From Histomonas meleagridis (lineage: Eukaryota > Parabasalia > Tritrichomonadida > Dientamoebidae): 64,000 nucleotides of DNA. Made by a program: the position numbers and the translations under genes. The notes under the pieces were generated by a model. That model worked only from the letters and a program-made list of their open reading frames with translations. It was not told the origin of the DNA and did not search any database. The stretch lies in assembly GCA_020186115.1 (NCBI GenBank), contig WSYJ01000036.1, forward strand, positions 1 through 64,000, in the 5' to 3' direction. This document shows positions 1 to 64,000 of this stretch, piece by piece; the stretch's first letter is position 1, and the number at the start of each line of letters is the position of its first letter.

Positions 1-317
1 GAAGGAACATCCTTACGGCGACGATCATAACGGATGGCACCTATTGAGATGATTGGGAGAACAATAACCCAATTCTCAACCAACTGAGGATTCTCCTTAA
101 TAAAGCCCTTAAGTAGGCCAACATTACTGAAATATATGGATTTAACTTGTCCTTCGGAGTCTGGCATAAGACATGGAGCAGGGGGAGTAAATACTGGAGG
201 AGGTATTGGATACGGTTTTTCATCGTCTTCCGAATGTAAGGATTCAGGATAAACATTATTAAAATCAAAATCATTGTCACTGAAGTTAAAATTATCAAAG
301 GATTCTTCATATTCCAT
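1..317 (-). CDS. Partial ORF of unknown function, running off the window edge
   Basis: An open frame starts at an ATG at 315-317 on the minus strand, with an in-frame TAA ten codons upstream, and stays open to the window edge, so only the first ~105 residues are visible. The N-terminus is acidic and aromatic-rich, then Pro-rich (IPPPVFTPPAP), then has a hydrophobic stretch (NWVIVLPIISIGAIRY) ending in a basic cluster (YDRRRKD). I recognise no family. It lies head-to-head with the Rep gene across ~215 bp, the ambisense layout of many CRESS replicons, but its sequence does not look like an Arg-rich capsid N-terminus. It could belong to the same integrated element or to an unrelated transposon. 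Confidence 0.45.
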   Translation of the reverse strand, partial: MEYEESFDNFNFSDNDFDFNNVYPESLHSEDDEKPYPIPPPVFTPPAPCLMPDSEGQVKSIYFSNVGLLKGFIKENPQLVENWVIVLPIISIGAIRYDRRRKDVP

Positions 318-437
318 TTGTTGAAAAATAAAAATGATATTCCCACATTAGTGTCAAGTAGGAACTTGCTTATTCCTTATTTATTATAAAATTTATTATT
401 TACTAATATCAATTGAATACTTTATTTAGAAAAGTGA

Positions 438-511
438 TGGCATAAATAAAATCTAAAAAGAATGCCAAATTTAATTGAAAAAATGCCAAAATCTGAGAAA
501 TAAATGCCAAA
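438..511. repeat. Iteron-like repeats upstream of Rep
   Basis: AATGCCAAA occurs three times, at 461-469, 482-490 and 503-511, spaced exactly 21 bp (two helical turns). One inverted copy of the core (TGGCAT) lies at 438-443 and another lies downstream of rep near 1577-1582. Short direct repeats next to a rep gene are how CRESS-type origins bind their initiator. That role here is inferred from position and spacing. Confidence 0.55.
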
Positions 512-520
512 AAATTAATT

Positions 521-532
521 TCACTTTATATA
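521..532 (+). promoter_or_regulatory. Inr-type initiator of the Rep gene
   Basis: TCACTTTA at 521-528 matches the trichomonad initiator (TCA followed by a pyrimidine and A/T) and lies 12 nt before the ATG at 533, the usual very short 5' UTR of these organisms. It suggests host transcription of the integrated gene. Confidence 0.5.
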
Positions 533-1516
533 ATGGGAGCAAAGAGATGTATTAAAAAGAATAATGTTAGAATTAATGTCGATGGTGATAGGAGTATAAG
601 TCAGATTAATCCGAGAGCTTGCAGATGGGTTGGAACCCTTAATAATCCTCCAGAAGATTGGCAAATCGTGTTGAAAAACGTATCAGAAGAACTCAATATC
701 AAATACCTTATCGCAGAAAAGGAGTTTGCCCCTTCTACAGGCACTCCTCATATACAATTTTATTTTAGATTATCTTCAAAACTTCATAAAAATACAATAA
801 CTAGTAAATTACATGGCTGTTTCATTGATATTGCTAGAGGATCTGAGGTTTCAAACTACAAATATTGTACCAAAACTGGTGTCGAAATATTAGAAATAGG
901 TAGTCCAATTGGAGCGATTGAGAATGAACGAAATAAGATTGAAAAAACAAGAGAGATGCTAAATGATGTTATAACAATGCCTTGGATTGAGTTCGAAGCA
1001 AAATGGCCTTACCAGGCATTTCACCATTACAATAAGCTCAATGAGTACAAACTGAGACACGAGAAAACAGAAAACGTATGGAATGGAAATCTAAAGAGTA
1101 AAAATAAATGGATATATGGGCCGCCAGGAACAGGAAAGAGCCGGTGGGCGAGACAGCAAGCTACGAATTTAAATAAAGTGTACAAGAAAAATCTCAATAA
1201 GTGGTGGGATGGGTTCCACAATGATGAAGCAGAGGTTGTGGTCTTAGATGAAATGAACCCAAATAAAAGTGTCTTAGTCGATCAGTTGAAGGACTGGGGA
1301 GATCGTTACCCTTTCCAGGGGGAAGTAAAAGGATCAGCAATGACATTAGATCCTGGCCGTTGGTTTCTAATAGTTACAAGTAATTTCTCTATTGAACAGT
1401 GTTTTCCGAACAGCGAGGATCAGGAGGCCATTAAACGCCGATTTGATGAAGTAGAGATAAAAAGTGCTGAGGACATACGTCTAATGGGTCAATTAGACAA
1501 AGGAATTCTGAAATAA
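533..1516 (+). CDS. rep: CRESS-DNA-virus-type replication initiator (Rep), integrated and intact
   Basis: This 327-residue protein has the two-domain plan of rolling-circle Rep proteins of circular ssDNA viruses. The HUH endonuclease half shows motif I (WVGTLNN, ~32-38), motif II with the metal-binding pair H73/Q75 (PHIQFYF) and motif III YCTK with catalytic Tyr111 and Lys114. The superfamily 3 helicase half shows Walker A GPPGTGKS (196-203), Walker B VVVLDE (235-240), motif C with Asn284 (FLIVTSN) and an arginine-finger region RRF (302-304). Nothing in the sequence breaks it: no stop, frameshift or missing key residue. Rep genes are known as integrated copies in protist genomes including Trichomonas. 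An Inr lies just upstream and iteron-like repeats precede it. Whether it is expressed, domesticated or part of a mobile replicon cannot be told from sequence. Confidence 0.92.
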   Translation: MGAKRCIKKNNVRINVDGDRSISQINPRACRWVGTLNNPPEDWQIVLKNVSEELNIKYLIAEKEFAPSTGTPHIQFYFRLSSKLHKNTITSKLHGCFIDIARGSEVSNYKYCTKTGVEILEIGSPIGAIENERNKIEKTREMLNDVITMPWIEFEAKWPYQAFHHYNKLNEYKLRHEKTENVWNGNLKSKNKWIYGPPGTGKSRWARQQATNLNKVYKKNLNKWWDGFHNDEAEVVVLDEMNPNKSVLVDQLKDWGDRYPFQGEVKGSAMTLDPGRWFLIVTSNFSIEQCFPNSEDQEAIKRRFDEVEIKSAEDIRLMGQLDKGILK

Positions 1517-1849
1517 AAGAATTCAATTTTGACAATTTTTAACCTTAAATTATTTTTAAGGTACCACAAAATTGAATGGCATATTGACTAACTTTGTTAG
1601 TGGTCCAAAAAAAAAAAGTACGGTTTACGATCAAAATGAATTCAAAAGTGAAAATAAAGTATTCAATTCCGAACGATAGACCAATTTTAATGGTCCAAAA
1701 AATATTTTTTTTCTCGGTAATATAATCTTGACTGAGGTACCACTAACGTCCTCCGCAAGATAGGGACCGAGAAAAAAATTTTTATTTTTAAACGTCCTCA
1801 GATAACGGTCGTAATTGAATTAAGAAAAAGCGCCTAACCCCCACCCCTA
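1517..1849. other. Repeat-rich spacer between Rep and transposase
   Basis: No gene is seen. A perfect 8-bp stem with a TTATT loop lies at 1542-1562, close after the rep stop. A small hairpin (ACTAAC/GTTAGT) is at 1587-1601. GTTAGTGGT (1596-1604) pairs with ACCACTAAC (1739-1747). TTCTCGGTA (1711-1719) pairs with ACCGAGAA (1766-1773), and AACGTCCTC is repeated at 1746 and 1791. These nested repeats look like element ends or an origin rather than ordinary spacer. I see no canonical CRESS nonanucleotide. Confidence 0.6.
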
Positions 1850-3047
1850 TTGCACTTTATTCACTTACCTCATCGAGATTATTATAGACACAAGGAAATA
1901 TGTGACCTAGTTTTCGATCTCTTTCCAAATAAAACAAGAGGAACAATAACAGATTTAAGCAAACAATTCAATATTCCAGAATCTACCATTCGTGGGTGGT
2001 ACCACAAGTGGGAACTTAACAAAGCATGGCGACCTTACGACAGCTCAGTTCACGGGATTCATCATCGTATATTTACCGATGCTGAAGAAAAATCAATTGC
2101 TGATTACATCCGATTTAATTTTATAACGCTAGGGTTTTTGTTTCAAAACAAAGACTTCGTTAACCTCGCATCTCAAGGATTTCTTGAAAAGCATATGGAT
2201 GATGATGAAATCCTTGATGTGAAGTTCAGTCCTAAGTTTGTAACTGATTTTAAAAAGCGCAATAAACTGAGTAGTAGGCGAGCTCGGTACAGGAGAAGAC
2301 CAAAGGTCAAAGATATGGAAATCGATAAATGGATCAATGAAGTCAAAGAATTAATTGAAAGCAAACCAGCAAATAGGATCATAAATGCTGATGAAACTTC
2401 CTGGAAAATCTTGCCCTCTTCGATAACTACATGGGCAGATTCTGGATCAGATGCAATTGACATCAAAGTTTCAGATTCAGAGAAAAAAATGATTACTGTA
2501 ATGGCCTCGATCACATTCGCTGGCACCAAGCTCCCATTATTCATGACCGAATTAGTTGAACGAACACAACTTGGTGATATTTCATATCACATGTCAGCCC
2601 ATAGCGAATCAGGATGGATGGAACAAGATAATTTCGAAAGTTACTTAATATGGCTTAGACAACAATATAGTGATGATGACACGTTGTATCTAATCATTGA
2701 CCAATTTCCAGTTCACAAGACAACTATGTCCATGCAATTGGCAAATGCATTGAACATAAAAATGTTCTTTATTCCTGCTGGATCAACAGATAAATACCAA
2801 CCACTCGATTATCGCGTTTTTGGGTGTTTGAAGAACGTTGCCAAAGATAGTATTCATCGATTTATTCATGAAAATCCGGGCAAAAAAATCGGGATGAAAT
2901 ATGCGGTTCAAGTACTTATATGGGCATGGGAACACCTTAATTCTGATGTTTTGAACGAAGCATGGTCAATCTATCAATCAATTTGAAATAAATAAACAAT
3001 TTTGATCAAATTTTTACTAGAATAATTAAAAAACAGTATACCGAGAA
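1711..3047 (+). mobile_element. Possible pogo/Tc1-like DNA transposon with short inverted ends
   Basis: TTCTCGGTA at 1711-1719 is the exact reverse complement of TACCGAGAA at 3039-3047, and the two enclose the transposase frame, giving a ~1.34-kb unit, the usual size of Tc1/mariner/pogo elements. The inverted ends can be followed for only about nine bases and no clean target duplication is visible, so the boundaries are tentative. Confidence 0.35.
1850..2986 (+). pseudogene. pogo/Tc5-like DDE (DD35D) transposase without an ATG start
   Basis: The frame encodes an N-terminal helix-turn-helix region (residues ~25-60) and a DDE catalytic domain. The three catalytic Asp residues are visible: D181 in INADET, D284 in LIIDQFPVH and D320 in YQPLD, with 35 residues between the last two, as in DD35D pogo-type enzymes. 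The open frame begins right after an in-frame TAA at 1835-1837, but its first plausible codon is TTG at 1850. The first in-frame ATG lies at about residue 116, inside the protein and past the HTH. A sequence resembling an Inr (GCACTTTATTCAC) overlaps the putative start. The catalytic core is undamaged, so either the start codon was lost recently or an unseen upstream exon supplies it. Confidence 0.75.
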
Positions 3048-3408
3048 CAACTGCATTGTTGTTATTGAATTTTTGGCTTTTTTTAGATTTTCATATCTGA
3101 TATCAGATAATTTCAAATTTTAAAAAATTCTTTCTAACTTTGCCCATAAGATCCATTAGTACTTTTAATGTGATATACATGCAAATTAGGCGTCGTGAAA
3201 TCGTGAAATTCGAAATATACGTGAAAATCTTAAATTCCTATCGTTCCAACGATAGAATTCGCGAATTGTAGGAAACAGGGTATTTTGCACGACGGTTTAA
3301 AAACCGTGATTTATTATTCAAATATTTCCCGGTTATTAACTTTTTGTATGGAAATTTCCATTGATTTTGAAATAACCGAAAAAATTGAATATTAAAATCT
3401 TATCGTAC
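2987..3408. other. Palindrome-dense spacer after the transposase
   Basis: No gene. It contains a perfect 16-bp palindrome at 3094-3109 (core ATCTGATATCAGAT), an 8-bp perfect hairpin with a CC loop at 3238-3255 (CTATCGTT/AACGATAG), and ACGGTTT-AA-AAACCGT at 3292-3307. They could be relics of mobile-element ends, terminators or cruciform-forming sites. None pairs clearly with the left side of the transposase unit. Confidence 0.5.
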
Positions 3409-4022
3409 ATGCCAAAAAAACGGAAGACACACAACCCGAATTAAGAGCTGGAATTGCCTTAGTTGGTGACAGTGGGGTAGGAAAAACATCCCTTGTCGAA
3501 AGGTTCAAGTATTCAACCTACAAGGAAGAACGTCATTCAACAATAGGAGTATCTTTTCAAACTTTTCCATATCATTACAATGGGCGCAAAGTTACCTTCA
3601 ATGTTTTTGACACAGCAGGGCAAGAGATGTACAGAGGTATTTTGCCTATTTATTTTAAACAAGTTCAATCATTCATTTGTGTTTATAGTATAAACTCTAT
3701 AATCACTTTTGAAAATATTGGGTTTTGGCTTGACGAAATAAATAAGTATTCAAGCAGTTCAAATCCCATTATTTATATTGTTGGAAACAAAAATGATTTA
3801 ATTTATCAATGTCAAGAGACAGTTTCTTCATCAGAAGCACATGAATATGTGTCATCTTTAAATCTTGACGCTAAGTTATTCATTGCTTCTGCGAAAACTG
3901 GTGAAGGAGTAGAGGAAATATTTAATTCCATTTTCCTAGACATATGTAAAAAAGAACGTTTTGAATGTGAGAAAACAATTGAACGAAAGGAACAAACAAA
4001 GGAGGGTAAATGTTGTAGCTAA
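3409..4022 (+). pseudogene. Rab-family small GTPase with a one-base shift after the start codon
   Basis: From ~3415 onward the frame encodes a nearly complete Rab: P-loop GDSGVGKTS, switch I TIGVSF, DTAGQE, NKND, SAK and a C-terminal KCCS prenylation tail. The only suitable ATG (3409) lies in a different frame and stops after 11 codons. One extra A in the run of seven A at 3414-3420 would join the ATG to the Rab frame, giving an N-terminus like that of the neighbouring paralogue. The remaining frame has no ATG before the DTAGQEM methionine (3627), which would remove the P-loop. It is therefore a very recent pseudogene or a sequencing error in a homopolymer. It is the upstream copy of a tandem pair. 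Confidence 0.8.
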
Positions 4023-4261
4023 CTTTTGAACAAGATCTTTAAATTTAAAAATTGATGATAAATCTTCAATATTCAATCAAACCTATACGATTAATTGTTA
4101 GTATTTATGAATGTTTTGCTTAACCCGTCACGTTCGATTTTAATAAAAAATAAAAAGAAAATTTTTGTTCACTTCCCTTGTGCTAAAACCGTTAAATTTC
4201 AATGGTGGGCAAAAAATCATTGAATGCAACCACTATAAATTGAATCAGATCATTTTAAAAA

Positions 4262-4870
4262 ATGCAAAAAGAAGAACTTCAGCATGAACTAAGAGCTAAA
4301 GTTGCTCTAATCGGTGATAGTGGAGTGGGAAAAACATGCCTTGTTACTAGTTATAGGTATTCGATTTTCAATGAAAATCACTTCCCAACAATTGGTGCAA
4401 ATTTTGACACATTCAAATATCTTTCTTCCAGCGGACGCAAAGCCGTCATTAATGTTTTTGATACGGCAGGGCAGGAAGCTTATAGATCTGTTTTACCACT
4501 TTACTATAGGGGCTCCCAAGCATTTATATGTGTTTATGATATAATGGCACAAGAAACTTTTAACAATCTTAACATGTGGCTAAATGAAATTCGAGAGAAT
4601 TCTTCTGATGCAAATCCACTTATTTATATTGTTGGTAACAAAGTGGACATACAAAATTGCAAATCTCCTGTTTCGAGGGAAAGTGCAAATGCATATGCAA
4701 ATTCTTTAAACTTTAAAATATTTTTTACCTCAGCAAAAACAGGTGAAGGTGTTGAAGATTTGTTTCATTCCGTTTTTGAACAAATTTGTAATTCCGATAA
4801 AAATGAAGAAAAGAAACTATTTGAAGAAAAACAAAATAACTCACCAACACATAAAAGCGACTGTTGTTGA
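4262..4870 (+). CDS. Rab-family small GTPase
   Basis: Rab GTPases cycle on membranes and recruit effectors for vesicle transport. This 202-residue protein has every guanine-nucleotide motif: GDSGVGKTC (~19-27), the TIGANF effector loop, DTAGQE, NKVD and SAK. It ends in CC for double geranylgeranylation. It is about 60% similar by eye to the damaged Rab gene ending 240 bp upstream, so the two arose by tandem duplication. TCATTTTA at 4250-4257 is a good Inr, 12 nt before the ATG, and AACCGTTA lies further up near 4187. The hypervariable tail is rich in Glu/Lys/Asn. The Rab subfamily cannot be assigned by eye. Confidence 0.93.
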   Translation: MQKEELQHELRAKVALIGDSGVGKTCLVTSYRYSIFNENHFPTIGANFDTFKYLSSSGRKAVINVFDTAGQEAYRSVLPLYYRGSQAFICVYDIMAQETFNNLNMWLNEIRENSSDANPLIYIVGNKVDIQNCKSPVSRESANAYANSLNFKIFFTSAKTGEGVEDLFHSVFEQICNSDKNEEKKLFEEKQNNSPTHKSDCC

Positions 4871-5033
4871 TTGATAAAAACATATGTAAATTGCAAATAA
4901 AATTAATATAATGTTTTTGGTTTTAATATCAACTCTTTTTGTTTATATCCAAATGTTTTAATTAGTGTAAGATATGAAAACTCACTGTTTTATTAAGCAC
5001 ATCCCAATTTAATTTTCTTCTATTAACATATTA

Positions 5034-5089
5034 AACGTTCGTTTGGGTGGTTGTACGTTTTGACTATCTTTGTTTGGCTTTCCTTTTTC
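5034..5089 (+). promoter_or_regulatory. Core promoter of the uS7 gene
   Basis: AACGTTC (5034-5040) lies 50 bp before the ATG, and a CCTTTTTC tract immediately precedes it (5082-5089). Pyrimidine CCTTT start-site motifs are known at trichomonad housekeeping genes. The AACGTTC box recurs upstream of other genes in this window. Confidence 0.4.
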
Positions 5090-5671
5090 ATGCAAGACGT
5101 AAAGCTCTTCGGAAAATGGTCTTATTCCGATATTGATTTTGAACAACTCGACAAAGCCCTTGTTGATTACATCTCAGTCCACGAAAAGCAACAAGTTATC
5201 CTTCCACATACTGCAGGACGTTATCAACATCAACAATTTCACAAGGTAAATTGCCCACTTGTTGAGCGTTTCGTTTGCTATCTCATGTGTCACGGTCGTA
5301 ATGCAGGTAAGAAACTTATGGCAATCCGCATCGTTCGCCAAGCATTTGATCTTATCAATTTAGTAACAGGTGAAAACCCACTTGTCGTCTTTGTTAAGGC
5401 TGTTCAATATTGTGGCGCTCGCGAAGATTCAACACGTATCGGTGTTGGAGGTACAGTTCGTCGTCAAGCATGCGATGTTTCTCCACTTCGTCGTATCAAT
5501 CAATCACTTGCTCTCATAACAGAGGGTGCTCGTAAGTCAGCTTTCCGCTCATCTAAAACAATCGCTGAGTGCCTTGCTGATGAACTCATTGCAGCTTCAG
5601 GAAACACAAACGATAGCTATGCTGTCCGTAAGAAGGATGAACTTGAGCGCATTGCCAAGTCTAATCGTTAA
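5090..5671 (+). CDS. RPS5: 40S ribosomal protein S5 (uS7)
   Basis: uS7 binds the 3' major domain of 18S rRNA in the head of the small subunit and contacts the E-site tRNA. The product of 193 residues starts at [15 protein letters not shown]. The open frame extends 13 codons upstream but only from a TTG, so the ATG at 5090 is chosen. Family landmarks are [19 protein letters not shown], the [16 protein letters not shown] stretch, [21 protein letters not shown] and the C-terminal [18 protein letters not shown] typical of eukaryotic S5. It is complete. Codon use is richer in GTC/CTC/CGT than the flanking repeat genes, as expected for a highly expressed gene. Confidence 0.97.
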
Positions 5672-5826
5672 AAAATTCATCTAATTAATATTAACATTTT
5701 TCTTCTTTTTAATCACTTTTTAAATGATTTATAAACCTTCCAATTTTTGGGAGTGTGTTTCTGTTAAATGTGATCGTTTAAAATTAGGGGGACTTGAAAT
5801 ATCGGTATCACTTCAAGACATCTATA

Positions 5827-8800
5827 ATGAATTCTACGATAAACTTTATAGAAGGTGAAAAGAGGGATAACAATGAATCTATCGCATATGTTAATTTACT
5901 TGTTTCTCTTGAACGAATTATATTTAATTTAACAGAAAGAAATCTTGATTCATCAATCGATAAAATAATGAAATTATTCGATATAAATCATCCCTATTCA
6001 TATAATTTTATAATAGGAAGTTTGGTTTACTTTGCATATTTTTCAACACCAAATAAATCATATGATTTATACCTCAAATTTTTGGAATCTATACAATTAA
6101 GAGAAGAAGAAATGAACAAAAATATTTTCAAAATATTAAAGATTTTTATTAATTATATATCAGATATTGAATCACAAGAAGCATATTTTCTAATTGAACA
6201 AATGAAAGTAAGAAATTTAATTGATAACGATAATATTCATGATAATATGATTAAAAAACTTTTCATATGTCCAAATAAACAATCAATACATAACATTTCT
6301 TTATGTTTTGCCCATTACATGTCAAATAAAGAGATTAGTGAATCAATAAAAGCCAATCAATTTTCCAAATTCTTTTCAAACAACGAAGATATGCTCAAAA
6401 AGAATGATTGGGAACTTCATAAGAAATTAATTGAAGAAGGAATCAATCCAAATAAAATGACAAAAATAATTCGAAATGATGAATTAGAAAAGCTTCAAGA
6501 AATATCATCACAAGATGATTTTGATTTTAATCAGAAAATTGAACCATCACTTTATGAAAGATGTTCATTTATTAATGTAAAAAATGTTTCATTAATTGAT
6601 TATGCAGCATTCTTTGGATCTATTAAATGTTTTAAATATTTACTTATGAATGGAGCAAAAATAGAAAACACAGGTAAATATGCAGTTGCTGGTGGAAACT
6701 TAGAAATAATTCATTTATGTGAACAGAATCATTCAACATTTGAAGAAGCATGTAAAATTGCAATTGAATTTCATCGAAATGATATCTTTAAATATATATA
6801 TGAAAATAAAACAGAAAAAACTGAAGAAAAAATTGATGTTTTAGAATATTTATGTATTACCTATGGAAATTATGAAATTCTTTTCTTTTTGGAAGAACAA
6901 ATGAGGATCAGTGAATCTATTATTACTGAAACAGCAAAATTAGGAAATTTATATCTTATTAAATATTTCTTTCATAAATATCAAATCCCAAATAATATTT
7001 TAGTTTTTGCTGTAGAATCAGGAAATATAGAACTTGTTAAATATATTCTTGAACAAAAAGGAATTGATGTTAATGCTATGGGAAATCATTTTTTATATTT
7101 AATATTTATATTAATAATTTTGGGTTTTAAAATTTTATTTGGTATTTATTCTTACTTATTAGAATAGCACTTATTCTTGCATCTGAAAAAGGTAATATGG
7201 AACTTGTGAAGTTACTTCTTGAACAAAAAGGCATTGATATTAATAAAAGAGGAATTTTTTTGTTTCATATCATATTTGCTTCAATTATTTTTTAATATTT
7301 CTTTATATTATTTGGAAATTATTTAATTTAATTAACTCAGCACTTATTTGTTCAACTTTAAATAATGATATAGAAATAGTTAAATTACTTCTTGAACAAA
7401 AGGATATTGATGTTAATGTTAAAAATGTTTGTATATTTCGTTTAATGTTTGTTTAAATCATTTTATATATTAAAATAATATTTGGAAATATTTTCAAATA
7501 TTTGAAACAGCACTTATGATTGCGTCATCAAATGGATTTATAAATATAGTTAAATTACTTATTGAACAAAAAGGAATTGATATAAATGCTAAAAATGTTG
7601 AATTTTTTTGTTTATTATTTATTTTAATAATTTTATATTTTAAAATAAATTTTGAAATTTATTCCATATGTTGAGATCAGCACTTACAAAGGCATTCCAA
7701 TATTCACATTTAAATATTATTAAATTACTTCTTGAACAAAAAGGAATTGATGTTAATGCTAAAGATATTTATTTGTTTTACTTGAAGTTCATTTGAATAA
7801 TTTAAAATTACAAAATAATATTTGGAAATTACTTAAATTACTTTTGACAATGTTTATATGGGCATCTTCAAAAGGATTTATAGATATAGTTAAATTACTA
7901 CTTGAACAAAAAGAAATAGATATTAATGATAAAACTATTTATGTGTTTTATTTAATATTTATTTTAACAGTTTTTTATTTCAAAATAATATTTGGAAATT
8001 ATTTTATTTATTTGTAACTGCACTTCATATAGCAATTAGAAATAATAATACAGAAATAGTTAAATTACTTCTTGAACAAAAAGGAATTGATATCAATGCT
8101 AAAAACATATATTTTTTTCATTTTATGTTGACTTTCATAATTTCATATTTCAATATAATGTTTGGAAATTATTTAAATTATTTGATACAGCACTTATTTT
8201 AGCATCTTATGAAGGTCATACAGAAATAGTTAAATTACTTCTTGAACAAGAAGGAATTGATATTAATGTTAAAGGAAATATTTATTTATAAAATTTTATA
8301 TTTCACAATAATATTTGGAAATTATGTAAATTATTTAATACAGCACTTATGTTTGCATCTGAAAATGGTCATATAGAAATAGTTCAATTACTTCTTGAAC
8401 AAGAAGGAATTGATATTAATGCTAAATATATTTATTTGTTTTATTTATAATTTATTTTAATAATTTTATATTTCAAAATAATATTTAAAAATTATTTAAA
8501 TTATTTAATACAGCACTTATTTTAGCATCTGAAAAAGGTCATACAGAAATAGTTAAATTACTTCTTGAACAAGAAGGAATTGATATTAATGCTAAAGATA
8601 ATTATTTGTTTTATTTAAAATTTATTTTAATAATTTTATATTTCAAGATAATATTTGGAAATTATTTTAAATGTTTTATACAGCACTTATGATTGCATCT
8701 AGAAATGGTCATATAGAAATTGTTAAATTACTTCTTAAACAAAAAGGAATTGATATTAGTTCTAAAGATATTTGTTTATTATAACTAAAATTTATTTGAA

Positions 8801-8939
8801 TAACTTCATATTTTTTCATTGTATCTGGTAATTATTTAAATTATTTAGTACAGCCCTTATGAATGCACTTAATTATAGTCATCCTGAAATTGTTGAAATA
8901 TTACGCCAATATGAAAATTCTAATAACATATGTAAATAA
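5827..8939 (+). CDS. DUF3447/ankyrin-repeat protein, each C-terminal repeat split by a short spacer
   Basis: The ATG at 5827 follows an Inr (TCACTTC, 5808). The open N-terminal segment (to ~7083) carries the trichomonad DUF3447 signature (YERCSFIN, SLIDYAAFFG, GKYAVAGGNLEIIHLCEQN) and the first ankyrin repeats. Beyond it the single frame ends, but eleven further ankyrin repeats follow, each ~29 codons and free of stops (type ALILASEKGHTEIVKLLLEQEG then IDINAK). The GCA-type codons opening them lie at 7167, 7340, 7510, 7680, 7850, 8020, 8190, 8343, 8513, 8683 and 8853. Between repeats are ~68 AT-rich bases with stops and a frame change. The last unit ends in a natural terminus (NICK, TAA at 8937-8939). 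I infer one gene with removable spacers rather than a pseudogene, because all eleven repeats stay open. The function of these proteins is unknown. Confidence 0.7.
7167..8939 (+). repeat. 170-bp ankyrin-plus-spacer tandem units
   Basis: Consecutive units measure 173, 170, 170, 170, 170, 170, 153, 170, 170 and 170 bp. Each holds ~29 open ankyrin codons followed by a spacer whose best-conserved part is AAAATAATATTTGGAAAT. Seventeen bases after that block comes the Thr/Ser codon opening the next repeat, usually in the context ACAGCACTTAT. Because 170 is not a multiple of three, the repeats cannot be read in one frame. Confidence 0.85.
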
Positions 8940-9615
8940 TATAAGTTAAACTATTAAATCCAAGAATTATCGAGAAACAACGGATTTCATAAAAAGATGA
9001 TTTTTATTATTTTTTTTCTTTGGCTCCTATACAAAATTTTTATCCAAACAATAAACACATTACAAGAAAAGTAAATGACAAATTATATCAAAGAAAAAAA
9101 TGGAAATTTAGAGATATTATGGTAAAAATGCATTTTTTTACAGAAAGCAAAAGAAAGATATTTCATATTTTAAACAAGCACAATATGTTTATCTTGAGTA
9201 GTACATTGAATTTTTGAATTATTTATAATGTTTCATATATATTTAAACCGCTGGCAAATGAATAGAATTAGACAAAATTAGATTAAGATATAATGATTTT
9301 TTAAAATTTTCTTTTCCTTTTGAATTTTGTCACTTTCCATTTAATTGTGCGCGATGTAATACTTTTTCAAAGCAAAACGATCATTTGTAAATGATCCCCT
9401 TGATAACCACATGCAAAGGAAATGTTATCATCATTTACATTCATGTAGTTGCTATATATATATTGGGATTTCTTATTGGGAATATTGATCACCCGCTTCC
9501 GAATCTACCAATTTTCGCTTGTACAATATGCTATCGAATTTTTTTTAAAAAGTATTGTGTCTGAACGACCGTTTAATCTTGTGGATTTTAACGTTTTCTT
9601 TAGGATAATTTCGAG
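8940..9615. other. AT-rich intergenic stretch
   Basis: I see no convincing gene. A short frame at 9020-9217 starts at TTG and has no recognisable motif. Close to the downstream DOCK gene lie GACCGTTTAATC (~9568) and AACGTTTTC (~9590), which resemble upstream boxes seen at other genes here. Confidence 0.5.
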
Positions 9616-12600
9616 ATGCAACCTTCCACACTTCATTCTCAGCTTGAATCTTGGGCACATTCAAACAACGATTTGTTTGCTCGCCATGGTCTTACTGAGT
9701 CCAAAATCTCTGTTTCTAAAGGGCCAGCTCTTTGGAAATCATCTGGAATTAATTATCCAAGTAATTTTGATCATCCCGGGATTACCTTTTTTGAAGCACC
9801 ATCTGTTGTCGTGAACAGAAATTATTCATATCCAAATCCATCAAATTTATCAGATTGTTCACCTCAATATAATTTATTCACATATGATTCTAGTAAACTA
9901 CCTGAAGATGCTCCAGAAGATTTAGATGAAATTGTTAAAAGGTCACCTCCTTTAGTTTCAGTTTTTACAAAAAATCAATTTCCTCCACCACTTCAAGATC
10001 AAAGAACAGATGTAGGAATTTTAAAACCAGGACAAATTCTATATTATACTCTTACCTTTGACACACTTTCTTCAACATCACCAATTATTGAACCCATTGT
10101 TATTAATGTTTTTTTATGGGATCTTGACAAGCATAAAAAACTTTCGGCTATTTGGCGTTTTCTTCCTAGCGCTGATAATTGTGAAAAAAGCTTAATGGAA
10201 TTAATTCAACCGACAATTATTAATGGCCCTACATCTATGTCAATACCACATACACAATCGCACAAACGCATTGCTATAATTGTATCTCTTGATAGGCTTT
10301 TATTAAAATCAGCCGGTTCATCACTTACTAAATATTATGAGAAAAGTGGGAGCTCAGCAAGAAACGCTGCGTTAAATGATCTTCATCAATGTAATCAAAA
10401 ATGGACATTAATCACATTTGCATGGGCATGGAGACCATATACTGTTTTGCCAACTTGTGATTCAACTCCATTCAAATTCACCAACTTTTTCAGCACACAA
10501 ACGGTCTCCGACTTTTTCTTAACAACCGCCCTTTCAAATTCAGTTCATTCAAAAGATAAACCGATACCGTTTGAAGTTCAGTTTAAAATCAGCAAAGAGA
10601 ATCCACAAATCCCTAAACTTCAACATCGATTTAGCTTTCCAGTATCTCCATTATTAACTTTTGTAAATGAATTAGTTATCCAACCAATTCAAGCAAGATT
10701 CAAATTTCCACGACATATTCATGGGCGAAATATTGTAGCAGAAATTCAAATTGTTAGTGATGGGAAACCTATAAAATGCTTTGAAGGAAGTGACATATTT
10801 ATTACTCATTGTCAATATCATGAAGAAACGCCATATTTTAGTGAGGACATTATTGCACAATTACCATTAACTTTAACGACAAACACAAAATTATTCATAA
10901 AGTTTTATCATGCGTCAGTTAAACCTAAAGCCAAAACTAACAAAATTTCGTGTGGCACATCGATATATAATTTATTTAAAGAAGATGGCTCATTTATTAA
11001 TAATGGAATTCATAATTCAGGAATTTCATATTTAAATGATAATGAAATTGTTACTGCGTTAGAGAACAATTTTTTCTCATTTAATATTATCTTAAATAGT
11101 AATATTTATTCAAGTGATTTACAAATCACGAACATATTTAAGAACAAATTAACGCAATTAAAGCCAACGGAATATAATTTGTTAATACCACATTTATATT
11201 CAGTACTTGATAAAATGATCACTAATATTAACAATAATGATAATAATGGATTTAATGGATTAATCCAAATATTATCAGTGTTTCAACGTGATCGAAATCA
11301 TCAAGAATCACAATACTTAATATTTTATTTAAAGTTTTGCGCATTACGACATGAAGAAGAGAAAACTTTTCATCAACGATTTATACCAATGTGGAAAAAC
11401 TATTTAAAGAATAATGAATTCTCACAGAAACGTCCCGACTTTATTAATTGTTGGTTTCTATTAGAGTTAATCACGAAATCGATATTAATCTCAAAAGAAA
11501 GTGTTGACTCGAAAACATTATTATCTATTTCATCACAATTATCAAGTTATTTACCATTATTTAGAGATAGTCGACAAACTATTGGGACCACATTAAACAA
11601 ATATTTGTTCTATTTTTATAAGGACTTATTTGATGTTTTAGATCATGAATTAATATGTAAAATGATACAAAATCATTTAGCGAATTTAAACCTAAAAAAT
11701 AATTCGAATTTGTTCGATCGAGAATGTTTTCGAGATATATTTCAAACATTTATTTCTCCAAAAATATTTTTATATTTAATAGCACCAATTAATTATATAA
11801 AGAATTCATCATTATTTATAAACATATTTTTACCACATATCGAATCAGCTATGAATATATATGAACATACAAATGAATTATTTCGAAATATATTTAATTT
11901 ATTATTACAATTTAATTATAATGAACATGTAATTATTGCTCCTTTATTAATACCATTATTAGAATTAATTGGAAAAAATGAAATAATTTTTAGAAAATGT
12001 CCTTCGAAATCTTATTTAATATATATATTTGTAGTAGCACATTATATATTTTATTATTCGAAAAGTAAACTTAAAAAGAAAAAATTAATAAAATCTGCAT
12101 TAATATTATTAAAATATTCTACAAAATTAACTCAAAAAGAATTAAAAGAAATACAATTAACAACAAATAAAATGTCATCAACAGAAAATATAACAAAAGC
12201 AATGTTAAATAATTTAAATGGTGATCAAACATTTGTTTTACATGCAGAACATCAAACTCGAACAAGAAGATTCGCTTCATTAAAAATGGCAAATCGGAAT
12301 AATTTATTTAGTACTAATAATTTAATCGAAGAGAATAAAACAGATTATATAAAAATATTCGATTCATTATCATTTATTATTCAAGCATTAATATTAAAGT
12401 TATCAAATGTTTCATTAAACTCAAAAACTTTTAACAAAATATTAATAGTTTTCTCAGATATTAATATTCCTCCATTACTAATAAAACAATTCCAAAAAAC
12501 TTTAGTAAATTTTGCCGAAAATTTAACGCAAATTGTATTTAATGATGAAAACTCGAATTTAAAACATATAATTAATAAATTAATTAAATTCTCATCAAAA

Positions 12601-14148
12601 TCAAATTTCGAAGTTATTAATAAATTTTCACAAATCGAAAAAGTCAAATTTGGGACAAACAATCGAATTAATTCATTAATTTCTCGTTCATTATATAAAA
12701 TTAACTCAATAACAAAAAACATTTTAAACAATTCTAAAACTTCAATATATCATAAATTAATAAAAAAGTTATATAAAATCGAAAATCAATTAAATGTATT
12801 AAACAAAGAAACAAATTTCGATATATATTCCAATTTGTTATATGAAAAAGCTGAACTTTTAAAGGATTCTCCTGATGCACGTCTCGAAATATTATTAGAA
12901 CTAACTAAATATCAAATAGAGAATCAATATTATCATGAAGCAATCATTGCACAAATTACATCGATTGCGTTAATATGTGAATATTTAACAAAGTTAAAAC
13001 GAATTCCAGACTTTTTTAACATGAAAAATCCGGCGAAAAAGTTTTGTATTATAAATTCATCAATTTCATCGGAAATTTGTCCGAAAGAAATAGTGAATGA
13101 TATCCCTAAGTTAAAAGGGTTTTGTACTTCCAAATATTTTAATGAATATGGAATTATATATTTGTTTAATGAAGCCATAAATAATTGTAAAAGTTCGAAT
13201 TTGTTCGAATTATCTTCAATGATACAAAACATTTTAAATATAATCGTGAAGAAAAGACATTTATGGTTATTATTAAAGGATAATTATGTTAATGGTTCAT
13301 TATCTTATCAAATTATCTCGGATTTAAATGTTTCCAATGATAGGAATTTCGGTAATTATTATCGAATACAATTTTTCGATGGAATTAAACGAAAGAATTT
13401 CATTTATCGTGAAATAAATTTAATGAATTTATGGGAAATATCAAAAAAAATTAAAAATAGTTTTATGGAATATTTCGAAAATGAAAAAGATGTCATTGTA
13501 TTAAATGATGGTGAAGAATTGGACTTAAATAAAACAGAAAAGGATAAATTTTACGTTCATATTAAATCAATACAACAATATTTTACGTCAAAAGACATCA
13601 AAAAACGGATGACGGTTTTCGATCAAAATAACAATATTTCAATGTTTTACTTTGATGTGCCGTTTTCAAAGGGGTCTCAAAATTCAATAGAAAGTTTCTA
13701 TATGAAACGTACAATTTTCATATCACCTCACCCAATGCCTTATATAATTAAACGGGTAGAAATACCAGAAGAAAATATAGTGAAAGAAATGTTTACCCCT
13801 ATCGAGTATTGGACTCAAAACATTAAGAAACAAGTGGATTCAATAGAAGAAGATATAATTAGAAATGACCCAATCGGTTTGCAACCAAAACTTCAAGGTT
13901 CTTTGGTAGTCCAAGTAAACGAAGGACCAAAAAAGATTGCAGAGGTGTTCTTAAGTGAAGGAGAAGATAACAAAGAGAAACAAAAGTTACGAAAAGTCTT
14001 TAGAAAATTTTTGGAAACAAACGCAAAGGCTGTGAAGCTACACGCGCAGTTTGTGGCAACGCATCCAGTATACGCTGTGCTGCAAGAAGAAGTGGAATCG
14101 GGCTTGAATACTTTAACATCAACGCTGCAGCCGTATTTAAATGAATGA
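9616..14148 (+). CDS. DOCK-family guanine nucleotide exchange factor
   Basis: DOCK proteins activate Rho/Rac/Cdc42-type GTPases and so control the actin cytoskeleton. The 1510-residue product has the family order: a long N-terminal region, a C2-like DHR-1 domain (~350-470, with FPRHIHGRNIVAEIQIVSDGK), a helical middle, and a C-terminal DHR-2 exchange domain (~1070-1500). DHR-2 landmarks are YYRIQFFDG, FIYREINLMNLWEIS, KRTIFISPHPMPYI, the TPIE segment and the loop QVNEGPKKIAEVFLS, which corresponds to the nucleotide-sensor region. No SH3 domain is seen, so it resembles the DOCK-C/D (Zizimin-like) architecture more than DOCK180. Base composition shifts: the middle is very AT-rich, while the last ~150 bp are GC-richer. 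An adjacent dead Rho gene near 45 kb shows that candidate substrates exist. Confidence 0.9.
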   Translation: MQPSTLHSQLESWAHSNNDLFARHGLTESKISVSKGPALWKSSGINYPSNFDHPGITFFEAPSVVVNRNYSYPNPSNLSDCSPQYNLFTYDSSKLPEDAPEDLDEIVKRSPPLVSVFTKNQFPPPLQDQRTDVGILKPGQILYYTLTFDTLSSTSPIIEPIVINVFLWDLDKHKKLSAIWRFLPSADNCEKSLMELIQPTIINGPTSMSIPHTQSHKRIAIIVSLDRLLLKSAGSSLTKYYEKSGSSARNAALNDLHQCNQKWTLITFAWAWRPYTVLPTCDSTPFKFTNFFSTQTVSDFFLTTALSNSVHSKDKPIPFEVQFKISKENPQIPKLQHRFSFPVSPLLTFVNELVIQPIQARFKFPRHIHGRNIVAEIQIVSDGKPIKCFEGSDIFITHCQYHEETPYFSEDIIAQLPLTLTTNTKLFIKFYHASVKPKAKTNKISCGTSIYNLFKEDGSFINNGIHNSGISYLNDNEIVTALENNFFSFNIILNSNIYSSDLQITNIFKNKLTQLKPTEYNLLIPHLYSVLDKMITNINNNDNNGFNGLIQILSVFQRDRNHQESQYLIFYLKFCALRHEEEKTFHQRFIPMWKNYLKNNEFSQKRPDFINCWFLLELITKSILISKESVDSKTLLSISSQLSSYLPLFRDSRQTIGTTLNKYLFYFYKDLFDVLDHELICKMIQNHLANLNLKNNSNLFDRECFRDIFQTFISPKIFLYLIAPINYIKNSSLFINIFLPHIESAMNIYEHTNELFRNIFNLLLQFNYNEHVIIAPLLIPLLELIGKNEIIFRKCPSKSYLIYIFVVAHYIFYYSKSKLKKKKLIKSALILLKYSTKLTQKELKEIQLTTNKMSSTENITKAMLNNLNGDQTFVLHAEHQTRTRRFASLKMANRNNLFSTNNLIEENKTDYIKIFDSLSFIIQALILKLSNVSLNSKTFNKILIVFSDINIPPLLIKQFQKTLVNFAENLTQIVFNDENSNLKHIINKLIKFSSKSNFEVINKFSQIEKVKFGTNNRINSLISRSLYKINSITKNILNNSKTSIYHKLIKKLYKIENQLNVLNKETNFDIYSNLLYEKAELLKDSPDARLEILLELTKYQIENQYYHEAIIAQITSIALICEYLTKLKRIPDFFNMKNPAKKFCIINSSISSEICPKEIVNDIPKLKGFCTSKYFNEYGIIYLFNEAINNCKSSNLFELSSMIQNILNIIVKKRHLWLLLKDNYVNGSLSYQIISDLNVSNDRNFGNYYRIQFFDGIKRKNFIYREINLMNLWEISKKIKNSFMEYFENEKDVIVLNDGEELDLNKTEKDKFYVHIKSIQQYFTSKDIKKRMTVFDQNNNISMFYFDVPFSKGSQNSIESFYMKRTIFISPHPMPYIIKRVEIPEENIVKEMFTPIEYWTQNIKKQVDSIEEDIIRNDPIGLQPKLQGSLVVQVNEGPKKIAEVFLSEGEDNKEKQKLRKVFRKFLETNAKAVKLHAQFVATHPVYAVLQEEVESGLNTLTSTLQPYLNE

Positions 14149-14480
14149 ATTGTATTTGTAAATAGAAATTATAAATTTTGTTTTTAATATTTCTTTCAAT
14201 TCATTGTATTTTGTAAATATTATATTGATTTGAATGTTCTAAAAATTATTAAATTTTTGGAGGAAACGAAGCTCTTTAATAAATCAACACACAAAATAGC
14301 TCAAAAAATTATTTTTTTTTTTATACAAAAATTGGATTTCTTCATCATTTAGTGAGTTAACGGTGGTCTTGAAATTGAATTGAAAATGATCGACATAACA
14401 ACAAATTTTGCCTATTTGTCACTTTTCATAACCGTCGATGATTGAATTAAAAATTGAGTGGCTATTATATCATATTTTAA
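14149..14480. other. Spacer with the cullin promoter
   Basis: There is no gene. TCATATTTTAA just before the ATG is an Inr candidate (14470-14475). TTAACGG (~14357) and AACCGTCGAT (~14431) resemble boxes seen upstream of other genes. Confidence 0.4.
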
Positions 14481-16712
14481 ATGCCACGCCCAAGGATTCA
14501 GAAGAGGAAATTGGCTGATGACCCATGGAACATCGTATCCAAAGGTATCCAAGATACGCTTAGTCGAAAGCAATCTGGTTTGAGTATGAGTTATCTTCAT
14601 ATGGCAGTTCATTCCCTCATTTCAAACGGTGATTTCCGCAAACTTGAAGATGGCCTATCAGATCTTATCACTGCACACTTCAAAACTTATAAGGATGAAC
14701 TTTCCCAACTTGCAGGAAATCCACTTATCGTCCGTTTCAGTAACATTTTCAGTGATTTTGAGAACTACTGCCTTATTCTCCCGAAGTTCTGTATGCTTTT
14801 GGATCGTCATTATGAATCAACTATTCCACAACGTACATTAACTCTTATCCGTGAGAAGTTCCTCCAAGGTGTCCTCAGTGATAAGAACCTTATCAAGATG
14901 ACGATTGATGGCATTATCAAAGACATTACGACACTTCGAAGGAAGGAAGAAATTGATTTATCATATGCCAAGAATCTTGTCAAAATGTTCTACAACTTCA
15001 AGAACGAAGCCAACATCAAAATCTTTGAGAGTTTCTTTGATAAATTTGTCGAAGAAACCAAAAAATTTTATGATGATTTCTATGTCAACAAGTTTGGCAG
15101 TAATTCCTTCTCCAATTATCTCAAAATCATTGAAGATCAAATCAACCATGAACAAAATCTTCTTCAAGAATTCTTAAATGCCGAAGATGCCCAAAAGATA
15201 TTATTCATCTGTTTCAATGTCTTAGTTATCTCACGTGAATCCAACTTCCTTGAAGGCAGAGAACCACTTATTGCCAGTGCATTAGTTGAACAAGATTGCC
15301 GTCCTCTTAAGTGGCTTGTTGAAACATATCAACGCTTCTCAATTGACATTGAAAACCTTTACAACTCATGCGCCACATTCATTCAGAACGAAATGCTTAA
15401 GCTTATACCAAACTTCGAACCACCAGCTGCAGGTTCTAAAGCTAAGAAGCAAGATATCCCAACGTCAATCTCGCAGCTTATGGAAGTTACCATGAAACAT
15501 GTTGTACCATATAACACAGTCTTCACCACCATTGCTAATGCACCAGTTGTCAAGAAAGCAGCAGCCACACTTAAAGAAGCCATTACCAAAGCATGGAACA
15601 ATGACAAATTTGATATTAAGCAAAACTTCAATGTATATATTGACTCTATTATTCGTAGTGAATATAAGAGTATTCCAATTGAGAAGTTTGCAAATCTTGT
15701 TGCATACTTCTGTGATATTACAACAGAGAAGAAACCATTTGAAGTTATTTATGAAGCAATGTTCATGCGTCGTTTGATTAAGATCAAGAAGAAGCTTCCA
15801 GATTTAGAATTACCAGTCATTAGTGCAATCCGTAATAAGGTATCACATAAATTCTTAGAAAGATATGACCAATATATTAAACAACTTAATGATTCATTCA
15901 CATTCGAAGAAGACTTTAAGACATATAAATCACAAAACAAACAAATGACATCCGAATTACAAATCTCACCATTAGTCTTTAATGGTCAAAGCTTCCCATT
16001 ACCGAAAGATGAAGAAAAGAATATGCCGACAACTATCTCGGAAGCGAATCGTGAGTTTGTACAATATTATAAGACTAAGCATCCAACACATAACTTATTA
16101 TTACTTTCCACTGCTACGACAGTTGAATTTAAGTTACAAATTCCTAAAAACGCTAAGTCAGCAATCCCAAGAACTTATCAAATCGTTTGCGATGTACCAA
16201 CAAGTTATATATTATCTACAACAGCAGAGAAGAAAGATGGCATGAAGTTCTCTGAAATGTGCGATTTATTAGGTAATAGAAACATGGCAGGTAAAATAGT
16301 ATTGAACTTAAGCTCTGCAACAAATAAAATATTGGATAGATATGAATCAGCAGACCCAAAGAAGTTGGATGACAATGATAAGTTTAGATTAAATAGAAAC
16401 TTCTTCTCACAAAACCAAAGAATTAACATCAAGCCTGCGTTGTCCGAAAGTAAACTCGATAAGAAGGAAACACACACAACTATCATGTACGAAACAACTG
16501 ACGCTATTAAGGCTTCCATTTGTAGAATATTGAAGAGAGAAATAACTATGAACTTAAGCGACTTGGAGAACACAGTCATCTTGGACTTGAGAGAATTCTT
16601 CATAACAACGCCGGAAAAGGTAAGGCTGATGGCGCAGGAATTGGAGACAACAAACGGTTACGTAGAGCAGTACACTGAGGGTGGCGTCAAGAAGATCAAG
16701 TACATTAGGTAA
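14481..16712 (+). CDS. Cullin, scaffold of an E3 ubiquitin ligase
   Basis: Cullins hold a substrate receptor at the N-terminus and the RING protein Rbx1 at the C-terminus. This 743-residue protein has the usual length, N-terminal cullin helices (from ~15), a cullin-homology region (~480-640) and a C-terminal winged-helix neddylation domain (~674-743). The Nedd8 acceptor is probably Lys685 in SICRILKRE, matching the conserved IVRIMK site, and the end KKIKYIR replaces the usual YxYLA. The N-terminus (KRKLADDPWNIVSKGI) resembles Cul3-type cullins, but I would not fix the subclass. The gene is uninterrupted. Its stop lies only 34 bp before a 37-bp tandem repeat array. Confidence 0.9.
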   Translation: MPRPRIQKRKLADDPWNIVSKGIQDTLSRKQSGLSMSYLHMAVHSLISNGDFRKLEDGLSDLITAHFKTYKDELSQLAGNPLIVRFSNIFSDFENYCLILPKFCMLLDRHYESTIPQRTLTLIREKFLQGVLSDKNLIKMTIDGIIKDITTLRRKEEIDLSYAKNLVKMFYNFKNEANIKIFESFFDKFVEETKKFYDDFYVNKFGSNSFSNYLKIIEDQINHEQNLLQEFLNAEDAQKILFICFNVLVISRESNFLEGREPLIASALVEQDCRPLKWLVETYQRFSIDIENLYNSCATFIQNEMLKLIPNFEPPAAGSKAKKQDIPTSISQLMEVTMKHVVPYNTVFTTIANAPVVKKAAATLKEAITKAWNNDKFDIKQNFNVYIDSIIRSEYKSIPIEKFANLVAYFCDITTEKKPFEVIYEAMFMRRLIKIKKKLPDLELPVISAIRNKVSHKFLERYDQYIKQLNDSFTFEEDFKTYKSQNKQMTSELQISPLVFNGQSFPLPKDEEKNMPTTISEANREFVQYYKTKHPTHNLLLLSTATTVEFKLQIPKNAKSAIPRTYQIVCDVPTSYILSTTAEKKDGMKFSEMCDLLGNRNMAGKIVLNLSSATNKILDRYESADPKKLDDNDKFRLNRNFFSQNQRINIKPALSESKLDKKETHTTIMYETTDAIKASICRILKREITMNLSDLENTVILDLREFFITTPEKVRLMAQELETTNGYVEQYTEGGVKKIKYIR

Positions 16713-16745
16713 GTAAACCACTTAAATAGCATTACTTTACATATT

Positions 16746-17514
16746 TTGACTTAAGCAGAGAATGTTCAAACTGTTGAACTATTTGACTTAAGCAGAGAAT
16801 GTTCAAACTGTTGAACTATTTGACTTAAGCAGAGAATGTTCGAACTGTTGAACTATTTGACTTAAGCAGAGAATGTTCAAACTGTTGAACTATTTGACTT
16901 AAGCAGAGAATGTTCGAACTGTTGAACTATTTGACTTAAGCAGAGAATGTTCAAACTGTTGAACTATTTGACTTAAGCAGAGAATGTTCAAACTGTTGAA
17001 CTATTTGACTTAAGCAGAGAATGTTCAAACTGTTGAATTATTTGACTTAAGCAGAGAATGTTCGAACTGTTGAACTATTTGACTTAAGCAGAGAATGTTC
17101 AAACTGTTGAACTATTTGACTTAAGCAGAGAATGTTCGAACTGTTGAACTATTTGACTTAAGCAGAGAATGTTCAAACTGTTGAACTATTTGACTTAAGC
17201 AGAGAATGTTCAAACTGTTGAACTATTTGACTTAAGCAGAGAATGTTCAAACTGTTGAACTATTTGACTTAAGCAGAGAATGTTCAAACTGTTGAACTAT
17301 TTGACTTAAGCAGAGAATGTTCAAACTGTTGAATTATTTGACTTAAGCAGAGAATGTTCGAACTGTTGAACTATTTGACTTAAGCAGAGAATGTTCAAAC
17401 TGTTGAACTATTTGACTTAAGCAGAGAATGTTCAAACTGTTGAACTATTTGACTTAAGCAGAGAATGTTCGAACTGTTGAACTATTTGACTTAAGCAGAG
17501 AATGTTCGAACTGT
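16746..17514. repeat. 37-bp tandem array, about 20.8 copies
   Basis: Units begin TTGACTTAAGCAGAGAATG and continue into GTTCAAACTGTTGAAC followed by TAT. The first starts at 16746 and the last, truncated, at 17486, always 37 bp apart. Each unit holds a 6-bp inverted repeat (GTTCAA-ACTG-TTGAAC). Copies differ almost only at one base (TTCAAAC or TTCGAAC) and by GAACTAT/GAATTAT in copies 8 and 16, so an 8-unit higher-order duplication is likely. There are no spacers, so it is a minisatellite and not a CRISPR array. It fills most of the ~1.06-kb gap between the cullin and Sec12 genes. Confidence 0.97.
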
Positions 17515-17772
17515 AAATCTTTTGCTGAATATTTCACAATTTGATCATTTTGTGATAAGTCATTTATATAAAAAATACGCAAATATATTGTGCAAAAAAG
17601 TTTATTGATGTTATTGATGTGTGCTTTACCTTATAGTTGCGGAATGAGAGTTCCATCACTATTTGGTTGGATGAAGGTGATGTGTGTTATGTGAGTAAAG
17701 TAATCAAAAATGTGCAATTTGTGAAGTGACAATAAAGAAATTCAATTGACGTCTGCCAAAAGTGACAATTGA

Positions 17773-18768
17773 ATGTTGGAAATTGATTTCCCAATTCATG
17801 CAATGTGTAAAGGATTCGAGGACAATACATTCCTCGTATGCGGTGGTGGAGGAATAAGTTTTAAAAGTGGAATTCCAAATGGTATTAATATTATTGAAAT
17901 CGGAGAAAACGGAAATTTAAATGTAAAAGAAAAAATTAGATTAGAAAACGTTGTAACAGGAGCAGCAATGTATGAAGGTGATGAAAAAAAGATAATAGCA
18001 TTAGCTGTTGGTCCAAAAATTAAAATATATTCAAAGTCATTTGAAAAGGAAGAAGCTTCATATGATACCAAAATGGAAAAGAACCTATTCAGAACGCTTT
18101 GTTTTTCTCCAGATGGAAAACTTGTTCTTGCTGTTGATGCAGATGGGAAATTAAGTTTACTATCAATGCCAGATTTGAAAGAAATAGATACGGACTCATC
18201 CAAAGAATATTCAAGAGCTACGTTTTATAAAACACAGGATTCATTATATATTGCAGTAGCTGCAAATTCTCGAATTTATTTACTCGAGCCTAAAAAAGGA
18301 TTATCTGTTGTTTCTGAATCACAAGAAATTGATCAAAGCCCAAGGTCCATTGTCTCCTGTGAAAATAGATTGATTTATTTTGCACTTAATCAAAAAAATC
18401 GTCAATCAACAGTTTTCGAATTTGAGTATTCTGAAGGCCTCAAACTTATTCGCTCATTTCAACCAATCAGTGGAATCATTAATTCTATTGGAATTGATGA
18501 TAAAACTTTAGCAATAGCGACAAGTAAAGGAGATATCTTAACATTGAATCTTCCAACATTAAAACGGAAGAAGCTCTCTAAAGGTGTTCATGGTGAACCT
18601 GTTACATCATGTCTTGTTTTTCCTGATTATATAATTACATCAAGAATTGATCAGAAAATTATAGCCACCAAAAACACTAATGAGCCTATTTCCCTTGTAT
18701 TCATCATGGCAGTTCTTGTATTAATTTTGTCCGTTCTTGTTTTCCTCGGGAAAAAGAACAGTCAATAA
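17773..18768 (+). CDS. SEC12: Sec12/PREB-like guanine nucleotide exchange factor for Sar1
   Basis: Sec12 is an ER membrane protein that loads Sar1 with GTP to start COPII coat assembly. The 331-residue product has a seven-bladed WD40-like propeller and a single C-terminal membrane anchor (ISLVFIMAVLVLILSVLVFLG, ~304-325) followed by a short KKNSQ end. The N-terminal motif LVCGGGGISFKSGIPNGI matches the glycine-rich 'K loop' region of Sec12/PREB, which contacts Sar1. The C-terminal tail after the anchor is only a few residues, as in PREB and unlike yeast Sec12 with its large lumenal part. The gene is complete and has no lumenal extension. Confidence 0.85.
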   Translation: MLEIDFPIHAMCKGFEDNTFLVCGGGGISFKSGIPNGINIIEIGENGNLNVKEKIRLENVVTGAAMYEGDEKKIIALAVGPKIKIYSKSFEKEEASYDTKMEKNLFRTLCFSPDGKLVLAVDADGKLSLLSMPDLKEIDTDSSKEYSRATFYKTQDSLYIAVAANSRIYLLEPKKGLSVVSESQEIDQSPRSIVSCENRLIYFALNQKNRQSTVFEFEYSEGLKLIRSFQPISGIINSIGIDDKTLAIATSKGDILTLNLPTLKRKKLSKGVHGEPVTSCLVFPDYIITSRIDQKIIATKNTNEPISLVFIMAVLVLILSVLVFLGKKNSQ

Positions 18769-18864
18769 AACCTATGCAAATTTCAATTTTTCATTGTAAA
18801 ATTTGACGGTTTTTCTCAGAAAAAAAGGCGCCAAAATTGAGTATCTATCGTCTCATGGTCGATT

Positions 18865-18923
18865 AACGTTCTTCAAATTTCAAAGAAAATAAACGGTTCT
18901 TTAAGGGGAAACTTTATTTTTTA
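18865..18923 (+). promoter_or_regulatory. Upstream boxes of the Myb gene
   Basis: AACGTTC (18865-18871) and AAACGGTTC (18891-18899) lie 59 and 32 bp before the ATG. Both resemble Myb-site-like sequences, so autoregulation is conceivable. This is inference only. Confidence 0.35.
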
Positions 18924-19670
18924 ATGAATAGTGATCAAGAGCTTCAACAACAAATAGAAGCCCCAAAAGTTATTGAAGTTCATCAAGAAGAGCCTCATCA
19001 AGCACTTGCACCAACAAGAACAAGAAATAAAATGAGGGCAAAATCAACTAAATGGACTCAAGAAGAAGACGACTTACTACAAATACTTGTGAATCAATCT
19101 GAAGATTGGGGACAAATAGCTACACATTTTCCGAATAAAACAAGTAAGCAGGTATTAGCTCATTGGAAAAAAGTTGCTAATCCTTCAATTGTGCGTGGTT
19201 CTTGGACATTAGAAGAAGATAAAACAATTATGGCTTGGGTTGCAGCTAATGGTCCTACAAAATGGTCTGTTCTTGCTGACCAACTTCCAGGTCGTATTGC
19301 AAAACAATGTCGTGAAAGATGGTGTAATCATTTAGACCCGTCAATTAAGAAAGGGCCTCTGACGCAAGAAGAAGATGAAATTATAATTAAATCAGTACAA
19401 CAATTTGGTAAAAAATGGGCAGAAATTGCAAAGCTTCTTCCAGGTAGAACAGACAATTGTATCAAGAACAGGTGGAACTCGACTCTAAAGAAGAAAACTT
19501 CTGAGTATGTGCATAATTTTGATCAGCCTGTTGTTGAACAAAATCAAGATATGGTTCAAATAGATACTACAAACATAACGAGTATGCCTGTCGAACAAGC
19601 TGCTTCACCAACAAATACAAACCCGGAAGAACAAGTCCAACAAAACGAGACTCAGGTCCAATCGAATTAA
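18924..19670 (+). CDS. Three-repeat Myb DNA-binding transcription factor
   Basis: The 248-residue protein carries three consecutive Myb repeats: R1 at ~42-88 ([10 protein letters not shown]...W...W), R2 at ~90-141 ([31 protein letters not shown]) and R3 at ~142-190 ([32 protein letters not shown]). The regularly spaced Trp residues and recognition helices are intact. The flanks are Gln/Glu-rich and probably disordered activation or interaction segments. Trichomonads have large Myb families that read initiator-proximal elements, and three-repeat forms are less common there than two-repeat ones. The next gene begins 56 bp after the stop, a typical compact arrangement. Confidence 0.93.
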
Positions 19671-19726
19671 AAATTATTTCACTTAACACTTTTTGCGGTT
19701 AAAGTAAAACAGTCAATTTTTTTGGG

Positions 19727-21982
19727 ATGGAAGACGAAAGGTTTAAGTCTCTTTCCAGAATGTTGAGATATGAACTTAAATCTACAATGAAAATTGAAGA
19801 CGTCATTCCAAAGCTTCCATCATATATTATAGGAATTGAAAAAACAGGCGATATATACTTGGACTTTTCTTATTATTGTGCAATTGTTATTATTGATAAT
19901 ACTCCAAAAGTACAAGAAGGAATGATTACCGCTATAGGTGTTATTAGGCGTCTATTAGAAATAGTAATTTCTTGGGGAATATATCCACATTTACCAAAAT
20001 CGTTACATATTCCTTTTTTAGATGATCCACATTGGTTAATGACTCCAGCTCCACCACGGATGCTTCGACCTAAACCCGAAATGCTTCAAGCTCTTGAAAT
20101 TTTCATTACTTCCCCCGGTGTCCAACTTATTCATCCTTTATTTCTTCATCATTGTATCTGTATTTTTTATTACCTTGAACCCGCACGCCTTAATTTAATT
20201 ATTCAAGATCAGCCAACCGAAAATGTCATTTCTTGTTTAATTGCACTTTTCCAAACAGGCTTAGAATTTGGTCCTTTATTAATATCTGTTATCCAAGAAC
20301 GTACTGATTCATTTGAAGCCATTGAGCGCACTAAATTTCCGATAAAACTTTGTGCTCGTGCAATTTCAGTACCACCAAAAAATGTTTCGAATGATGAATA
20401 CTTTGATAAATTATTTCCACGATTAATCACAGCAATAAATTCTGGCAAAGGCTCCGATTTATCCAAAGAAATCATTAGCGAAATCATCAATCATAACATT
20501 AATGAATTCTTCAAACATTTCGATATGCATTTGTTGTTAGAATGGCCTACATATAAATCAATTTCGCCGATTATCTTTCAACTTGATAATATTATTTATG
20601 ATGATGATATTCCCAAAGTATTAATTACTCCGATTCCACAACGATTATTATTTATAGCATCGAATGAAAATGTCAATGAAACAATTCGCGAGAAAATAAT
20701 TTCGTTATTAAAGAAATATTTTAAAGATGAAAAGTCATCAATCGAATTAATTAAAAGTATTATCGAAGTAGAAACACTTTCTCCATTAGGTATTGATCAT
20801 ATTAATTTATTAACAAATGAAAATGGAATATTTGTTGTCGAGAATGATAATGATGACGATTTCGATGCACTCGAAAATATGCGAAATTTAATTGTCGATA
20901 AAATTATTGTGAACGAGAATCAAATTAAGGATTTCATTGATTGGTTCCCACCTACAATGAGTTCGATTGATTTTGTTTCCAAAATTTTAATGAAATATAA
21001 GGAAATTGATAACGATTTAGCTTCTTCATTACTTTTGTTCTTGAGTAAATTTGAGGGGAAAAATGAGTTTTTAAGTGCGTGTGAAATAGCAAAAATTATA
21101 ATTTCGTTGTGTCCAAATCTGAAAGAAATTAATGAAAATATATATAATGCGTTTAAAAATGAAATACCTGAAATTGAATTGTTTAAAATTATTGAGAAAA
21201 ATTCAAAAAAAATTGATAATGAAAATGAACTTAATTTAGATAAAATTGAACTTTTACATGAATTAAATTCGCCGATAGAACCGTTACGTGCACACGCGTT
21301 GTATACGTTACGCAAAAGTGTGATGACAAAAGGGAATCCGTTAAGAGAAAATGAAAATATTATAAAATCATTTTTACCGACAATTAAAAAGCAATTACAA
21401 AACAAAGATAGCTTTATATATATGAGCGCAATTAAATGTTTGGAATCTTTGGCTGATGTATTTCCACATTTAATTATCGAAGATTTAACAGAACAATTTC
21501 CCCAAAAAGATGAAATTTTATCAATCAAAATATCACAAGTTTTAATGTTATGTGTTAGACGTACTGGTCCTGGTTTAATATATTCTGCTAATGGGAATTT
21601 GTGCGGATATTTTATTAAGGCTTTTTTGAGGGGTGTAAATCATAAGTCTGAAATTGTTGTGGCGTCTTCTTTGTCGAATTTGGCTTCTTTTGTGGAGGCG
21701 CTTGAGTTCGGTTGTGCAAATTGGTTCACAGATATTGTGAATATTTTGAATCTCCAATGGCAAATTCATAAGCCATTGGAGATTAGAAGGGCCGCTTCGT
21801 TTTTGGCTTATAAAATTGTACTAACTTTTGGGAATAGCTTTGAAGAATTCGCAAGAAAAGATTTGGAAGTATTGATCGAATGTGTGGAAAGAATGAGAAC
21901 GGGTGAGCTGGATCAGGTGGCATACCAAAATGCCGAAGATTGCTATCAAACGTTATGGGAAATTTGCCCAATGTTGATGTGA
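19727..21982 (+). CDS. TANGO6/Rtp1-like HEAT-repeat protein
   Basis: The 751-residue protein is all-helical with HEAT-type repeats. Its C-terminal third is most informative: LHELNSPIEPLRAHALYTLRKSV, then HEAT units with IYMSAIKCLESLADVFP and a final VRRTGPGLIYSANGNL to EIRRAASFLAYKIV region. This pattern matches TANGO6/TMCO7 and yeast Rtp1, which act in Golgi organisation and nuclear import of RNA polymerase II. An N-terminal segment FITSPGVQLIHPLFLHHCI also fits that family. The match is from pattern memory and not an alignment. The middle ~200 residues are low-complexity and AT-biased. Confidence 0.6.
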   Translation: MEDERFKSLSRMLRYELKSTMKIEDVIPKLPSYIIGIEKTGDIYLDFSYYCAIVIIDNTPKVQEGMITAIGVIRRLLEIVISWGIYPHLPKSLHIPFLDDPHWLMTPAPPRMLRPKPEMLQALEIFITSPGVQLIHPLFLHHCICIFYYLEPARLNLIIQDQPTENVISCLIALFQTGLEFGPLLISVIQERTDSFEAIERTKFPIKLCARAISVPPKNVSNDEYFDKLFPRLITAINSGKGSDLSKEIISEIINHNINEFFKHFDMHLLLEWPTYKSISPIIFQLDNIIYDDDIPKVLITPIPQRLLFIASNENVNETIREKIISLLKKYFKDEKSSIELIKSIIEVETLSPLGIDHINLLTNENGIFVVENDNDDDFDALENMRNLIVDKIIVNENQIKDFIDWFPPTMSSIDFVSKILMKYKEIDNDLASSLLLFLSKFEGKNEFLSACEIAKIIISLCPNLKEINENIYNAFKNEIPEIELFKIIEKNSKKIDNENELNLDKIELLHELNSPIEPLRAHALYTLRKSVMTKGNPLRENENIIKSFLPTIKKQLQNKDSFIYMSAIKCLESLADVFPHLIIEDLTEQFPQKDEILSIKISQVLMLCVRRTGPGLIYSANGNLCGYFIKAFLRGVNHKSEIVVASSLSNLASFVEALEFGCANWFTDIVNILNLQWQIHKPLEIRRAASFLAYKIVLTFGNSFEEFARKDLEVLIECVERMRTGELDQVAYQNAEDCYQTLWEICPMLM

Positions 21983-22348
21983 TATGTTAATTATAGAAAT
22001 AAATTTATAAAATTTGTTTTTGTTTTTTACATTACAAAAATTATTTCACTATTGTTGCCTCCAGATTTTAATGAAATATGTCGTATAATTAAAAAAATAA
22101 ATAATAAAATTATAAATGTAAATGTTAACTAGAATGTTTTAAATTGCTTTGTTAAGCATTTGCAATATAGTAAATTAAACAATAAAATTATAAAATTTGT
22201 GTATAAATAATATTATAAATATTGTAAATAAATTTTTTAAGAAAAAAAAAAAATATAAAATTTGTTTAATTTTTATATCTCTTTCGAAATTTTAGGCGTA
22301 TTGTTTAAATTAAAAATAAAAATATAATTTTATTAACAGACGATTCTC
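21983..22348. other. AT-rich gap between convergent genes
   Basis: I see no gene or RNA, only A/T tracts between the ends of the TANGO6-like and bromodomain genes. Confidence 0.5.
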
Positions 22349-23032
22349 TTATTCAAGGAACCTTATTCCTTTTTGGTTTAAGCATTCTTTCATATAATTT
22401 TTGATTTCTGCTATTGATTCATCAGATAAAAGCCTCTGATTAAGAGTTATGTTCCCACTTTTTACGAGGAGGCCTGGCTGTACCCTCTTTATGATGGATA
22501 TTATTTCATTTTTCTCATCTTCTGTTTGAATTGCTTCAAATGCAAGTTGGAAAGATTGAACCTCATGGCCAGTTAACTGAAGCTGGTGATAATTTGGTGT
22601 TTCGCCCTTAGAGTAATTTGGCATTTGATTTGCTACACGATTTGGCGCATCATGAACTAAATCTGCAAGTTTAGATCTAAGATTTGTTAATCTATTTGTC
22701 CAAAGTGAGACTGAGCATTTCATTGCAAACCGACGCTCTCTATTGAATATTCTGCGCATCTCTTGAGCAACACATCCAGCAATTGAATTTGGTGAATAAT
22801 ATTGTTCGACGTTATAAAAAACGATTTCAACATCAGACTCCCATTCATATAGGCTTTTGTACTGGTGGCTTTTTAATTTATCATAAACAATATTTAACCC
22901 TATTTGGTCAGTGATAGTGATTCCAGAATCAGGTTCAGGAATTACTGGCTCTAAAAAAAAATTTGCAATAGGATGTTCCATAATCCTATTCATTGCGGAA
23001 ATTGCTTCCGATAAAAGCTCCTTTGTTAGCAT
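22349..23032 (-). CDS. Bromodomain protein (BET-like)
   Basis: Bromodomains bind acetylated lysines on histones. This 227-residue protein starts at the ATG at 23030-23032. Nine further codons upstream are open only from a TTG. Residues ~5-95 fit one bromodomain (MNRIMEHPIANFFLEPV, YDKLKSHQYKSLYEWESDV, FYNVEQYYSPNSIAG), with the final Asn as a candidate acetyl-lysine contact. A C-terminal segment (~155-225: LTGHEVQSFQLAFEAI, EIISIIKRVQPGL, ITLNQRLLSDESIAEIKNYM) resembles the extra-terminal (NET) domain of BET proteins. It is short for a BET protein and has only one bromodomain, as in other protist forms. Start choice matters little to the call. Confidence 0.8.
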   Translation of the reverse strand: MLTKELLSEAISAMNRIMEHPIANFFLEPVIPEPDSGITITDQIGLNIVYDKLKSHQYKSLYEWESDVEIVFYNVEQYYSPNSIAGCVAQEMRRIFNRERRFAMKCSVSLWTNRLTNLRSKLADLVHDAPNRVANQMPNYSKGETPNYHQLQLTGHEVQSFQLAFEAIQTEDEKNEIISIIKRVQPGLLVKSGNITLNQRLLSDESIAEIKNYMKECLNQKGIRFLE

Positions 23033-23394
23033 GTGCTTGCAACTTGAGTTGCAGAGCAAACGGTTTTATTTGTTTACTGATTCAATATTTTTCAATTTGT
23101 TCCAGAATTTTGAAAAAAATTTGTTTTTGATTGAGCAGATCACTTAACTTTTTCGATGAACTATTTGTAATCATCCCTTTCTACGAGATATGAATGTAAA
23201 TTATCTTTTGCAAAAAAAACACATGATGGGATTATCAATGGATTTCATTCTCAAATTTAAAAATGTTGCCACTTTTATTGTACAAATTTTTTAAATATAT
23301 TTATATTTGAATCTAGAAATGTTGTTTTTGTTCTTAAACATTGGAAAATGAATATCAGTTTTGAATGAAATTGGGTATATTACATTTTTTAGCG

Positions 23395-23458
23395 ATGTTT
23401 AATGTTATCGAAATCTTTCTTCTCACATGTTTAATGTTATCGAAATCTTTCTTCTCAC
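23395..23458. repeat. 32-bp tandem duplication at the end of an ankyrin gene
   Basis: ATGTTTAATGTTATCGAAAT and its continuation to CTTCTCAC occur twice, at 23395-23426 and 23427-23458, without mismatch. It duplicates the codons at the C-terminus of the dead ankyrin gene (RRKISITLNM followed by TGA). Confidence 0.85.
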
Positions 23459-23879
23459 ATCGTGACCAAGTAATTTGATGGTTTTTTCATGATAGTTACT
23501 TTTTGCTCGTGAAAGTGCTGTTTCAAATATTTTTAATAATTTCCAAATGTTATTTTGAAATTCTAAATTAATAAAATAAATAAATATCTTTAGCATTAAA
23601 ATCAATTCCTTCTTGCTCAAGAAGTAATTTAACTATTTCTGTATGACCATTTAAAGATGCATACATTAGTGCTGTCCAAAATAATTTAAATAATTTCCAA
23701 ATATTATTTTGAAATATGAAATTATTAAAATAAATATTAAATAAAACAAATAAATATCTTTAGCATTAATATTAATTCCTTCTTGTTCAAGAAGTAATTT
23801 AACTATTTCTGTACGACCATTTGAAGATGCTAATATAAGTGCTGTATCAAATATTTATAAAATATTTTAAATAAGTGAA

Positions 23880-24480
23880 ATAAATTGTAAATTATTTAAT
23901 TAAATATAAATCATAAATTATTGAAATAAAATTCAAAATATTAAAATAATCATCAAATATAAAAAATAAATTGTAAAATACATAAATAAATACCTAATAA
24001 CTAAAACAAATATTAAATTTTTAATATTGATCCAAAATTATTAAAGTAAATATCAAATTATTAAAGCTAATATAAAACTTTTATAACAAATATAAAGCTA
24101 TTAAAATAAATATTAAATTATTAAAACAAATCTGAAATTATTAAAACAATTCTCAATATATTAAAATAAACATGGATTGCATTCACGTCAACCCCATTTT
24201 CTAATAGTAATTTCACTATTTCTACAGAATTATTCTGAATAGCCATATGAAGTGCTGTTCCAAAATGATAAAAAATATTTCAGATATATAAAATAAATAT
24301 CATATCAATAAAATAAATATCAGGTTATTAAAATAAATACCAAATGATTAAAATAAATGCAAAATTATTAAAATAAACATAAAATTATTAAAATGAACAT
24401 CAAATTATTAAAATAAACGTAAAATTTTTAAAATGAACATAAAATTATTAAAATAAATTTTTTTATTAAAGTCAATTCCT
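23880..24480. repeat. Expanded AT-rich tandem spacers
   Basis: Two tracts (~23880-24170 and ~24280-24470), separated by one ankyrin unit, repeat an AATAAATATCAAATTATTAA-like ~20-nt motif with variation. They occupy the place where other ankyrin units have a ~68-nt spacer, so the spacer itself appears to have expanded. Confidence 0.6.
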
Positions 24481-24822
24481 TTTTCTAAAAGGAATTTTAC
24501 GATTTCTGTATTGTTGCTTTTAGCAGCCAAAAAAATAGTTTTGCCAAATAGTTAAAAGGTATGTGAAATTAAAATAAATATTAAATTATTATATTAAATA
24601 TATTTTGTATCAAACTTAAATTCTTTTCGATTTAATAAAAATTTCATAAGATATAAATTTTCAAATTTTATTGTATCATTAAAAATATTAACATCAATTT
24701 TCATTCCTTCTTTTAGTAAATAAGAAAAAATTTCATAATTACTGTATTCAATACATTCCTTACCAAGTTTATCCATATTTTCTACTTTAAAGATTTTGTT
24801 TTCATAAAGATATTTAAATATA

Positions 24823-26115
24823 AAGTGTCCAACCCCAAGTGTAGCATCTCATTATACAAATAAAATTTAAATGAACTAAAATAATGATTCGAATGTTTAC
24901 TTGATATACTCTCCTTTGGTATGTATTACTTGTTCCAATCTCCTTTCCCATTCTTCAAAAACTAGTTTTAACATATCGGTTGGTATTTGTTGTAAAATAT
25001 CAGTTATACATTTTTTTACCTCCTTTCTTGATTCGTATGATTGATCTTCCATTTTATTTTTGATATAGCCAAATAGGAAGAAGTCTGATGGTGCTATATC
25101 TGGTGAATAAGGAGGATGATGTGCTCTTTTAAGACCTTTAATATTCATTATATTAGTTGTGTGCTTCGATATGTGAGGACGTGCATTATCGGCATGGACG
25201 GTTAATCTTCTTCCTTCATTATCTAAATATCCCCCATTTAATTTTGAAAGTTCCTTAATAATATTATTTGCATAATACTTCGAATTAAATGTTTCGCCTT
25301 TTGGAAGAAAGTTAATAACCTTTATTTTGCTTGGATTTCAAAAAGTTGTCAGCATAATTTTTTTATGAGTTATAAAACCTTATTTGGACGTGTTTGAAAC
25401 TGACTTCCGATCGGTATCCATTGTTGAGAAGGATAATATGAATATTCAAACCAAGATTCGTCTCCTGTAACGAAATATATATAATTGTTATGTTTGGCTG
25501 AATTCAGTATCTTAATAAGTGCCTTTGAGATTGTTACCCTTTGAATTTTTTGTTTTTCTGAGAGACTGTGGGGAACTTACTTTAAATGCATGCTTACATA
25601 AAAAAGCATATTTGTCAAATGATAATATACCGTACTTTTTGGAATCCCCGTAGTGTTAGCTATATAACGAACAGATGCAAATGGCTCTTCATCAAGTACA
25701 TACAAAATTTTTTCATTAATGATTTTGTGTTCATCGAAATTTGCATTTGGAGTTTCCTTGTTAACGGTTTTTGATGTTTTGCAATTTCTAATATATTTTG
25801 TAATTGTTGAATATGAAATACATTGATCTTGAAGAGTCAATTTCATTTCTGTATACATTGATTCTTTATTTTTCCCTTGTAAGAAAATCGCAATTGATTT
25901 CTGATCGAGTTCCATTTCGAATCTTTTGATAATTTTAAACGTATATTTTTTCCAATTTTCTATCAAAAAAGTTCAGATATCTCATTATATCTAATTTTTT
26001 ATGAAACTTCATATTTATAAAAAATAAAATGTTATATTCATATATTATTTATATATATTTATTAATAATTAAATATGCTCACATATGGAGATGCTACACT
26101 TAGGGTTGGACACCC
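24823..26115 (-). mobile_element. Mariner-type DNA transposon, 1293 bp, with 28-bp inverted ends
   Basis: The left end (24823-24850) and right end (26088-26115) are inverted repeats sharing GTGTCCAACCC and AAGTGTAGCATCTC, with 25 of 28 bases identical. The insertion is bounded by TA (or TATA), as expected for mariner. Taking the element and one target copy out rejoins the host ankyrin codons HRNDI and FKYLYENK in the order found in paralogues. Size and ends fit the Tvmar type known in trichomonads. Confidence 0.9.
24897..25966 (-). pseudogene. Mariner transposase, frameshifted and with a stop codon
   Basis: The frame opens with an HTH region (MIENWKKYTFKIIKRFEM, DQCISYSTITKYIRN) ending early at ~25577. 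The catalytic part continues in other frames: TGDESWFEYSYYPSQQW (first Asp), VHADNARPHIS (second Asp), and HHPPYSPDIAPSDFFLFGYIKNK (third Asp, mariner signature), ending EYIK. A TGA replaces a Trp expected in MLTTFWNPS, and at least two frameshifts are present. All three Asp codons survive, so decay is recent, but the copy cannot make transposase. Confidence 0.9.
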
Positions 26116-26489
26116 TATATATCATTTCTATGAAAATCAATTGCTGTTTCATATGCATCTTTAAATGATGAATGATTTTGTTCGCATAAATGAATAATTT
26201 CTTCATTTCCAGTTTCTTTTGTTTGAATTGATTTTAAATATTTTATGTATATATCGCTTAAATTATTTGGTATACAATACGCGAAGTAAATTAAACAACT
26301 TATGATTATATTAAATGAATGTGGAAAGTTTGAATCAAATAATTCAATTGTTTGATGAATTGATACCAATGATAATTTTTTCAAGAATATTACAAATTTT
26401 ATATGAATCTTCAGAACATCCTATATCTGTGTTATTAGAGCTCATTGTTTCCTTGGTATTAAAATCATTGTTTTGTGTTTCTTCAATCA

Positions 26490-27606
26490 TCAATAATGAA
26501 GCTTGCAAGCAAAGAATGATTCATCGTAAAATTTATCATTCAATTTTTAATGGAGTAATGTGTCATTATTTGATTTCTAATTAACAAAAAATGATCGGTA
26601 AGTGCCCAAACAAACACAGATATCTTGGACAAAAATCGGGGTCCAATAATAAAACATTGTTCTTTTGACTTTAATAAGTACATTAATATTATATATAAAA
26701 TTAAAGCAAATTTGAGAAAATATTTAAAATATCTCGAAATAAATTTGATACTCATCTTGGAAAACATCATATACATAACTACAACACAATGGCTAACCTA
26801 ATGGCCTCGCTTAGTATTGGTATATAAATATAGCAATATTTAATTTCTTTGATTTTTTCCCATTATTACATTCACTTATGAAACATGATGTAAGGCATTT
26901 CATTTAGTCGCTCAACTGCTCGAAAAATTTCAAGAAATAGATCTCAAAATTATTATCATATTATTCTTCGTTTAATTAATGATTTATCATTAATGATAAA
27001 ATCGTTTTGTGAATTTTATCATATTCATAAATTCTATATAATGAATTATATTATTTAATTAATTCAACTTTAGCAAAATAATAATAAATCATTAAGTGGT
27101 TTCTAAGCTGTATATTTAGTATTATATTGGAATTTCAAAAAGAGCATTATGTCCAAGAAATCCTAAAGAATACTTCATGTTGATTAAACAAATAATGTCC
27201 ATACCATTGAGGCTATAAATAAAGAAGATTAAATCAATGATACAATGCGATGAATTTCTTAAGAAAACTTCATATGATGCGTTAAAAGTCATTGGAATCA
27301 GCATCTTCAACAGGAATGTAAGTAAAAAGTAATAATACGTACGTCATTTAAGAATTTTTACAAAATTAATTTATATAACTAAAAAGTATGTGACTTGTAT
27401 GAGCATTTTTTTTACCCAATTGATAATATCAATCCTACAAATTATAGGAGATGTCTTAATAAAAATTACAAGTATCTTTTTTTGGTTTTTTGCTCTTCTT
27501 TTTTATGTTTACTTGTTTCTTTTTCGTATCAATTTCCTTATTTCCATTGCGTAATTTGATGAAATTTACAAAAAAATTGTTGAATTATTTTAAAATTTCA
27601 CTTTGT
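26490..27606. other. AT-rich intergenic kilobase
   Basis: No credible gene is visible. Short frames here (for example 26540-26776 and 27122-27310 on the minus strand) have no recognisable motif and no Inr-ATG arrangement. Confidence 0.5.
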
Positions 27607-28779
27607 TTACTTCTTCTTTGATCCCGAGCCAGCACCATGCAAAAATAGAATGATATCACCATCCTTAACAACGTAATTCTTACCTTCTGTTCTCATTTTT
27701 CCATGGGCTTTGACATTTGCTTCACTTCCAGCTTCAACTAAGTCGGTGTAGTTGTACACCTGCGCGCGAATGAACTTGTCCATGAAATCAGTATGAATTA
27801 CACCTCCTGCAACAGGTGCTGTAGCTCCATCACGGACAGTCCAGCCACGAACTTCATCAGGGCCGCACGTGAAGAACCGAATGAGTCCAAGTTCGTTATA
27901 ACCAGTTTGGATGATTCGATCCATTGCCGACTTGGTACCTTTCTGCTTGCAATACTCTGCAGCTGCGTCAGGCTCCATGTCCATAAGTTCGCGTTCAAAG
28001 GTCGCAGAAAATGGAATGATTTTTTCGCCGGAATAGTCTTTGATCCATTGGGCAATCTTTGGAAGCCAACGGTTCTTACGTGTAATGTAAGACTTCTCAT
28101 CAAGGTTGAGAAGGTAAATTGTTGGCTTTGATGTAAGGATGTTAAGTGATTCGATATATTCGATTTCAACTTGATTCCATTCACCGGCACGAACTGGTCG
28201 TGGATCGTTCTTAAGGAAATCAAGGACTTTGGTACAGAGTTCAAATTCGTCTTTGTATTTGCGTGGTTCACATTTCATCTTTTTCTCAAGATCTTCATGG
28301 GTACGTGTCATCCATTCAATGTCTTTAAGCTTGAGTTCATCAGAAATGATTTGAAGATCACGAACTGGATCAACCTTGCCTTCAACATGAACAATGTCAT
28401 CATCTTCAAATACACGAACTACATGATAAATACCATTGACTGCTCGTACATTAGAAAGAAATTCATTTCCAAGACCTTCGCCCTTTGATGCGCCACGAAC
28501 AAGACCAGCAATATCATAAACATTTAATGTTGCAGGAATTTCTGACTTTGGATGAAAATGTTTACATAGCCACGTGAAACGTTCATCTGGAACTTCGACT
28601 CTTGCGAGCTTTGGTTCAATAGTGCAGAATGGATAGTTTGCAGTTCCTGCTAAATCTCGCTTTGAAAGAAGATTAAAAAGAAGTGACTTGCCGACGTTTG
28701 GCATACCAACAATACCCATTTGGAGTGTTTTGGTGAATTTGAGCATGGCTTTACGCGTTGGTTGCTTGTTTTGTGCCAT
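27607..28779 (-). CDS. OLA1: OLA1/YchF-type ATPase-GTPase
   Basis: OLA1 belongs to the Obg-related YchF family, prefers ATP and acts near the ribosome and stress response. The 390-residue protein has G1 GMPNVGKS (25-32), DIAG (89-92), the altered G4 motif NLDE (225-228, where NKxD would be usual in GTPases and NMxE is typical of OLA1), a coiled-coil insertion (~145-200) and a C-terminal TGS domain (~305-388) with FFTCGPDEVRGWTV and AHGKMRTEGKNYVVKDGDII. Length equals the family norm. The ATG at 28779 directly precedes MAQNKQPTRK. Codon use is less AT-biased than in neighbours, consistent with strong expression. Confidence 0.97.
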   Translation of the reverse strand: MAQNKQPTRKAMLKFTKTLQMGIVGMPNVGKSLLFNLLSKRDLAGTANYPFCTIEPKLARVEVPDERFTWLCKHFHPKSEIPATLNVYDIAGLVRGASKGEGLGNEFLSNVRAVNGIYHVVRVFEDDDIVHVEGKVDPVRDLQIISDELKLKDIEWMTRTHEDLEKKMKCEPRKYKDEFELCTKVLDFLKNDPRPVRAGEWNQVEIEYIESLNILTSKPTIYLLNLDEKSYITRKNRWLPKIAQWIKDYSGEKIIPFSATFERELMDMEPDAAAEYCKQKGTKSAMDRIIQTGYNELGLIRFFTCGPDEVRGWTVRDGATAPVAGGVIHTDFMDKFIRAQVYNYTDLVEAGSEANVKAHGKMRTEGKNYVVKDGDIILFLHGAGSGSKKK

Positions 28780-29068
28780 TTCACAAAGTGGCCCAGGGCA
28801 CTTTTTGAGGGTGCCCTGTTTCTAAGCCTTAAGTATTCAATAAATTGAATGAAAAACGATCAATATCTCGCCATCTGCAAAACGCATTTTCGCAACACAA
28901 AAACTATTTAGTTTGCATTCTTAATATGATTATGTATAGATATATAAAATAACTTACTATCTATTTATAAATTTTTCATTGTGTTTATAATTTTACTGAG
29001 AAAATTAACTAATATTTAAATAATAATTTTGTTTTACTCTTCTGTTTGTTGTTACATATATATAAATA

Positions 29069-30406
29069 TTATTCCTTGAAATTAGAGATATGTTCAAATC
29101 TTAAATTACTTATTTCTTCTGCAAATTTATCATTTGAAGAAAAAACTTCTACTGGAAAATCAGGTGGATCAAAAACATACTGATTTGCTGCTCTTTCTGC
29201 TGCTTGAATGAATAATTTTGAATCGTTAATTTCTGCAATAACCAAATTTTGTGTATTAATTGGTCGAATTTTTAAATTTCGAATTGAATTATATCTATCT
29301 TTTAATTGAGTTGAATCTGGACATGATTGTATACCTGCATGATAAACCTTTAAAGCATTTTGTGGCTCATTAAGCATTTCATAAATAATTCCTAAATTAA
29401 TCCATGCTTCTTGTAAATCTGCTTTAAAGCATAAAGCTCTTTGAAATGCAACAACTGCATCATCTTTTTGATCATTTTTTAAATAAAGTATTCCTAAAAC
29501 ACACCAAAACATTGGAGAATCACTCCAATATAATATACATTTGCAATATTTTTGATATGCAATAACCATATCATTTTTTTTCATTGCAATTTTTGCATAA
29601 ACTAATAATAAAATTGGATCATTAGGATAAGTATCTTGAATTATTTGTATGGCAAAATCATAATATTTGTTATCATTGCTGAGTGACAAAAACCATGAAA
29701 ATTGTTGTATAAGAATTAAATTCATTGGATACTTTGCATAAAGTTCTTTATAAAGTGAAAATGCTTTTTCATTTTGTCCTGATAATTGGTATGTATAAGC
29801 AATTTGAAATCTAATATCATCTTTTGATAAACTAAGAGGAAGATCATTTAATAAGTTTTCAAAACATGTGATTGATTGTTCAAAATCATTACATCTTCTT
29901 AATGATATTGCATATCTTAAGTAAAGATCTTTTGAATGAATTTCTGCTTTAAGTGCTCTTTCTAAAAATTCTTTTGAAATCACAAATTTAAAATGAAGAT
30001 AAACGCATCCGATTCCATACAAAAAATATGGATCATCTTCATGTTTGTTAAGCTTTAAAGCATGTACATAAGAAGAATAAGCATTTGGCATGTCATTTAA
30101 TGTTAAATAACAATGTCCTAATATAATCCAATTTTTATTATTTTCTGGTTCTTTTTGAATATATTTTATTGTTGTTTGTATCATTTGTATAATTGCTTCT
30201 ATTGCTGATTTAATATCTCTATCTTCATTTAACTTGTTATGCAAAGGATTATATGAAATTAGACGCCGAAGAGGAATTCCATGATCATTAATATTAATTT
30301 CTTTAGTTAATTCCATTAAGGATACCCATAGATTTTCAACTTCTTTGTTTACCTCATTTAAGGAATTTATAATAGACAAATTAATTGCATTTGGTGATGA
30401 TACCAT
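29069..30406 (-). CDS. TPR-repeat protein resembling the Cyc8/Ssn6 corepressor
   Basis: The 445-residue protein consists mainly of tetratricopeptide repeats (~75-380). The order and wording of the repeats (WIILGHCYLTLNDMPNAYSSY, PYFLYGIGCVYLHF, FQIAYTYQLSGQNEKAF, SPMFWCVLGILYLKNDQKDDA, EAWINLGIIYEMLNEPQNAL) match the TPR block of Cyc8/Ssn6 and of UTX. Cyc8 works with Tup1 to repress transcription. The C-terminus has FDPPDFP and is short, lacking the long Gln/Pro-rich tail of yeast Cyc8 and the demethylase of UTX. A relation to APC/C TPR subunits is less likely given the sequence details. Confidence 0.7.
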   Translation of the reverse strand: MVSSPNAINLSIINSLNEVNKEVENLWVSLMELTKEININDHGIPLRRLISYNPLHNKLNEDRDIKSAIEAIIQMIQTTIKYIQKEPENNKNWIILGHCYLTLNDMPNAYSSYVHALKLNKHEDDPYFLYGIGCVYLHFKFVISKEFLERALKAEIHSKDLYLRYAISLRRCNDFEQSITCFENLLNDLPLSLSKDDIRFQIAYTYQLSGQNEKAFSLYKELYAKYPMNLILIQQFSWFLSLSNDNKYYDFAIQIIQDTYPNDPILLLVYAKIAMKKNDMVIAYQKYCKCILYWSDSPMFWCVLGILYLKNDQKDDAVVAFQRALCFKADLQEAWINLGIIYEMLNEPQNALKVYHAGIQSCPDSTQLKDRYNSIRNLKIRPINTQNLVIAEINDSKLFIQAAERAANQYVFDPPDFPVEVFSSNDKFAEEISNLRFEHISNFKE

Positions 30407-31065
30407 TGTATTTTTTGCGATATAGAGCGATCGGAAATTAATTCAATGAAAGATAACTTAATCAATCATTTATCTATCGTATTTTTTATAACTTTTATTA
30501 TTGAGAGATTGTACCCCTTTAAAGGAATGTTAACATTTCATTCATTTTAAGTATAAGACAATATAAATTTTTATATTTGAAATAAATATCAGAAACATAT
30601 ACAATACTATAATATTTAGTATAAAAAATTATATTCATAAAATATATCGAATGAAATATAGTAGAGTTCAAAAGTTTCATTTCTGATTATAAAACTTTAA
30701 GTAAAATAGAAATTTTCAACAAAAAACATTTAACCTCCTCTTTGATAGTAAGAATTTTTGTTTAGGAATTATTTTAATATTATATTTACAAAGAAATAAT
30801 TTTTAAAATGAAATAAAACAATAATTATAGTATTTTTAATTAAAATGATATATATCATATGTGCTCTATATGAATGCAAAAAAAAGAATGAATTATTTCA
30901 TTTGTTTTATCAAAACCAAAAATACAATGTTTATCAGAAATGAAACTTGAGATTTCATTTTTCGTCAATTGACTGTTAACAGTTAATTTTAAAATATATC
31001 AGAAACAAAATTTTTCTTATTCGGTATAAAACAATATATACTAAGATTTATTTATTAAATACAAT
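30407..31065. other. AT-rich intergenic region
   Basis: I see no gene, RNA or repeat of note. Confidence 0.5.
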
Positions 31066-31929
31066 TTAAGGAGTACTTATTAAAGGATCAGTATTGACCA
31101 TATCAATACCTCTTGTGTCAAGGCAAAAATCAGAAAACACAACAAATGAGAGTATTATCATTTGTCCAAATATTTCCTTTGCCACCCATGGGTAAAAATA
31201 TTCGATTGAACATTCACGTAAGCCGGTATAAAGTAAGAAATAAAGCCGAGTAGCAACTCTAATTAGAAGAGCTATGATCAAAAAAATACATAATGAAATA
31301 ATTAAATCTTGTGATGAATGTAAACATTGACATGAAAATATACAATGAATTTCGAGTTTAACCTTAAGAATAATTAACATCGCAATGTATAAAAACAATA
31401 TAACAATATCACGAATCGTCGCAACTATGTTTTCTGCTATACTCCATTTTTCACTGTTCGGATATTGTGCTTTAAAACACACAAAAATTATAAAAAATAT
31501 TATTAAACTAAATATAAATGTAATGATAACTTTTTGAACAATTTTTGATATTTTTTCATACTCACCACCAATAAAAGAGCCGAAAAGATTACACCATGAA
31601 CAAAAGATAAGTAGGTAAGAACAACTAATAATGTAACCTGGAAATAAAATAATAAAAAGTTTCCAGGAATTAAGAGCGCATGATGTTTGATATGCATAAC
31701 TTTCAATTGTTGACAGAATGGCTTTTAATAGCAATGTAAATGTAAATGCGAATTTGGGTATTAAATCAATTAGTGTCATTCGTTGTTGACTTAAAATTAA
31801 TCGAATATTTTGATAAAGCGAAAGCAGAAAAATAATAAAATAACCAGCTGATAAAGCGACATGAAACCCGAAATATAATCCCCTTGGATCACTTTCCAGA
31901 CATATAATTTTTGTTGGGTCGTCTTCCAT
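31066..31929 (-). CDS. Multi-pass (about seven TM) membrane protein
   Basis: The 287-residue protein has about seven hydrophobic segments, beginning FHVALSAGYFIIFLLSLYQN and including FAFTFTLLLKAIL, LFIILFPGYIISCSYLLIFC, VIITFIFSLIIFFIIFVCF, DIVILFLYIAMLIILKV, LIISLCIFLIIALLIRVA and FGQMIILSFVVFSDFCL. There is no signal peptide, and the N-terminal ~20 residues are acidic. The layout and the RLYFLLYTG segment recall THH1/TOM1/TOM3 or GPR137-like proteins, which are organelle-membrane proteins related to seven-TM receptors, but this is a weak resemblance. The gene is complete; its function is unknown. Confidence 0.7.
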   Translation of the reverse strand: MEDDPTKIICLESDPRGLYFGFHVALSAGYFIIFLLSLYQNIRLILSQQRMTLIDLIPKFAFTFTLLLKAILSTIESYAYQTSCALNSWKLFIILFPGYIISCSYLLIFCSWCNLFGSFIGGEYEKISKIVQKVIITFIFSLIIFFIIFVCFKAQYPNSEKWSIAENIVATIRDIVILFLYIAMLIILKVKLEIHCIFSCQCLHSSQDLIISLCIFLIIALLIRVATRLYFLLYTGLRECSIEYFYPWVAKEIFGQMIILSFVVFSDFCLDTRGIDMVNTDPLISTP

Positions 31930-32159
31930 TTGGAAACGATGAACCTAAACGGTTAAATGACTTTTTAAAACAAAACAACACGTTGAAATCTATAGTTTAC
32001 TTTTTACAATATTTAATTTGTGCAAATCAATCACTCAAACTCCAATGCTTTATTCTAGATATACTATGTTATACCTTTTTTAAAAAGATTTAAATACCCA
32101 CAATGCAAGCATAAACTTTTATCTTTTAAATTTGTTTACTTTCATTATCTTTTTACAAT

Positions 32160-33280
32160 CTAACTTGTATCATCATAAAATGAATACATCGGATTTTCTA
32201 CTCCAATTTGTTGGGTAGTAAACACTTTCTTTACTTCACTTCCTGGTATGAACTTTAATCCGCAGTGACAAAAGCTCTCATAATGTCCAAATAACTTTCT
32301 TATAATATTCATTTTCTTTGCTTTAAATATTTTTGCTCTTCCGAAATATATATTTGGATGATCAGAAGTTGTGAACACTTTTGCTGATTTATCAAAAGCA
32401 TTTGCAGAAACAGCTACAATTTTTCCACCATAAAATACTTTTAAATTTTGTACTCCACTAAAAGCCTCTTCAAAGATTTCATTAATATCCTTTCCAAGGT
32501 GTACTGTTTCCAAACTATTACAACCCACAAATGCCTTAGAGTATATTGTTTTAATCTCTGGCAAACACAATTGAGTAATTCCAATACATTCATGAAATGC
32601 ATATTGATAAATTATTTGATCAAATGGAAGAGTAGTGTATGTTCCATATCTTCCTGGCGGAAAGCGATAAATTCCATTAGTTATTAAATTACGTAGAATC
32701 CCATCATTATTTAGATTAAAGAATTCAGATCCAGATGCATAAATATCATGAAGAAAAAAACATCCATCAAATACATGGAAGTCTAAATATGTGAGTTGAT
32801 CACCTAAAAAAATTTCTTTGATCTTGGTGTTAGAAAGTGCATGATCTAAAATAGATTTCACATTATTAATATTTTCAATTTCTTCTAGTCGAGAACAAGA
32901 ATCAAATGCATATTGACGTATTTCTACTATTTTATCACTACCAATAAACTTCCGAAGATTCACACAAAAACGAAAGGCTTCTTTTCCAATGACTTGAACA
33001 TTTGATACTGACATATCAAATTCTCTGATTCTTTTCCATTGGTAAAAGATTTTTCACCAAGTGTATAAACATTACTTGTTAAAACGACTTTTGTATAAAC
33101 CTTTTGTTGAAACAAATTCTGTTTAATTATTTTACTTTTTACTGTTAAAACAGGTTTTGGTGGTTTTGGAGGTGGTTCTTCTTTCTTTAATTCGACTACT
33201 TCATATTCTTCACATTCTGTTCCAATATTATGTACATTTTTAACTAATACAATAGCAAAGAATAGAATATGTAGAAACAT
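32160..33280 (-). pseudogene. BspA-like leucine-rich-repeat protein with a frameshift
   Basis: BspA-like LRR_5 proteins form a huge trichomonad family, many of them surface-exposed. From the ATG at 33280 a hydrophobic segment (MFLHILFFAIVLV) is followed by an acidic and then Pro-rich stretch (KKEEPPPKPPKPVLTV), leading into the repeats at TLGEKSF. One base is missing near 33031-33037. Downstream of it the frame continues as IREFDMSVSNVQVIGKEAF with ~7 LRR_5 repeats (YAFDSCSRLEEI, YAFHECIGITQLCLPEI, KAFVGCNSLETVHLG, EAFSGVQNLKVFYGG, NAFDKSAKVF). Without the base the repeats could be translated only from the ATG at 33014. The single shift may be real decay or a sequencing error. An N-terminal anchor with a Pro-rich neck is unlike the usual C-terminal anchor of this family. 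Confidence 0.8.
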
Positions 33281-33824
33281 AGAAAATGATTTCGAAATAA
33301 AATTGTCACAACAAAAACTTTTGTTCAAATTTATTAAATTGAATGTAATGGACCACTCTCAATTTTTATGTAATGATCCTATAAAAATATATTTGAATTT
33401 TATATTAAAATTAATTATTGTTATTTATCATCATAAAAGTCTCCATTTTGAACTTGTCATAGATATTGTGTTTAAGAATAATTCGGTAAATTAAAATCTT
33501 ACTGAATGATTTAGTTTTCAAAATATATAAAGAACAAATCAAAAGGATTGCTTGACATCCTAATAAAATAACTTTATATTCAGATTAATTTGATTTCATT
33601 TTTACAGTATTATGAAATATTCTTACGTACGAGTAATAGCTTATATTAAAAGGATTTGATTTGGTAGAAGTTTTGTTTCAGCATACATGTATTATTTGTT
33701 TATGAAAATTGAAGGACGAGAGAAGAAAAAGCTTCATTTAAAAAAAATGATTCATGTGAATACTGATTTTGAATCAATAATGATCGTATGACATTGAAAC
33801 CCAGAAAACGTTCATCGAGGGTGA
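33281..33824. other. AT-rich divergent intergenic region
   Basis: No gene. AACGTTC at 33807-33813, 18 bp before the NOT1 start, repeats the box seen before uS7 and Myb. Nothing else stands out. Confidence 0.5.
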
Positions 33825-36800
33825 ATGGAATATCCTTCTTCCCCAAGAAGAAATTTTTCTAAGATAAACTTTCAAATTGCCCAAAACATAATTTCCCAGT
33901 CGCATTCAGATATAAAAACTTTTTTAATATCTTTTCTTGATGATCAAAATTTTGTTCAACTTTACTGTATCCTTAATTGTCTTTTACAAAAGGATATTAC
34001 ACTTAAGACAATTTCTACTTTAGGATGGTTTGTAAACAATGGTTTGGTTCCAACACCATTAATATATGTATTAATTCATGAATTGATACGTATGTTAAAT
34101 ACTAAAGAAGGAATTCAAATCAACATATTATTTGGGAAATCTATTTTACCTAATCTTAAGAAATATATATTTTATTGTAAAGAACTCTTAAAAGTACCAA
34201 ATTTACGAATCATGGATTCCTCATTTTATATTGAATTAAATCAAATTTTTTTAATTAGCGCAGAAACAAGGTTTTTATTAACCAAATCGTTTTACGTTGA
34301 ACCAGAATTTTCGAAAACATATTATCAAGAGGTCAAAGAAACTCCAAAAAACACTATTTGTTTCTCACAAAAAACTGTTCCATTACGAGAGAATTTCAGT
34401 CAATCAATGAAATATGCTGAATCTCTTCCTCCTGATCAACAATTAATTTATTATGTTAACATCATCAACTACTTTGAACCGCCATACTATCAAATCTTAT
34501 CCAAGTCCATGCTTAATTCAGCATGTGAATATCTTAAGTATCTATTTCATTGTTGCAAATCAATTGAGTGGGATAATTTTTCAATGCACGCCAAACTAGA
34601 AAGGCTTGGTCGGTGGATCCATAAGTTATCTATTGAGAATGGTCGTCCACCTCCTCTTTACATCTTGAACATCCCGCATCTTTTGATTGAGGCATCTCAG
34701 ACTGGACTTTTGAGTTATTTTTTATCGTTTTTAATGAGTTTTCTATCGTCGTTTACACAACGGTTATTCCTACCGCCCTGTGCATATACAACATCAATTT
34801 TACAAATTTTATCAGCTATTTCAAATTCACCACGAATTCGGACTGATGTTTTAAGTCAAATTCAAAAAATCTCTAACATATGGGAAATTGATATTAACAT
34901 TTTATATCATCGCGATATCCAAATCCCATTTAATTCATTTGATTGTTATAGTTGTTTTGTAATGGAAGATGGGAAAATTACATTAAAGTCATCCAAAGAT
35001 ATAAAGAATGAAAAAGAAATTCTTCGAAATGAATCCGATTATATCAATTATTTTTATCATCATACAAATATAAACATTAAAAACATTAAACTTCTTCAAT
35101 TAATTCAAGACATTAAACGGATCGAAAAATATTATTTTGTAATGCCAAAAGTTAACATAGTGATTAATAATGAAGATGATATTGAACACACAAACAAATT
35201 CATTGAAACTGTATTTGATTTATCATGTTCAACTTCGCCGAAAGTATTCTCTAAATTATTTGGAGAAATTATAAATTTTTTCCCCAATTTTAATCCCATT
35301 AAAGGATTTCGCCATTATTATCCTAATGAACACATCTTAAAGTCATGTTTAAAAAGCAAAAGTTTCGACTTAAAAGAATTAAATTCGTTATTTTCCGAAT
35401 TATTAACAAATCCAAACATAACCAAATATACACGAAACATAAAAACAGACTTTTTACCATTATTAATCAATAAAGAAACTGAAAACATATTTTATTCAGT
35501 GATAAACATCACAAATTATCCATATTATAAAATCCAACAAAACAATTCATTACCGAAAATTAATACATTACATTATCCTTTGTTACGTTCATTTTTATTA
35601 TGTGCTAAATCCAAAAATGATTTAGATCTACAATCGATTTTTATAAATAAAATGACATCAGCGAATAGTTCACATTTCGTATCATTGTTTGTATTTGTAT
35701 TATTATCATCAGTTGAACGAAATTCGCCAAAACTTCCAACGAAAATTGATTACACTGCAATAGATGTGTTATGTACTATCATTAATAAATGTTCGAATAA
35801 GATTGACAACAAAATATTAATAACAAATTGTTTCGACGCAATTAAAATGATTTCGAGTTCTGCTATTTCATCATTTCCGTTGTCATTCTTTCGATTAATT
35901 AATGGATTGTTTAATAAACTTCATTTTCATTCCGAAAACGAATTAATTGAATTGTTAAATTTCATTGACCCTTTTAAATATCCAAAGTTTTCCAATTGTT
36001 GGTTACAATTATGTATGAACAAAAGAATTATACCAAATTTCATTAAAATTAATGAATTGTTACCTCAAAGTTTCACTTTACGATTCATTATAACTTGTAT
36101 TAAGTTATGTGAATGTAATATCGAAATATTTTATTACCCAATTACTCGTATATTTTTAACACTTGTTTCGAATGCACCGATTTTTTTTATTTCATATTTG
36201 CCTTTAATTTTACAATGTTTACCTCCAAAATTTGTACAATTTCGAAATATTTTTTTAAATTTAAACGGTCAAAAACCGCCGCTTGGAATTAACATCAAAA
36301 ATTTCAGGAAAGAAAATAATGGATTTAAAGATGTTGAAAATGTTTATAATAATTTAGTTGAATCTATAATAAAAAATAAAGAAAATGATAAATATTATAT
36401 ACCTGATTATATTTGGAAATATATACTTTTTGTTATTATTAAAACGACTAAAAAACGAAATCAAAATATTCCAATTTCAAATATATCAAATGTTAAAATT
36501 TTAACAGATATTATTATGAAAGAAAATAATGAATTAAATGAATTGTTGTTTAATGTGATCATCGATAATTTACATTATCAAACAAAATTTGTAACAAATT
36601 TATTGTTACATCTGTTCGAGAAAGTTTCGAATAACATTAAAGAATTGATTCTAACTATCTTAATTAGAAGAATGTTATGCGTTACAAGGCCACCTAAGCC
36701 TGTTTATGATGTATTTGGTGAGATAATGGAAAAATTTAATGCGGAAATTTGGATTATTATGAACGAAAATAATCAAAAAGAAATTTTCGAAAATGTTTTA

Positions 36801-36839
36801 AAAATTATAAAGCTTCCCAGCCTTAATAAAGCGCACTAA
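33825..36839 (+). CDS. NOT1: NOT1 (CNOT1-like), scaffold of the CCR4-NOT deadenylase
   Basis: NOT1 organises the CCR4-NOT complex that removes poly(A) tails. Two regions match. One, at ~240-385, corresponds to the MIF4G-like CAF1-binding domain: LERLGRWIHKLSIENGRP, HLLIEASQTGLLSYFLSFLM, FLPPCAYTTSILQILSAI, WEIDINILY. The other is the C-terminal NOT1 domain: APIFFISYLPLILQCLPPKF, QFRNIFLNLNGQKPP, then LLHLFEKVSNNIKELIL and LIRRMLCVTRPPKP, with FNAEIW near the end. The protein is 1004 residues, less than half the ~2000-2400 of yeast or human, so the long N-terminal part is absent. Family assignment comes from recognising these segments in order. Confidence 0.8.
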   Translation: MEYPSSPRRNFSKINFQIAQNIISQSHSDIKTFLISFLDDQNFVQLYCILNCLLQKDITLKTISTLGWFVNNGLVPTPLIYVLIHELIRMLNTKEGIQINILFGKSILPNLKKYIFYCKELLKVPNLRIMDSSFYIELNQIFLISAETRFLLTKSFYVEPEFSKTYYQEVKETPKNTICFSQKTVPLRENFSQSMKYAESLPPDQQLIYYVNIINYFEPPYYQILSKSMLNSACEYLKYLFHCCKSIEWDNFSMHAKLERLGRWIHKLSIENGRPPPLYILNIPHLLIEASQTGLLSYFLSFLMSFLSSFTQRLFLPPCAYTTSILQILSAISNSPRIRTDVLSQIQKISNIWEIDINILYHRDIQIPFNSFDCYSCFVMEDGKITLKSSKDIKNEKEILRNESDYINYFYHHTNINIKNIKLLQLIQDIKRIEKYYFVMPKVNIVINNEDDIEHTNKFIETVFDLSCSTSPKVFSKLFGEIINFFPNFNPIKGFRHYYPNEHILKSCLKSKSFDLKELNSLFSELLTNPNITKYTRNIKTDFLPLLINKETENIFYSVINITNYPYYKIQQNNSLPKINTLHYPLLRSFLLCAKSKNDLDLQSIFINKMTSANSSHFVSLFVFVLLSSVERNSPKLPTKIDYTAIDVLCTIINKCSNKIDNKILITNCFDAIKMISSSAISSFPLSFFRLINGLFNKLHFHSENELIELLNFIDPFKYPKFSNCWLQLCMNKRIIPNFIKINELLPQSFTLRFIITCIKLCECNIEIFYYPITRIFLTLVSNAPIFFISYLPLILQCLPPKFVQFRNIFLNLNGQKPPLGINIKNFRKENNGFKDVENVYNNLVESIIKNKENDKYYIPDYIWKYILFVIIKTTKKRNQNIPISNISNVKILTDIIMKENNELNELLFNVIIDNLHYQTKFVTNLLLHLFEKVSNNIKELILTILIRRMLCVTRPPKPVYDVFGEIMEKFNAEIWIIMNENNQKEIFENVLKIIKLPSLNKAH

Positions 36840-37282
36840 AATTGTTGAAATAAACATAGATTAAAATGAATTTTTGATTTGATTTTGAGATAAAAGTTTA
36901 CCTGATGGCTCCACTTAGTCTTAGTGTTCGATCATGGCAAAAGTTTATTCAATAAAGTTTATTATGTATATTATTCATCAAAAATGATTATTGTCCTTTA
37001 TAGATTTTGTAAAAAAAAAAACAGTTTTTGCCAAAAAAGATACCCCCTACAATGTTAGCATCAAATTTGTTAAATTATTTAATCAAAACAAATTTCAAAT
37101 TGTTTAAAAAAAGGGATTTTATTGTTGTTGTCCAAATTGATCGTTTTCTAAGTACTTAACGTGCGAATTCACTTGGATCAACCATATCGACCAAGGGTTT
37201 TAGTGAAAATTGAGGAAAATTTTGAACGAAAGGAAAAAGAGAATTCAAAGAAAACGGTTAATCATGGCCTTCCTTATTTTTT
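36840..37282. other. Spacer with the PABP promoter
   Basis: No gene. AACGGTTA (37253-37260) is 23 bp upstream of the PABP ATG and is followed by CCTTATTTTTT directly before it. An out-of-frame ATG at 37264 probably lies upstream of the transcription start. Confidence 0.4.
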
Positions 37283-38773
37283 ATGGCTGCTCCAACAAAC
37301 TATTGTACAATCTATGCTGGAGATCTCCCTATGAACTATGAAGATCATAAGACATCTGTTACAGAAGATTTCCTTGTGAATCTTTTCGCAGAAGCCGGAA
37401 AAATTATTCAAAATGGAGTTGCCATTAAGCACCGTGAAGACCGTAATGGTCGTCCATATGCTTTTGCTTTCATCACCTTTGAAACACGTGAAATGGCTGA
37501 GAAGGCCGTTGCTGAGTTTAACTATACCAAGTTAGATGGCCAACCAATTCGTCTTTCTATTGCAGATGCAGAAGCTTACAGGATCAGAAAGAGTGGTCTC
37601 GGTAATCTTTTCATCAAGAATCTTGATCCATCAATTGAAGTTTCACAATTACATGAAGCATTTGCTAACTTTGGTGATATTATTTCCTGCAAGATTCCAA
37701 CCGACATAAACGCACAAGGGCAATTAGTTTCACGTGGTTATGGCTATGTTCAATTCCGATATGAAAAGGATGCACAACAAGCCATTACTGATCTTAAAGA
37801 TGCTACTATCAATGGTCGTAATGTCCAAATTGAACCATATCGCCGTCGTCAAAAGGTCAATCCCGAAGAAACATTTACAAATGTCTACATCAAAGATCTT
37901 CCAAGCTCCATCCAAACCAATGAAGACCTTAAGAAGCTTTTCTCCGAATATGGCGAAGTCCAAAACCCATGGCTTGTATTCAACAAAGGCAAGCCAGCCC
38001 CATATGGCTTTTGCAACATGATGACACACGAAGCTGCAGTTGAAGCTGTCAAAGGTCTTAATGGCAAAGTCATTGATGGCAGCAAAGTCTATGCAGGCCG
38101 TGCGATGAAGAAGGGCGAACGTCTTCAACACTTACGCGAGTTATCTGAGAAGTTCAGGCAAGCCAATTATGAGAAGTATAGGGGTCGTAACCTTTATATC
38201 CGTGGCTTTGGCAAAGACGTCACTGAAGATAAGCTTAGGGATTACTTCAAACAATTTGGTGAAATAGAATCATTGACAATTATGAAAGACGATAATGGCG
38301 CATCACGTGAATTTGGCTTTGTTACTTATAAAACAGTTCAAGAAGCTGATAACTGCATCAAGGAATCATTAATCAACTCAACATTAGACGGCAAGCAATT
38401 ATACGTTGGTAAGGCACAGTCACGAGAAGAGCGTGTTAAGGCCGTACAACGCCAAAGAAGCACAACAGCGTACCAGCACCAACACTTGTTAAGCGCAATG
38501 CCAGGCAACACAACACAATACCAAATGGCACCAGCACAGTTATCACCAATGGCCCCGTCGCAAAACATGATGTATCCGATGTTCCAGCAAATGATGACAC
38601 CCCAAATCACAAGCGATCCAAAGCAAAGACTTAGAACTGAAGTACTTGAACTTTTGGGTAACAACGCAAACTCACAAGCAATTCTACAGAAAATACGTGA
38701 GCTTTCTGACGAACAAATTAATAACTTGTTAAATGACCAAAAATTATTGAGAGAGTGGGTTGAAAAGAAATAA
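37283..38773 (+). CDS. PABP: Poly(A)-binding protein
   Basis: Cytoplasmic PABP coats poly(A) tails and links them to translation and to CCR4-NOT, whose scaffold gene is the immediate upstream neighbour. The 496-residue protein has four RRMs: ~8-85 (TIYAGDLP), ~106-185 (GNLFIKNLD), ~199-277 (TNVYIKDLP) and ~302-378 (RNLYIRGFG), with RNP1-like YGYVQF and FGFVTY. A Met/Gln/Pro-rich linker (~395-440) leads to a C-terminal MLLE/PABC-like region (~445-496: QRLRTEVLELLGNNANSQAI). The canonical KITGMLLE peptide-binding motif is not recognisable there, so partner binding may differ. The gene is complete and has richer codons than its neighbours. Confidence 0.95.
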   Translation: MAAPTNYCTIYAGDLPMNYEDHKTSVTEDFLVNLFAEAGKIIQNGVAIKHREDRNGRPYAFAFITFETREMAEKAVAEFNYTKLDGQPIRLSIADAEAYRIRKSGLGNLFIKNLDPSIEVSQLHEAFANFGDIISCKIPTDINAQGQLVSRGYGYVQFRYEKDAQQAITDLKDATINGRNVQIEPYRRRQKVNPEETFTNVYIKDLPSSIQTNEDLKKLFSEYGEVQNPWLVFNKGKPAPYGFCNMMTHEAAVEAVKGLNGKVIDGSKVYAGRAMKKGERLQHLRELSEKFRQANYEKYRGRNLYIRGFGKDVTEDKLRDYFKQFGEIESLTIMKDDNGASREFGFVTYKTVQEADNCIKESLINSTLDGKQLYVGKAQSREERVKAVQRQRSTTAYQHQHLLSAMPGNTTQYQMAPAQLSPMAPSQNMMYPMFQQMMTPQITSDPKQRLRTEVLELLGNNANSQAILQKIRELSDEQINNLLNDQKLLREWVEKK

Positions 38774-39121
38774 ATAGAGGATTCAAAAAACAAAAAAAAA
38801 CAAAAGTAAAAGCAACAATTCTGCTTAAACGTTCTTTTTAAGTTTTGTGAAATGTTATATCGTTTGGGGTGCTTCGATTGATAAACTCTTCAATTTTCAC
38901 AGAAAGTGTTCCACAGCGTTATGTGGGCGCAGATGTTATGCTCGAATGGTTATTCCAGTTGTGATGGAATGAATAGTAATTATGTGTAGCTTTCTTTTAA
39001 GATAATTGATTTTGTAAGATAATTATTCATATTAATTATTTATATATGAAACAAATGAGATTTTGTTGTTGGTTTTTATTATTCTAATTACAAGTATAAG
39101 GTCAGATGATTTCCTTATAAC
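38774..39121. other. Gap between convergent genes
   Basis: I see no gene or structured element in this stretch. Confidence 0.45.
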
Positions 39122-39991
39122 TCATTTTATATTAGCAACAAAAACAGAAAGTGAAATCCCAAATAGTGCAATCTGAGTAACGCTCGAGAAATTATCAACT
39201 TCTAATACATTTTTGGATATCTTTCGAATGGAAATCGTTTCGGATGCATCTTCACTTACAAAAATCATGTTTTTCTGACTAGGAATTGTAAATTTATGTT
39301 TGAAATCAAGCTCCCAGCGTTCGAGTTTATCTTGTTGAGGTCTTTTTGATTCAAGTTTAAGTAATGTTGTGCCATCTTCATTAAGGATATTAACATTACA
39401 TTTTGGTGGTAAACCTAGAATTGATGAATCACTTACAAATCTGATGGATAAAATGGTACGGTCATTTGTATTTGGCTCCGTAAGAGTGAAATAAGAAGAT
39501 TTTGGAACAAGATAGAAATCAAAATCTTTACTAAGGTGAGGATTTGAGCCTTTTTTAATTGGAATAGGATTACTAGGATGCCTTGATTTGGTTTTCGCAC
39601 TGAATATAATGTCATCTTTATAGTAAAAATAGAAGAAATATGATTTACCACGTATTGAATTTTTGATTTTGCGATGAATTGAAAATAATTGAGGTGAATA
39701 GGAAACATCCTTTGTTGGCAGAATGATGATAGCGTCCTTTTCTTCGTTTTCGTGATAATCATTTGATTCAACAAAACTATCTGATGAGCTTTCAATGCTT
39801 CGCGGTTTTGAATTTGTTTTTTCTTTTTTAGTTGGTAAGATAGGAATCTTATTTTTAATTTCTGAAGAATCTGAATAATCATGAGATTTTTCTGAGACTG
39901 TTTGAAGTAGCTTTGGAATAGCGCTGATTGGAGAAGAACTAATGTCAGAGGTATAACTGGAATACGATGAGAAAGAAATTCGTTTTTTCAT
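39122..39991 (-). CDS. Tubby-like protein
   Basis: The C-terminal half (~105-289) fits the Tubby barrel, which binds phosphoinositides at the plasma membrane: KSYFFYFYYKDDIIFSAKTKSR, DFYLVPKSSYF, ILGLPPKCNVNI, LERWELDFKHKFTIPSQKN, FVSEDASETISIRKISKN, and the hydrophobic C-terminal helix IALFGISLSVF. The order and spacing match the family, with ERW and the final helix most telling. The N-terminal ~100 residues are Ser-rich and disordered (RISFSSYSSYTSDISSSP) and may be phosphorylated. It is shorter than animal TULP proteins, as in other protists. The gene is complete from the ATG at 39991. Confidence 0.75.
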   Translation of the reverse strand: MKKRISFSSYSSYTSDISSSPISAIPKLLQTVSEKSHDYSDSSEIKNKIPILPTKKEKTNSKPRSIESSSDSFVESNDYHENEEKDAIIILPTKDVSYSPQLFSIHRKIKNSIRGKSYFFYFYYKDDIIFSAKTKSRHPSNPIPIKKGSNPHLSKDFDFYLVPKSSYFTLTEPNTNDRTILSIRFVSDSSILGLPPKCNVNILNEDGTTLLKLESKRPQQDKLERWELDFKHKFTIPSQKNMIFVSEDASETISIRKISKNVLEVDNFSSVTQIALFGISLSVFVANIK

Positions 39992-40145
39992 TGCTTAATA
40001 CCTCTATTCCAAGAAAAAAAATGTTTTTGTGTTTTCATTCAGTAATTGAGATATAAATCATTTAGAAAACAAATACCAAAATAATCTAAAGAAAGAAAAT
40101 TGGGATATTCTGTGAGTTTAGTTTATTAATTGTATGACTTCTTCT

Positions 40146-41120
40146 TTATATTTCTTCTTCTTTAGTTTCTTCCTTTTCTTTTTCCTCTTCTTTTATTTCT
40201 TCTTCTTTCATTTCTTCTTTTAATTCTTCTTCTTTAGTTTCCTCTTTTTCCTCTTCTTTAGTTTCATCTTTATTTTCTTCTTTCACTTCTTCTTTCATTT
40301 CTTCTTTTATTTCTTCTTCTTTCACTTCTTCTTTTAATTCTTCTTCTTTAATTTCCTCTTTTTCTTCTTCTTTAGTTTCTTCTTTTTCCTCTTCTTTAAT
40401 TTCTTCTTCTTTAGTTTCTTCTTCTTTCGTTTCTTCTTTAATTTCTTCTTCTTTGGTTTCTTCTTTTTCCTCTTCTTTTAATTCTTCTTTTTCCTCTTCT
40501 TTAGTTTCTTCTTTCATTTCTTCTTCTTTAGTTTCCTCTTTTTCTTCTTCTTTTTCAGTTTCTTCTTTAGTTTCTTCATTTTCTTCTTTCACTTCTTCTT
40601 TTTCAGTTTCTTCTTTATTTTCTTCCTTTTCTTTTTCCTCTTCTTTTATTTCTTCTTTCATTTCTTCTTTTAATTCTTCTTCTTTAGTTTCCTCTTTTTC
40701 TTCTTTCATTTCTTCTTCTTTAGTTTCCTCTTTTTCTTCTTCTTTTTCAGTTTCTTCTTTATTTTCTTCCTTTTCTTTTTCTTCTTCTTTATTTTCTTCT
40801 TTCATTTCTTCTTTTTCCTCTTCTTTCATTTCTTTTTTAATTTCTTCTTTCACTTCTTCTTTTTCAGTTTCTTCTTTATTTTCTTCCTTTTCTTTTTCCT
40901 CTTCTTTTATTTCTTCTTTCATTTCTTCTTTTAATTCTTCTTCTTTAGTTTCCTCTTTTTCTTCTTTCATTTCTTCTTTTATTTCTTCTTTTATTTCTTC
41001 TTTTATTTCTTCTTTAACTTCTTCTTTAGTTTCTTCCTTTTCTTTTTCCTCTTCTTTTATTTTTTCTTCTTTAACTTCTTCAACTTTTTCTTCTTTATTT
41101 TGTTCTTTCACTTCTTCTTT
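40146..41120. repeat. About 1 kb of strand-asymmetric polypyrimidine/polypurine tract
   Basis: The plus strand is almost only T and C (TTCTTCTTT-type triplets) for ~975 bp, with scattered A and G. It encodes the Glu/Lys region on the minus strand. Such tracts can form intramolecular triplexes (H-DNA) and slip during replication. Confidence 0.85.
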
Positions 41121-41495
41121 TATTATCTCATTTTCCTTTTCGCTGATTTTTTGATCTTCAAATTGATAGAGTCCAAAATTCACAGCAAAAACTGAACTAC
41201 ATGTTTGTAATTTTTCGATTAGTCTTGAAAATGTTTGGTTTGTGTTAGGTTTTTTGGATCTATTTAATTCATTTTTCGCTATCATAAACCCAAACTTTTT
41301 TGAAAATTTTGATTGTACACTTTTTGCTTTAACAAGGGTGCATGAAATAACTTTCTTCAAATTGTTGGAAATTGATTTTAAGATTTTTTGCATTTGTTGG
41401 ATAAATTTTTTATAAAAAGTTTCATCGCTAGGTGAAGCTTGGCCATTATTTGATTCAAGATTTCCAAATACACAAGTTAGATAAAGAATCAGCAT
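40146..41495 (-). CDS. Glu/Lys-rich low-complexity protein with a possible signal peptide
   Basis: The 449-residue product starts MLILYLTCVFGNLES, a plausible signal peptide, followed by ~110 ordinary, partly basic residues (FYKKFIQQMQKILKSISNNLKK, AKSVQSKFSKKFGF). From ~residue 120 to the end it is almost only Glu and Lys with occasional Thr, Met, Ile and Val in KEEEK, KEETKEE and KEEMKEE units. The protein should form long charged helices or stay disordered. No function can be inferred. Repeats of several lengths suggest length variation between strains. The opposite strand is open too (40453-41154, Ser/Phe-rich), an artefact of the TTC/TCT repeats. Confidence 0.6.
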   Translation of the reverse strand: MLILYLTCVFGNLESNNGQASPSDETFYKKFIQQMQKILKSISNNLKKVISCTLVKAKSVQSKFSKKFGFMIAKNELNRSKKPNTNQTFSRLIEKLQTCSSVFAVNFGLYQFEDQKISEKENEIIKEEVKEQNKEEKVEEVKEEKIKEEEKEKEETKEEVKEEIKEEIKEEIKEEMKEEKEETKEEELKEEMKEEIKEEEKEKEENKEETEKEEVKEEIKKEMKEEEKEEMKEENKEEEKEKEENKEETEKEEEKEETKEEEMKEEKEETKEEELKEEMKEEIKEEEKEKEENKEETEKEEVKEENEETKEETEKEEEKEETKEEEMKEETKEEEKEELKEEEKEETKEEEIKEETKEEETKEEEIKEEEKEETKEEEKEEIKEEELKEEVKEEEIKEEMKEEVKEENKDETKEEEKEETKEEELKEEMKEEEIKEEEKEKEETKEEEI

Positions 41496-41838
41496 ACCTG
41501 TATTATTTATTATTTAGCCAGAATTCGAATTTGAAATATTTACAAAAAGTGTTATGTTTCATGAATTTGGCAAAAATTCTGAAAGCAAATTTACCTAGAA
41601 TTGTTGAATAATTTACCCCCATTTAAATTATTATTTAAAATTTCCTAAGTGCTTCTTTAAATATGTTATTTTTATCTCTTTGTAATGGGGTGAATAATAT
41701 TTTTGTTTTCACTTATAAAATTTAATAGAAGTTCTTTTTTCTCAAATTTCATGCTAAGCACGTTTGCAGTTAAAAAAAGTGGAAATATGAATTGTTTACT
41801 GAATATTTTCCTGATAAATCAATGACTATATTAAATTT
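41496..41838. other. AT-rich spacer
   Basis: I see no gene between the Glu/Lys-rich gene's start and the end of the minus-strand ankyrin gene. Confidence 0.4.
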
Positions 41839-43997
41839 TTAATGTTTTTTCAGTAATTTGAATATTTCTTTGTGCCCATAAATATATGCGATATCAAGAG
41901 CTGTTTCAAATATTTTGAATAATTTCCAAATATTATTTTGAAATATCATGTCAACAAAACAAATACTAAAGAAAATAAGCAAATATCTACAACATCAATC
42001 TTTATATCTTTTCGTTTAAGAAGTAATTTAGCAACATCTAAATGACCTTTTTCAATTGCAATCATCAGAGCAGTTTTAAATCATTGTAAAAAATTCGAAA
42101 TAATCTTTAGATAAATAAAATTTTTAAAACATATATAAAGTAAACTAAATAAATAGTTTTGGTATTAACATTAATATTTTTTTGCTCAAGAAGTAATTTA
42201 ACGACATCCAAATCTCCAATCATAGAAGCCAAAATAAGGAATGTGTAAAATATTTTAAATAATTTCCAAATATTATTTTGAAATATCAAAATAACCATAA
42301 AAATATTTAATAAGATAAACAAATATCTTTCATATTAATATCAATTTCTTCTCGTTCAAGAAGTAATTGAACAATATCAATATGGTTACAAGCAAGCATA
42401 AGCGCTGTAGAAAATAATTTTAATAAAATCCAAATAGTAATTTTAAATATCAAATATTACTAATAAATATAAAATATAACGAATTGATATCTCTTGCATT
42501 GATATTAATTTCTTTTTGTTTAAGAAGTGATTTAACTATTTCTGTATAACCAAAAATTGAAGCTAACATAAGTGGCGTAGCAAATTATTTAAAAAAATTC
42601 CTAATACTATTTTAAAATATCGAAATATCAAAATAAATTTCATATAATTAAAAGAAACAACAAAATAAATAAACAAAATGTTCTATCATTGATGTTAATA
42701 CCTTTATGTTTAATTAGTAATTTAGCTATTTCGATAGAACCTATTTCAGATGAAAGTGCAAGTGCAGAATAAAATATATTAAACAATTTCCAAATATTAT
42801 TTTGAAATCCATAATTATTAAAATAAATATTAAATATAAAAAATAAATATTTTTAGCATTTACATCGATTCCTTTTTGGTCTAAAATATATTTAACAAGT
42901 TCAATATTTTTTGATTCTGCTGCATAAGGCAATATATTTTTAGGAATTTTTTCGGTTTTAAGAAAATATTTTGTAAGGAAAATATTACCAACTCTTGGTG
43001 CTTCATTCACAATTTCTTGATTAAGTTTCATTCCTTTTTCTTTTAGAAATGTAAAAATTTCATAATTATGATACACAATACATAATTGAGTTAAGAATAC
43101 TATCTTTGGATTCGATTCGAGTTGATTTTCATATATATATTTAAAGACATCATTTCGATGATATATAATTGCATTACTATATGATCTTTGAAATACTGAA
43201 TGATTTTGTTCACATAAATGAATAATTTCTTCATTTCCGCCTGCTACAGCATATTTCCCAGTATCAGATACTTTAGCACCATTTAATAACAAATATTTAA
43301 AACATTTAATTGCTCCAAAAAATGCTGCATAATCTATTAGTGATGCATTTGTTTCATTAATAAATGAACATCTTTCATATGGTGATGGCTGAATTTTTTG
43401 TTTAAAATTAAATTTTGACTGTGATGATATTTCTTGAAGTTTTTCTAGATTATCATCTCGAATTATTTTTGCAATTTCATTTGGATTTACTCCTTCTTTT
43501 ATTAATTTCTTATGAATTTCCCATAAATTATCAGCATTTGACTCTCCAATATCATTTAGAAAAAACCTACAATATGGATCATCAAATCCATGAATATTAT
43601 TTTTTTCTAAGAATGGATTTTTTATATTTTCAATTTTTGCATCAATTAAGTTGTTTTCAATCATTTGAATAAGAAGATAATATGATTCTTGTGTGTTTTT
43701 CTTTTGAAGAAAATCTTGGAATTCATTAAGTATGTTTGCTTGAATTTGTTTATTTTCTTCAAATGCTTTTACTTTTTGAAGAAAATTCAAATACATATCA
43801 GAGTCTTTTGGATTTGCCATAAATAATGAATATACAATTTGATAAATAAGCATGTTAAAAGATAAAGGATAATCCCCATCAAAGTTGCTAAAAATCGATT
43901 TTATTGATTGATCAATGTTTTCTTTATTCAACCCAAAAATTGTATTTTTAATTGATAAGAGGAATTCCCATTCATCCTGTAAGTTTTGCTTTGCCAT
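41839..43997 (-). CDS. DUF3447/ankyrin protein with spacer-split C-terminal repeats
   Basis: From the ATG at 43997, an open segment to ~42855 gives the DUF3447 N-terminus (YERCSFINETNASLIDYAAF, GKYAVAGGNEEIIHLCEQN) and the first ankyrin repeats, ending KGIDVNAK. Six more ankyrin units follow, opening at 42765, 42573, 42405, 42241, 42071 and 41901 (steps 192, 168, 164, 170, 170). They include TPLMLASIFGYTEIVKSLL, TALMLACNHIDIVQLLL, TALMIAIEKGHLDVAKLLL and the last, TALDIAYIYGHKEIFKLL, with TAA at 41839-41841. The spacers again carry TTTGGAAAT or a variant 17 nt before the opening codon. All coding units lack stops. It is a paralogue of the gene at 5827-8939, and the two N-termini align along their length. 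Confidence 0.7.
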
Positions 43998-44298
43998 TTT
44001 TGCGGAGTTGTGAGATTAAACAACAAAAATTTTATACACAAAAAGTTTAACTTTTTAATGCAAAGTGGCGCCGGTTGTGATGTGACATTTTAATCTATAA
44101 ACGTTCAAATGTCATAGGTTGCAATATTTCTAGATTTTAAAGTATTTAAAATTCGTGAAATTAAAAAAAAATACAAATATTATAAGAAATTATATTTAGA
44201 TTTAGTTAGAACTAAGTGTTGTAATCTGTTTGTTTTAAGCTTAAAATATTTCAAGAGGATTTTAAAAAATAATTTTTAGAAACAAAGATTTTATGTGA
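43998..44298. other. Short spacer
   Basis: AAACGTTC at ~44098-44105 reads GAACGTTT towards the ankyrin gene ~100 bp away. Nothing else is seen. Confidence 0.4.
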
Positions 44299-44712
44299 TT
44301 AACGAGAGCAAAAGCACATCAGTAAGAGAGTTGTTCCCAACAATGATCCAAGGAAAATTAGAAAGTTTAATTGCCTTGATGACACTAATGCAGCAACTCT
44401 TTCTGAAATGAACTCGAAAATTGGGACCTTTTCTTTCAAGAATTTAAAGTGTTTTGCAATGGTTTTGATTACTATTTCAATTGATAGTGATTCACCTGGT
44501 GGAATTGCAGAGAAAATGGAAATTGATAATATTAATACGTACCCCGCAACCAAGATAAATAAGACAAACCTCATAATATTCCAAAAGGATGAGAAAATTT
44601 CCGTAATGTTATTTACCAAAGAATCAATTGGTTCGTGTTTCGTATTGCTTTTTTGGAGTGTTTGTTTCTGTATCGCCTGCTTCTCCTTGTGATATATTTG
44701 GATTTCATTCAT
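44299..44712 (-). CDS. Small protein with two predicted membrane segments
   Basis: The 137-residue protein begins MNEIQIYHKEKQAIQKQ with a polar, basic N-terminal ~45 residues. Two hydrophobic stretches follow (FVLFILVAGYVLILSISIFSAI, ~48-69, and LNFLIFLGSLLGTTLLLMCFC near the C-terminus), separated by a ~45-residue loop that may face the lumen. The C-terminal CFCSR could be cytosolic. I do not recognise a family. Composition and clean ends support a real gene, and it is bounded by an ankyrin gene and a dead Rho gene. Confidence 0.55.
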   Translation of the reverse strand: MNEIQIYHKEKQAIQKQTLQKSNTKHEPIDSLVNNITEIFSSFWNIMRFVLFILVAGYVLILSISIFSAIPPGESLSIEIVIKTIAKHFKFLKEKVPIFEFISERVAALVSSRQLNFLIFLGSLLGTTLLLMCFCSR

Positions 44713-44825
44713 TGTTCATGAATATGCGTATTTCTTGGAAATAAAATTTATGTTCGGTATTCGACTTTTTCTATGAATATTTATCGTTTATTTATAAAAA
44801 TTTTCCAATTTTAAAGCATTGATCA

Positions 44826-45338
44826 ATGAGAAAACCATTTTCTGGAAAATCATCATTAGTAATCACATACACCGAAGGAATTTTGCCTAAGAAATATGTT
44901 CCACCTTTTGCAGATGTCACTTCTAAACAAGAATGTATCCTTAAATTAAATATTTGGGATATGTATGATGCATACGGATCACACCATAATTTCCTTGCAA
45001 TGTCATTTCAAATGCAGATGTTTTTATAATTTGTTTTGCTCATTAGTATACTCTTTCTCATTTTGCGGTATATCATAAAGATGGGTTCCGTTGATAAAAG
45101 TACATTTTCCCAAAGCTCTGATAATTTTAATAGGTTTAAAAACTGATAAAATGGATGCATCAATATGAAGTTGAGGAAAAAAAGATTTATTACATATGGA
45201 GAAGATGAAATCGGTGCTGTTGCTTACATGGAATGTTCTGCAGCAACTGGTTACAATATGGATAAAGTTTTTCAAGTTGCAACTGCAATAGCCATCGAAA
45301 ATAAAGTTAAAAAGGAATGTGCAAAATGTTTTCATTAA
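44826..45338 (+). pseudogene. Rho/Rac-family GTPase relic
   Basis: An ATG at 44826 opens RKPFSGKSSLVITYTEGILPKKYVPP, which is a Rho P-loop remnant (the leading GDG part is gone) plus switch I. LNIWDMYDAYG stands where WDTAGQEDY is expected, and the frame stops at ~45029. In other frames downstream appear LIILIGLKTDK (G4-like, followed by stops) and AYMECSAATGYNMDKVF (G5), ending VKKECAKCFH near a stop at 45336-45338. Loss of P-loop residues, an altered G3 and several stops/frameshifts show it is dead. It matters as context for the DOCK GEF in the window. Confidence 0.8.
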
Positions 45339-45409
45339 AACGTAATAAAAATTCTTTCATTAAGGATAATAATAAAAAAATTTAATATATGTAAAGATTA
45401 ACATAACAT

Positions 45410-45922
45410 TTATAAATTGTCTTCATCAGCAGAAAGCTTAATTGCTGATAAAAACTCTGATTGTGTTATCTTTCCAACATCTTTACTGTGTATACTCAGA
45501 TGCTCACGTGAGCCTTTGACACTAAGAATGATTTCCTTGAGTTCATCTTCAGTTAATCCATTTTCAAGTTCCGCCGAAACTTCTGTTAAATCTTCGAGTG
45601 AAAGATACCCGTCCATGTCTATATCTAAGTTGTTAAATGATTGTATGATCATTTCTTTAGGTTGAGGTTCAGAAATCTTTTTCATGAGAATTTGTGTAAA
45701 TTCATTGAAATCAATTCTTTCGTTCTGGTTATTACATACAGATGAAATTAGAGTGTGAAGTTCTTCTTGTGTTGGATTAAAACCAAGAACTCGAAGAACG
45801 ACACGAAATTCTGAAGCTTCGATTGTTCCACTTCCATCTTTATCGAAAAGGTTAAATGCTTGTCGTAGGTCATGTTTCTCATTATCTGTTAACGAAAATA
45901 TTTGTTTTTGCTGAGGTTTCAT
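45410..45922 (-). CDS. Centrin-like EF-hand protein
   Basis: Centrins are calcium-binding proteins of basal bodies and the spindle. The 170-residue protein starts at the ATG at 45922. The open frame reaches further only from a TTG. EF1 is canonical (DKDGSGTIEASE, 27-38) and EF3 nearly so (DIDMDGYLSLED, 100-111, with Asp instead of the final Glu). EF2 (CNNQNERIDFNE) and EF4 (~135-155) have lost the first Asp and probably do not bind calcium. The N-terminal segment (FSLTDNEKHDLRQAFNLF) matches centrin wording. A calmodulin-like identity is less likely given the N-terminal extension and degenerate hands. Confidence 0.85.
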   Translation of the reverse strand: MKPQQKQIFSLTDNEKHDLRQAFNLFDKDGSGTIEASEFRVVLRVLGFNPTQEELHTLISSVCNNQNERIDFNEFTQILMKKISEPQPKEMIIQSFNNLDIDMDGYLSLEDLTEVSAELENGLTEDELKEIILSVKGSREHLSIHSKDVGKITQSEFLSAIKLSADEDNL

Positions 45923-46199
45923 ATATAACGTATTTGAACGATATAAAAGTGTCACCAAATCAACAAATAAAAATTATTCGAGATTATGAAGCTATTCTAA
46001 GATTTAAATAGCTTTTTTGATATAATAAATTAATTTTTTATCTATTTTGTTTTATATATAACAAATTTCATATATTTATATTATTCGATTCTAATCAATA
46101 ATTTCAACAAATTTTTGGAATTTATTTCACATTCGAAGTAATTTCCAAACTATTCACAGAATATAAATAATTTTTCACATTAAATTTTTTCAGTTTCTT

Positions 46200-47510
46200 T
46201 TATTGTCTCAGCAACATCAATTGCGTTGTTCTCAATGCTTCTCTTCGAATAGCCTCTGAAGAACTTTGCAACAACTTCATCACAGCCAACTTAGCGCCCA
46301 TCTCTTCCAACTTTTGTCTTCCGACTGGACTTCTTGCGGCGAATTCTCCCAAATCGTAACAAGCGACGACGACTGTTTCTTCGTCATTTGACTCCAACAA
46401 ATCTCTTAATGCTGCGATTACGCTGTACTGGTTCTCTCCGAATCGTTCGATGTTTGCTTTCCAGAACAATTCCGACTTATGTGAGAATGAGAAATGTAAT
46501 TTCCCAGACCCGACTTCTCGTGTGTACTTCTCCCAGAGTGATAACTTACGTAAGTTTTGGCTCAACTTTTCGGCTGTTGTGCTGATCAATGTGATCATTT
46601 CTTGATCAACATAATGTTTCGTTTGGAATTGGCGCAATAAACGCAAAATGTCATTGTCATATGCACTTTCAACAAAGACTGTACTTGGCGTAAGTTGTGC
46701 AATGATATTAACTAAGAGACGGACAATTTCTTCACGCTCTGGTTGGATCGTAGATAATAAGCGCGAAAGTTCTTTGACAAATTTGTTCTCAGATAATTGG
46801 CCGGCGCCATTTGCTGAATATGTAAGGGCCCAAAAACAAAACAAAATATGATACAAGGAGTCAGTATGAGCTAACTTGGCAGCGGAACCAAGTAAATCTA
46901 ATAATAATTCAATGCCTTTGGAATCAATAAAATCATCACGAAAACGATCAAATCGTAGAAAACGTTTTAGACCTTCAAAGGCAAGCGACGCAGGTTGGAG
47001 GCCATCACCAAGAAGACTAATAACTGTTCGGAGAAATATTGATTTATGCTCTTCACTACATTTGACTTTAGGTTCGGATAATAGAGTACCAAGAAGAAGA
47101 AGAACAGTTCGTATCATAAAGGGATGAGCATCATGCGATGAAGAATGAGAAATGAGAATATTAGATAATGACTTAATAAGTGAGTCAACTTGTGTAAGCA
47201 GTGATTTAACAGTGAGGTTAAAATCAGCATCAAGTAGGCAGTCAATGAAAGCACAAAGAAGTGATATTGTGTTGGGAAGATTTCGAGTTTCTAGAAGTTT
47301 GGCAAATGTAGCCACATGTTTTGTACCTTTGAAGCAAAAGGCCTCAAGTTGCTCTTCAATGGGTTGTTTGAAAAGATCTACAAATGAACTGACATCGGTC
47401 TCTTGATCAGTATCAAGCATCAGAGAATGAGGTGGCGTCTGACGTAGGATGTTTTCGCGCTGTTCGATACGTACAAAAAATGGGTGTTTCGAGCTTCCTT
47501 TAAGGATCAT
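46200..47510 (-). CDS. VMA13: V-type H+-ATPase subunit H
   Basis: Subunit H couples and regulates the V1 and V0 sectors of the proton pump. The 436-residue protein is made of ARM/HEAT-like helices. The C-terminal domain is diagnostic: LSLWEKYTREVGSGKL, HKSELFWKANIERFGENQY, VACYDLGEFAARSPVGRQKL and a last helical repeat (REALRTTQLMLLRQ). The open frame runs on to 47576, but only from a GTG after a TAA, and contains no ATG upstream of 47510, so the ATG at 47508-47510 is chosen. This leaves a shorter N-terminus than in yeast. A GC-rich GGGGTGCCCC block lies just upstream (~47537-47546). Confidence 0.88.
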   Translation of the reverse strand: MILKGSSKHPFFVRIEQRENILRQTPPHSLMLDTDQETDVSSFVDLFKQPIEEQLEAFCFKGTKHVATFAKLLETRNLPNTISLLCAFIDCLLDADFNLTVKSLLTQVDSLIKSLSNILISHSSSHDAHPFMIRTVLLLLGTLLSEPKVKCSEEHKSIFLRTVISLLGDGLQPASLAFEGLKRFLRFDRFRDDFIDSKGIELLLDLLGSAAKLAHTDSLYHILFCFWALTYSANGAGQLSENKFVKELSRLLSTIQPEREEIVRLLVNIIAQLTPSTVFVESAYDNDILRLLRQFQTKHYVDQEMITLISTTAEKLSQNLRKLSLWEKYTREVGSGKLHFSFSHKSELFWKANIERFGENQYSVIAALRDLLESNDEETVVVACYDLGEFAARSPVGRQKLEEMGAKLAVMKLLQSSSEAIRREALRTTQLMLLRQ

Positions 47511-47771
47511 TTGTTCGAGCTGAAATAATTCAATGATCAACGGGGCACCCCAAACATGATAAAATTTGTTCGTCACGATGACGAATTATCGCAATTTAAG
47601 CATTTTTACGTATAATATCACTCCTCATTATTTTTGTATTTGTCATATCTGAACATTTTATTTATTTTCTTAAAATTTGAAAATTTTGAACAATGAAATT
47701 AATTTTGAATTGCGTAATTTGATTCTTTAATATATGTACGGAAAAAAAAAAGTTATTATAATTATTATTAT

Positions 47772-49451
47772 TTAATTCATTCCCATCATTGCCGCCTGCT
47801 GCGCTTGTGCCATTGCAGTATTTTCCTCTAATTTCTGTGTGACCGATTTCTTATTTACTGGGTTACCGTTTTCATCTCTTTTAATTAAGCCTGAGACAAT
47901 ATCATCGACTCTTAACAATGATATTGCGCATTCGAAAGCGGTTTTGTAAACCTGTGATTTCACCGCTAACGTATCCCACACGTTAATTTTCCTCATGTCC
48001 TCAATTTCGCCGGTTAATCCGTTTATGCCCATATAATATTTGTTAGGGTCTTCTGAATGTATTGACCTCAATTTTGTGAGCACTTTCATCGGTGAAGCGC
48101 CACAATTTTGTATTAATGTTCGTGGAATAACTTCAAACGCTACAGCTGCGGCTATGTATGCCATTTGTTCTACTGAGTCCAATTGTCCGCACTTCTTTCT
48201 TAATGCTGCAGATACAGATACTTCAGTCGCACCGCCGCCAGGTAATAGCGATGGCTCCTTAAGCAAATTCTTCGCAACTTTTAACGCGTCGTCCATAATA
48301 CTGAACATTTCCAAGAGTACATCTTTCGTTGGACCGCGCAATAACATTGTGCATGCCTTTGGATTCTCGCATTGATCAAAGACTGACCACCATTCGTCGC
48401 CGAACTTACGACATTCGTATAATCCGCATTTTGTACCTAAATCAGATTCAACTGCTTCATGTGGATCTGAGACAATTGTCGCGCCACAACATAATGCGAT
48501 TCGATCCAAATGTACTTTTTGGAATCTTCTTAATGCTGTGATTCCGGCCTCACTTAAGTAATGTAATGCCAAATCGCTGACGCCTTTTTCAGCTAACACT
48601 AAGTCACAGCCTGTTGCAATGACTGCGTCACAAAGGTCTTTGACTTGTGCTTCTTCTTCTGCTAATACATTTGCGTAATCATTTTCGCCACTGATTTCTA
48701 TGTTTGTTATACTTTCGCCTTTACGATATTCTAATCCACAATCGAGAATTAAAATCTTTGGATGTTCAATACGACGACGCATATTTGAATGTAAGACATC
48801 TTTGTTAATCATTGTACCCTTCATTACATATGAATCTTCGATTTCTCCGCCCGGAATACGTTCAATTCGAAGGTTACGTTTAAGGTCAACGGTTCCGTCG
48901 TCGGTTTTGATCGTTCTGACAGCATCGAGCGCTAATTTCGCAATTAAATCGGACCATCTTGATAAGAACTTGGTGCCAATTGCGGATTTTATGATGCCAA
49001 GCATTTCCGCATCGCTTGTGTTGTCGATTGGTTTCTTGATTGTTTTAAGATGTTCAAGTGCATCATCAAGTGCTTTACGAAGTCCTGAAATAAGAATATG
49101 CGGATGGACACCATCTTTAATGTGTTTTTCAAGAACAGAAAGAAGTTCTCCTGCAAGAACTACAACAGATGTGGTACCATCTCCAACTTCTTCATCTTGT
49201 CCACGTGCAAGTTCAATAATGGATTTAGCTGCTGGATGACTAACATCTATTTCACGGAGAATAGAATTTCCATCATTTGTTATAACAAGAGTACCCATTG
49301 AATCTAGAATCATTTTAAGCATTGCTTGAGGACCAAGACATGTACGAATAACATCAGCAGTGACTTTAGCGGCAGCAATGCAAGAAAGCTGTGCTTTACG
49401 ACCAGTATCTCGCTTTGTTGTCTGGTTAAGAACAATGATTGGTGATTGCAT
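47772..49451 (-). CDS. CCT3: Chaperonin CCT/TRiC subunit gamma
   Basis: CCT is the eight-subunit cytosolic ring that folds actin and tubulin. The 559-residue protein starts at MQSPIIVLNQTTKRDTGRKAQ (ATG at 49451), nine codons inside the open frame. ATP-site motifs are LGPQAMLKMI, NDGNSIL (59-65), and GDGTT (90-94), where the Asp is catalytic. The N-terminus (TTKRDTGRKAQLSCIAAAK) and DVSHPAAKSI are characteristic of the gamma subunit, as is PGGGATEVSV near the C-terminus. Length equals the family norm. The coding sequence is complete and GC-richer than its flanks. Confidence 0.97.
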   Translation of the reverse strand: MQSPIIVLNQTTKRDTGRKAQLSCIAAAKVTADVIRTCLGPQAMLKMILDSMGTLVITNDGNSILREIDVSHPAAKSIIELARGQDEEVGDGTTSVVVLAGELLSVLEKHIKDGVHPHILISGLRKALDDALEHLKTIKKPIDNTSDAEMLGIIKSAIGTKFLSRWSDLIAKLALDAVRTIKTDDGTVDLKRNLRIERIPGGEIEDSYVMKGTMINKDVLHSNMRRRIEHPKILILDCGLEYRKGESITNIEISGENDYANVLAEEEAQVKDLCDAVIATGCDLVLAEKGVSDLALHYLSEAGITALRRFQKVHLDRIALCCGATIVSDPHEAVESDLGTKCGLYECRKFGDEWWSVFDQCENPKACTMLLRGPTKDVLLEMFSIMDDALKVAKNLLKEPSLLPGGGATEVSVSAALRKKCGQLDSVEQMAYIAAAVAFEVIPRTLIQNCGASPMKVLTKLRSIHSEDPNKYYMGINGLTGEIEDMRKINVWDTLAVKSQVYKTAFECAISLLRVDDIVSGLIKRDENGNPVNKKSVTQKLEENTAMAQAQQAAMMGMN

Positions 49452-49852
49452 TGAAAGTGTTCGAACAAACTCCCTCAAATTTATGCCACTTTTTTAATAA
49501 AGAAAAACAATTTGAGATTCGCTAAAAATTATCTTTATTTTTCATGTTTAGATAAATTTGAACTCATTCCATATAGAAAACAAAAAAAGTAAAAAGAATG
49601 TGATTTAAAATCAAATTTTATATAAATTCAATTTAAAATTTTAAAAACGATTAAAACTTTATTAAAAAAGAATTGCTATTTATCAATAGGTATTGAGTTT
49701 TGGAACTAATCCATTTTTTTTTTAAAAATAAGCTCCATGGTTTATGTATTATATATAATCAAAAATGTTAAACCAAATTTAAAAAATCGAAAATAAATTT
49801 ATTGATCGTTTCATAGATTCAAAAAAAAAAACACTTATTTATTGGAAAATTA
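49452..49852. other. AT-rich spacer upstream of CCT3
   Basis: I see no gene or repeat here. TCAATG directly at the CCT3 start could be part of an Inr. Confidence 0.4.
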
Positions 49853-50233
49853 TTAATCATAAGGTTCAGCATATTCATATACATCTGGAAGAACAATACC
49901 ATAAAGTTTTTTTGATTGAGGTGGCTTCTTTGGATTAATTTTTAAAGGTTTCATCGAAGGAACATCGTTGAGCATTGATGGGAGTCTTGGTGCATTTGGA
50001 TCTTTTTGTCTGTTTTCTTCCTTTTGGTGTCTGTGTGATGTAGATCTATTAGGGGCATCTGTAAATTTTGATTTTGGTTGTTCTTTGGCCTTATTTCTAT
50101 AAAATTCATTTTTTTCTGCGTGATTCCTAAACGAAGTTGGTTCGAGGGCAGAGGCTGCCTCTGATCTGTTAAGTGTTTTGACGGCAGAAACAGGCTCAGA
50201 TGAACCAATTCCTGCAAAAAAAGGGTCGTTCAT
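49853..50233 (-). CDS. Small basic disordered protein
   Basis: The 126-residue product (MNDPFFAGIGSSEPVSAVKT...) is rich in Lys, Pro, Ser and Asn with no hydrophobic core, so it is probably disordered. A Lys/Pro segment KPLKINPKKPPQSKKLYG and a Tyr/Glu C-terminus (DVYEYAEPYD) stand out. I recognise no family. The repeated pattern of short charged tracts and the clean ATG support a gene, although an overlapping alternative frame is also open. Confidence 0.45.
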   Translation of the reverse strand: MNDPFFAGIGSSEPVSAVKTLNRSEAASALEPTSFRNHAEKNEFYRNKAKEQPKSKFTDAPNRSTSHRHQKEENRQKDPNAPRLPSMLNDVPSMKPLKINPKKPPQSKKLYGIVLPDVYEYAEPYD

Positions 50234-50653
50234 TGTTAGTGAAACATCAGGGCAGTCTGTTTGGTCGTTGACACTTTTTCAAACAATGTGTTTGGCTTTC
50301 CGATTTGGAAAACACCAGAATCAGCGCATTAACAAAATGGTTCAACCAGAACTGGGCTACTAAGATTGGATCCCAGGAGTAAAGGACCGCACATTCTCAT
50401 GAATATCTTTTTTCAAATTGATAACATTTATTTCGGAAGAAATCCTTTACTGAGTACTCATACTTTTGTTTTATAACTTTACAGTTGTAGGATGCTCATC
50501 ATAAGAGATTTTTGATATCAATTTCGTGTTTTAGTTTCAGAAAACATTAAATACGTTTTTCTTTATTTTTATTAAAAGTACGAAGAAATTGAGATTTATT
50601 ATGGGGTGAAGTTACTAATTATTAGAATTAATGAATCTTAATTCAAAATTAAT
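50234..50653. other. Intergenic region
   Basis: No gene or repeat is evident. A short plus-strand frame near 50178-50363 is a shadow. Confidence 0.4.
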
Positions 50654-52585
50654 TTATTCATCCGCAAAATCATCATCAAATGGATCATCTTCGGCTTCAT
50701 TGTAAAGTGGGTTTTGGTAGTTAACTGTAGAATCCTTTTCGATTGTTGTATCCACAGCATCTCCAATACCAGAAAGGACAGCCTTTGCACCGAAGTTCTT
50801 GAAAATGGCAACAGCTGCTGCAACGATTGCAGCAACACCAACAATTGCACCAGCAATAGCGTAATACTTAACGTTGCTATCTTCGGAATCATCAACGGTT
50901 CCCTGTTGGTCTACTGGGATACCATTAATGAATGAAGGAGAAGGTGATTGTGAAGCTGAAATTGATCGTGTTGGTGATACAGATGATGAAATAGAACGTG
51001 ATGCTGAAATAGAACGTGATGCTGAAATAGAACGTGATGGTGATGCAGAAGGTGATGGAGATTGTGATGGTGTTGCTGCTGGGATTGTGAGCTTGACGCT
51101 TTTAACTGGGCTGATATTACCGAAGCCATCATATGCAATTGCATATAAGTGTTGACCATCTTTGAAATCGTCACGAGTTAATTGAATTGTTGAAGATTCT
51201 GAGATTAAGCCATTGTTAGCTAAGTCACTTTCTGTAAGGCTAGCGCCTTCATCTGCAATTAAGTATTTGTAATACTTAACACCAGTTGTAACAGTTGCCT
51301 CTGCAACATTTGATTCTAACAAAATTTCATCTGTATCTCTGTCAACAGCTTTAAGTTGGAAACGATATTTTGAACCAGAATCAATTGCTTCAATAGCAAC
51401 AGTAAGTGTATCTTCATAGAAATTGATTGTTTGGATCTTTGGTGCAGCATAATCTTGTGATGAATGATCTTCGGAAAATGTTTCATAAGTTCTTTGCTTC
51501 AAATAATAAATGGTATTTGCAATGACTTGGATTTCACTTACTGTGGATTCACAGTTACTATGACCTGTTTGGATCATTGCTGTGTTATCTTTGGTTGTTA
51601 AATAGAAGTTATGTTTAAGGCCAAACTTATCTATTTCCTCGCCACTTTTATCGAAGGACATCCAAACATCTCCTGTAGCTGCATGATATGTTGTGTGTGA
51701 AGCTGGAATTGTTAAGGTTGTTCCAATTTTACCAATTTCATAAGGATAATTTGTTAAAAGTCCTTCTTTTCGAATTTGAATTGTGCTAGAGTCCTTCTTT
51801 TTATAAGTAGGTTTTCCGTGAATGCCATTTAATGTAATTTCATCATCAATGTTCATTGAATAAATTCCAAATAATTTTCGAATAGCAACTAAACCAGTAG
51901 CACGACCACCTCTGATGAAATCAAAAGAGATAGAATCATGTCCTGTCAAAACACCATATCCTGCATTAATGTAAGGTTTAATATAATCTTCAGCTGTTGT
52001 TGTTTTGATTGAATATCCTGAATTTGCATCCCATGTTCCAAAGAAGATAACATCATAATCATAAATAAACTTAGGATTATTAACAATTTTATCTTCAAAA
52101 TCATTGATTGACATTGGAGTAACAAAAATAAGTTGTTGCTTTGTGTTTTGATCGATACCAGCTGCATCAAATTTTTCTACTTTATTTAGTTTATTATCAA
52201 TTATGGTTCCTCCTTCCATCCAAATCTTTAAAGCAGCTGACTTTGAAATTGTGATTTTAGTTCCATTTGTGAATATAAAGTCAACTAAATAAGTGTTATA
52301 TTTTCCAGTATTTTTAGAATCTTGTCCTTTATTGCCATCAATTTGACTTGGATATACATTAAGTACATTGACTTTGGTACCAGATATATAAGTGCTAATT
52401 TGCTTCCAGTTACCCCATTCATCATTTTCATAACTTTTTTGATAAAGTTTGTAATAAATATTTCCAGTAACATTATTCCAAGAAAGATAAGTACCACCTT
52501 TACCATTTGCTAAATCTGCTCTTGGTTCAGCAGAAAGAGTAAGTTCTTGTTCACTTCTAATGAACGTAAGAAGGAAAACAAACAT
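50654..52585 (-). CDS. Type I surface protein with Ser/Pro stalk and NPLY cytoplasmic tail
   Basis: The 643-residue protein has an N-terminal signal peptide (MFVFLLTFIRSEQ), a large extracellular part with FIFTNGTKITIS, YDYDVIFFGTWDANSG and TGHDSISFDFIRGG (a fold I cannot name), and an Ig-like region (~390-500). A Ser/Pro/Arg stalk (SPSPSASPSRSISASRSIS and repeats, ~505-552) leads to one TM segment (YYAIAGAIVGVAAIVAAAVAIF, ~572-594) and a ~48-residue tail. The tail contains NPLY and DDPFDD. NPxY signals bind clathrin adaptors, and NPx[YF] tails are known on trichomonad BspA and Pmp surface proteins. The adaptor gene AP-1 gamma lies 2.4 kb away. It is probably a cell-surface protein that is endocytosed; its ligand is unknown. 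Confidence 0.75.
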   Translation of the reverse strand: MFVFLLTFIRSEQELTLSAEPRADLANGKGGTYLSWNNVTGNIYYKLYQKSYENDEWGNWKQISTYISGTKVNVLNVYPSQIDGNKGQDSKNTGKYNTYLVDFIFTNGTKITISKSAALKIWMEGGTIIDNKLNKVEKFDAAGIDQNTKQQLIFVTPMSINDFEDKIVNNPKFIYDYDVIFFGTWDANSGYSIKTTTAEDYIKPYINAGYGVLTGHDSISFDFIRGGRATGLVAIRKLFGIYSMNIDDEITLNGIHGKPTYKKKDSSTIQIRKEGLLTNYPYEIGKIGTTLTIPASHTTYHAATGDVWMSFDKSGEEIDKFGLKHNFYLTTKDNTAMIQTGHSNCESTVSEIQVIANTIYYLKQRTYETFSEDHSSQDYAAPKIQTINFYEDTLTVAIEAIDSGSKYRFQLKAVDRDTDEILLESNVAEATVTTGVKYYKYLIADEGASLTESDLANNGLISESSTIQLTRDDFKDGQHLYAIAYDGFGNISPVKSVKLTIPAATPSQSPSPSASPSRSISASRSISASRSISSSVSPTRSISASQSPSPSFINGIPVDQQGTVDDSEDSNVKYYAIAGAIVGVAAIVAAAVAIFKNFGAKAVLSGIGDAVDTTIEKDSTVNYQNPLYNEAEDDPFDDDFADE

Positions 52586-53558
52586 TAAAATGTCAATTTC
52601 AATACTTCGGTTTTTGATAACTTTGCAACCATTTTCTCAATATGGAAATAACTTCGGCACAATGGGATAACACATGCTATAATTGAAAATATATTATCAC
52701 TGATAAATAGTTAAGATAAATTTATGTTTACATAATGTTTGATAATGTATCTATTAAGAAATTTATGTTTATATTCCCTTCATCATCGTAGATAGCCCAC
52801 TCAAGCTTTCAAAAGCCTCGTAATCATTGCGCCATACAAAAACGAAAAATTGAATACAGTTTTGAATACGTTATTTGGTTATAACAAAACATGTTTTCTC
52901 TATCATTATTTCAATGGTGTTTTATGGTTATGTTTGGTCGAAAGCTTTCGACCTGTAAATTTGCCGCCTGAAATTGAATGCGATTCGAACGATAATTTCT
53001 TGTTATAACAACCTTATTTAAATTTCATAATGGTATATACAACACATTCAAAAACTTCATAGAAAAAACATGGAATCTAATGATATCCAATATAACTATT
53101 AATAGTATTACTCTAATCGAATAGTTATTGTGTTTTTTCATTAAAATATCGACGCCATTAAATATATTATATCCGCGTTTTCAAATTGTAAATCGCTTTA
53201 TAATTGTGTACAATTCGAAAACTTTGTTGAATTCATATATATACCGATTAATAGTAAACATAATATATCACACAAGAGGTCACATTATCTAAATTTGGTA
53301 TATAAATTTTCAATTATTCATCAAAATATACATAAAGAATTGGTGGTTAATACAATGATGACGAAATATTTATTGAAATATATGTATTAAATGGATTACC
53401 TTAAAAACTCACATAATTTTAACGAAAAAAAGAATTTTGTTGTAAAGTTGCACGACAATCCATCTTTCATATACTAAATTGCCCTTCTACAGATAAAATT
53501 GGTGATCACAATACTATATAAAAATTAAGTTTTGACAATTTTACAGTATATTGTTTAA
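52586..53558. other. Gene-poor kilobase with one perfect palindrome
   Basis: I see no gene. The only feature is GGTCGAAAGCTTTCGACC, an exact 18-bp palindrome at 52936-52953, in a locally GC-richer patch (52790-53000). The rest is AT-rich. Confidence 0.5.
52936..52953. repeat. 18-bp perfect palindrome
   Basis: GGTCGAAAGCTTTCGACC equals its own reverse complement. It could be a dimeric-protein site or a cruciform. It has no second copy that I noticed. Confidence 0.7.
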
Positions 53559-54879
53559 TTATAAATAATTCCTAAAGTATGCTGATATCTCTTTGTTTTC
53601 TTGTGCAAGCTGATATGGTGTTTTTCCTATTTTAAATTTGAATAAACAATGTTGAAAGGTTAAAATTAACTTTAATGTTTGGGTCAGCTCCTTTACTTAA
53701 AAGAAATTTTACTATTTCTCTGTTTCCTGCTTTCACTGCATTGTGAAGTGGAGTATTACATCGAAAAATCAAATATTTTATTAAGTAAAAGTACATTATA
53801 AAAAGTATTGATAATTTATCTTCAAAATTTATATCAGAACCATATTCAATTAGTATCTCAATAACATCAGTTTTTCTATTTTTTACTGCATAAAATAATG
53901 GTGTTTGAAATTCGATGATGAAATTCCAAATGAAGAAAAAATAAATAATCATCGAAAATAAAAAAGAAACTTCAATATTAGGATCAATTCCTGATTCAAG
54001 AAGTTTAATGACTATATCAATAACACCCTTTTCAGATGCCGTAAATAACAAATTTGATAAATTAGATTCACAAACATTATTTTCGATAAGGAAATTCAAA
54101 ATTTCAAATCGATCATAATCTAATGCAACATCAAATGCATTTTTATTAAATTTAATTAAACACCATAAAGCAAACCAATTAAATTATATTTGTTAATGCT
54201 AATTTTGAACCTTTTTCAATTAGAAATTGGACTGTTTTCATATGATTTTCTTTAATTGCATAGTGAAGAGGTGTCGATAATAAATTAAAAATAAATTCCA
54301 TCATTTGATTGAACATCAATTTCCATTTTGTTTTTTATAAGAAAATATATAATTTGTATATGTCCATACATTGCAGCAAGATGCATTGGTGTTAATCCAC
54401 TTTGAGTATAAATATTTCCTGCTTTATCATCAAGAGATTTAATACATGAACCCCATAACAATTTTAAAACAGTATATGATCCATATTGTGCTGCATAATG
54501 TATTGGTGTAAAAATAATTTAGAAGTAACACCAATAGAATCCCGTACATTAAAATTAACTCCCCTATTTTCAAGAAGTGTATAAAATAATTGTGAATTAG
54601 AAGCAGCAATAAAATGTATTAAAAATCGAATATATATAAAAAAATATTTTTCTTATCAACAATATTAAGATTTGATCCATTAATCATCAAGTGTTTGAAA
54701 CATTTTTCTGATTTATAATATGCTGCGAATGATATTAATGGTGGATCTGATTTTACAATTTCAGGAAAATTATCTTCTAAATTAGTTACTCTTGAATCAT
54801 ATGAAAGTCCCGAAGCTATTATTTCTTCCAACTCTTCAAGAGAATCTTCCATTAATATTGTTTCTATTTTTTTCTTCAT
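53559..54879 (-). CDS. Ankyrin-repeat protein with very short frame-breaking spacers
   Basis: The ATG at 54879 opens MKKKIETILMEDSLEELEE and an ankyrin repeat ending NIVDKKNI. Seventeen bases later the frame resumes at FLIHFIAASNS. A following repeat ends VRDSIGV and, after 17 bases (TTCTAAATTATTTTTAC or a shifted equivalent), resumes as TPIHYAAQYG, a textbook ankyrin junction. One junction, at DDKAGNIYTQSGLTPMHLAA, has no spacer. Others have ~19 nt (SNDGI to TPLHYAI), ~43 nt, and longer ones. One of these contains TTTGGAATT exactly 17 nt before TPLFYAV. The end is GKTPYQLAQENKEISAYFRN and TAA at 53559-53561. It is a fourth, divergent gene with the same kind of interruption. It is divergent from AP-1 gamma across 62 bp. 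Confidence 0.7.
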
Positions 54880-54941
54880 GGAATTTAATATTAAATTTTT
54901 TTAAAGGTTATTTTAAGCGACCGTTTATCAATAGCACACAT
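54880..54941. promoter_or_regulatory. 62-bp shared divergent promoter
   Basis: Only 62 bp separate the start codons of the ankyrin gene (minus) and AP-1 gamma (plus). It contains GACCGTTTATC (~54920), which resembles boxes elsewhere in the window, and a T-rich run on the minus-gene side. Confidence 0.4.
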
Positions 54942-57182
54942 ATGACACAATCCTTTGAAGATTTCGTAAGCATATTAAGATTAGCAGAAAGTAAGCAAAA
55001 AGAAAAATCAATAATCTCAAAAGAGCAAGCTCAAATTCGGAATTACCTTCGAAACGTAAAAGATTATTCATACATGCCAACAGTTGTTTCAAAATTAATT
55101 TATCTTGATATGGTTGGCTGTAATGTTTCATATGGACAAATGGATATCATAAACTTAATGGCAAATGAAAGATTTAGTTATAAAAGGGTTGGTTATATTG
55201 CTGCTTCAGCACTTCTTGATCAAACGAATGAAGTCACTGTACTAGTCACGCAAAACCTTCTTAAAGATATAGAATCAACAGATTTAAATGTTCAATGTTT
55301 AGCTCTAACATTTATTGCAAATTTAGGATCTCCAGAAGTTTGTCGTTCAGTTGCACCCAATGTTTCCCGTCTACTCAAGTCCACAGACATGCGAATTCTT
55401 AAAAGGGCAGGGATGGCAACAGTCAGCATAATTCGTCAAAATCCAGATATAGCTAATTCCTACAAGAACTCTGTTCAAGGTCTTTTAAATAGTAACAATC
55501 ATGGTGCTGTTACTGCTGGAATAAATCTTGTAATCACAATGCTTCAAATTGAACCAAGACTTCGTAAATCTTGGGCAAGCTATACATCTTCTTTTGGGAA
55601 GATCCTTAAGTCATTAGTCAATAGCGGTCCTGTTATGGAGTTCGCGAAAAGCGGTTTTAACGATCCGATGATGCAAGTGAAGACGTTAAAGGTCATATCA
55701 CTTATTGGGGCCAAAAACAACTCTGAGCTCGAGAACATTCTTCAGACCATTATATCCTCATGCTCAACACGTAAGAACACAGGTAGATCAATATTATTCC
55801 AAACTGTTGAAACGATTTTTGCAATATCAAAAAAACCATCTCTTAGAGGTATAGCTTTAAATCAAGTTGGACGTCTTCTTAGTAGCAAAAAGCCTAATGT
55901 GGTATATTCGGCTCTTTCATTAATGGCTCGTATTCTTGGATCAAAACACGTACTTATTAAGAAAGGAAATGCTGACTCTATGGCAATCCAGAGGTACAAA
56001 GATGAAATAACGAAGTGTCTTAACCATAAAGATGCATCTATTCGTCGAAGAGCTTTAGATGTAATTTCATCATTAATTAACAAAGACAATGCCGACAAAC
56101 TCATTCCTGAAATACTAATTTACATCAAGTTCCCAGATGCAGATTTTCGCCGTGAACTTGTTACGAAGATATATTATTCAATCCAAGAATTTGCCACAGA
56201 TCCCAAATGGATCTTTGAAACGGTTCATCAAATTCTTGTTGAAAATGGGAATTATTGTTCATCTGAGATAATATCATCATTTTGTGAATTCATCATGAAA
56301 TCACCCGAAATCTATACATTTGCGATCCATCACTTTTCATCCTCCTTAATGAACTATTGCGACAATCAATCCTTATTGCAAGTGAGCTCTTTTGTCATCG
56401 GCGAGTTTTCAATGGAAGATGACGGTTCCTTTGAATCGCTCTCACAAATTTTGAATATGCCACAGACAACTTTCGAAACCAAAATGTACATCATCATTGC
56501 AATTGCTAAGATGTCTACACGATTTAACAAGAAAGAATATGCTTATAATCTTTTTTCGGAACTTGTTAAGTCCAACAATTTAGAAATCCAACAACGGTCT
56601 GGTGAAATGATGAAACTTTTGACGCATACAGATGTGTGCGAAGAAATGCTTGCGCCCATAGCAGATGCCACGAATGTTGAGATGCAAGCGACAACTGAAA
56701 ACTCAAATAACAAAACACAAGTCGATGATATCCTTATGTCGATTATCAATGATTCGACACCACAACAACAGCAACAAAGTAATAACAGCATTAATTTAAT
56801 CGATGACCTGATTGGCGATTTACAGCCAAAGAAAAACGAGCCAACAATTGTCGCGAAGACTTCGGACTTTGTCATTTGTGGACAGTCGAAAGTGAATCCG
56901 CAAAACCAAAATCAGATCGCAATACAACTCGTTGTGTACGCAGTGAACAACGCGCAACTTGACAACTTCAGAACTGACTTCCAAGTGCCGAACGGATGGA
57001 GAATCAATGCGCAGCCAGCGAGCGCAGACACGGTGACGCGGTCCGAGCCCGTGACGCAAGTTGTGTACCTGATGAACGAGAGCGGAGGCAAGTTCGAAAT
57101 GAGGGTGAGGTGCAGATATAGAAGAGAGACGAATGAGGTGGAGGAGGTGCTGAGCGTAAGTGAATTACCGAACTTGCAATGA
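54942..57182 (+). CDS. AP1G: Gamma-adaptin, large subunit of adaptor complex AP-1
   Basis: AP-1 sorts cargo between the trans-Golgi network and endosomes with clathrin. The 746-residue protein starts at MTQSFEDFVSILRLAE. The longer frame from 54792 would overlap the divergent ankyrin gene and is rejected. The helical trunk (to ~590) has RNYLRNVKDYSYMPTVVSKL, KRVGYIAASALL and LTFIANLGSPEVCRSVAP, all close to gamma-adaptin. A Gln/Asn-rich hinge (~600-640) with LIDDLIGDL, a clathrin-box-like stretch, leads to an ear domain (~640-746: VNPQNQNQIAIQLVVYAVNN, FQVPNGWRINAQPAS). Length is near the norm. The last ~350 bp are markedly GC-rich compared with the start. Confidence 0.9.
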   Translation: MTQSFEDFVSILRLAESKQKEKSIISKEQAQIRNYLRNVKDYSYMPTVVSKLIYLDMVGCNVSYGQMDIINLMANERFSYKRVGYIAASALLDQTNEVTVLVTQNLLKDIESTDLNVQCLALTFIANLGSPEVCRSVAPNVSRLLKSTDMRILKRAGMATVSIIRQNPDIANSYKNSVQGLLNSNNHGAVTAGINLVITMLQIEPRLRKSWASYTSSFGKILKSLVNSGPVMEFAKSGFNDPMMQVKTLKVISLIGAKNNSELENILQTIISSCSTRKNTGRSILFQTVETIFAISKKPSLRGIALNQVGRLLSSKKPNVVYSALSLMARILGSKHVLIKKGNADSMAIQRYKDEITKCLNHKDASIRRRALDVISSLINKDNADKLIPEILIYIKFPDADFRRELVTKIYYSIQEFATDPKWIFETVHQILVENGNYCSSEIISSFCEFIMKSPEIYTFAIHHFSSSLMNYCDNQSLLQVSSFVIGEFSMEDDGSFESLSQILNMPQTTFETKMYIIIAIAKMSTRFNKKEYAYNLFSELVKSNNLEIQQRSGEMMKLLTHTDVCEEMLAPIADATNVEMQATTENSNNKTQVDDILMSIINDSTPQQQQQSNNSINLIDDLIGDLQPKKNEPTIVAKTSDFVICGQSKVNPQNQNQIAIQLVVYAVNNAQLDNFRTDFQVPNGWRINAQPASADTVTRSEPVTQVVYLMNESGGKFEMRVRCRYRRETNEVEEVLSVSELPNLQ

Positions 57183-58303
57183 TTTGTTAAATGGCTGAAA
57201 TTAATAAATAATAAAATTTTAATAAAATGTGTAATGTGATTTGTAATGTGAATGTTTTTGTGTTAGTGCAGAGCTAAGATGTAAGTGATGTATCATTGAT
57301 TTGTTAGGTTTGGATAGTACAAATATTATCTAAATTAAATACAAGTTACTAAAAAGAATGATGTTGAATAATTACAAAAAAATAGTAGGAAATATCAATT
57401 ATTATACTGTGATTCATTAATATTTAAAAATAATAATAAGTTTTTTTGATTCCGACTGAAATTTGCAACATAATGATTCATAACATATCAAATAATAGAA
57501 AAATAAAATCAAATAAACTTTAGTTACAGTGCAAACAAGACAAAATTCTACATTAAAATCACTAACTTTATTTATGAAACTAATATTAATAATAACGTCG
57601 GATCTAAATGAATTATTCCAATTGATTTAAACTTATTCTCAGTTATTATATCATGTGATAGTCATGAAGAATATTCCATAAAGTCCGAGTTTAAATAATA
57701 AATCACCGAAGAAAACAATGTTTTGGGAAAAAATTAGATTCATTAATCAAATTAGGGATCATGCCAGAGCAACAAATTCGTGAAAATGGATTTTAACCAT
57801 AAAATAAATACAAATTATACACTGTAGTAATAGCATAAATAAAAAAAATTAATTCCAACCAATCTCTTAATTTAAATTACCTATTTTAAAATAGGTGCTA
57901 AATTACGAGCGAATTCTGGTTTCAAATTAGAAAAAAAAATTAATTTGATATTTATATATGCAAGATTCAAGACAAGACATTTTACCATCAAAGCCTCACA
58001 CACCAGAAAAATAAGTTCAATAAAAATATGTTATTACCTGTTTACGGTATTATAATATTTTTTATCCCTCCAAAAAATATTGTTTTAAATTCTTTTACAA
58101 ACTTCAGATCAAATTTCCATATGAGTCATAACCTTTTTCAGCACAGCTGATAACATTGAACTTACTTCATATTTTTGCATAAAAATTTAATAGCTTCAAA
58201 ATAATTTATACAAATTTTATTCTAATAAAAACACATCACATTATTAAATTCGTTTCATTCATTCTGCTAACACAAAAAGTGCCATTGGGGTGCCCCTAAT
58301 ACA
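57183..58303. other. AT-rich intergenic kilobase
   Basis: I see no gene. CCTATTTTAAAATAGG at 57880-57895 is a perfect 16-bp palindrome. Just before the next start is TTGGGGTGCCCC (~58286-58297), also found upstream of the V-ATPase H start. The rest is featureless. Confidence 0.5.
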
Positions 58304-61300
58304 ATGGGTGATTCTTCTCTCAACATTGAACTTTACGGGCAAATTGGAATCGGCCGGAAGGATCAGCCGTATCAGCCCACTGTCACCTACAAGGGCCGGA
58401 TCAAGCAGACGATAGAATTTGTTGCAGCCAAAAGCATCGACATCAAGCGGAAGGACGAAGTCTTCAACTACGCCGAGATCGTGAAGCCTCTCGAGCACCC
58501 GAACGTTGTGAAGTTCCACCACTGGTACCAGACAGGGCACCACTTCTGGATCATTCAGGAGCTATGTCCGGGCGGGACATTGCTTGAGCTCCTTGATCAA
58601 GACAAGCGACTTCCGGAGTCCATAATCCGTATATTTGGTAGTGACATATTATCAGCTTTACTTTACTTACATAAACACGGCATAATATATCGTGACTTAC
58701 AACCACGGAATATTATGTTAGACGAATGTGGGTCTCTTAAACTCAATGACTTCACACATGCGGAACGACTTGAGCGACCATTTGATCTTGAGAACATTGA
58801 CCAAGAATTGACCGAATACATGGCGCCAGAACTATTCAATGAGCAAGGAGTCGCATCGTTTTCATCTGACCATTGGGCGCTCGGCTGTCTGTTATATCGG
58901 ATGGCGTCGGGGACAACTCCGTTCCTGTCGACTTCGCAAGAGGAAATGCTTCTGAAAATCCACGATTTCCAACCGCCGCATTTGAGTGGATATTCGGCCG
59001 AGTTCAATGACCTCATTCAACGGCTTCTTCAAAAGGACTGTTTCCAACGGATCAACTGGGAGCAGATCATAGCGCACTCGTTCTGGAAGGACGTTATCCG
59101 TAACCGATCGAACTTTGATCCGACATTTAATAATTTTAATTTATCGCAGTTACCAATCGAGCCTCGGATCTCGAACAACAAAGTGTACAAGCCACTTGAG
59201 CGGAAAGCGAGCACGATCACCATCAATGTACCCAAAATTCCGAATGAGAATCAAACGCAAATATCGGGTAATAACTCGATTGAGAATTATATCCTTTCGT
59301 CGACATTACTAAGTCCGCAGCCATTAATCTTTAATCCGAATATTGAAGAGATATCATTACCACCATTTGATCAATTTTTGAATGAGTTTCCGATCACTTC
59401 AATCCAATTAATATCGAAAGATATAAAAGAGAAACAAAACGCAATAAGTCAAATCTTAAGTACATTAAAGTCATCGAATATTCGACCGAAGAAGAAATTT
59501 CCATTTATATCATTTCTAATTAACCAAGCGAAGAATCCAGAGATATCGACGACATTAGCAACGTGTACATTTTTTAAAGATTTGTTATTGATCGCACAAG
59601 ATACTAAACATCCATCGTTAGTATCCGGATATTTATTATTATATTCGATGATTGTACATAACACGAAAACTATTTCAGCATCGAATTTAACAGAAGAAGC
59701 ACTTTCACCTTTATCAATATTAATACATAAAAAAGAGAAAATTTCACGGAAAGTAATAATATGTATTGGGGAAATCTCATTTTATATTGCGACATCGAAT
59801 GATAAAACTTTAAAGTTCCCATTGTTCATAACAAATATTTTGTTTAATTCATTAAAAAGTAATGATGAACCTTCACGTCATTATTCTATTAGAGCGATTA
59901 CCAATTTATTAACAACGAAACGAAGTTTGGAATTATTTGATTTAAAGAATTTGGAAACAAATATCATCAATTTTAATGTCGGTAATTCCCCATTAATGTT
60001 AGATACTTATGCGACTTGTTTATTTATGATATATAAGAATAATAATAATAAAACAAATTATGAAAATAAAATACAATCATTAATCAAACAATTATTAGCT
60101 ATTAATAGTTCAACTGCTCGAATTTTAGGTTTAATGTTAGCAACACTTGTAAATATGTTAAAGTTATTTAAGAATGAAATCCAATCAATAATTAATACAT
60201 CTGTAGGTGAATTAAGGAATAAATGTATATTAAGTTTATGTATTATTTATCAAGATGACTTAGAAAACTTTGTAAATATTTCTCAAAAGTTTTATTCGAC
60301 ATTTGATAAAATAGAAAAAGAATCAATCGAAGTAACAAAAATTATATCAAAATGGAGTGCATTAATATCAAATAAAATTATTAATACACAATATAATTCT
60401 TATAAATTATATGAAATTATTTTGGACGCAATTTCTATTAAAAGTTGTTTAATCGAAATTTGGTCAAAGAAATTCGAAATGAAATTTAAAGAAATATTAC
60501 ATAATATACATTATGAATATTCTGATTGTGATAAGTTATTACAAATCATTGAAATCGTTTTATATAATAATATTTGTGATTATTCTATAATCGTTGACTT
60601 AGATAAAGCTTTTGATTCACCTAAAGCAGATTTTCGATTTTTATCATTAAAAATTATTTCTAATATTATTACGACATTAATAGAAATTCCAGATAATATA
60701 ATTGATTTCATATCTAAAACTATAATTCCACGTTTAAATAACTTATTAAATGATGAAGAAATGATTGTTGATTTAACTATAAAAATATTATTAATTATAA
60801 CAAATAATAATAAATCTAATTTCATCATAAATAAAATTTCAAACCCAATATATTTGCCATTAATATTTAAAAGAATCTCCGAAAATAATTCATCCGCAAT
60901 TTTATTAGTATCAAATATAATACAAAATGGGAATATAATGATCGATAACTTAATTAACGCTGGAATTATAAACGTGTTAATGACTTCAATTAAGAAAAAT
61001 TCAACAGCGTTAATAACAATTAGTTTGTTATATATGATATTCTTACCAATCGCTAAACAAATGACTGAGAATTCAGTACAAATTGAACCAATAATTAAGA
61101 AAATTTTACCTTTGGCTAAATTATCAATAAATTGCGTTGAATTAATACAAAAAAGTCCTAACGCAAATACATGTTTAGCTTTGATTATACATATATTTAC
61201 GCCTTTAAATAATAACGAGGAAATTCCTTACATAGAATGCTTCGATTTAATAGCAAAGAAATTGGAAAAGGTATACAATGATGATAAAAAAGGTGAAAAG

Positions 61301-61486
61301 TTCGTAATTGTGTTGAAAATGATCGAATGGGCCGCAAAAAGTTCCGGAGCCAGTGAAAAAGTGAAAAATGAATTGAAAAACTGTAAACGTTTGATTAATG
61401 TGTTAAGGAAAGCAAAAGATAATGGAATAAATGGACTGAAGGAAGTGTCCAACTTAATACTACAGCTCATAGATAACTGTAAATAA
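58304..61486 (+). CDS. ULK4: ULK4/RUNKEL-like pseudokinase with HEAT/ARM repeats
   Basis: ULK4 is a pseudokinase linked to cilia and microtubules. The N-terminal domain (~10-268) closely follows ULK4/RUNKEL: YKGRIKQTIEFVAAKSIDIKR (VAIK Lys kept), VKPLEHPNVVKFHHWYQT, ELCPGGTLLELLDQDKRLPE, GIIYRDLQPRNIMLDECG (YRD for HRD), LNDFTHAE (DFT for DFG), TEYMAPEL and SSDHWALGCLLYRMASGTTPF. The glycine loop is disrupted (GIGRKDQPYQPTVTYKG). With DFT and an altered loop, catalysis is doubtful although Lys and Asp remain. Residues ~330-1060 are helical HEAT/ARM-type. Total length 1060 is near vertebrate ULK4. The first ~800 bp are GC-rich, the rest extremely AT-rich. It converges on CFAP58 with 19 bp between stops. 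Confidence 0.88.
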   Translation: MGDSSLNIELYGQIGIGRKDQPYQPTVTYKGRIKQTIEFVAAKSIDIKRKDEVFNYAEIVKPLEHPNVVKFHHWYQTGHHFWIIQELCPGGTLLELLDQDKRLPESIIRIFGSDILSALLYLHKHGIIYRDLQPRNIMLDECGSLKLNDFTHAERLERPFDLENIDQELTEYMAPELFNEQGVASFSSDHWALGCLLYRMASGTTPFLSTSQEEMLLKIHDFQPPHLSGYSAEFNDLIQRLLQKDCFQRINWEQIIAHSFWKDVIRNRSNFDPTFNNFNLSQLPIEPRISNNKVYKPLERKASTITINVPKIPNENQTQISGNNSIENYILSSTLLSPQPLIFNPNIEEISLPPFDQFLNEFPITSIQLISKDIKEKQNAISQILSTLKSSNIRPKKKFPFISFLINQAKNPEISTTLATCTFFKDLLLIAQDTKHPSLVSGYLLLYSMIVHNTKTISASNLTEEALSPLSILIHKKEKISRKVIICIGEISFYIATSNDKTLKFPLFITNILFNSLKSNDEPSRHYSIRAITNLLTTKRSLELFDLKNLETNIINFNVGNSPLMLDTYATCLFMIYKNNNNKTNYENKIQSLIKQLLAINSSTARILGLMLATLVNMLKLFKNEIQSIINTSVGELRNKCILSLCIIYQDDLENFVNISQKFYSTFDKIEKESIEVTKIISKWSALISNKIINTQYNSYKLYEIILDAISIKSCLIEIWSKKFEMKFKEILHNIHYEYSDCDKLLQIIEIVLYNNICDYSIIVDLDKAFDSPKADFRFLSLKIISNIITTLIEIPDNIIDFISKTIIPRLNNLLNDEEMIVDLTIKILLIITNNNKSNFIINKISNPIYLPLIFKRISENNSSAILLVSNIIQNGNIMIDNLINAGIINVLMTSIKKNSTALITISLLYMIFLPIAKQMTENSVQIEPIIKKILPLAKLSINCVELIQKSPNANTCLALIIHIFTPLNNNEEIPYIECFDLIAKKLEKVYNDDKKGEKFVIVLKMIEWAAKSSGASEKVKNELKNCKRLINVLRKAKDNGINGLKEVSNLILQLIDNCK

Positions 61487-61505
61487 ATGTAATGTAAACG
61501 CGTTT

Positions 61506-64000
61506 CTATTTCAGTTTGCGTGGTGTGTCGGGTAATGAGGGTATCACTGGTATTGCGATTTTGTTTCTGTTTGTAGTGCAAAGAGCAAATCCTCCGCCGA
61601 CGAATCGAGAGTCAGTTCCTTTGAATGTTATAACTCTTTGATTTGATCTTTGTCCTATAGAAGTTTGAGCTCTAATTTTCACAATTTTCTTCATAGTTCT
61701 TTGTACGTCTGATTTCTCTTCTCGAGCTTTATTTCTTGCGGACATTACTTGTATCTTTTGTTCTAATAATTTTGGTTGTTGACTTGATGCTTTATTTTGC
61801 ATTTCTTCCAAAAGTTTGTTTTTATGTTTTAATAACTTCATTAAGTAATTCTTTTCTTGTGAATATGAACCCATATAAGCGTTTTGTAAATGTTTTTGTT
61901 GTCGATCATTTTTCTTTTGGATTTCATTTTTTATATATTTTAATTTATCATATTTCACAATTAATAACATTAATTTGTTTTTGATTGACATGTCCATTCT
62001 AATTAATTGCGCATGTTCAGGATTTGAACCTTCGATAATTCTCCAGCGATGTATATTACGTGGAGCTTCCATTTCATCTTCAAGAGATCGAATGATTCCT
62101 TGAGTTTTTAATATTTCTTTTTGTATTCGTACAATTTCATTTTTTAACATTTGGATATAAGGTTTATTATCGAATAATTTCTTTTGTTGTTCAATTTCAT
62201 TATAAAATATATTTTCTTTTTCTTTGATTTCAGTAATAATTTTATTATAATGATAAGAATTACGTTCGATAATTGATTTATAATTTAGAATTTTTTCATT
62301 TAATAATTGTAATTCTTTATCTTTGGTATCAAATGATTTATTAATTGTTCGATTACTATCTATGATTGAATTTAAAATGTTTTGTTGCATAGTAATATCA
62401 AATTTACTTTCGGATAATAAATAAATTGCTTTTTGTATATGATTTTTAATTTCTGCAACTTTTTGTTCATTTTCTTCTAATTGTATTTTGATTTTTTCGA
62501 TGTCTTCTTGAAGTTTTTCATTATTTTTAATTAATGTCTTTTGTTGACAATGTATTTCTATACATTGTTGATCTTTAATTCGAATTTCTTCTTTAAGACT
62601 ATCAAGTTTTGTAACTAATGCTTTGTTATCAAGTTCAATTACATTATTTTCTTTAATAATACTTTGGTTTTGTCGACATAATATATCTCTTTCATTTTGT
62701 ATCTTATCATTTAATGTTAATTGATTTGATACATTTTCTTTTAAATTATTTAACTTTAAATTTAATTCAATGTTATTACGTTCATTAATTGATGTGTCAT
62801 TAATTATTTGTAAATATAAATTTTTGTTTGTTATTGTTTGATTTCGATATTTTTCCATTTCTTCATTATATTGTGTATATCTTTGTTTTGATTTTTGTAT
62901 TACTTCTTTCATTGTTTCAATTTCTTTAGTGATAATATTCGATTGTTGTTTAGTAGAATCAACTTCATAAGACTTTTGTTGTACTTTAACAGATAAGTCA
63001 AGAATTTGATGATTATTTTTATCGAGATTTATATGCGCCATATTTAATTTAAGTTTCGAGTTAATGTTTTTCGATGATTGTAAAATAATTTCTTGAGTTT
63101 TTTCTTTTAATATTTTATTTAATTCATTTTTTTGATTGATTATTTCTTCATGTGATTGTTTTATATTATTTAATTCCATTTTATTGTTTTCGATTTCTTT
63201 GTCAAGTCTTTTGGATGTTCTTGTGATTTCTTTTAGTTCTTGTTCTCTTTGTTGAATAATTTCATTCATTTCATTGATTTTGTTTTTTGTTAATTCACTA
63301 ATTTCAAATTTGTCTTCGAGAATTTTAGTTAACATTTCTTTGGATTGATTCGAATTATTTAAATCTTCTTTCGCTGATTTAATGTTCCGTTGTTCTTCAT
63401 AATATTGACTATTAATTTCGGAGTTTGATATCATTTTCTTATTAATTTGTTGATTATTATTTGTGATTTCATTATGAGTTTTTGTTGTGATTTCTCGAAT
63501 ATTAACAAAATCATTTGAAGTCGATTTAATTTGATTTTGAATTTCAAACATTAAATTTTGTTTATCTTTAAATTCATCTTCAAGTTCAACAATTGACTGT
63601 TGAAGTTTATTATTTTGTTCTTTTTGTTTTTGTGTATTTGTTAAAATTTCTTCTGTCCTAGATAACAAATAAGTAATTGTTAATGCATTCGAATGAATTT
63701 CTTTTTTAATTGTTTCGTTTTGTACTCGTAACTCTTCAAGTGAATTCTTAAATAACAATTCGTTGTTTTTCGTTGTTTCAATGTTTTTTGACAATGATTT
63801 AATTTCTGATTTCAAATCTTCAATTGTTTCTTTCCCTTTCTCTTCTCTCTCCGCTGATATTTCCACTGTTCGCCATGCCTTCTCAAACTCTTGCCGAAGC
63901 GCTGCAATAGTTTTTTGGTCATCTTGACTTATCTTTAAAGCGTTTGATATATTATTTGAATTTGCTAAAACTTGGTCATTAAGTTGTTTGCATTTCGTTA
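61506..64000 (-). CDS. CFAP58: CFAP58, flagellar coiled-coil protein (5' end outside the window)
   Basis: CFAP58 is a coiled-coil protein of motile flagella. The frame is open from the window edge to a stop at 61506, ~830 residues. The first visible residues match the family closely: KCKQLNDQVLANSNNISNAL, KISQDDQKTIAALRQEFEKA, then KGKETIEDLKSEI. Near the C-terminus LEDEMEAPRNIHRWRIIEGS matches the conserved NxHRW-LEGS segment. In between is continuous heptad-rich coiled coil (Glu/Lys/Gln/Asn). The ATG lies beyond the window; a GTG at 63866 is only internal. It shares a flagellar theme with ULK4 and centrin. A Ser/Arg/Thr tail of ~60 residues (ARNKAREEKSDVQRTMKKIV onward) extends past the core. 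Confidence 0.9.
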   Translation of the reverse strand, partial: TKCKQLNDQVLANSNNISNALKISQDDQKTIAALRQEFEKAWRTVEISAEREEKGKETIEDLKSEIKSLSKNIETTKNNELLFKNSLEELRVQNETIKKEIHSNALTITYLLSRTEEILTNTQKQKEQNNKLQQSIVELEDEFKDKQNLMFEIQNQIKSTSNDFVNIREITTKTHNEITNNNQQINKKMISNSEINSQYYEEQRNIKSAKEDLNNSNQSKEMLTKILEDKFEISELTKNKINEMNEIIQQREQELKEITRTSKRLDKEIENNKMELNNIKQSHEEIINQKNELNKILKEKTQEIILQSSKNINSKLKLNMAHINLDKNNHQILDLSVKVQQKSYEVDSTKQQSNIITKEIETMKEVIQKSKQRYTQYNEEMEKYRNQTITNKNLYLQIINDTSINERNNIELNLKLNNLKENVSNQLTLNDKIQNERDILCRQNQSIIKENNVIELDNKALVTKLDSLKEEIRIKDQQCIEIHCQQKTLIKNNEKLQEDIEKIKIQLEENEQKVAEIKNHIQKAIYLLSESKFDITMQQNILNSIIDSNRTINKSFDTKDKELQLLNEKILNYKSIIERNSYHYNKIITEIKEKENIFYNEIEQQKKLFDNKPYIQMLKNEIVRIQKEILKTQGIIRSLEDEMEAPRNIHRWRIIEGSNPEHAQLIRMDMSIKNKLMLLIVKYDKLKYIKNEIQKKNDRQQKHLQNAYMGSYSQEKNYLMKLLKHKNKLLEEMQNKASSQQPKLLEQKIQVMSARNKAREEKSDVQRTMKKIVKIRAQTSIGQRSNQRVITFKGTDSRFVGGGFALCTTNRNKIAIPVIPSLPDTPRKLK

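What the first reader, a model, noticed from the sequence alone, without database searches (positions are those of the whole stretch)
53559..54879. 17-nt inserts exactly inside an ankyrin junction
In the fourth ankyrin gene, VRDSIGV and TPIHYAA are separated by 17 nt that can be lifted out to give GVTPIHYAA, a perfect ankyrin junction. A second 17-nt gap lies between KKNI and FLIHF, and ~19 nt between SNDGI and TPLHYA. One junction (QSGLTPMHLAA) has none. The 17-nt piece TTCTAAATTATTTTTAC resembles the 17 nt before the opening Thr in the first gene (TATTTAAATTATTTAAT). Inserts this short are near or below known intron minima and lack GT-AG. They could be ultra-short introns, precisely excised DNA, or sites of programmed frameshifting.
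Basis: partly seen in the sequence, partly recalled or inferred. Interest (0 to 1): 0.9.

Follow-up and report, generated by a model that had tools for sequence, protein, structure and literature searches.

The report
Codons kept apart by 17-base introns
In a poultry parasite, ankyrin genes appear to be cut up by well over a thousand 17-base inserts, often with a single codon between one insert and the next, and the sequence pattern implies that the cell removes them although they lack the usual splicing signals.

Summary
The window is nuclear DNA of the parabasalid Histomonas meleagridis. From the last residue of one ankyrin repeat to the Thr of the next is 12 nt without an insert; with inserts it is 29, 46, 63 or 80 nt, that is 12 + 17n (125 of 204 insert junctions; 166 of 204 if 3 to 5 loop codons are allowed). 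Leaving out 17-nt pieces leaves single codons that spell the ankyrin loop (such as K-D-G-N-T). In 70 junctions of 80 nt, 0 of 280 leftover triplets are stops and the third is Gly in 47 of 70 (insert-free loops 59 of 82). The 17-mers are 8% GC, the triplets 30%. A protein from another data set decodes to the canonical loop with 17. None of 276 distinct 17-mers has GT-AG ends, although this genome also has strict GTATGT...CTAACACATAG introns. Best reading: a new class of ultrashort, phase-0 introns, removed from RNA by an unknown or modified machinery. No cDNA was available. Against it: 38 of 204 junctions do not fit, 17 of 39 63-nt inserts are open in frame, and these proteins are weakly constrained.

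The parts
53559..54879 (-). Ankyrin-repeat gene of the finding, ATG to stop, cut by twelve 17-nt pieces and one 19-nt piece
54629..54645 (-). 17-nt piece, loop reads K-N | R-FLIHF
   Evidence: best of 3 phase-0 placements
54510..54526 (-). 17-nt piece, loop reads S-I-G-V | TPIHYA (alternative 54513-54529 gives S-I-G | F)
54278..54296 (-). 19-nt piece, loop reads N-D-G | S-TPLHYA
   Evidence: read; 28-nt junction
54145..54184 (-). Two 17-nt pieces (54184-54168 and 54161-54145), loop reads N-I | YG | K-NAFDVA
53908..53970 (-). Three 17-nt pieces (53970-53954; 53950-53934 or 53944-53928; 53924-53908), loop reads NIE | D | SFG | Q-TPLF (best score) or NIE | DDY | G | Q-TPLF (second)
53758..53817 (-). 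Three 17-nt pieces (53817-53801 or 53814-53798; 53794-53778; 53774-53758), loop reads D-(Y/K)-N-N-N-TPLH; poor match to the 17-mer profile (negative scores)
53634..53670 (-). Two 17-nt pieces (53670-53654, 53650-53634), loop reads NIK | N | KIGK-TPYQ
5794..8939 (+). First ankyrin gene (DUF3447 plus 12 repeat matches); 11 junctions, nine with four 17-nt pieces and a 4-codon loop, one with four and a 5-codon loop, one with three
41985..43997 (-). Another ankyrin gene (DUF3447); five junctions parsed, four with four 17-nt pieces and one with five; loops NWGY, VEDGA, YDGS, NDGY, YYRK
23586..24770 (-). Another ankyrin gene; one junction parsed (23755-23676) with four 17-nt pieces, loop NHGW-TALMYA

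Best explanation
The 17-nt pieces are a new class of ultrashort introns in ankyrin genes of Histomonas meleagridis. Most begin AT or GT (203 of 276 distinct forms) and end TTT (185 of 276), are 90 to 92% A+T, and sit between codons (phase 0) in the loop between two ankyrin repeats. One to five lie in a row, leaving exons as short as one codon; in the longer 20-nt arrays each unit is one 17-nt intron plus one codon. Shown by sequence: the 17-nt quantum, the coding behaviour of the leftover triplets, the phase, the lack of canonical splice signals. Inferred: that they are removed from RNA, that the product is the full ankyrin protein, and that the machinery is either a modified spliceosome reading a short U-rich element by length or another RNA cutter and ligase. 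That they are confined to ankyrin genes was tested only against kinase and LRR_5 domains.
For: Quantised gaps, 125 of 204 fit 12+17n. At the fixed 17+3 parse of 70 80-nt junctions, 0 of 280 triplets are stops and the third is Gly in 47 of 70, against 59 of 82 in insert-free loops; shifts of -1, +1, -2, +2 give 128, 15, 9, 8 stops and at most 3 Gly. Column composition predicts 18.5 stops in 65 junctions, 0 seen. In 20-nt arrays 157 triplets of 15 kinds, 0 stops, against 63 and 23 in the frames next to it. A 17-mer profile trained on the 80-nt class and blind to codons, applied to 63-nt junctions: Gly at loop position 3 in 31 of 39, random placement at most 26; phase 0 in 136 of 141 placements over the 29, 46 and 63-nt classes when every offset was allowed. 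GC 7.8% in 17-mers, 29.6% in the triplets between them, 28.1% in the exon body. P0014 from another data set (at most 57% identical to any listed match in this genome) reads K-(H/Y)-G-K-TAL with length 17.
Against: No RNA or peptide was available. No GT-AG (0 of 276) and almost no CTAAC/CTAAT branch motif (2 of 276), so ordinary splicing is not expected; one 17-mer has no A at all. 38 of 204 insert junctions do not fit 17n with 3 to 5 codons; by eye some fit with an 18 or 19-nt piece, others may be broken genes. 17 of 39 63-nt inserts, which keep the frame, have no in-frame stop and could be translated as they stand. Shifts of -3 and +3, and several, also give 0 stops, since they fall in the uniform 17-mer. 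The junctions are related, so counts are not independent. dN/dS in exon bodies is only 0.75 to 0.85. For 29-nt and 46-nt junctions Gly (6 of 8, 5 of 8) lies within the random-placement range (maxima 7 and 5), and few stops are expected there by chance. P0014 with 18 would give K-I-G right before TAL, a shorter loop, so 18 is not excluded for it.
Confidence: 0.72

Rival explanations
1. Each whole insert (for example all 80 nt) is one ordinary intron and the triplets inside it are intron sequence.
For: Total lengths of 46 to 100 nt overlap those of the longer canonical introns found here, 57 to 77 nt, and intron numbers would be lower.
Against: Triplets avoid stops and resemble the ankyrin loop in composition and Gly position; lengths follow 12+17n; the pieces lack GT-AG; single 17-nt inserts exist.
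Confidence: 0.06
2. Ribosomes skip each 17-nt piece (programmed bypassing), which would explain why they sit between codons.
For: Phase 0 in 136 of 141 placements; no splice signals.
Against: Take-off codon equals the last three bases of the 17-mer in 5 of 280. Arrays of up to 300 nt would need many hops in a row.
Confidence: 0.08
3. The genes are dead or dying; the 17-mers are inserted junk that is never removed.
For: Exon-body dN/dS near 0.8; some copies appear to carry frameshifts (by eye, L034, L055); 20-nt arrays look like tandem-repeat expansion.
Against: No stop in 280 plus 157 variable triplets, loop consensus preserved in divergent genes, and a matching arrangement in proteins from other data.
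Confidence: 0.08
4. The inserts are simply translated as long loops where they keep the frame.
For: 17 of 39 63-nt inserts have no in-frame stop.
Against: 80-nt inserts, the commonest class, shift the frame, and 49 of 70 also hold a stop; 25 of 26 60-nt inserts hold a stop.
Confidence: 0.03
5. The 17-mers are removed from DNA in some cells or stages, like internal eliminated sequences of ciliates.
For: Precise, AT-rich, short pieces inside coding sequence.
Against: No second nucleus is known in parabasalids (established knowledge, recalled); nothing here supports it.
Confidence: 0.03

Closest known systems
Mikrocytid introns (Mikrocytos mackini and P. canceri), 16 or 17 nt (PMC10245619, abstract and passages)
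   Same: Nearly one fixed length at the lower limit, many copies, similar to one another in sequence
   Different: RNA-supported and called spliceosomal; 224 introns in 179 genes in M. mackini. Here they are many per gene, in ankyrin loops, with exons of one codon. Their end bases were not seen in the passages.
Heterotrich ciliate introns, 15-16 nt (named in PMC10245619 and, as a 15-nt intron, in PMC12316389; GT-AG ends recalled)
   Same: Fixed ultrashort length
   Different: Canonical ends there (recalled); here mostly RT...TT
Trichomonas vaginalis type B introns, 23-25 nt (PMC12316389, passages)
   Same: Same phylum, short; the paper also names ankyrin genes among those with introns of both its types
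   Different: All 63 T. vaginalis introns have GT-AG and a fused branch site, and multiple introns per transcript were not found in that species
Canonical introns of this genome, GTATGT...CTAACACATAG
   Same: The 5' end GTATGTTT resembles RTWTRTTT of many 17-mers
   Different: The 17-mers lack the 3' block. 17 exact canonical matches genome-wide with 2 to 63 nt between the blocks, against 903 exact copies of one 23-nt string made of two codons and a 17-mer
Mitochondrial byps of Magnusiomyces and phage T4 gene 60 (recalled)
   Same: Short non-coding pieces inside a reading frame
   Different: No take-off/landing match; nuclear gene family

Membership tests
U2-type spliceosomal intron | GT at the 5' end and AG at the 3' end | tested here: not met
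   0 of 276 distinct 17-mers
U2-type spliceosomal intron | Branch-site motif as used in this genome (CTAAC) | tested here: not met
   2 of 276 hold CTAAC or CTAAT; an A at positions 9-12 in 167 of 197 is too weak to count
U2-type spliceosomal intron | Removed from RNA by the spliceosome | not testable with these tools
   no RNA reads or peptides held
AT-AC (U12-type) intron | AT...AC ends | tested here: not met
   2 of 276
Ultrashort intron (works like) | Near-fixed length below 25 nt whose omission restores one reading frame | tested here: met
   a minority of junctions does not fit
Programmed translational bypassing | Matching take-off and landing codons | tested here: not met
   5 of 280
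Ciliate internal eliminated sequence | Excised from DNA of a somatic nucleus | not testable with these tools
   only an assembled genome held
Ankyrin repeat protein with DUF3447 | Pfam matches over the curated cut-off | tested here: met
   DUF3447 and Ank models in two window genes; Ank models but no DUF3447 in a piece of the finding's gene; its N-terminal piece of 86 aa had no match

The most novel reading that the evidence does not exclude
A non-spliceosomal or radically altered RNA-removal system that recognises a 17-nt U-rich element by length and cuts strictly between codons, used in great number in one gene family. Because each loop codon is an exon of its own, intron-plus-codon units of 20 nt can be copied as cassettes, so the binding loops of ankyrin repeats can be lengthened and varied one residue at a time.
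Probability: 0.3. Interest if true: 0.97.

Novelty: new variant of a known kind. Interest (0 to 1): 0.9.

Why it matters
It would add a class of introns with no canonical ends and with exons of one codon in tandem, inside a lineage thought to be almost intron-free (573 predicted introns in the published H. meleagridis annotation; PMC8529796). It asks how a splicing or other machine can find 17-nt pieces with 3-nt exons between them, and why they sit in the ankyrin loop. It also suggests that many ankyrin gene models in this genome, and perhaps in Tritrichomonas, are cut short at the first loop. Public RNA reads could test it directly.

Tried and rejected
1. Search for T. vaginalis-like introns (GTAYGT, 4 to 34 nt, CTAACACACAG): none in the genome; the genome's own form ends CTAACACATAG, learned from kinase genes.

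2. Composite GT-AG introns spanning a whole insert: no consistent GT or AG in register (by eye).

3. An unsupervised scan for coding joins at any insert length was too noisy to use: 1397 places outside ankyrin repeats without a peak at 17, and no peak at 17 inside them either (a first version with a poor threshold found 2 places). It neither shows nor excludes 17-nt pieces in other genes. By stops inside a match, kinase domains (7 of 133 matches; all 7 fetched, all with a canonical motif, 5 at both ends, 2 at one) and LRR_5 domains (one listed row, 202 matches in all) are not cut up as ankyrin matches are (29 listed rows, 220 in all). A frame-shifting insert would split a match rather than show a stop, so this is a weak test.

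4. U1 snRNA by Rfam: no hit, but the control found nothing either, so it says nothing.

5. A transcript-derived Histomonas protein was sought (61 hits); the named Histomonas ones lie on the genome's contigs, most others on unnamed contigs, and many end at the first loop. I decoded 3 of the 61. P0026 has an in-frame insert of 25 residues (counted by eye) that does not fit a 4-codon loop plus 17n.

Full report
Where it is. The window lies in a 43.3 Mb eukaryotic assembly. Its contig C120 is 3,384,422 bp, exactly the largest contig reported for the virulent strain of Histomonas meleagridis (Table 1 of PMC8529796; passages seen). DUF3447 in two of the window's ankyrin genes, and Tritrichomonas and Histomonas hits, fit a parabasalid. 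That paper reports 573 introns for this strain and calls introns scarce. The held assembly has 121 contigs against 187 in the paper, so some contigs are missing.

What was measured. I fetched 20 stretches around ankyrin matches that were longer than their profile span (16 with stops inside, 4 without) and 40 stretches around other listed ankyrin matches. These, the eight loci and the window were searched with a 30-residue repeat profile. So the loci were picked, partly for having inserts. Of 378 non-identical junctions, 82 had the insert-free spacing of 12 nt from the end of one repeat to the Thr of the next, and 204 had 20 to 100 nt. The common values are 29 (8), 46 (8), 63 (39), 80 (70) and, in an array class, 60 (26). 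29, 46, 63 and 80 are 12 + 17n. Of the 204, 125 fit this for 17, from 33 of 45 loci. For unit lengths from 9 to 30 the next best is 31 (length 12), then 27 (lengths 16 and 24), all three helped by the 60-nt class. Allowing a loop of 3, 4 or 5 codons, 166 of 204 fit; if all lengths were equally likely it would be about one in five (15 of 81 lengths, my arithmetic). Thirty-eight do not fit; by eye several hold an 18 or 19-nt piece (the window's own 28-nt junction is 9 nt + 19), others have repeats missed by the profile or look broken.

How it decodes. An 80-nt junction splits as 17+3+17+3+17+3+17+3. In window gene 1 the four triplets read NWGR, NYGE, IYER, EKGL, NFGV, YHGD, IYKN, KYGY, KHGS, with HFNGN at the 83-nt junction and NYGN at the 63-nt one, each followed by T/S/I-A-L or T-M-F. 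Across 70 such junctions no triplet of 280 is a stop, the third is Gly 47 times, and the residue mix resembles insert-free loops (Gly 59 of 82). Shifted by -1, +1, -2 and +2, stops number 128, 15, 9 and 8 and Gly at the third place 0, 3, 0 and 0. Shifts of -3 and +3 give no stops either, because they read the near-constant ends of the 17-mers, but no Gly. From column composition 18.5 stops would be expected in the 65 junctions with a clean exon (5 of 70 dropped); none is there. These junctions are related, so the counts are not independent.

The array class. Some genes have arrays of 20-nt units, 17-mer ATATGTTTTAATAATTT or a near copy plus a triplet. Between neighbouring 17-mers, taken with at most 3 mismatches, I counted 157 triplets of 15 kinds (GGA, GAA, TAT, AGA, GTA, TGG and so on), none a stop; the adjacent frames give 63 and 23 (some loci overlap). 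Other shifts that fall in the 17-mer also give 0, with only 4 to 8 kinds of triplet. The sameness of the 17-mers is partly set by the mismatch limit. This supports the border: if the cut were one base earlier, stop triplets would be allowed, because every codon would then end in T.

Independent checks. A profile of the 17-mer trained on the 80-nt class only and blind to codons placed pieces in the shorter junctions. The 29 and 46-nt ones lie mostly in other loci and give ENGN, RNGK, SIGV, KKGF, KSGW, KAGW, KDGL, IYGK, SDGN, GNGE, KFGK, and without Gly KFDM, YNNW, SVRR, FFRE, SRST. Gly is at position 3 in 6 of 8 (29 nt), 5 of 8 (46 nt) and 31 of 39 (63 nt; 11 of its 17 loci are also in the 80-nt set); no stop in 220 codons, though chance would give only about two. 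Random placement gave Gly means of 2.9, 2.9 and 18.3 with maxima 7, 5 and 26, so the 63-nt class is clear and the two small classes are supportive only. With every offset allowed, 136 of 141 placements are phase 0; the profile itself was cut at the phase-0 border. GC is 7.8% in the 17-mers, 29.6% in the triplets between them and 28.1% in the exon body.

Another data set. P0014 (ENA, contig of 2.1 kb, organism not named) is at most 57% identical to any match listed in this genome, so it is not from this assembly. It carries a straight translation through such an insert. Back-translated, a piece length of 17 gives K-(H/Y)-G-K-T-A-L, the canonical spacing. 15, 16 and 19 give no Gly; 18 gives K-I-G right before T-A-L, a loop one codon short, so it is less fitting but not excluded. 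P0002 gives Gly at the third codon with 17 only among 15 to 19, and its Thr is possible but not forced; P0016 gives C-G-x-(T/A)-(P/S)-(L/F) if a 5-codon loop is allowed, with no other length tried.

The finding's gene. On the minus strand from 54879 to 53559 it holds 13 pieces: single 17-mers at KKN/RFLIHF and SIGV/TPIH, a 19-mer at NDG/STPLH, two at N-I/YG/K-NAFDVA, three at the NIE...GQ-TPLF junction (two placements close in score), three at D-(Y/K)-N-N-N-TPLH (negative profile score), and two at NIK/N/KIGK-TPYQ.

What the 17-mers look like. Consensus RTTTATTTNNANNATTT; among 276 distinct forms 158 start AT, 45 GT, 73 otherwise; 185 end TTT; none is GT...AG, two AT...AC, two hold CTAAC or CTAAT, one has no A. 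The genome does have ordinary introns: kinase genes carry GTATGT...CTAACACATAG, and exact matches to that pair, with 2 to 63 nt between, number 17 genome-wide (1 of 25 nt, 16 of 57 to 77 nt). Against this, one 23-nt string of two codons and a 17-mer occurs 903 times and two other strings 492 and 338 times, with 0 for each read backwards. I did not check that every copy lies in an ankyrin loop, and the total was not counted.

Where they were not seen. Kinase domains (133 matches, 7 with stops inside, all 7 with a canonical intron motif at one or both ends) and LRR_5 domains (one listed row with a stop inside, 202 matches in all) are not cut up; the listed ankyrin rows include 29 with stops, of 220 matches in all. 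An open scan of other sequence was too noisy to say more.

How it may work. Shown: a 17-nt quantum, phase 0, coding behaviour of what remains, no canonical signals. Inferred: removal from RNA. The start RTWTRTTT resembles the 5' end of the ordinary introns (GTATGTTT), and 167 of 197 distinct 80-class 17-mers have an A at positions 9 to 12, so a modified spliceosome that tolerates U in place of the 3' AG is possible; but exons of 3 nt between introns of 17 nt leave it no room to define an exon, so removal would have to be by intron definition or stepwise, or by a different cutter and ligase. Ribosome bypassing in its known form is disfavoured (5 of 280 matching take-off and landing codons). Plain translation fails for the 80-nt class (frame lost, and a stop in 49 of 70) and the 60-nt class (stop in 25 of 26), but 17 of 39 63-nt inserts are open. 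In 11 of 12 loop-codon positions bases differ more between loci than in the 17-mers on average, and amino-acid changes there exceed silent ones (ratio about 2; exon body 0.75 to 0.85). Since ankyrin loops contact partners (established knowledge), the layout could help vary and lengthen them; that is a guess.

Novelty. Fixed introns of 16 or 17 nt are known in mikrocytids and 15-16 nt in heterotrichs (PMC10245619, passages), 23 nt in Trichomonas (PMC12316389, passages). Searches for 17-nt introns, Histomonas introns, single-codon exons and Tritrichomonas ankyrin introns showed no report of this class; of the papers they listed I saw passages of PMC10245619, PMC8529796 and PMC11978803 only, the rest as listings. 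Subscription journals and preprints are not covered.

Noticed in passing
window 533-1516 (+) and 1850-2986 (+): A Rep-like gene (Viral_Rep plus RNA_helicase) next to a DDE_1 transposase gene near the window's left end; mobile or virus-derived sequence in the nuclear genome.
   Followed up: no
L069-L075 (kinase genes): H. meleagridis introns read GTATGT...CTAACACATAG, and several seem to hold an inner hairpin; in six of the seven kinase genes the intron starts at the same place, after LL(A/V).
   Followed up: partly
G000:C78:376002-376739: A kinase match lies in an open frame of 22,955 codons, an enormous predicted protein.
   Followed up: no
proteins P0027, P0028, P0034, P0047: Annotated Tritrichomonas foetus ankyrin proteins end at a repeat loop with a tail rich in F, L and I, as if their gene models stop at a similar insert.
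   Followed up: partly
80-nt junctions in held loci: Loop codons between 17-mers show more amino-acid than silent change (ratio about 2), hinting at diversifying selection on ankyrin loops.
   Followed up: partly
window 40146-41495 (-): A protein whose larger part is made of EEKEE/KEEMK-type repeats.
   Followed up: no
L034, L055: Some DUF3447 ankyrin genes appear to carry small frame breaks in the N-terminal part (by eye), so broken copies may exist beside the intact pattern.
   Followed up: no
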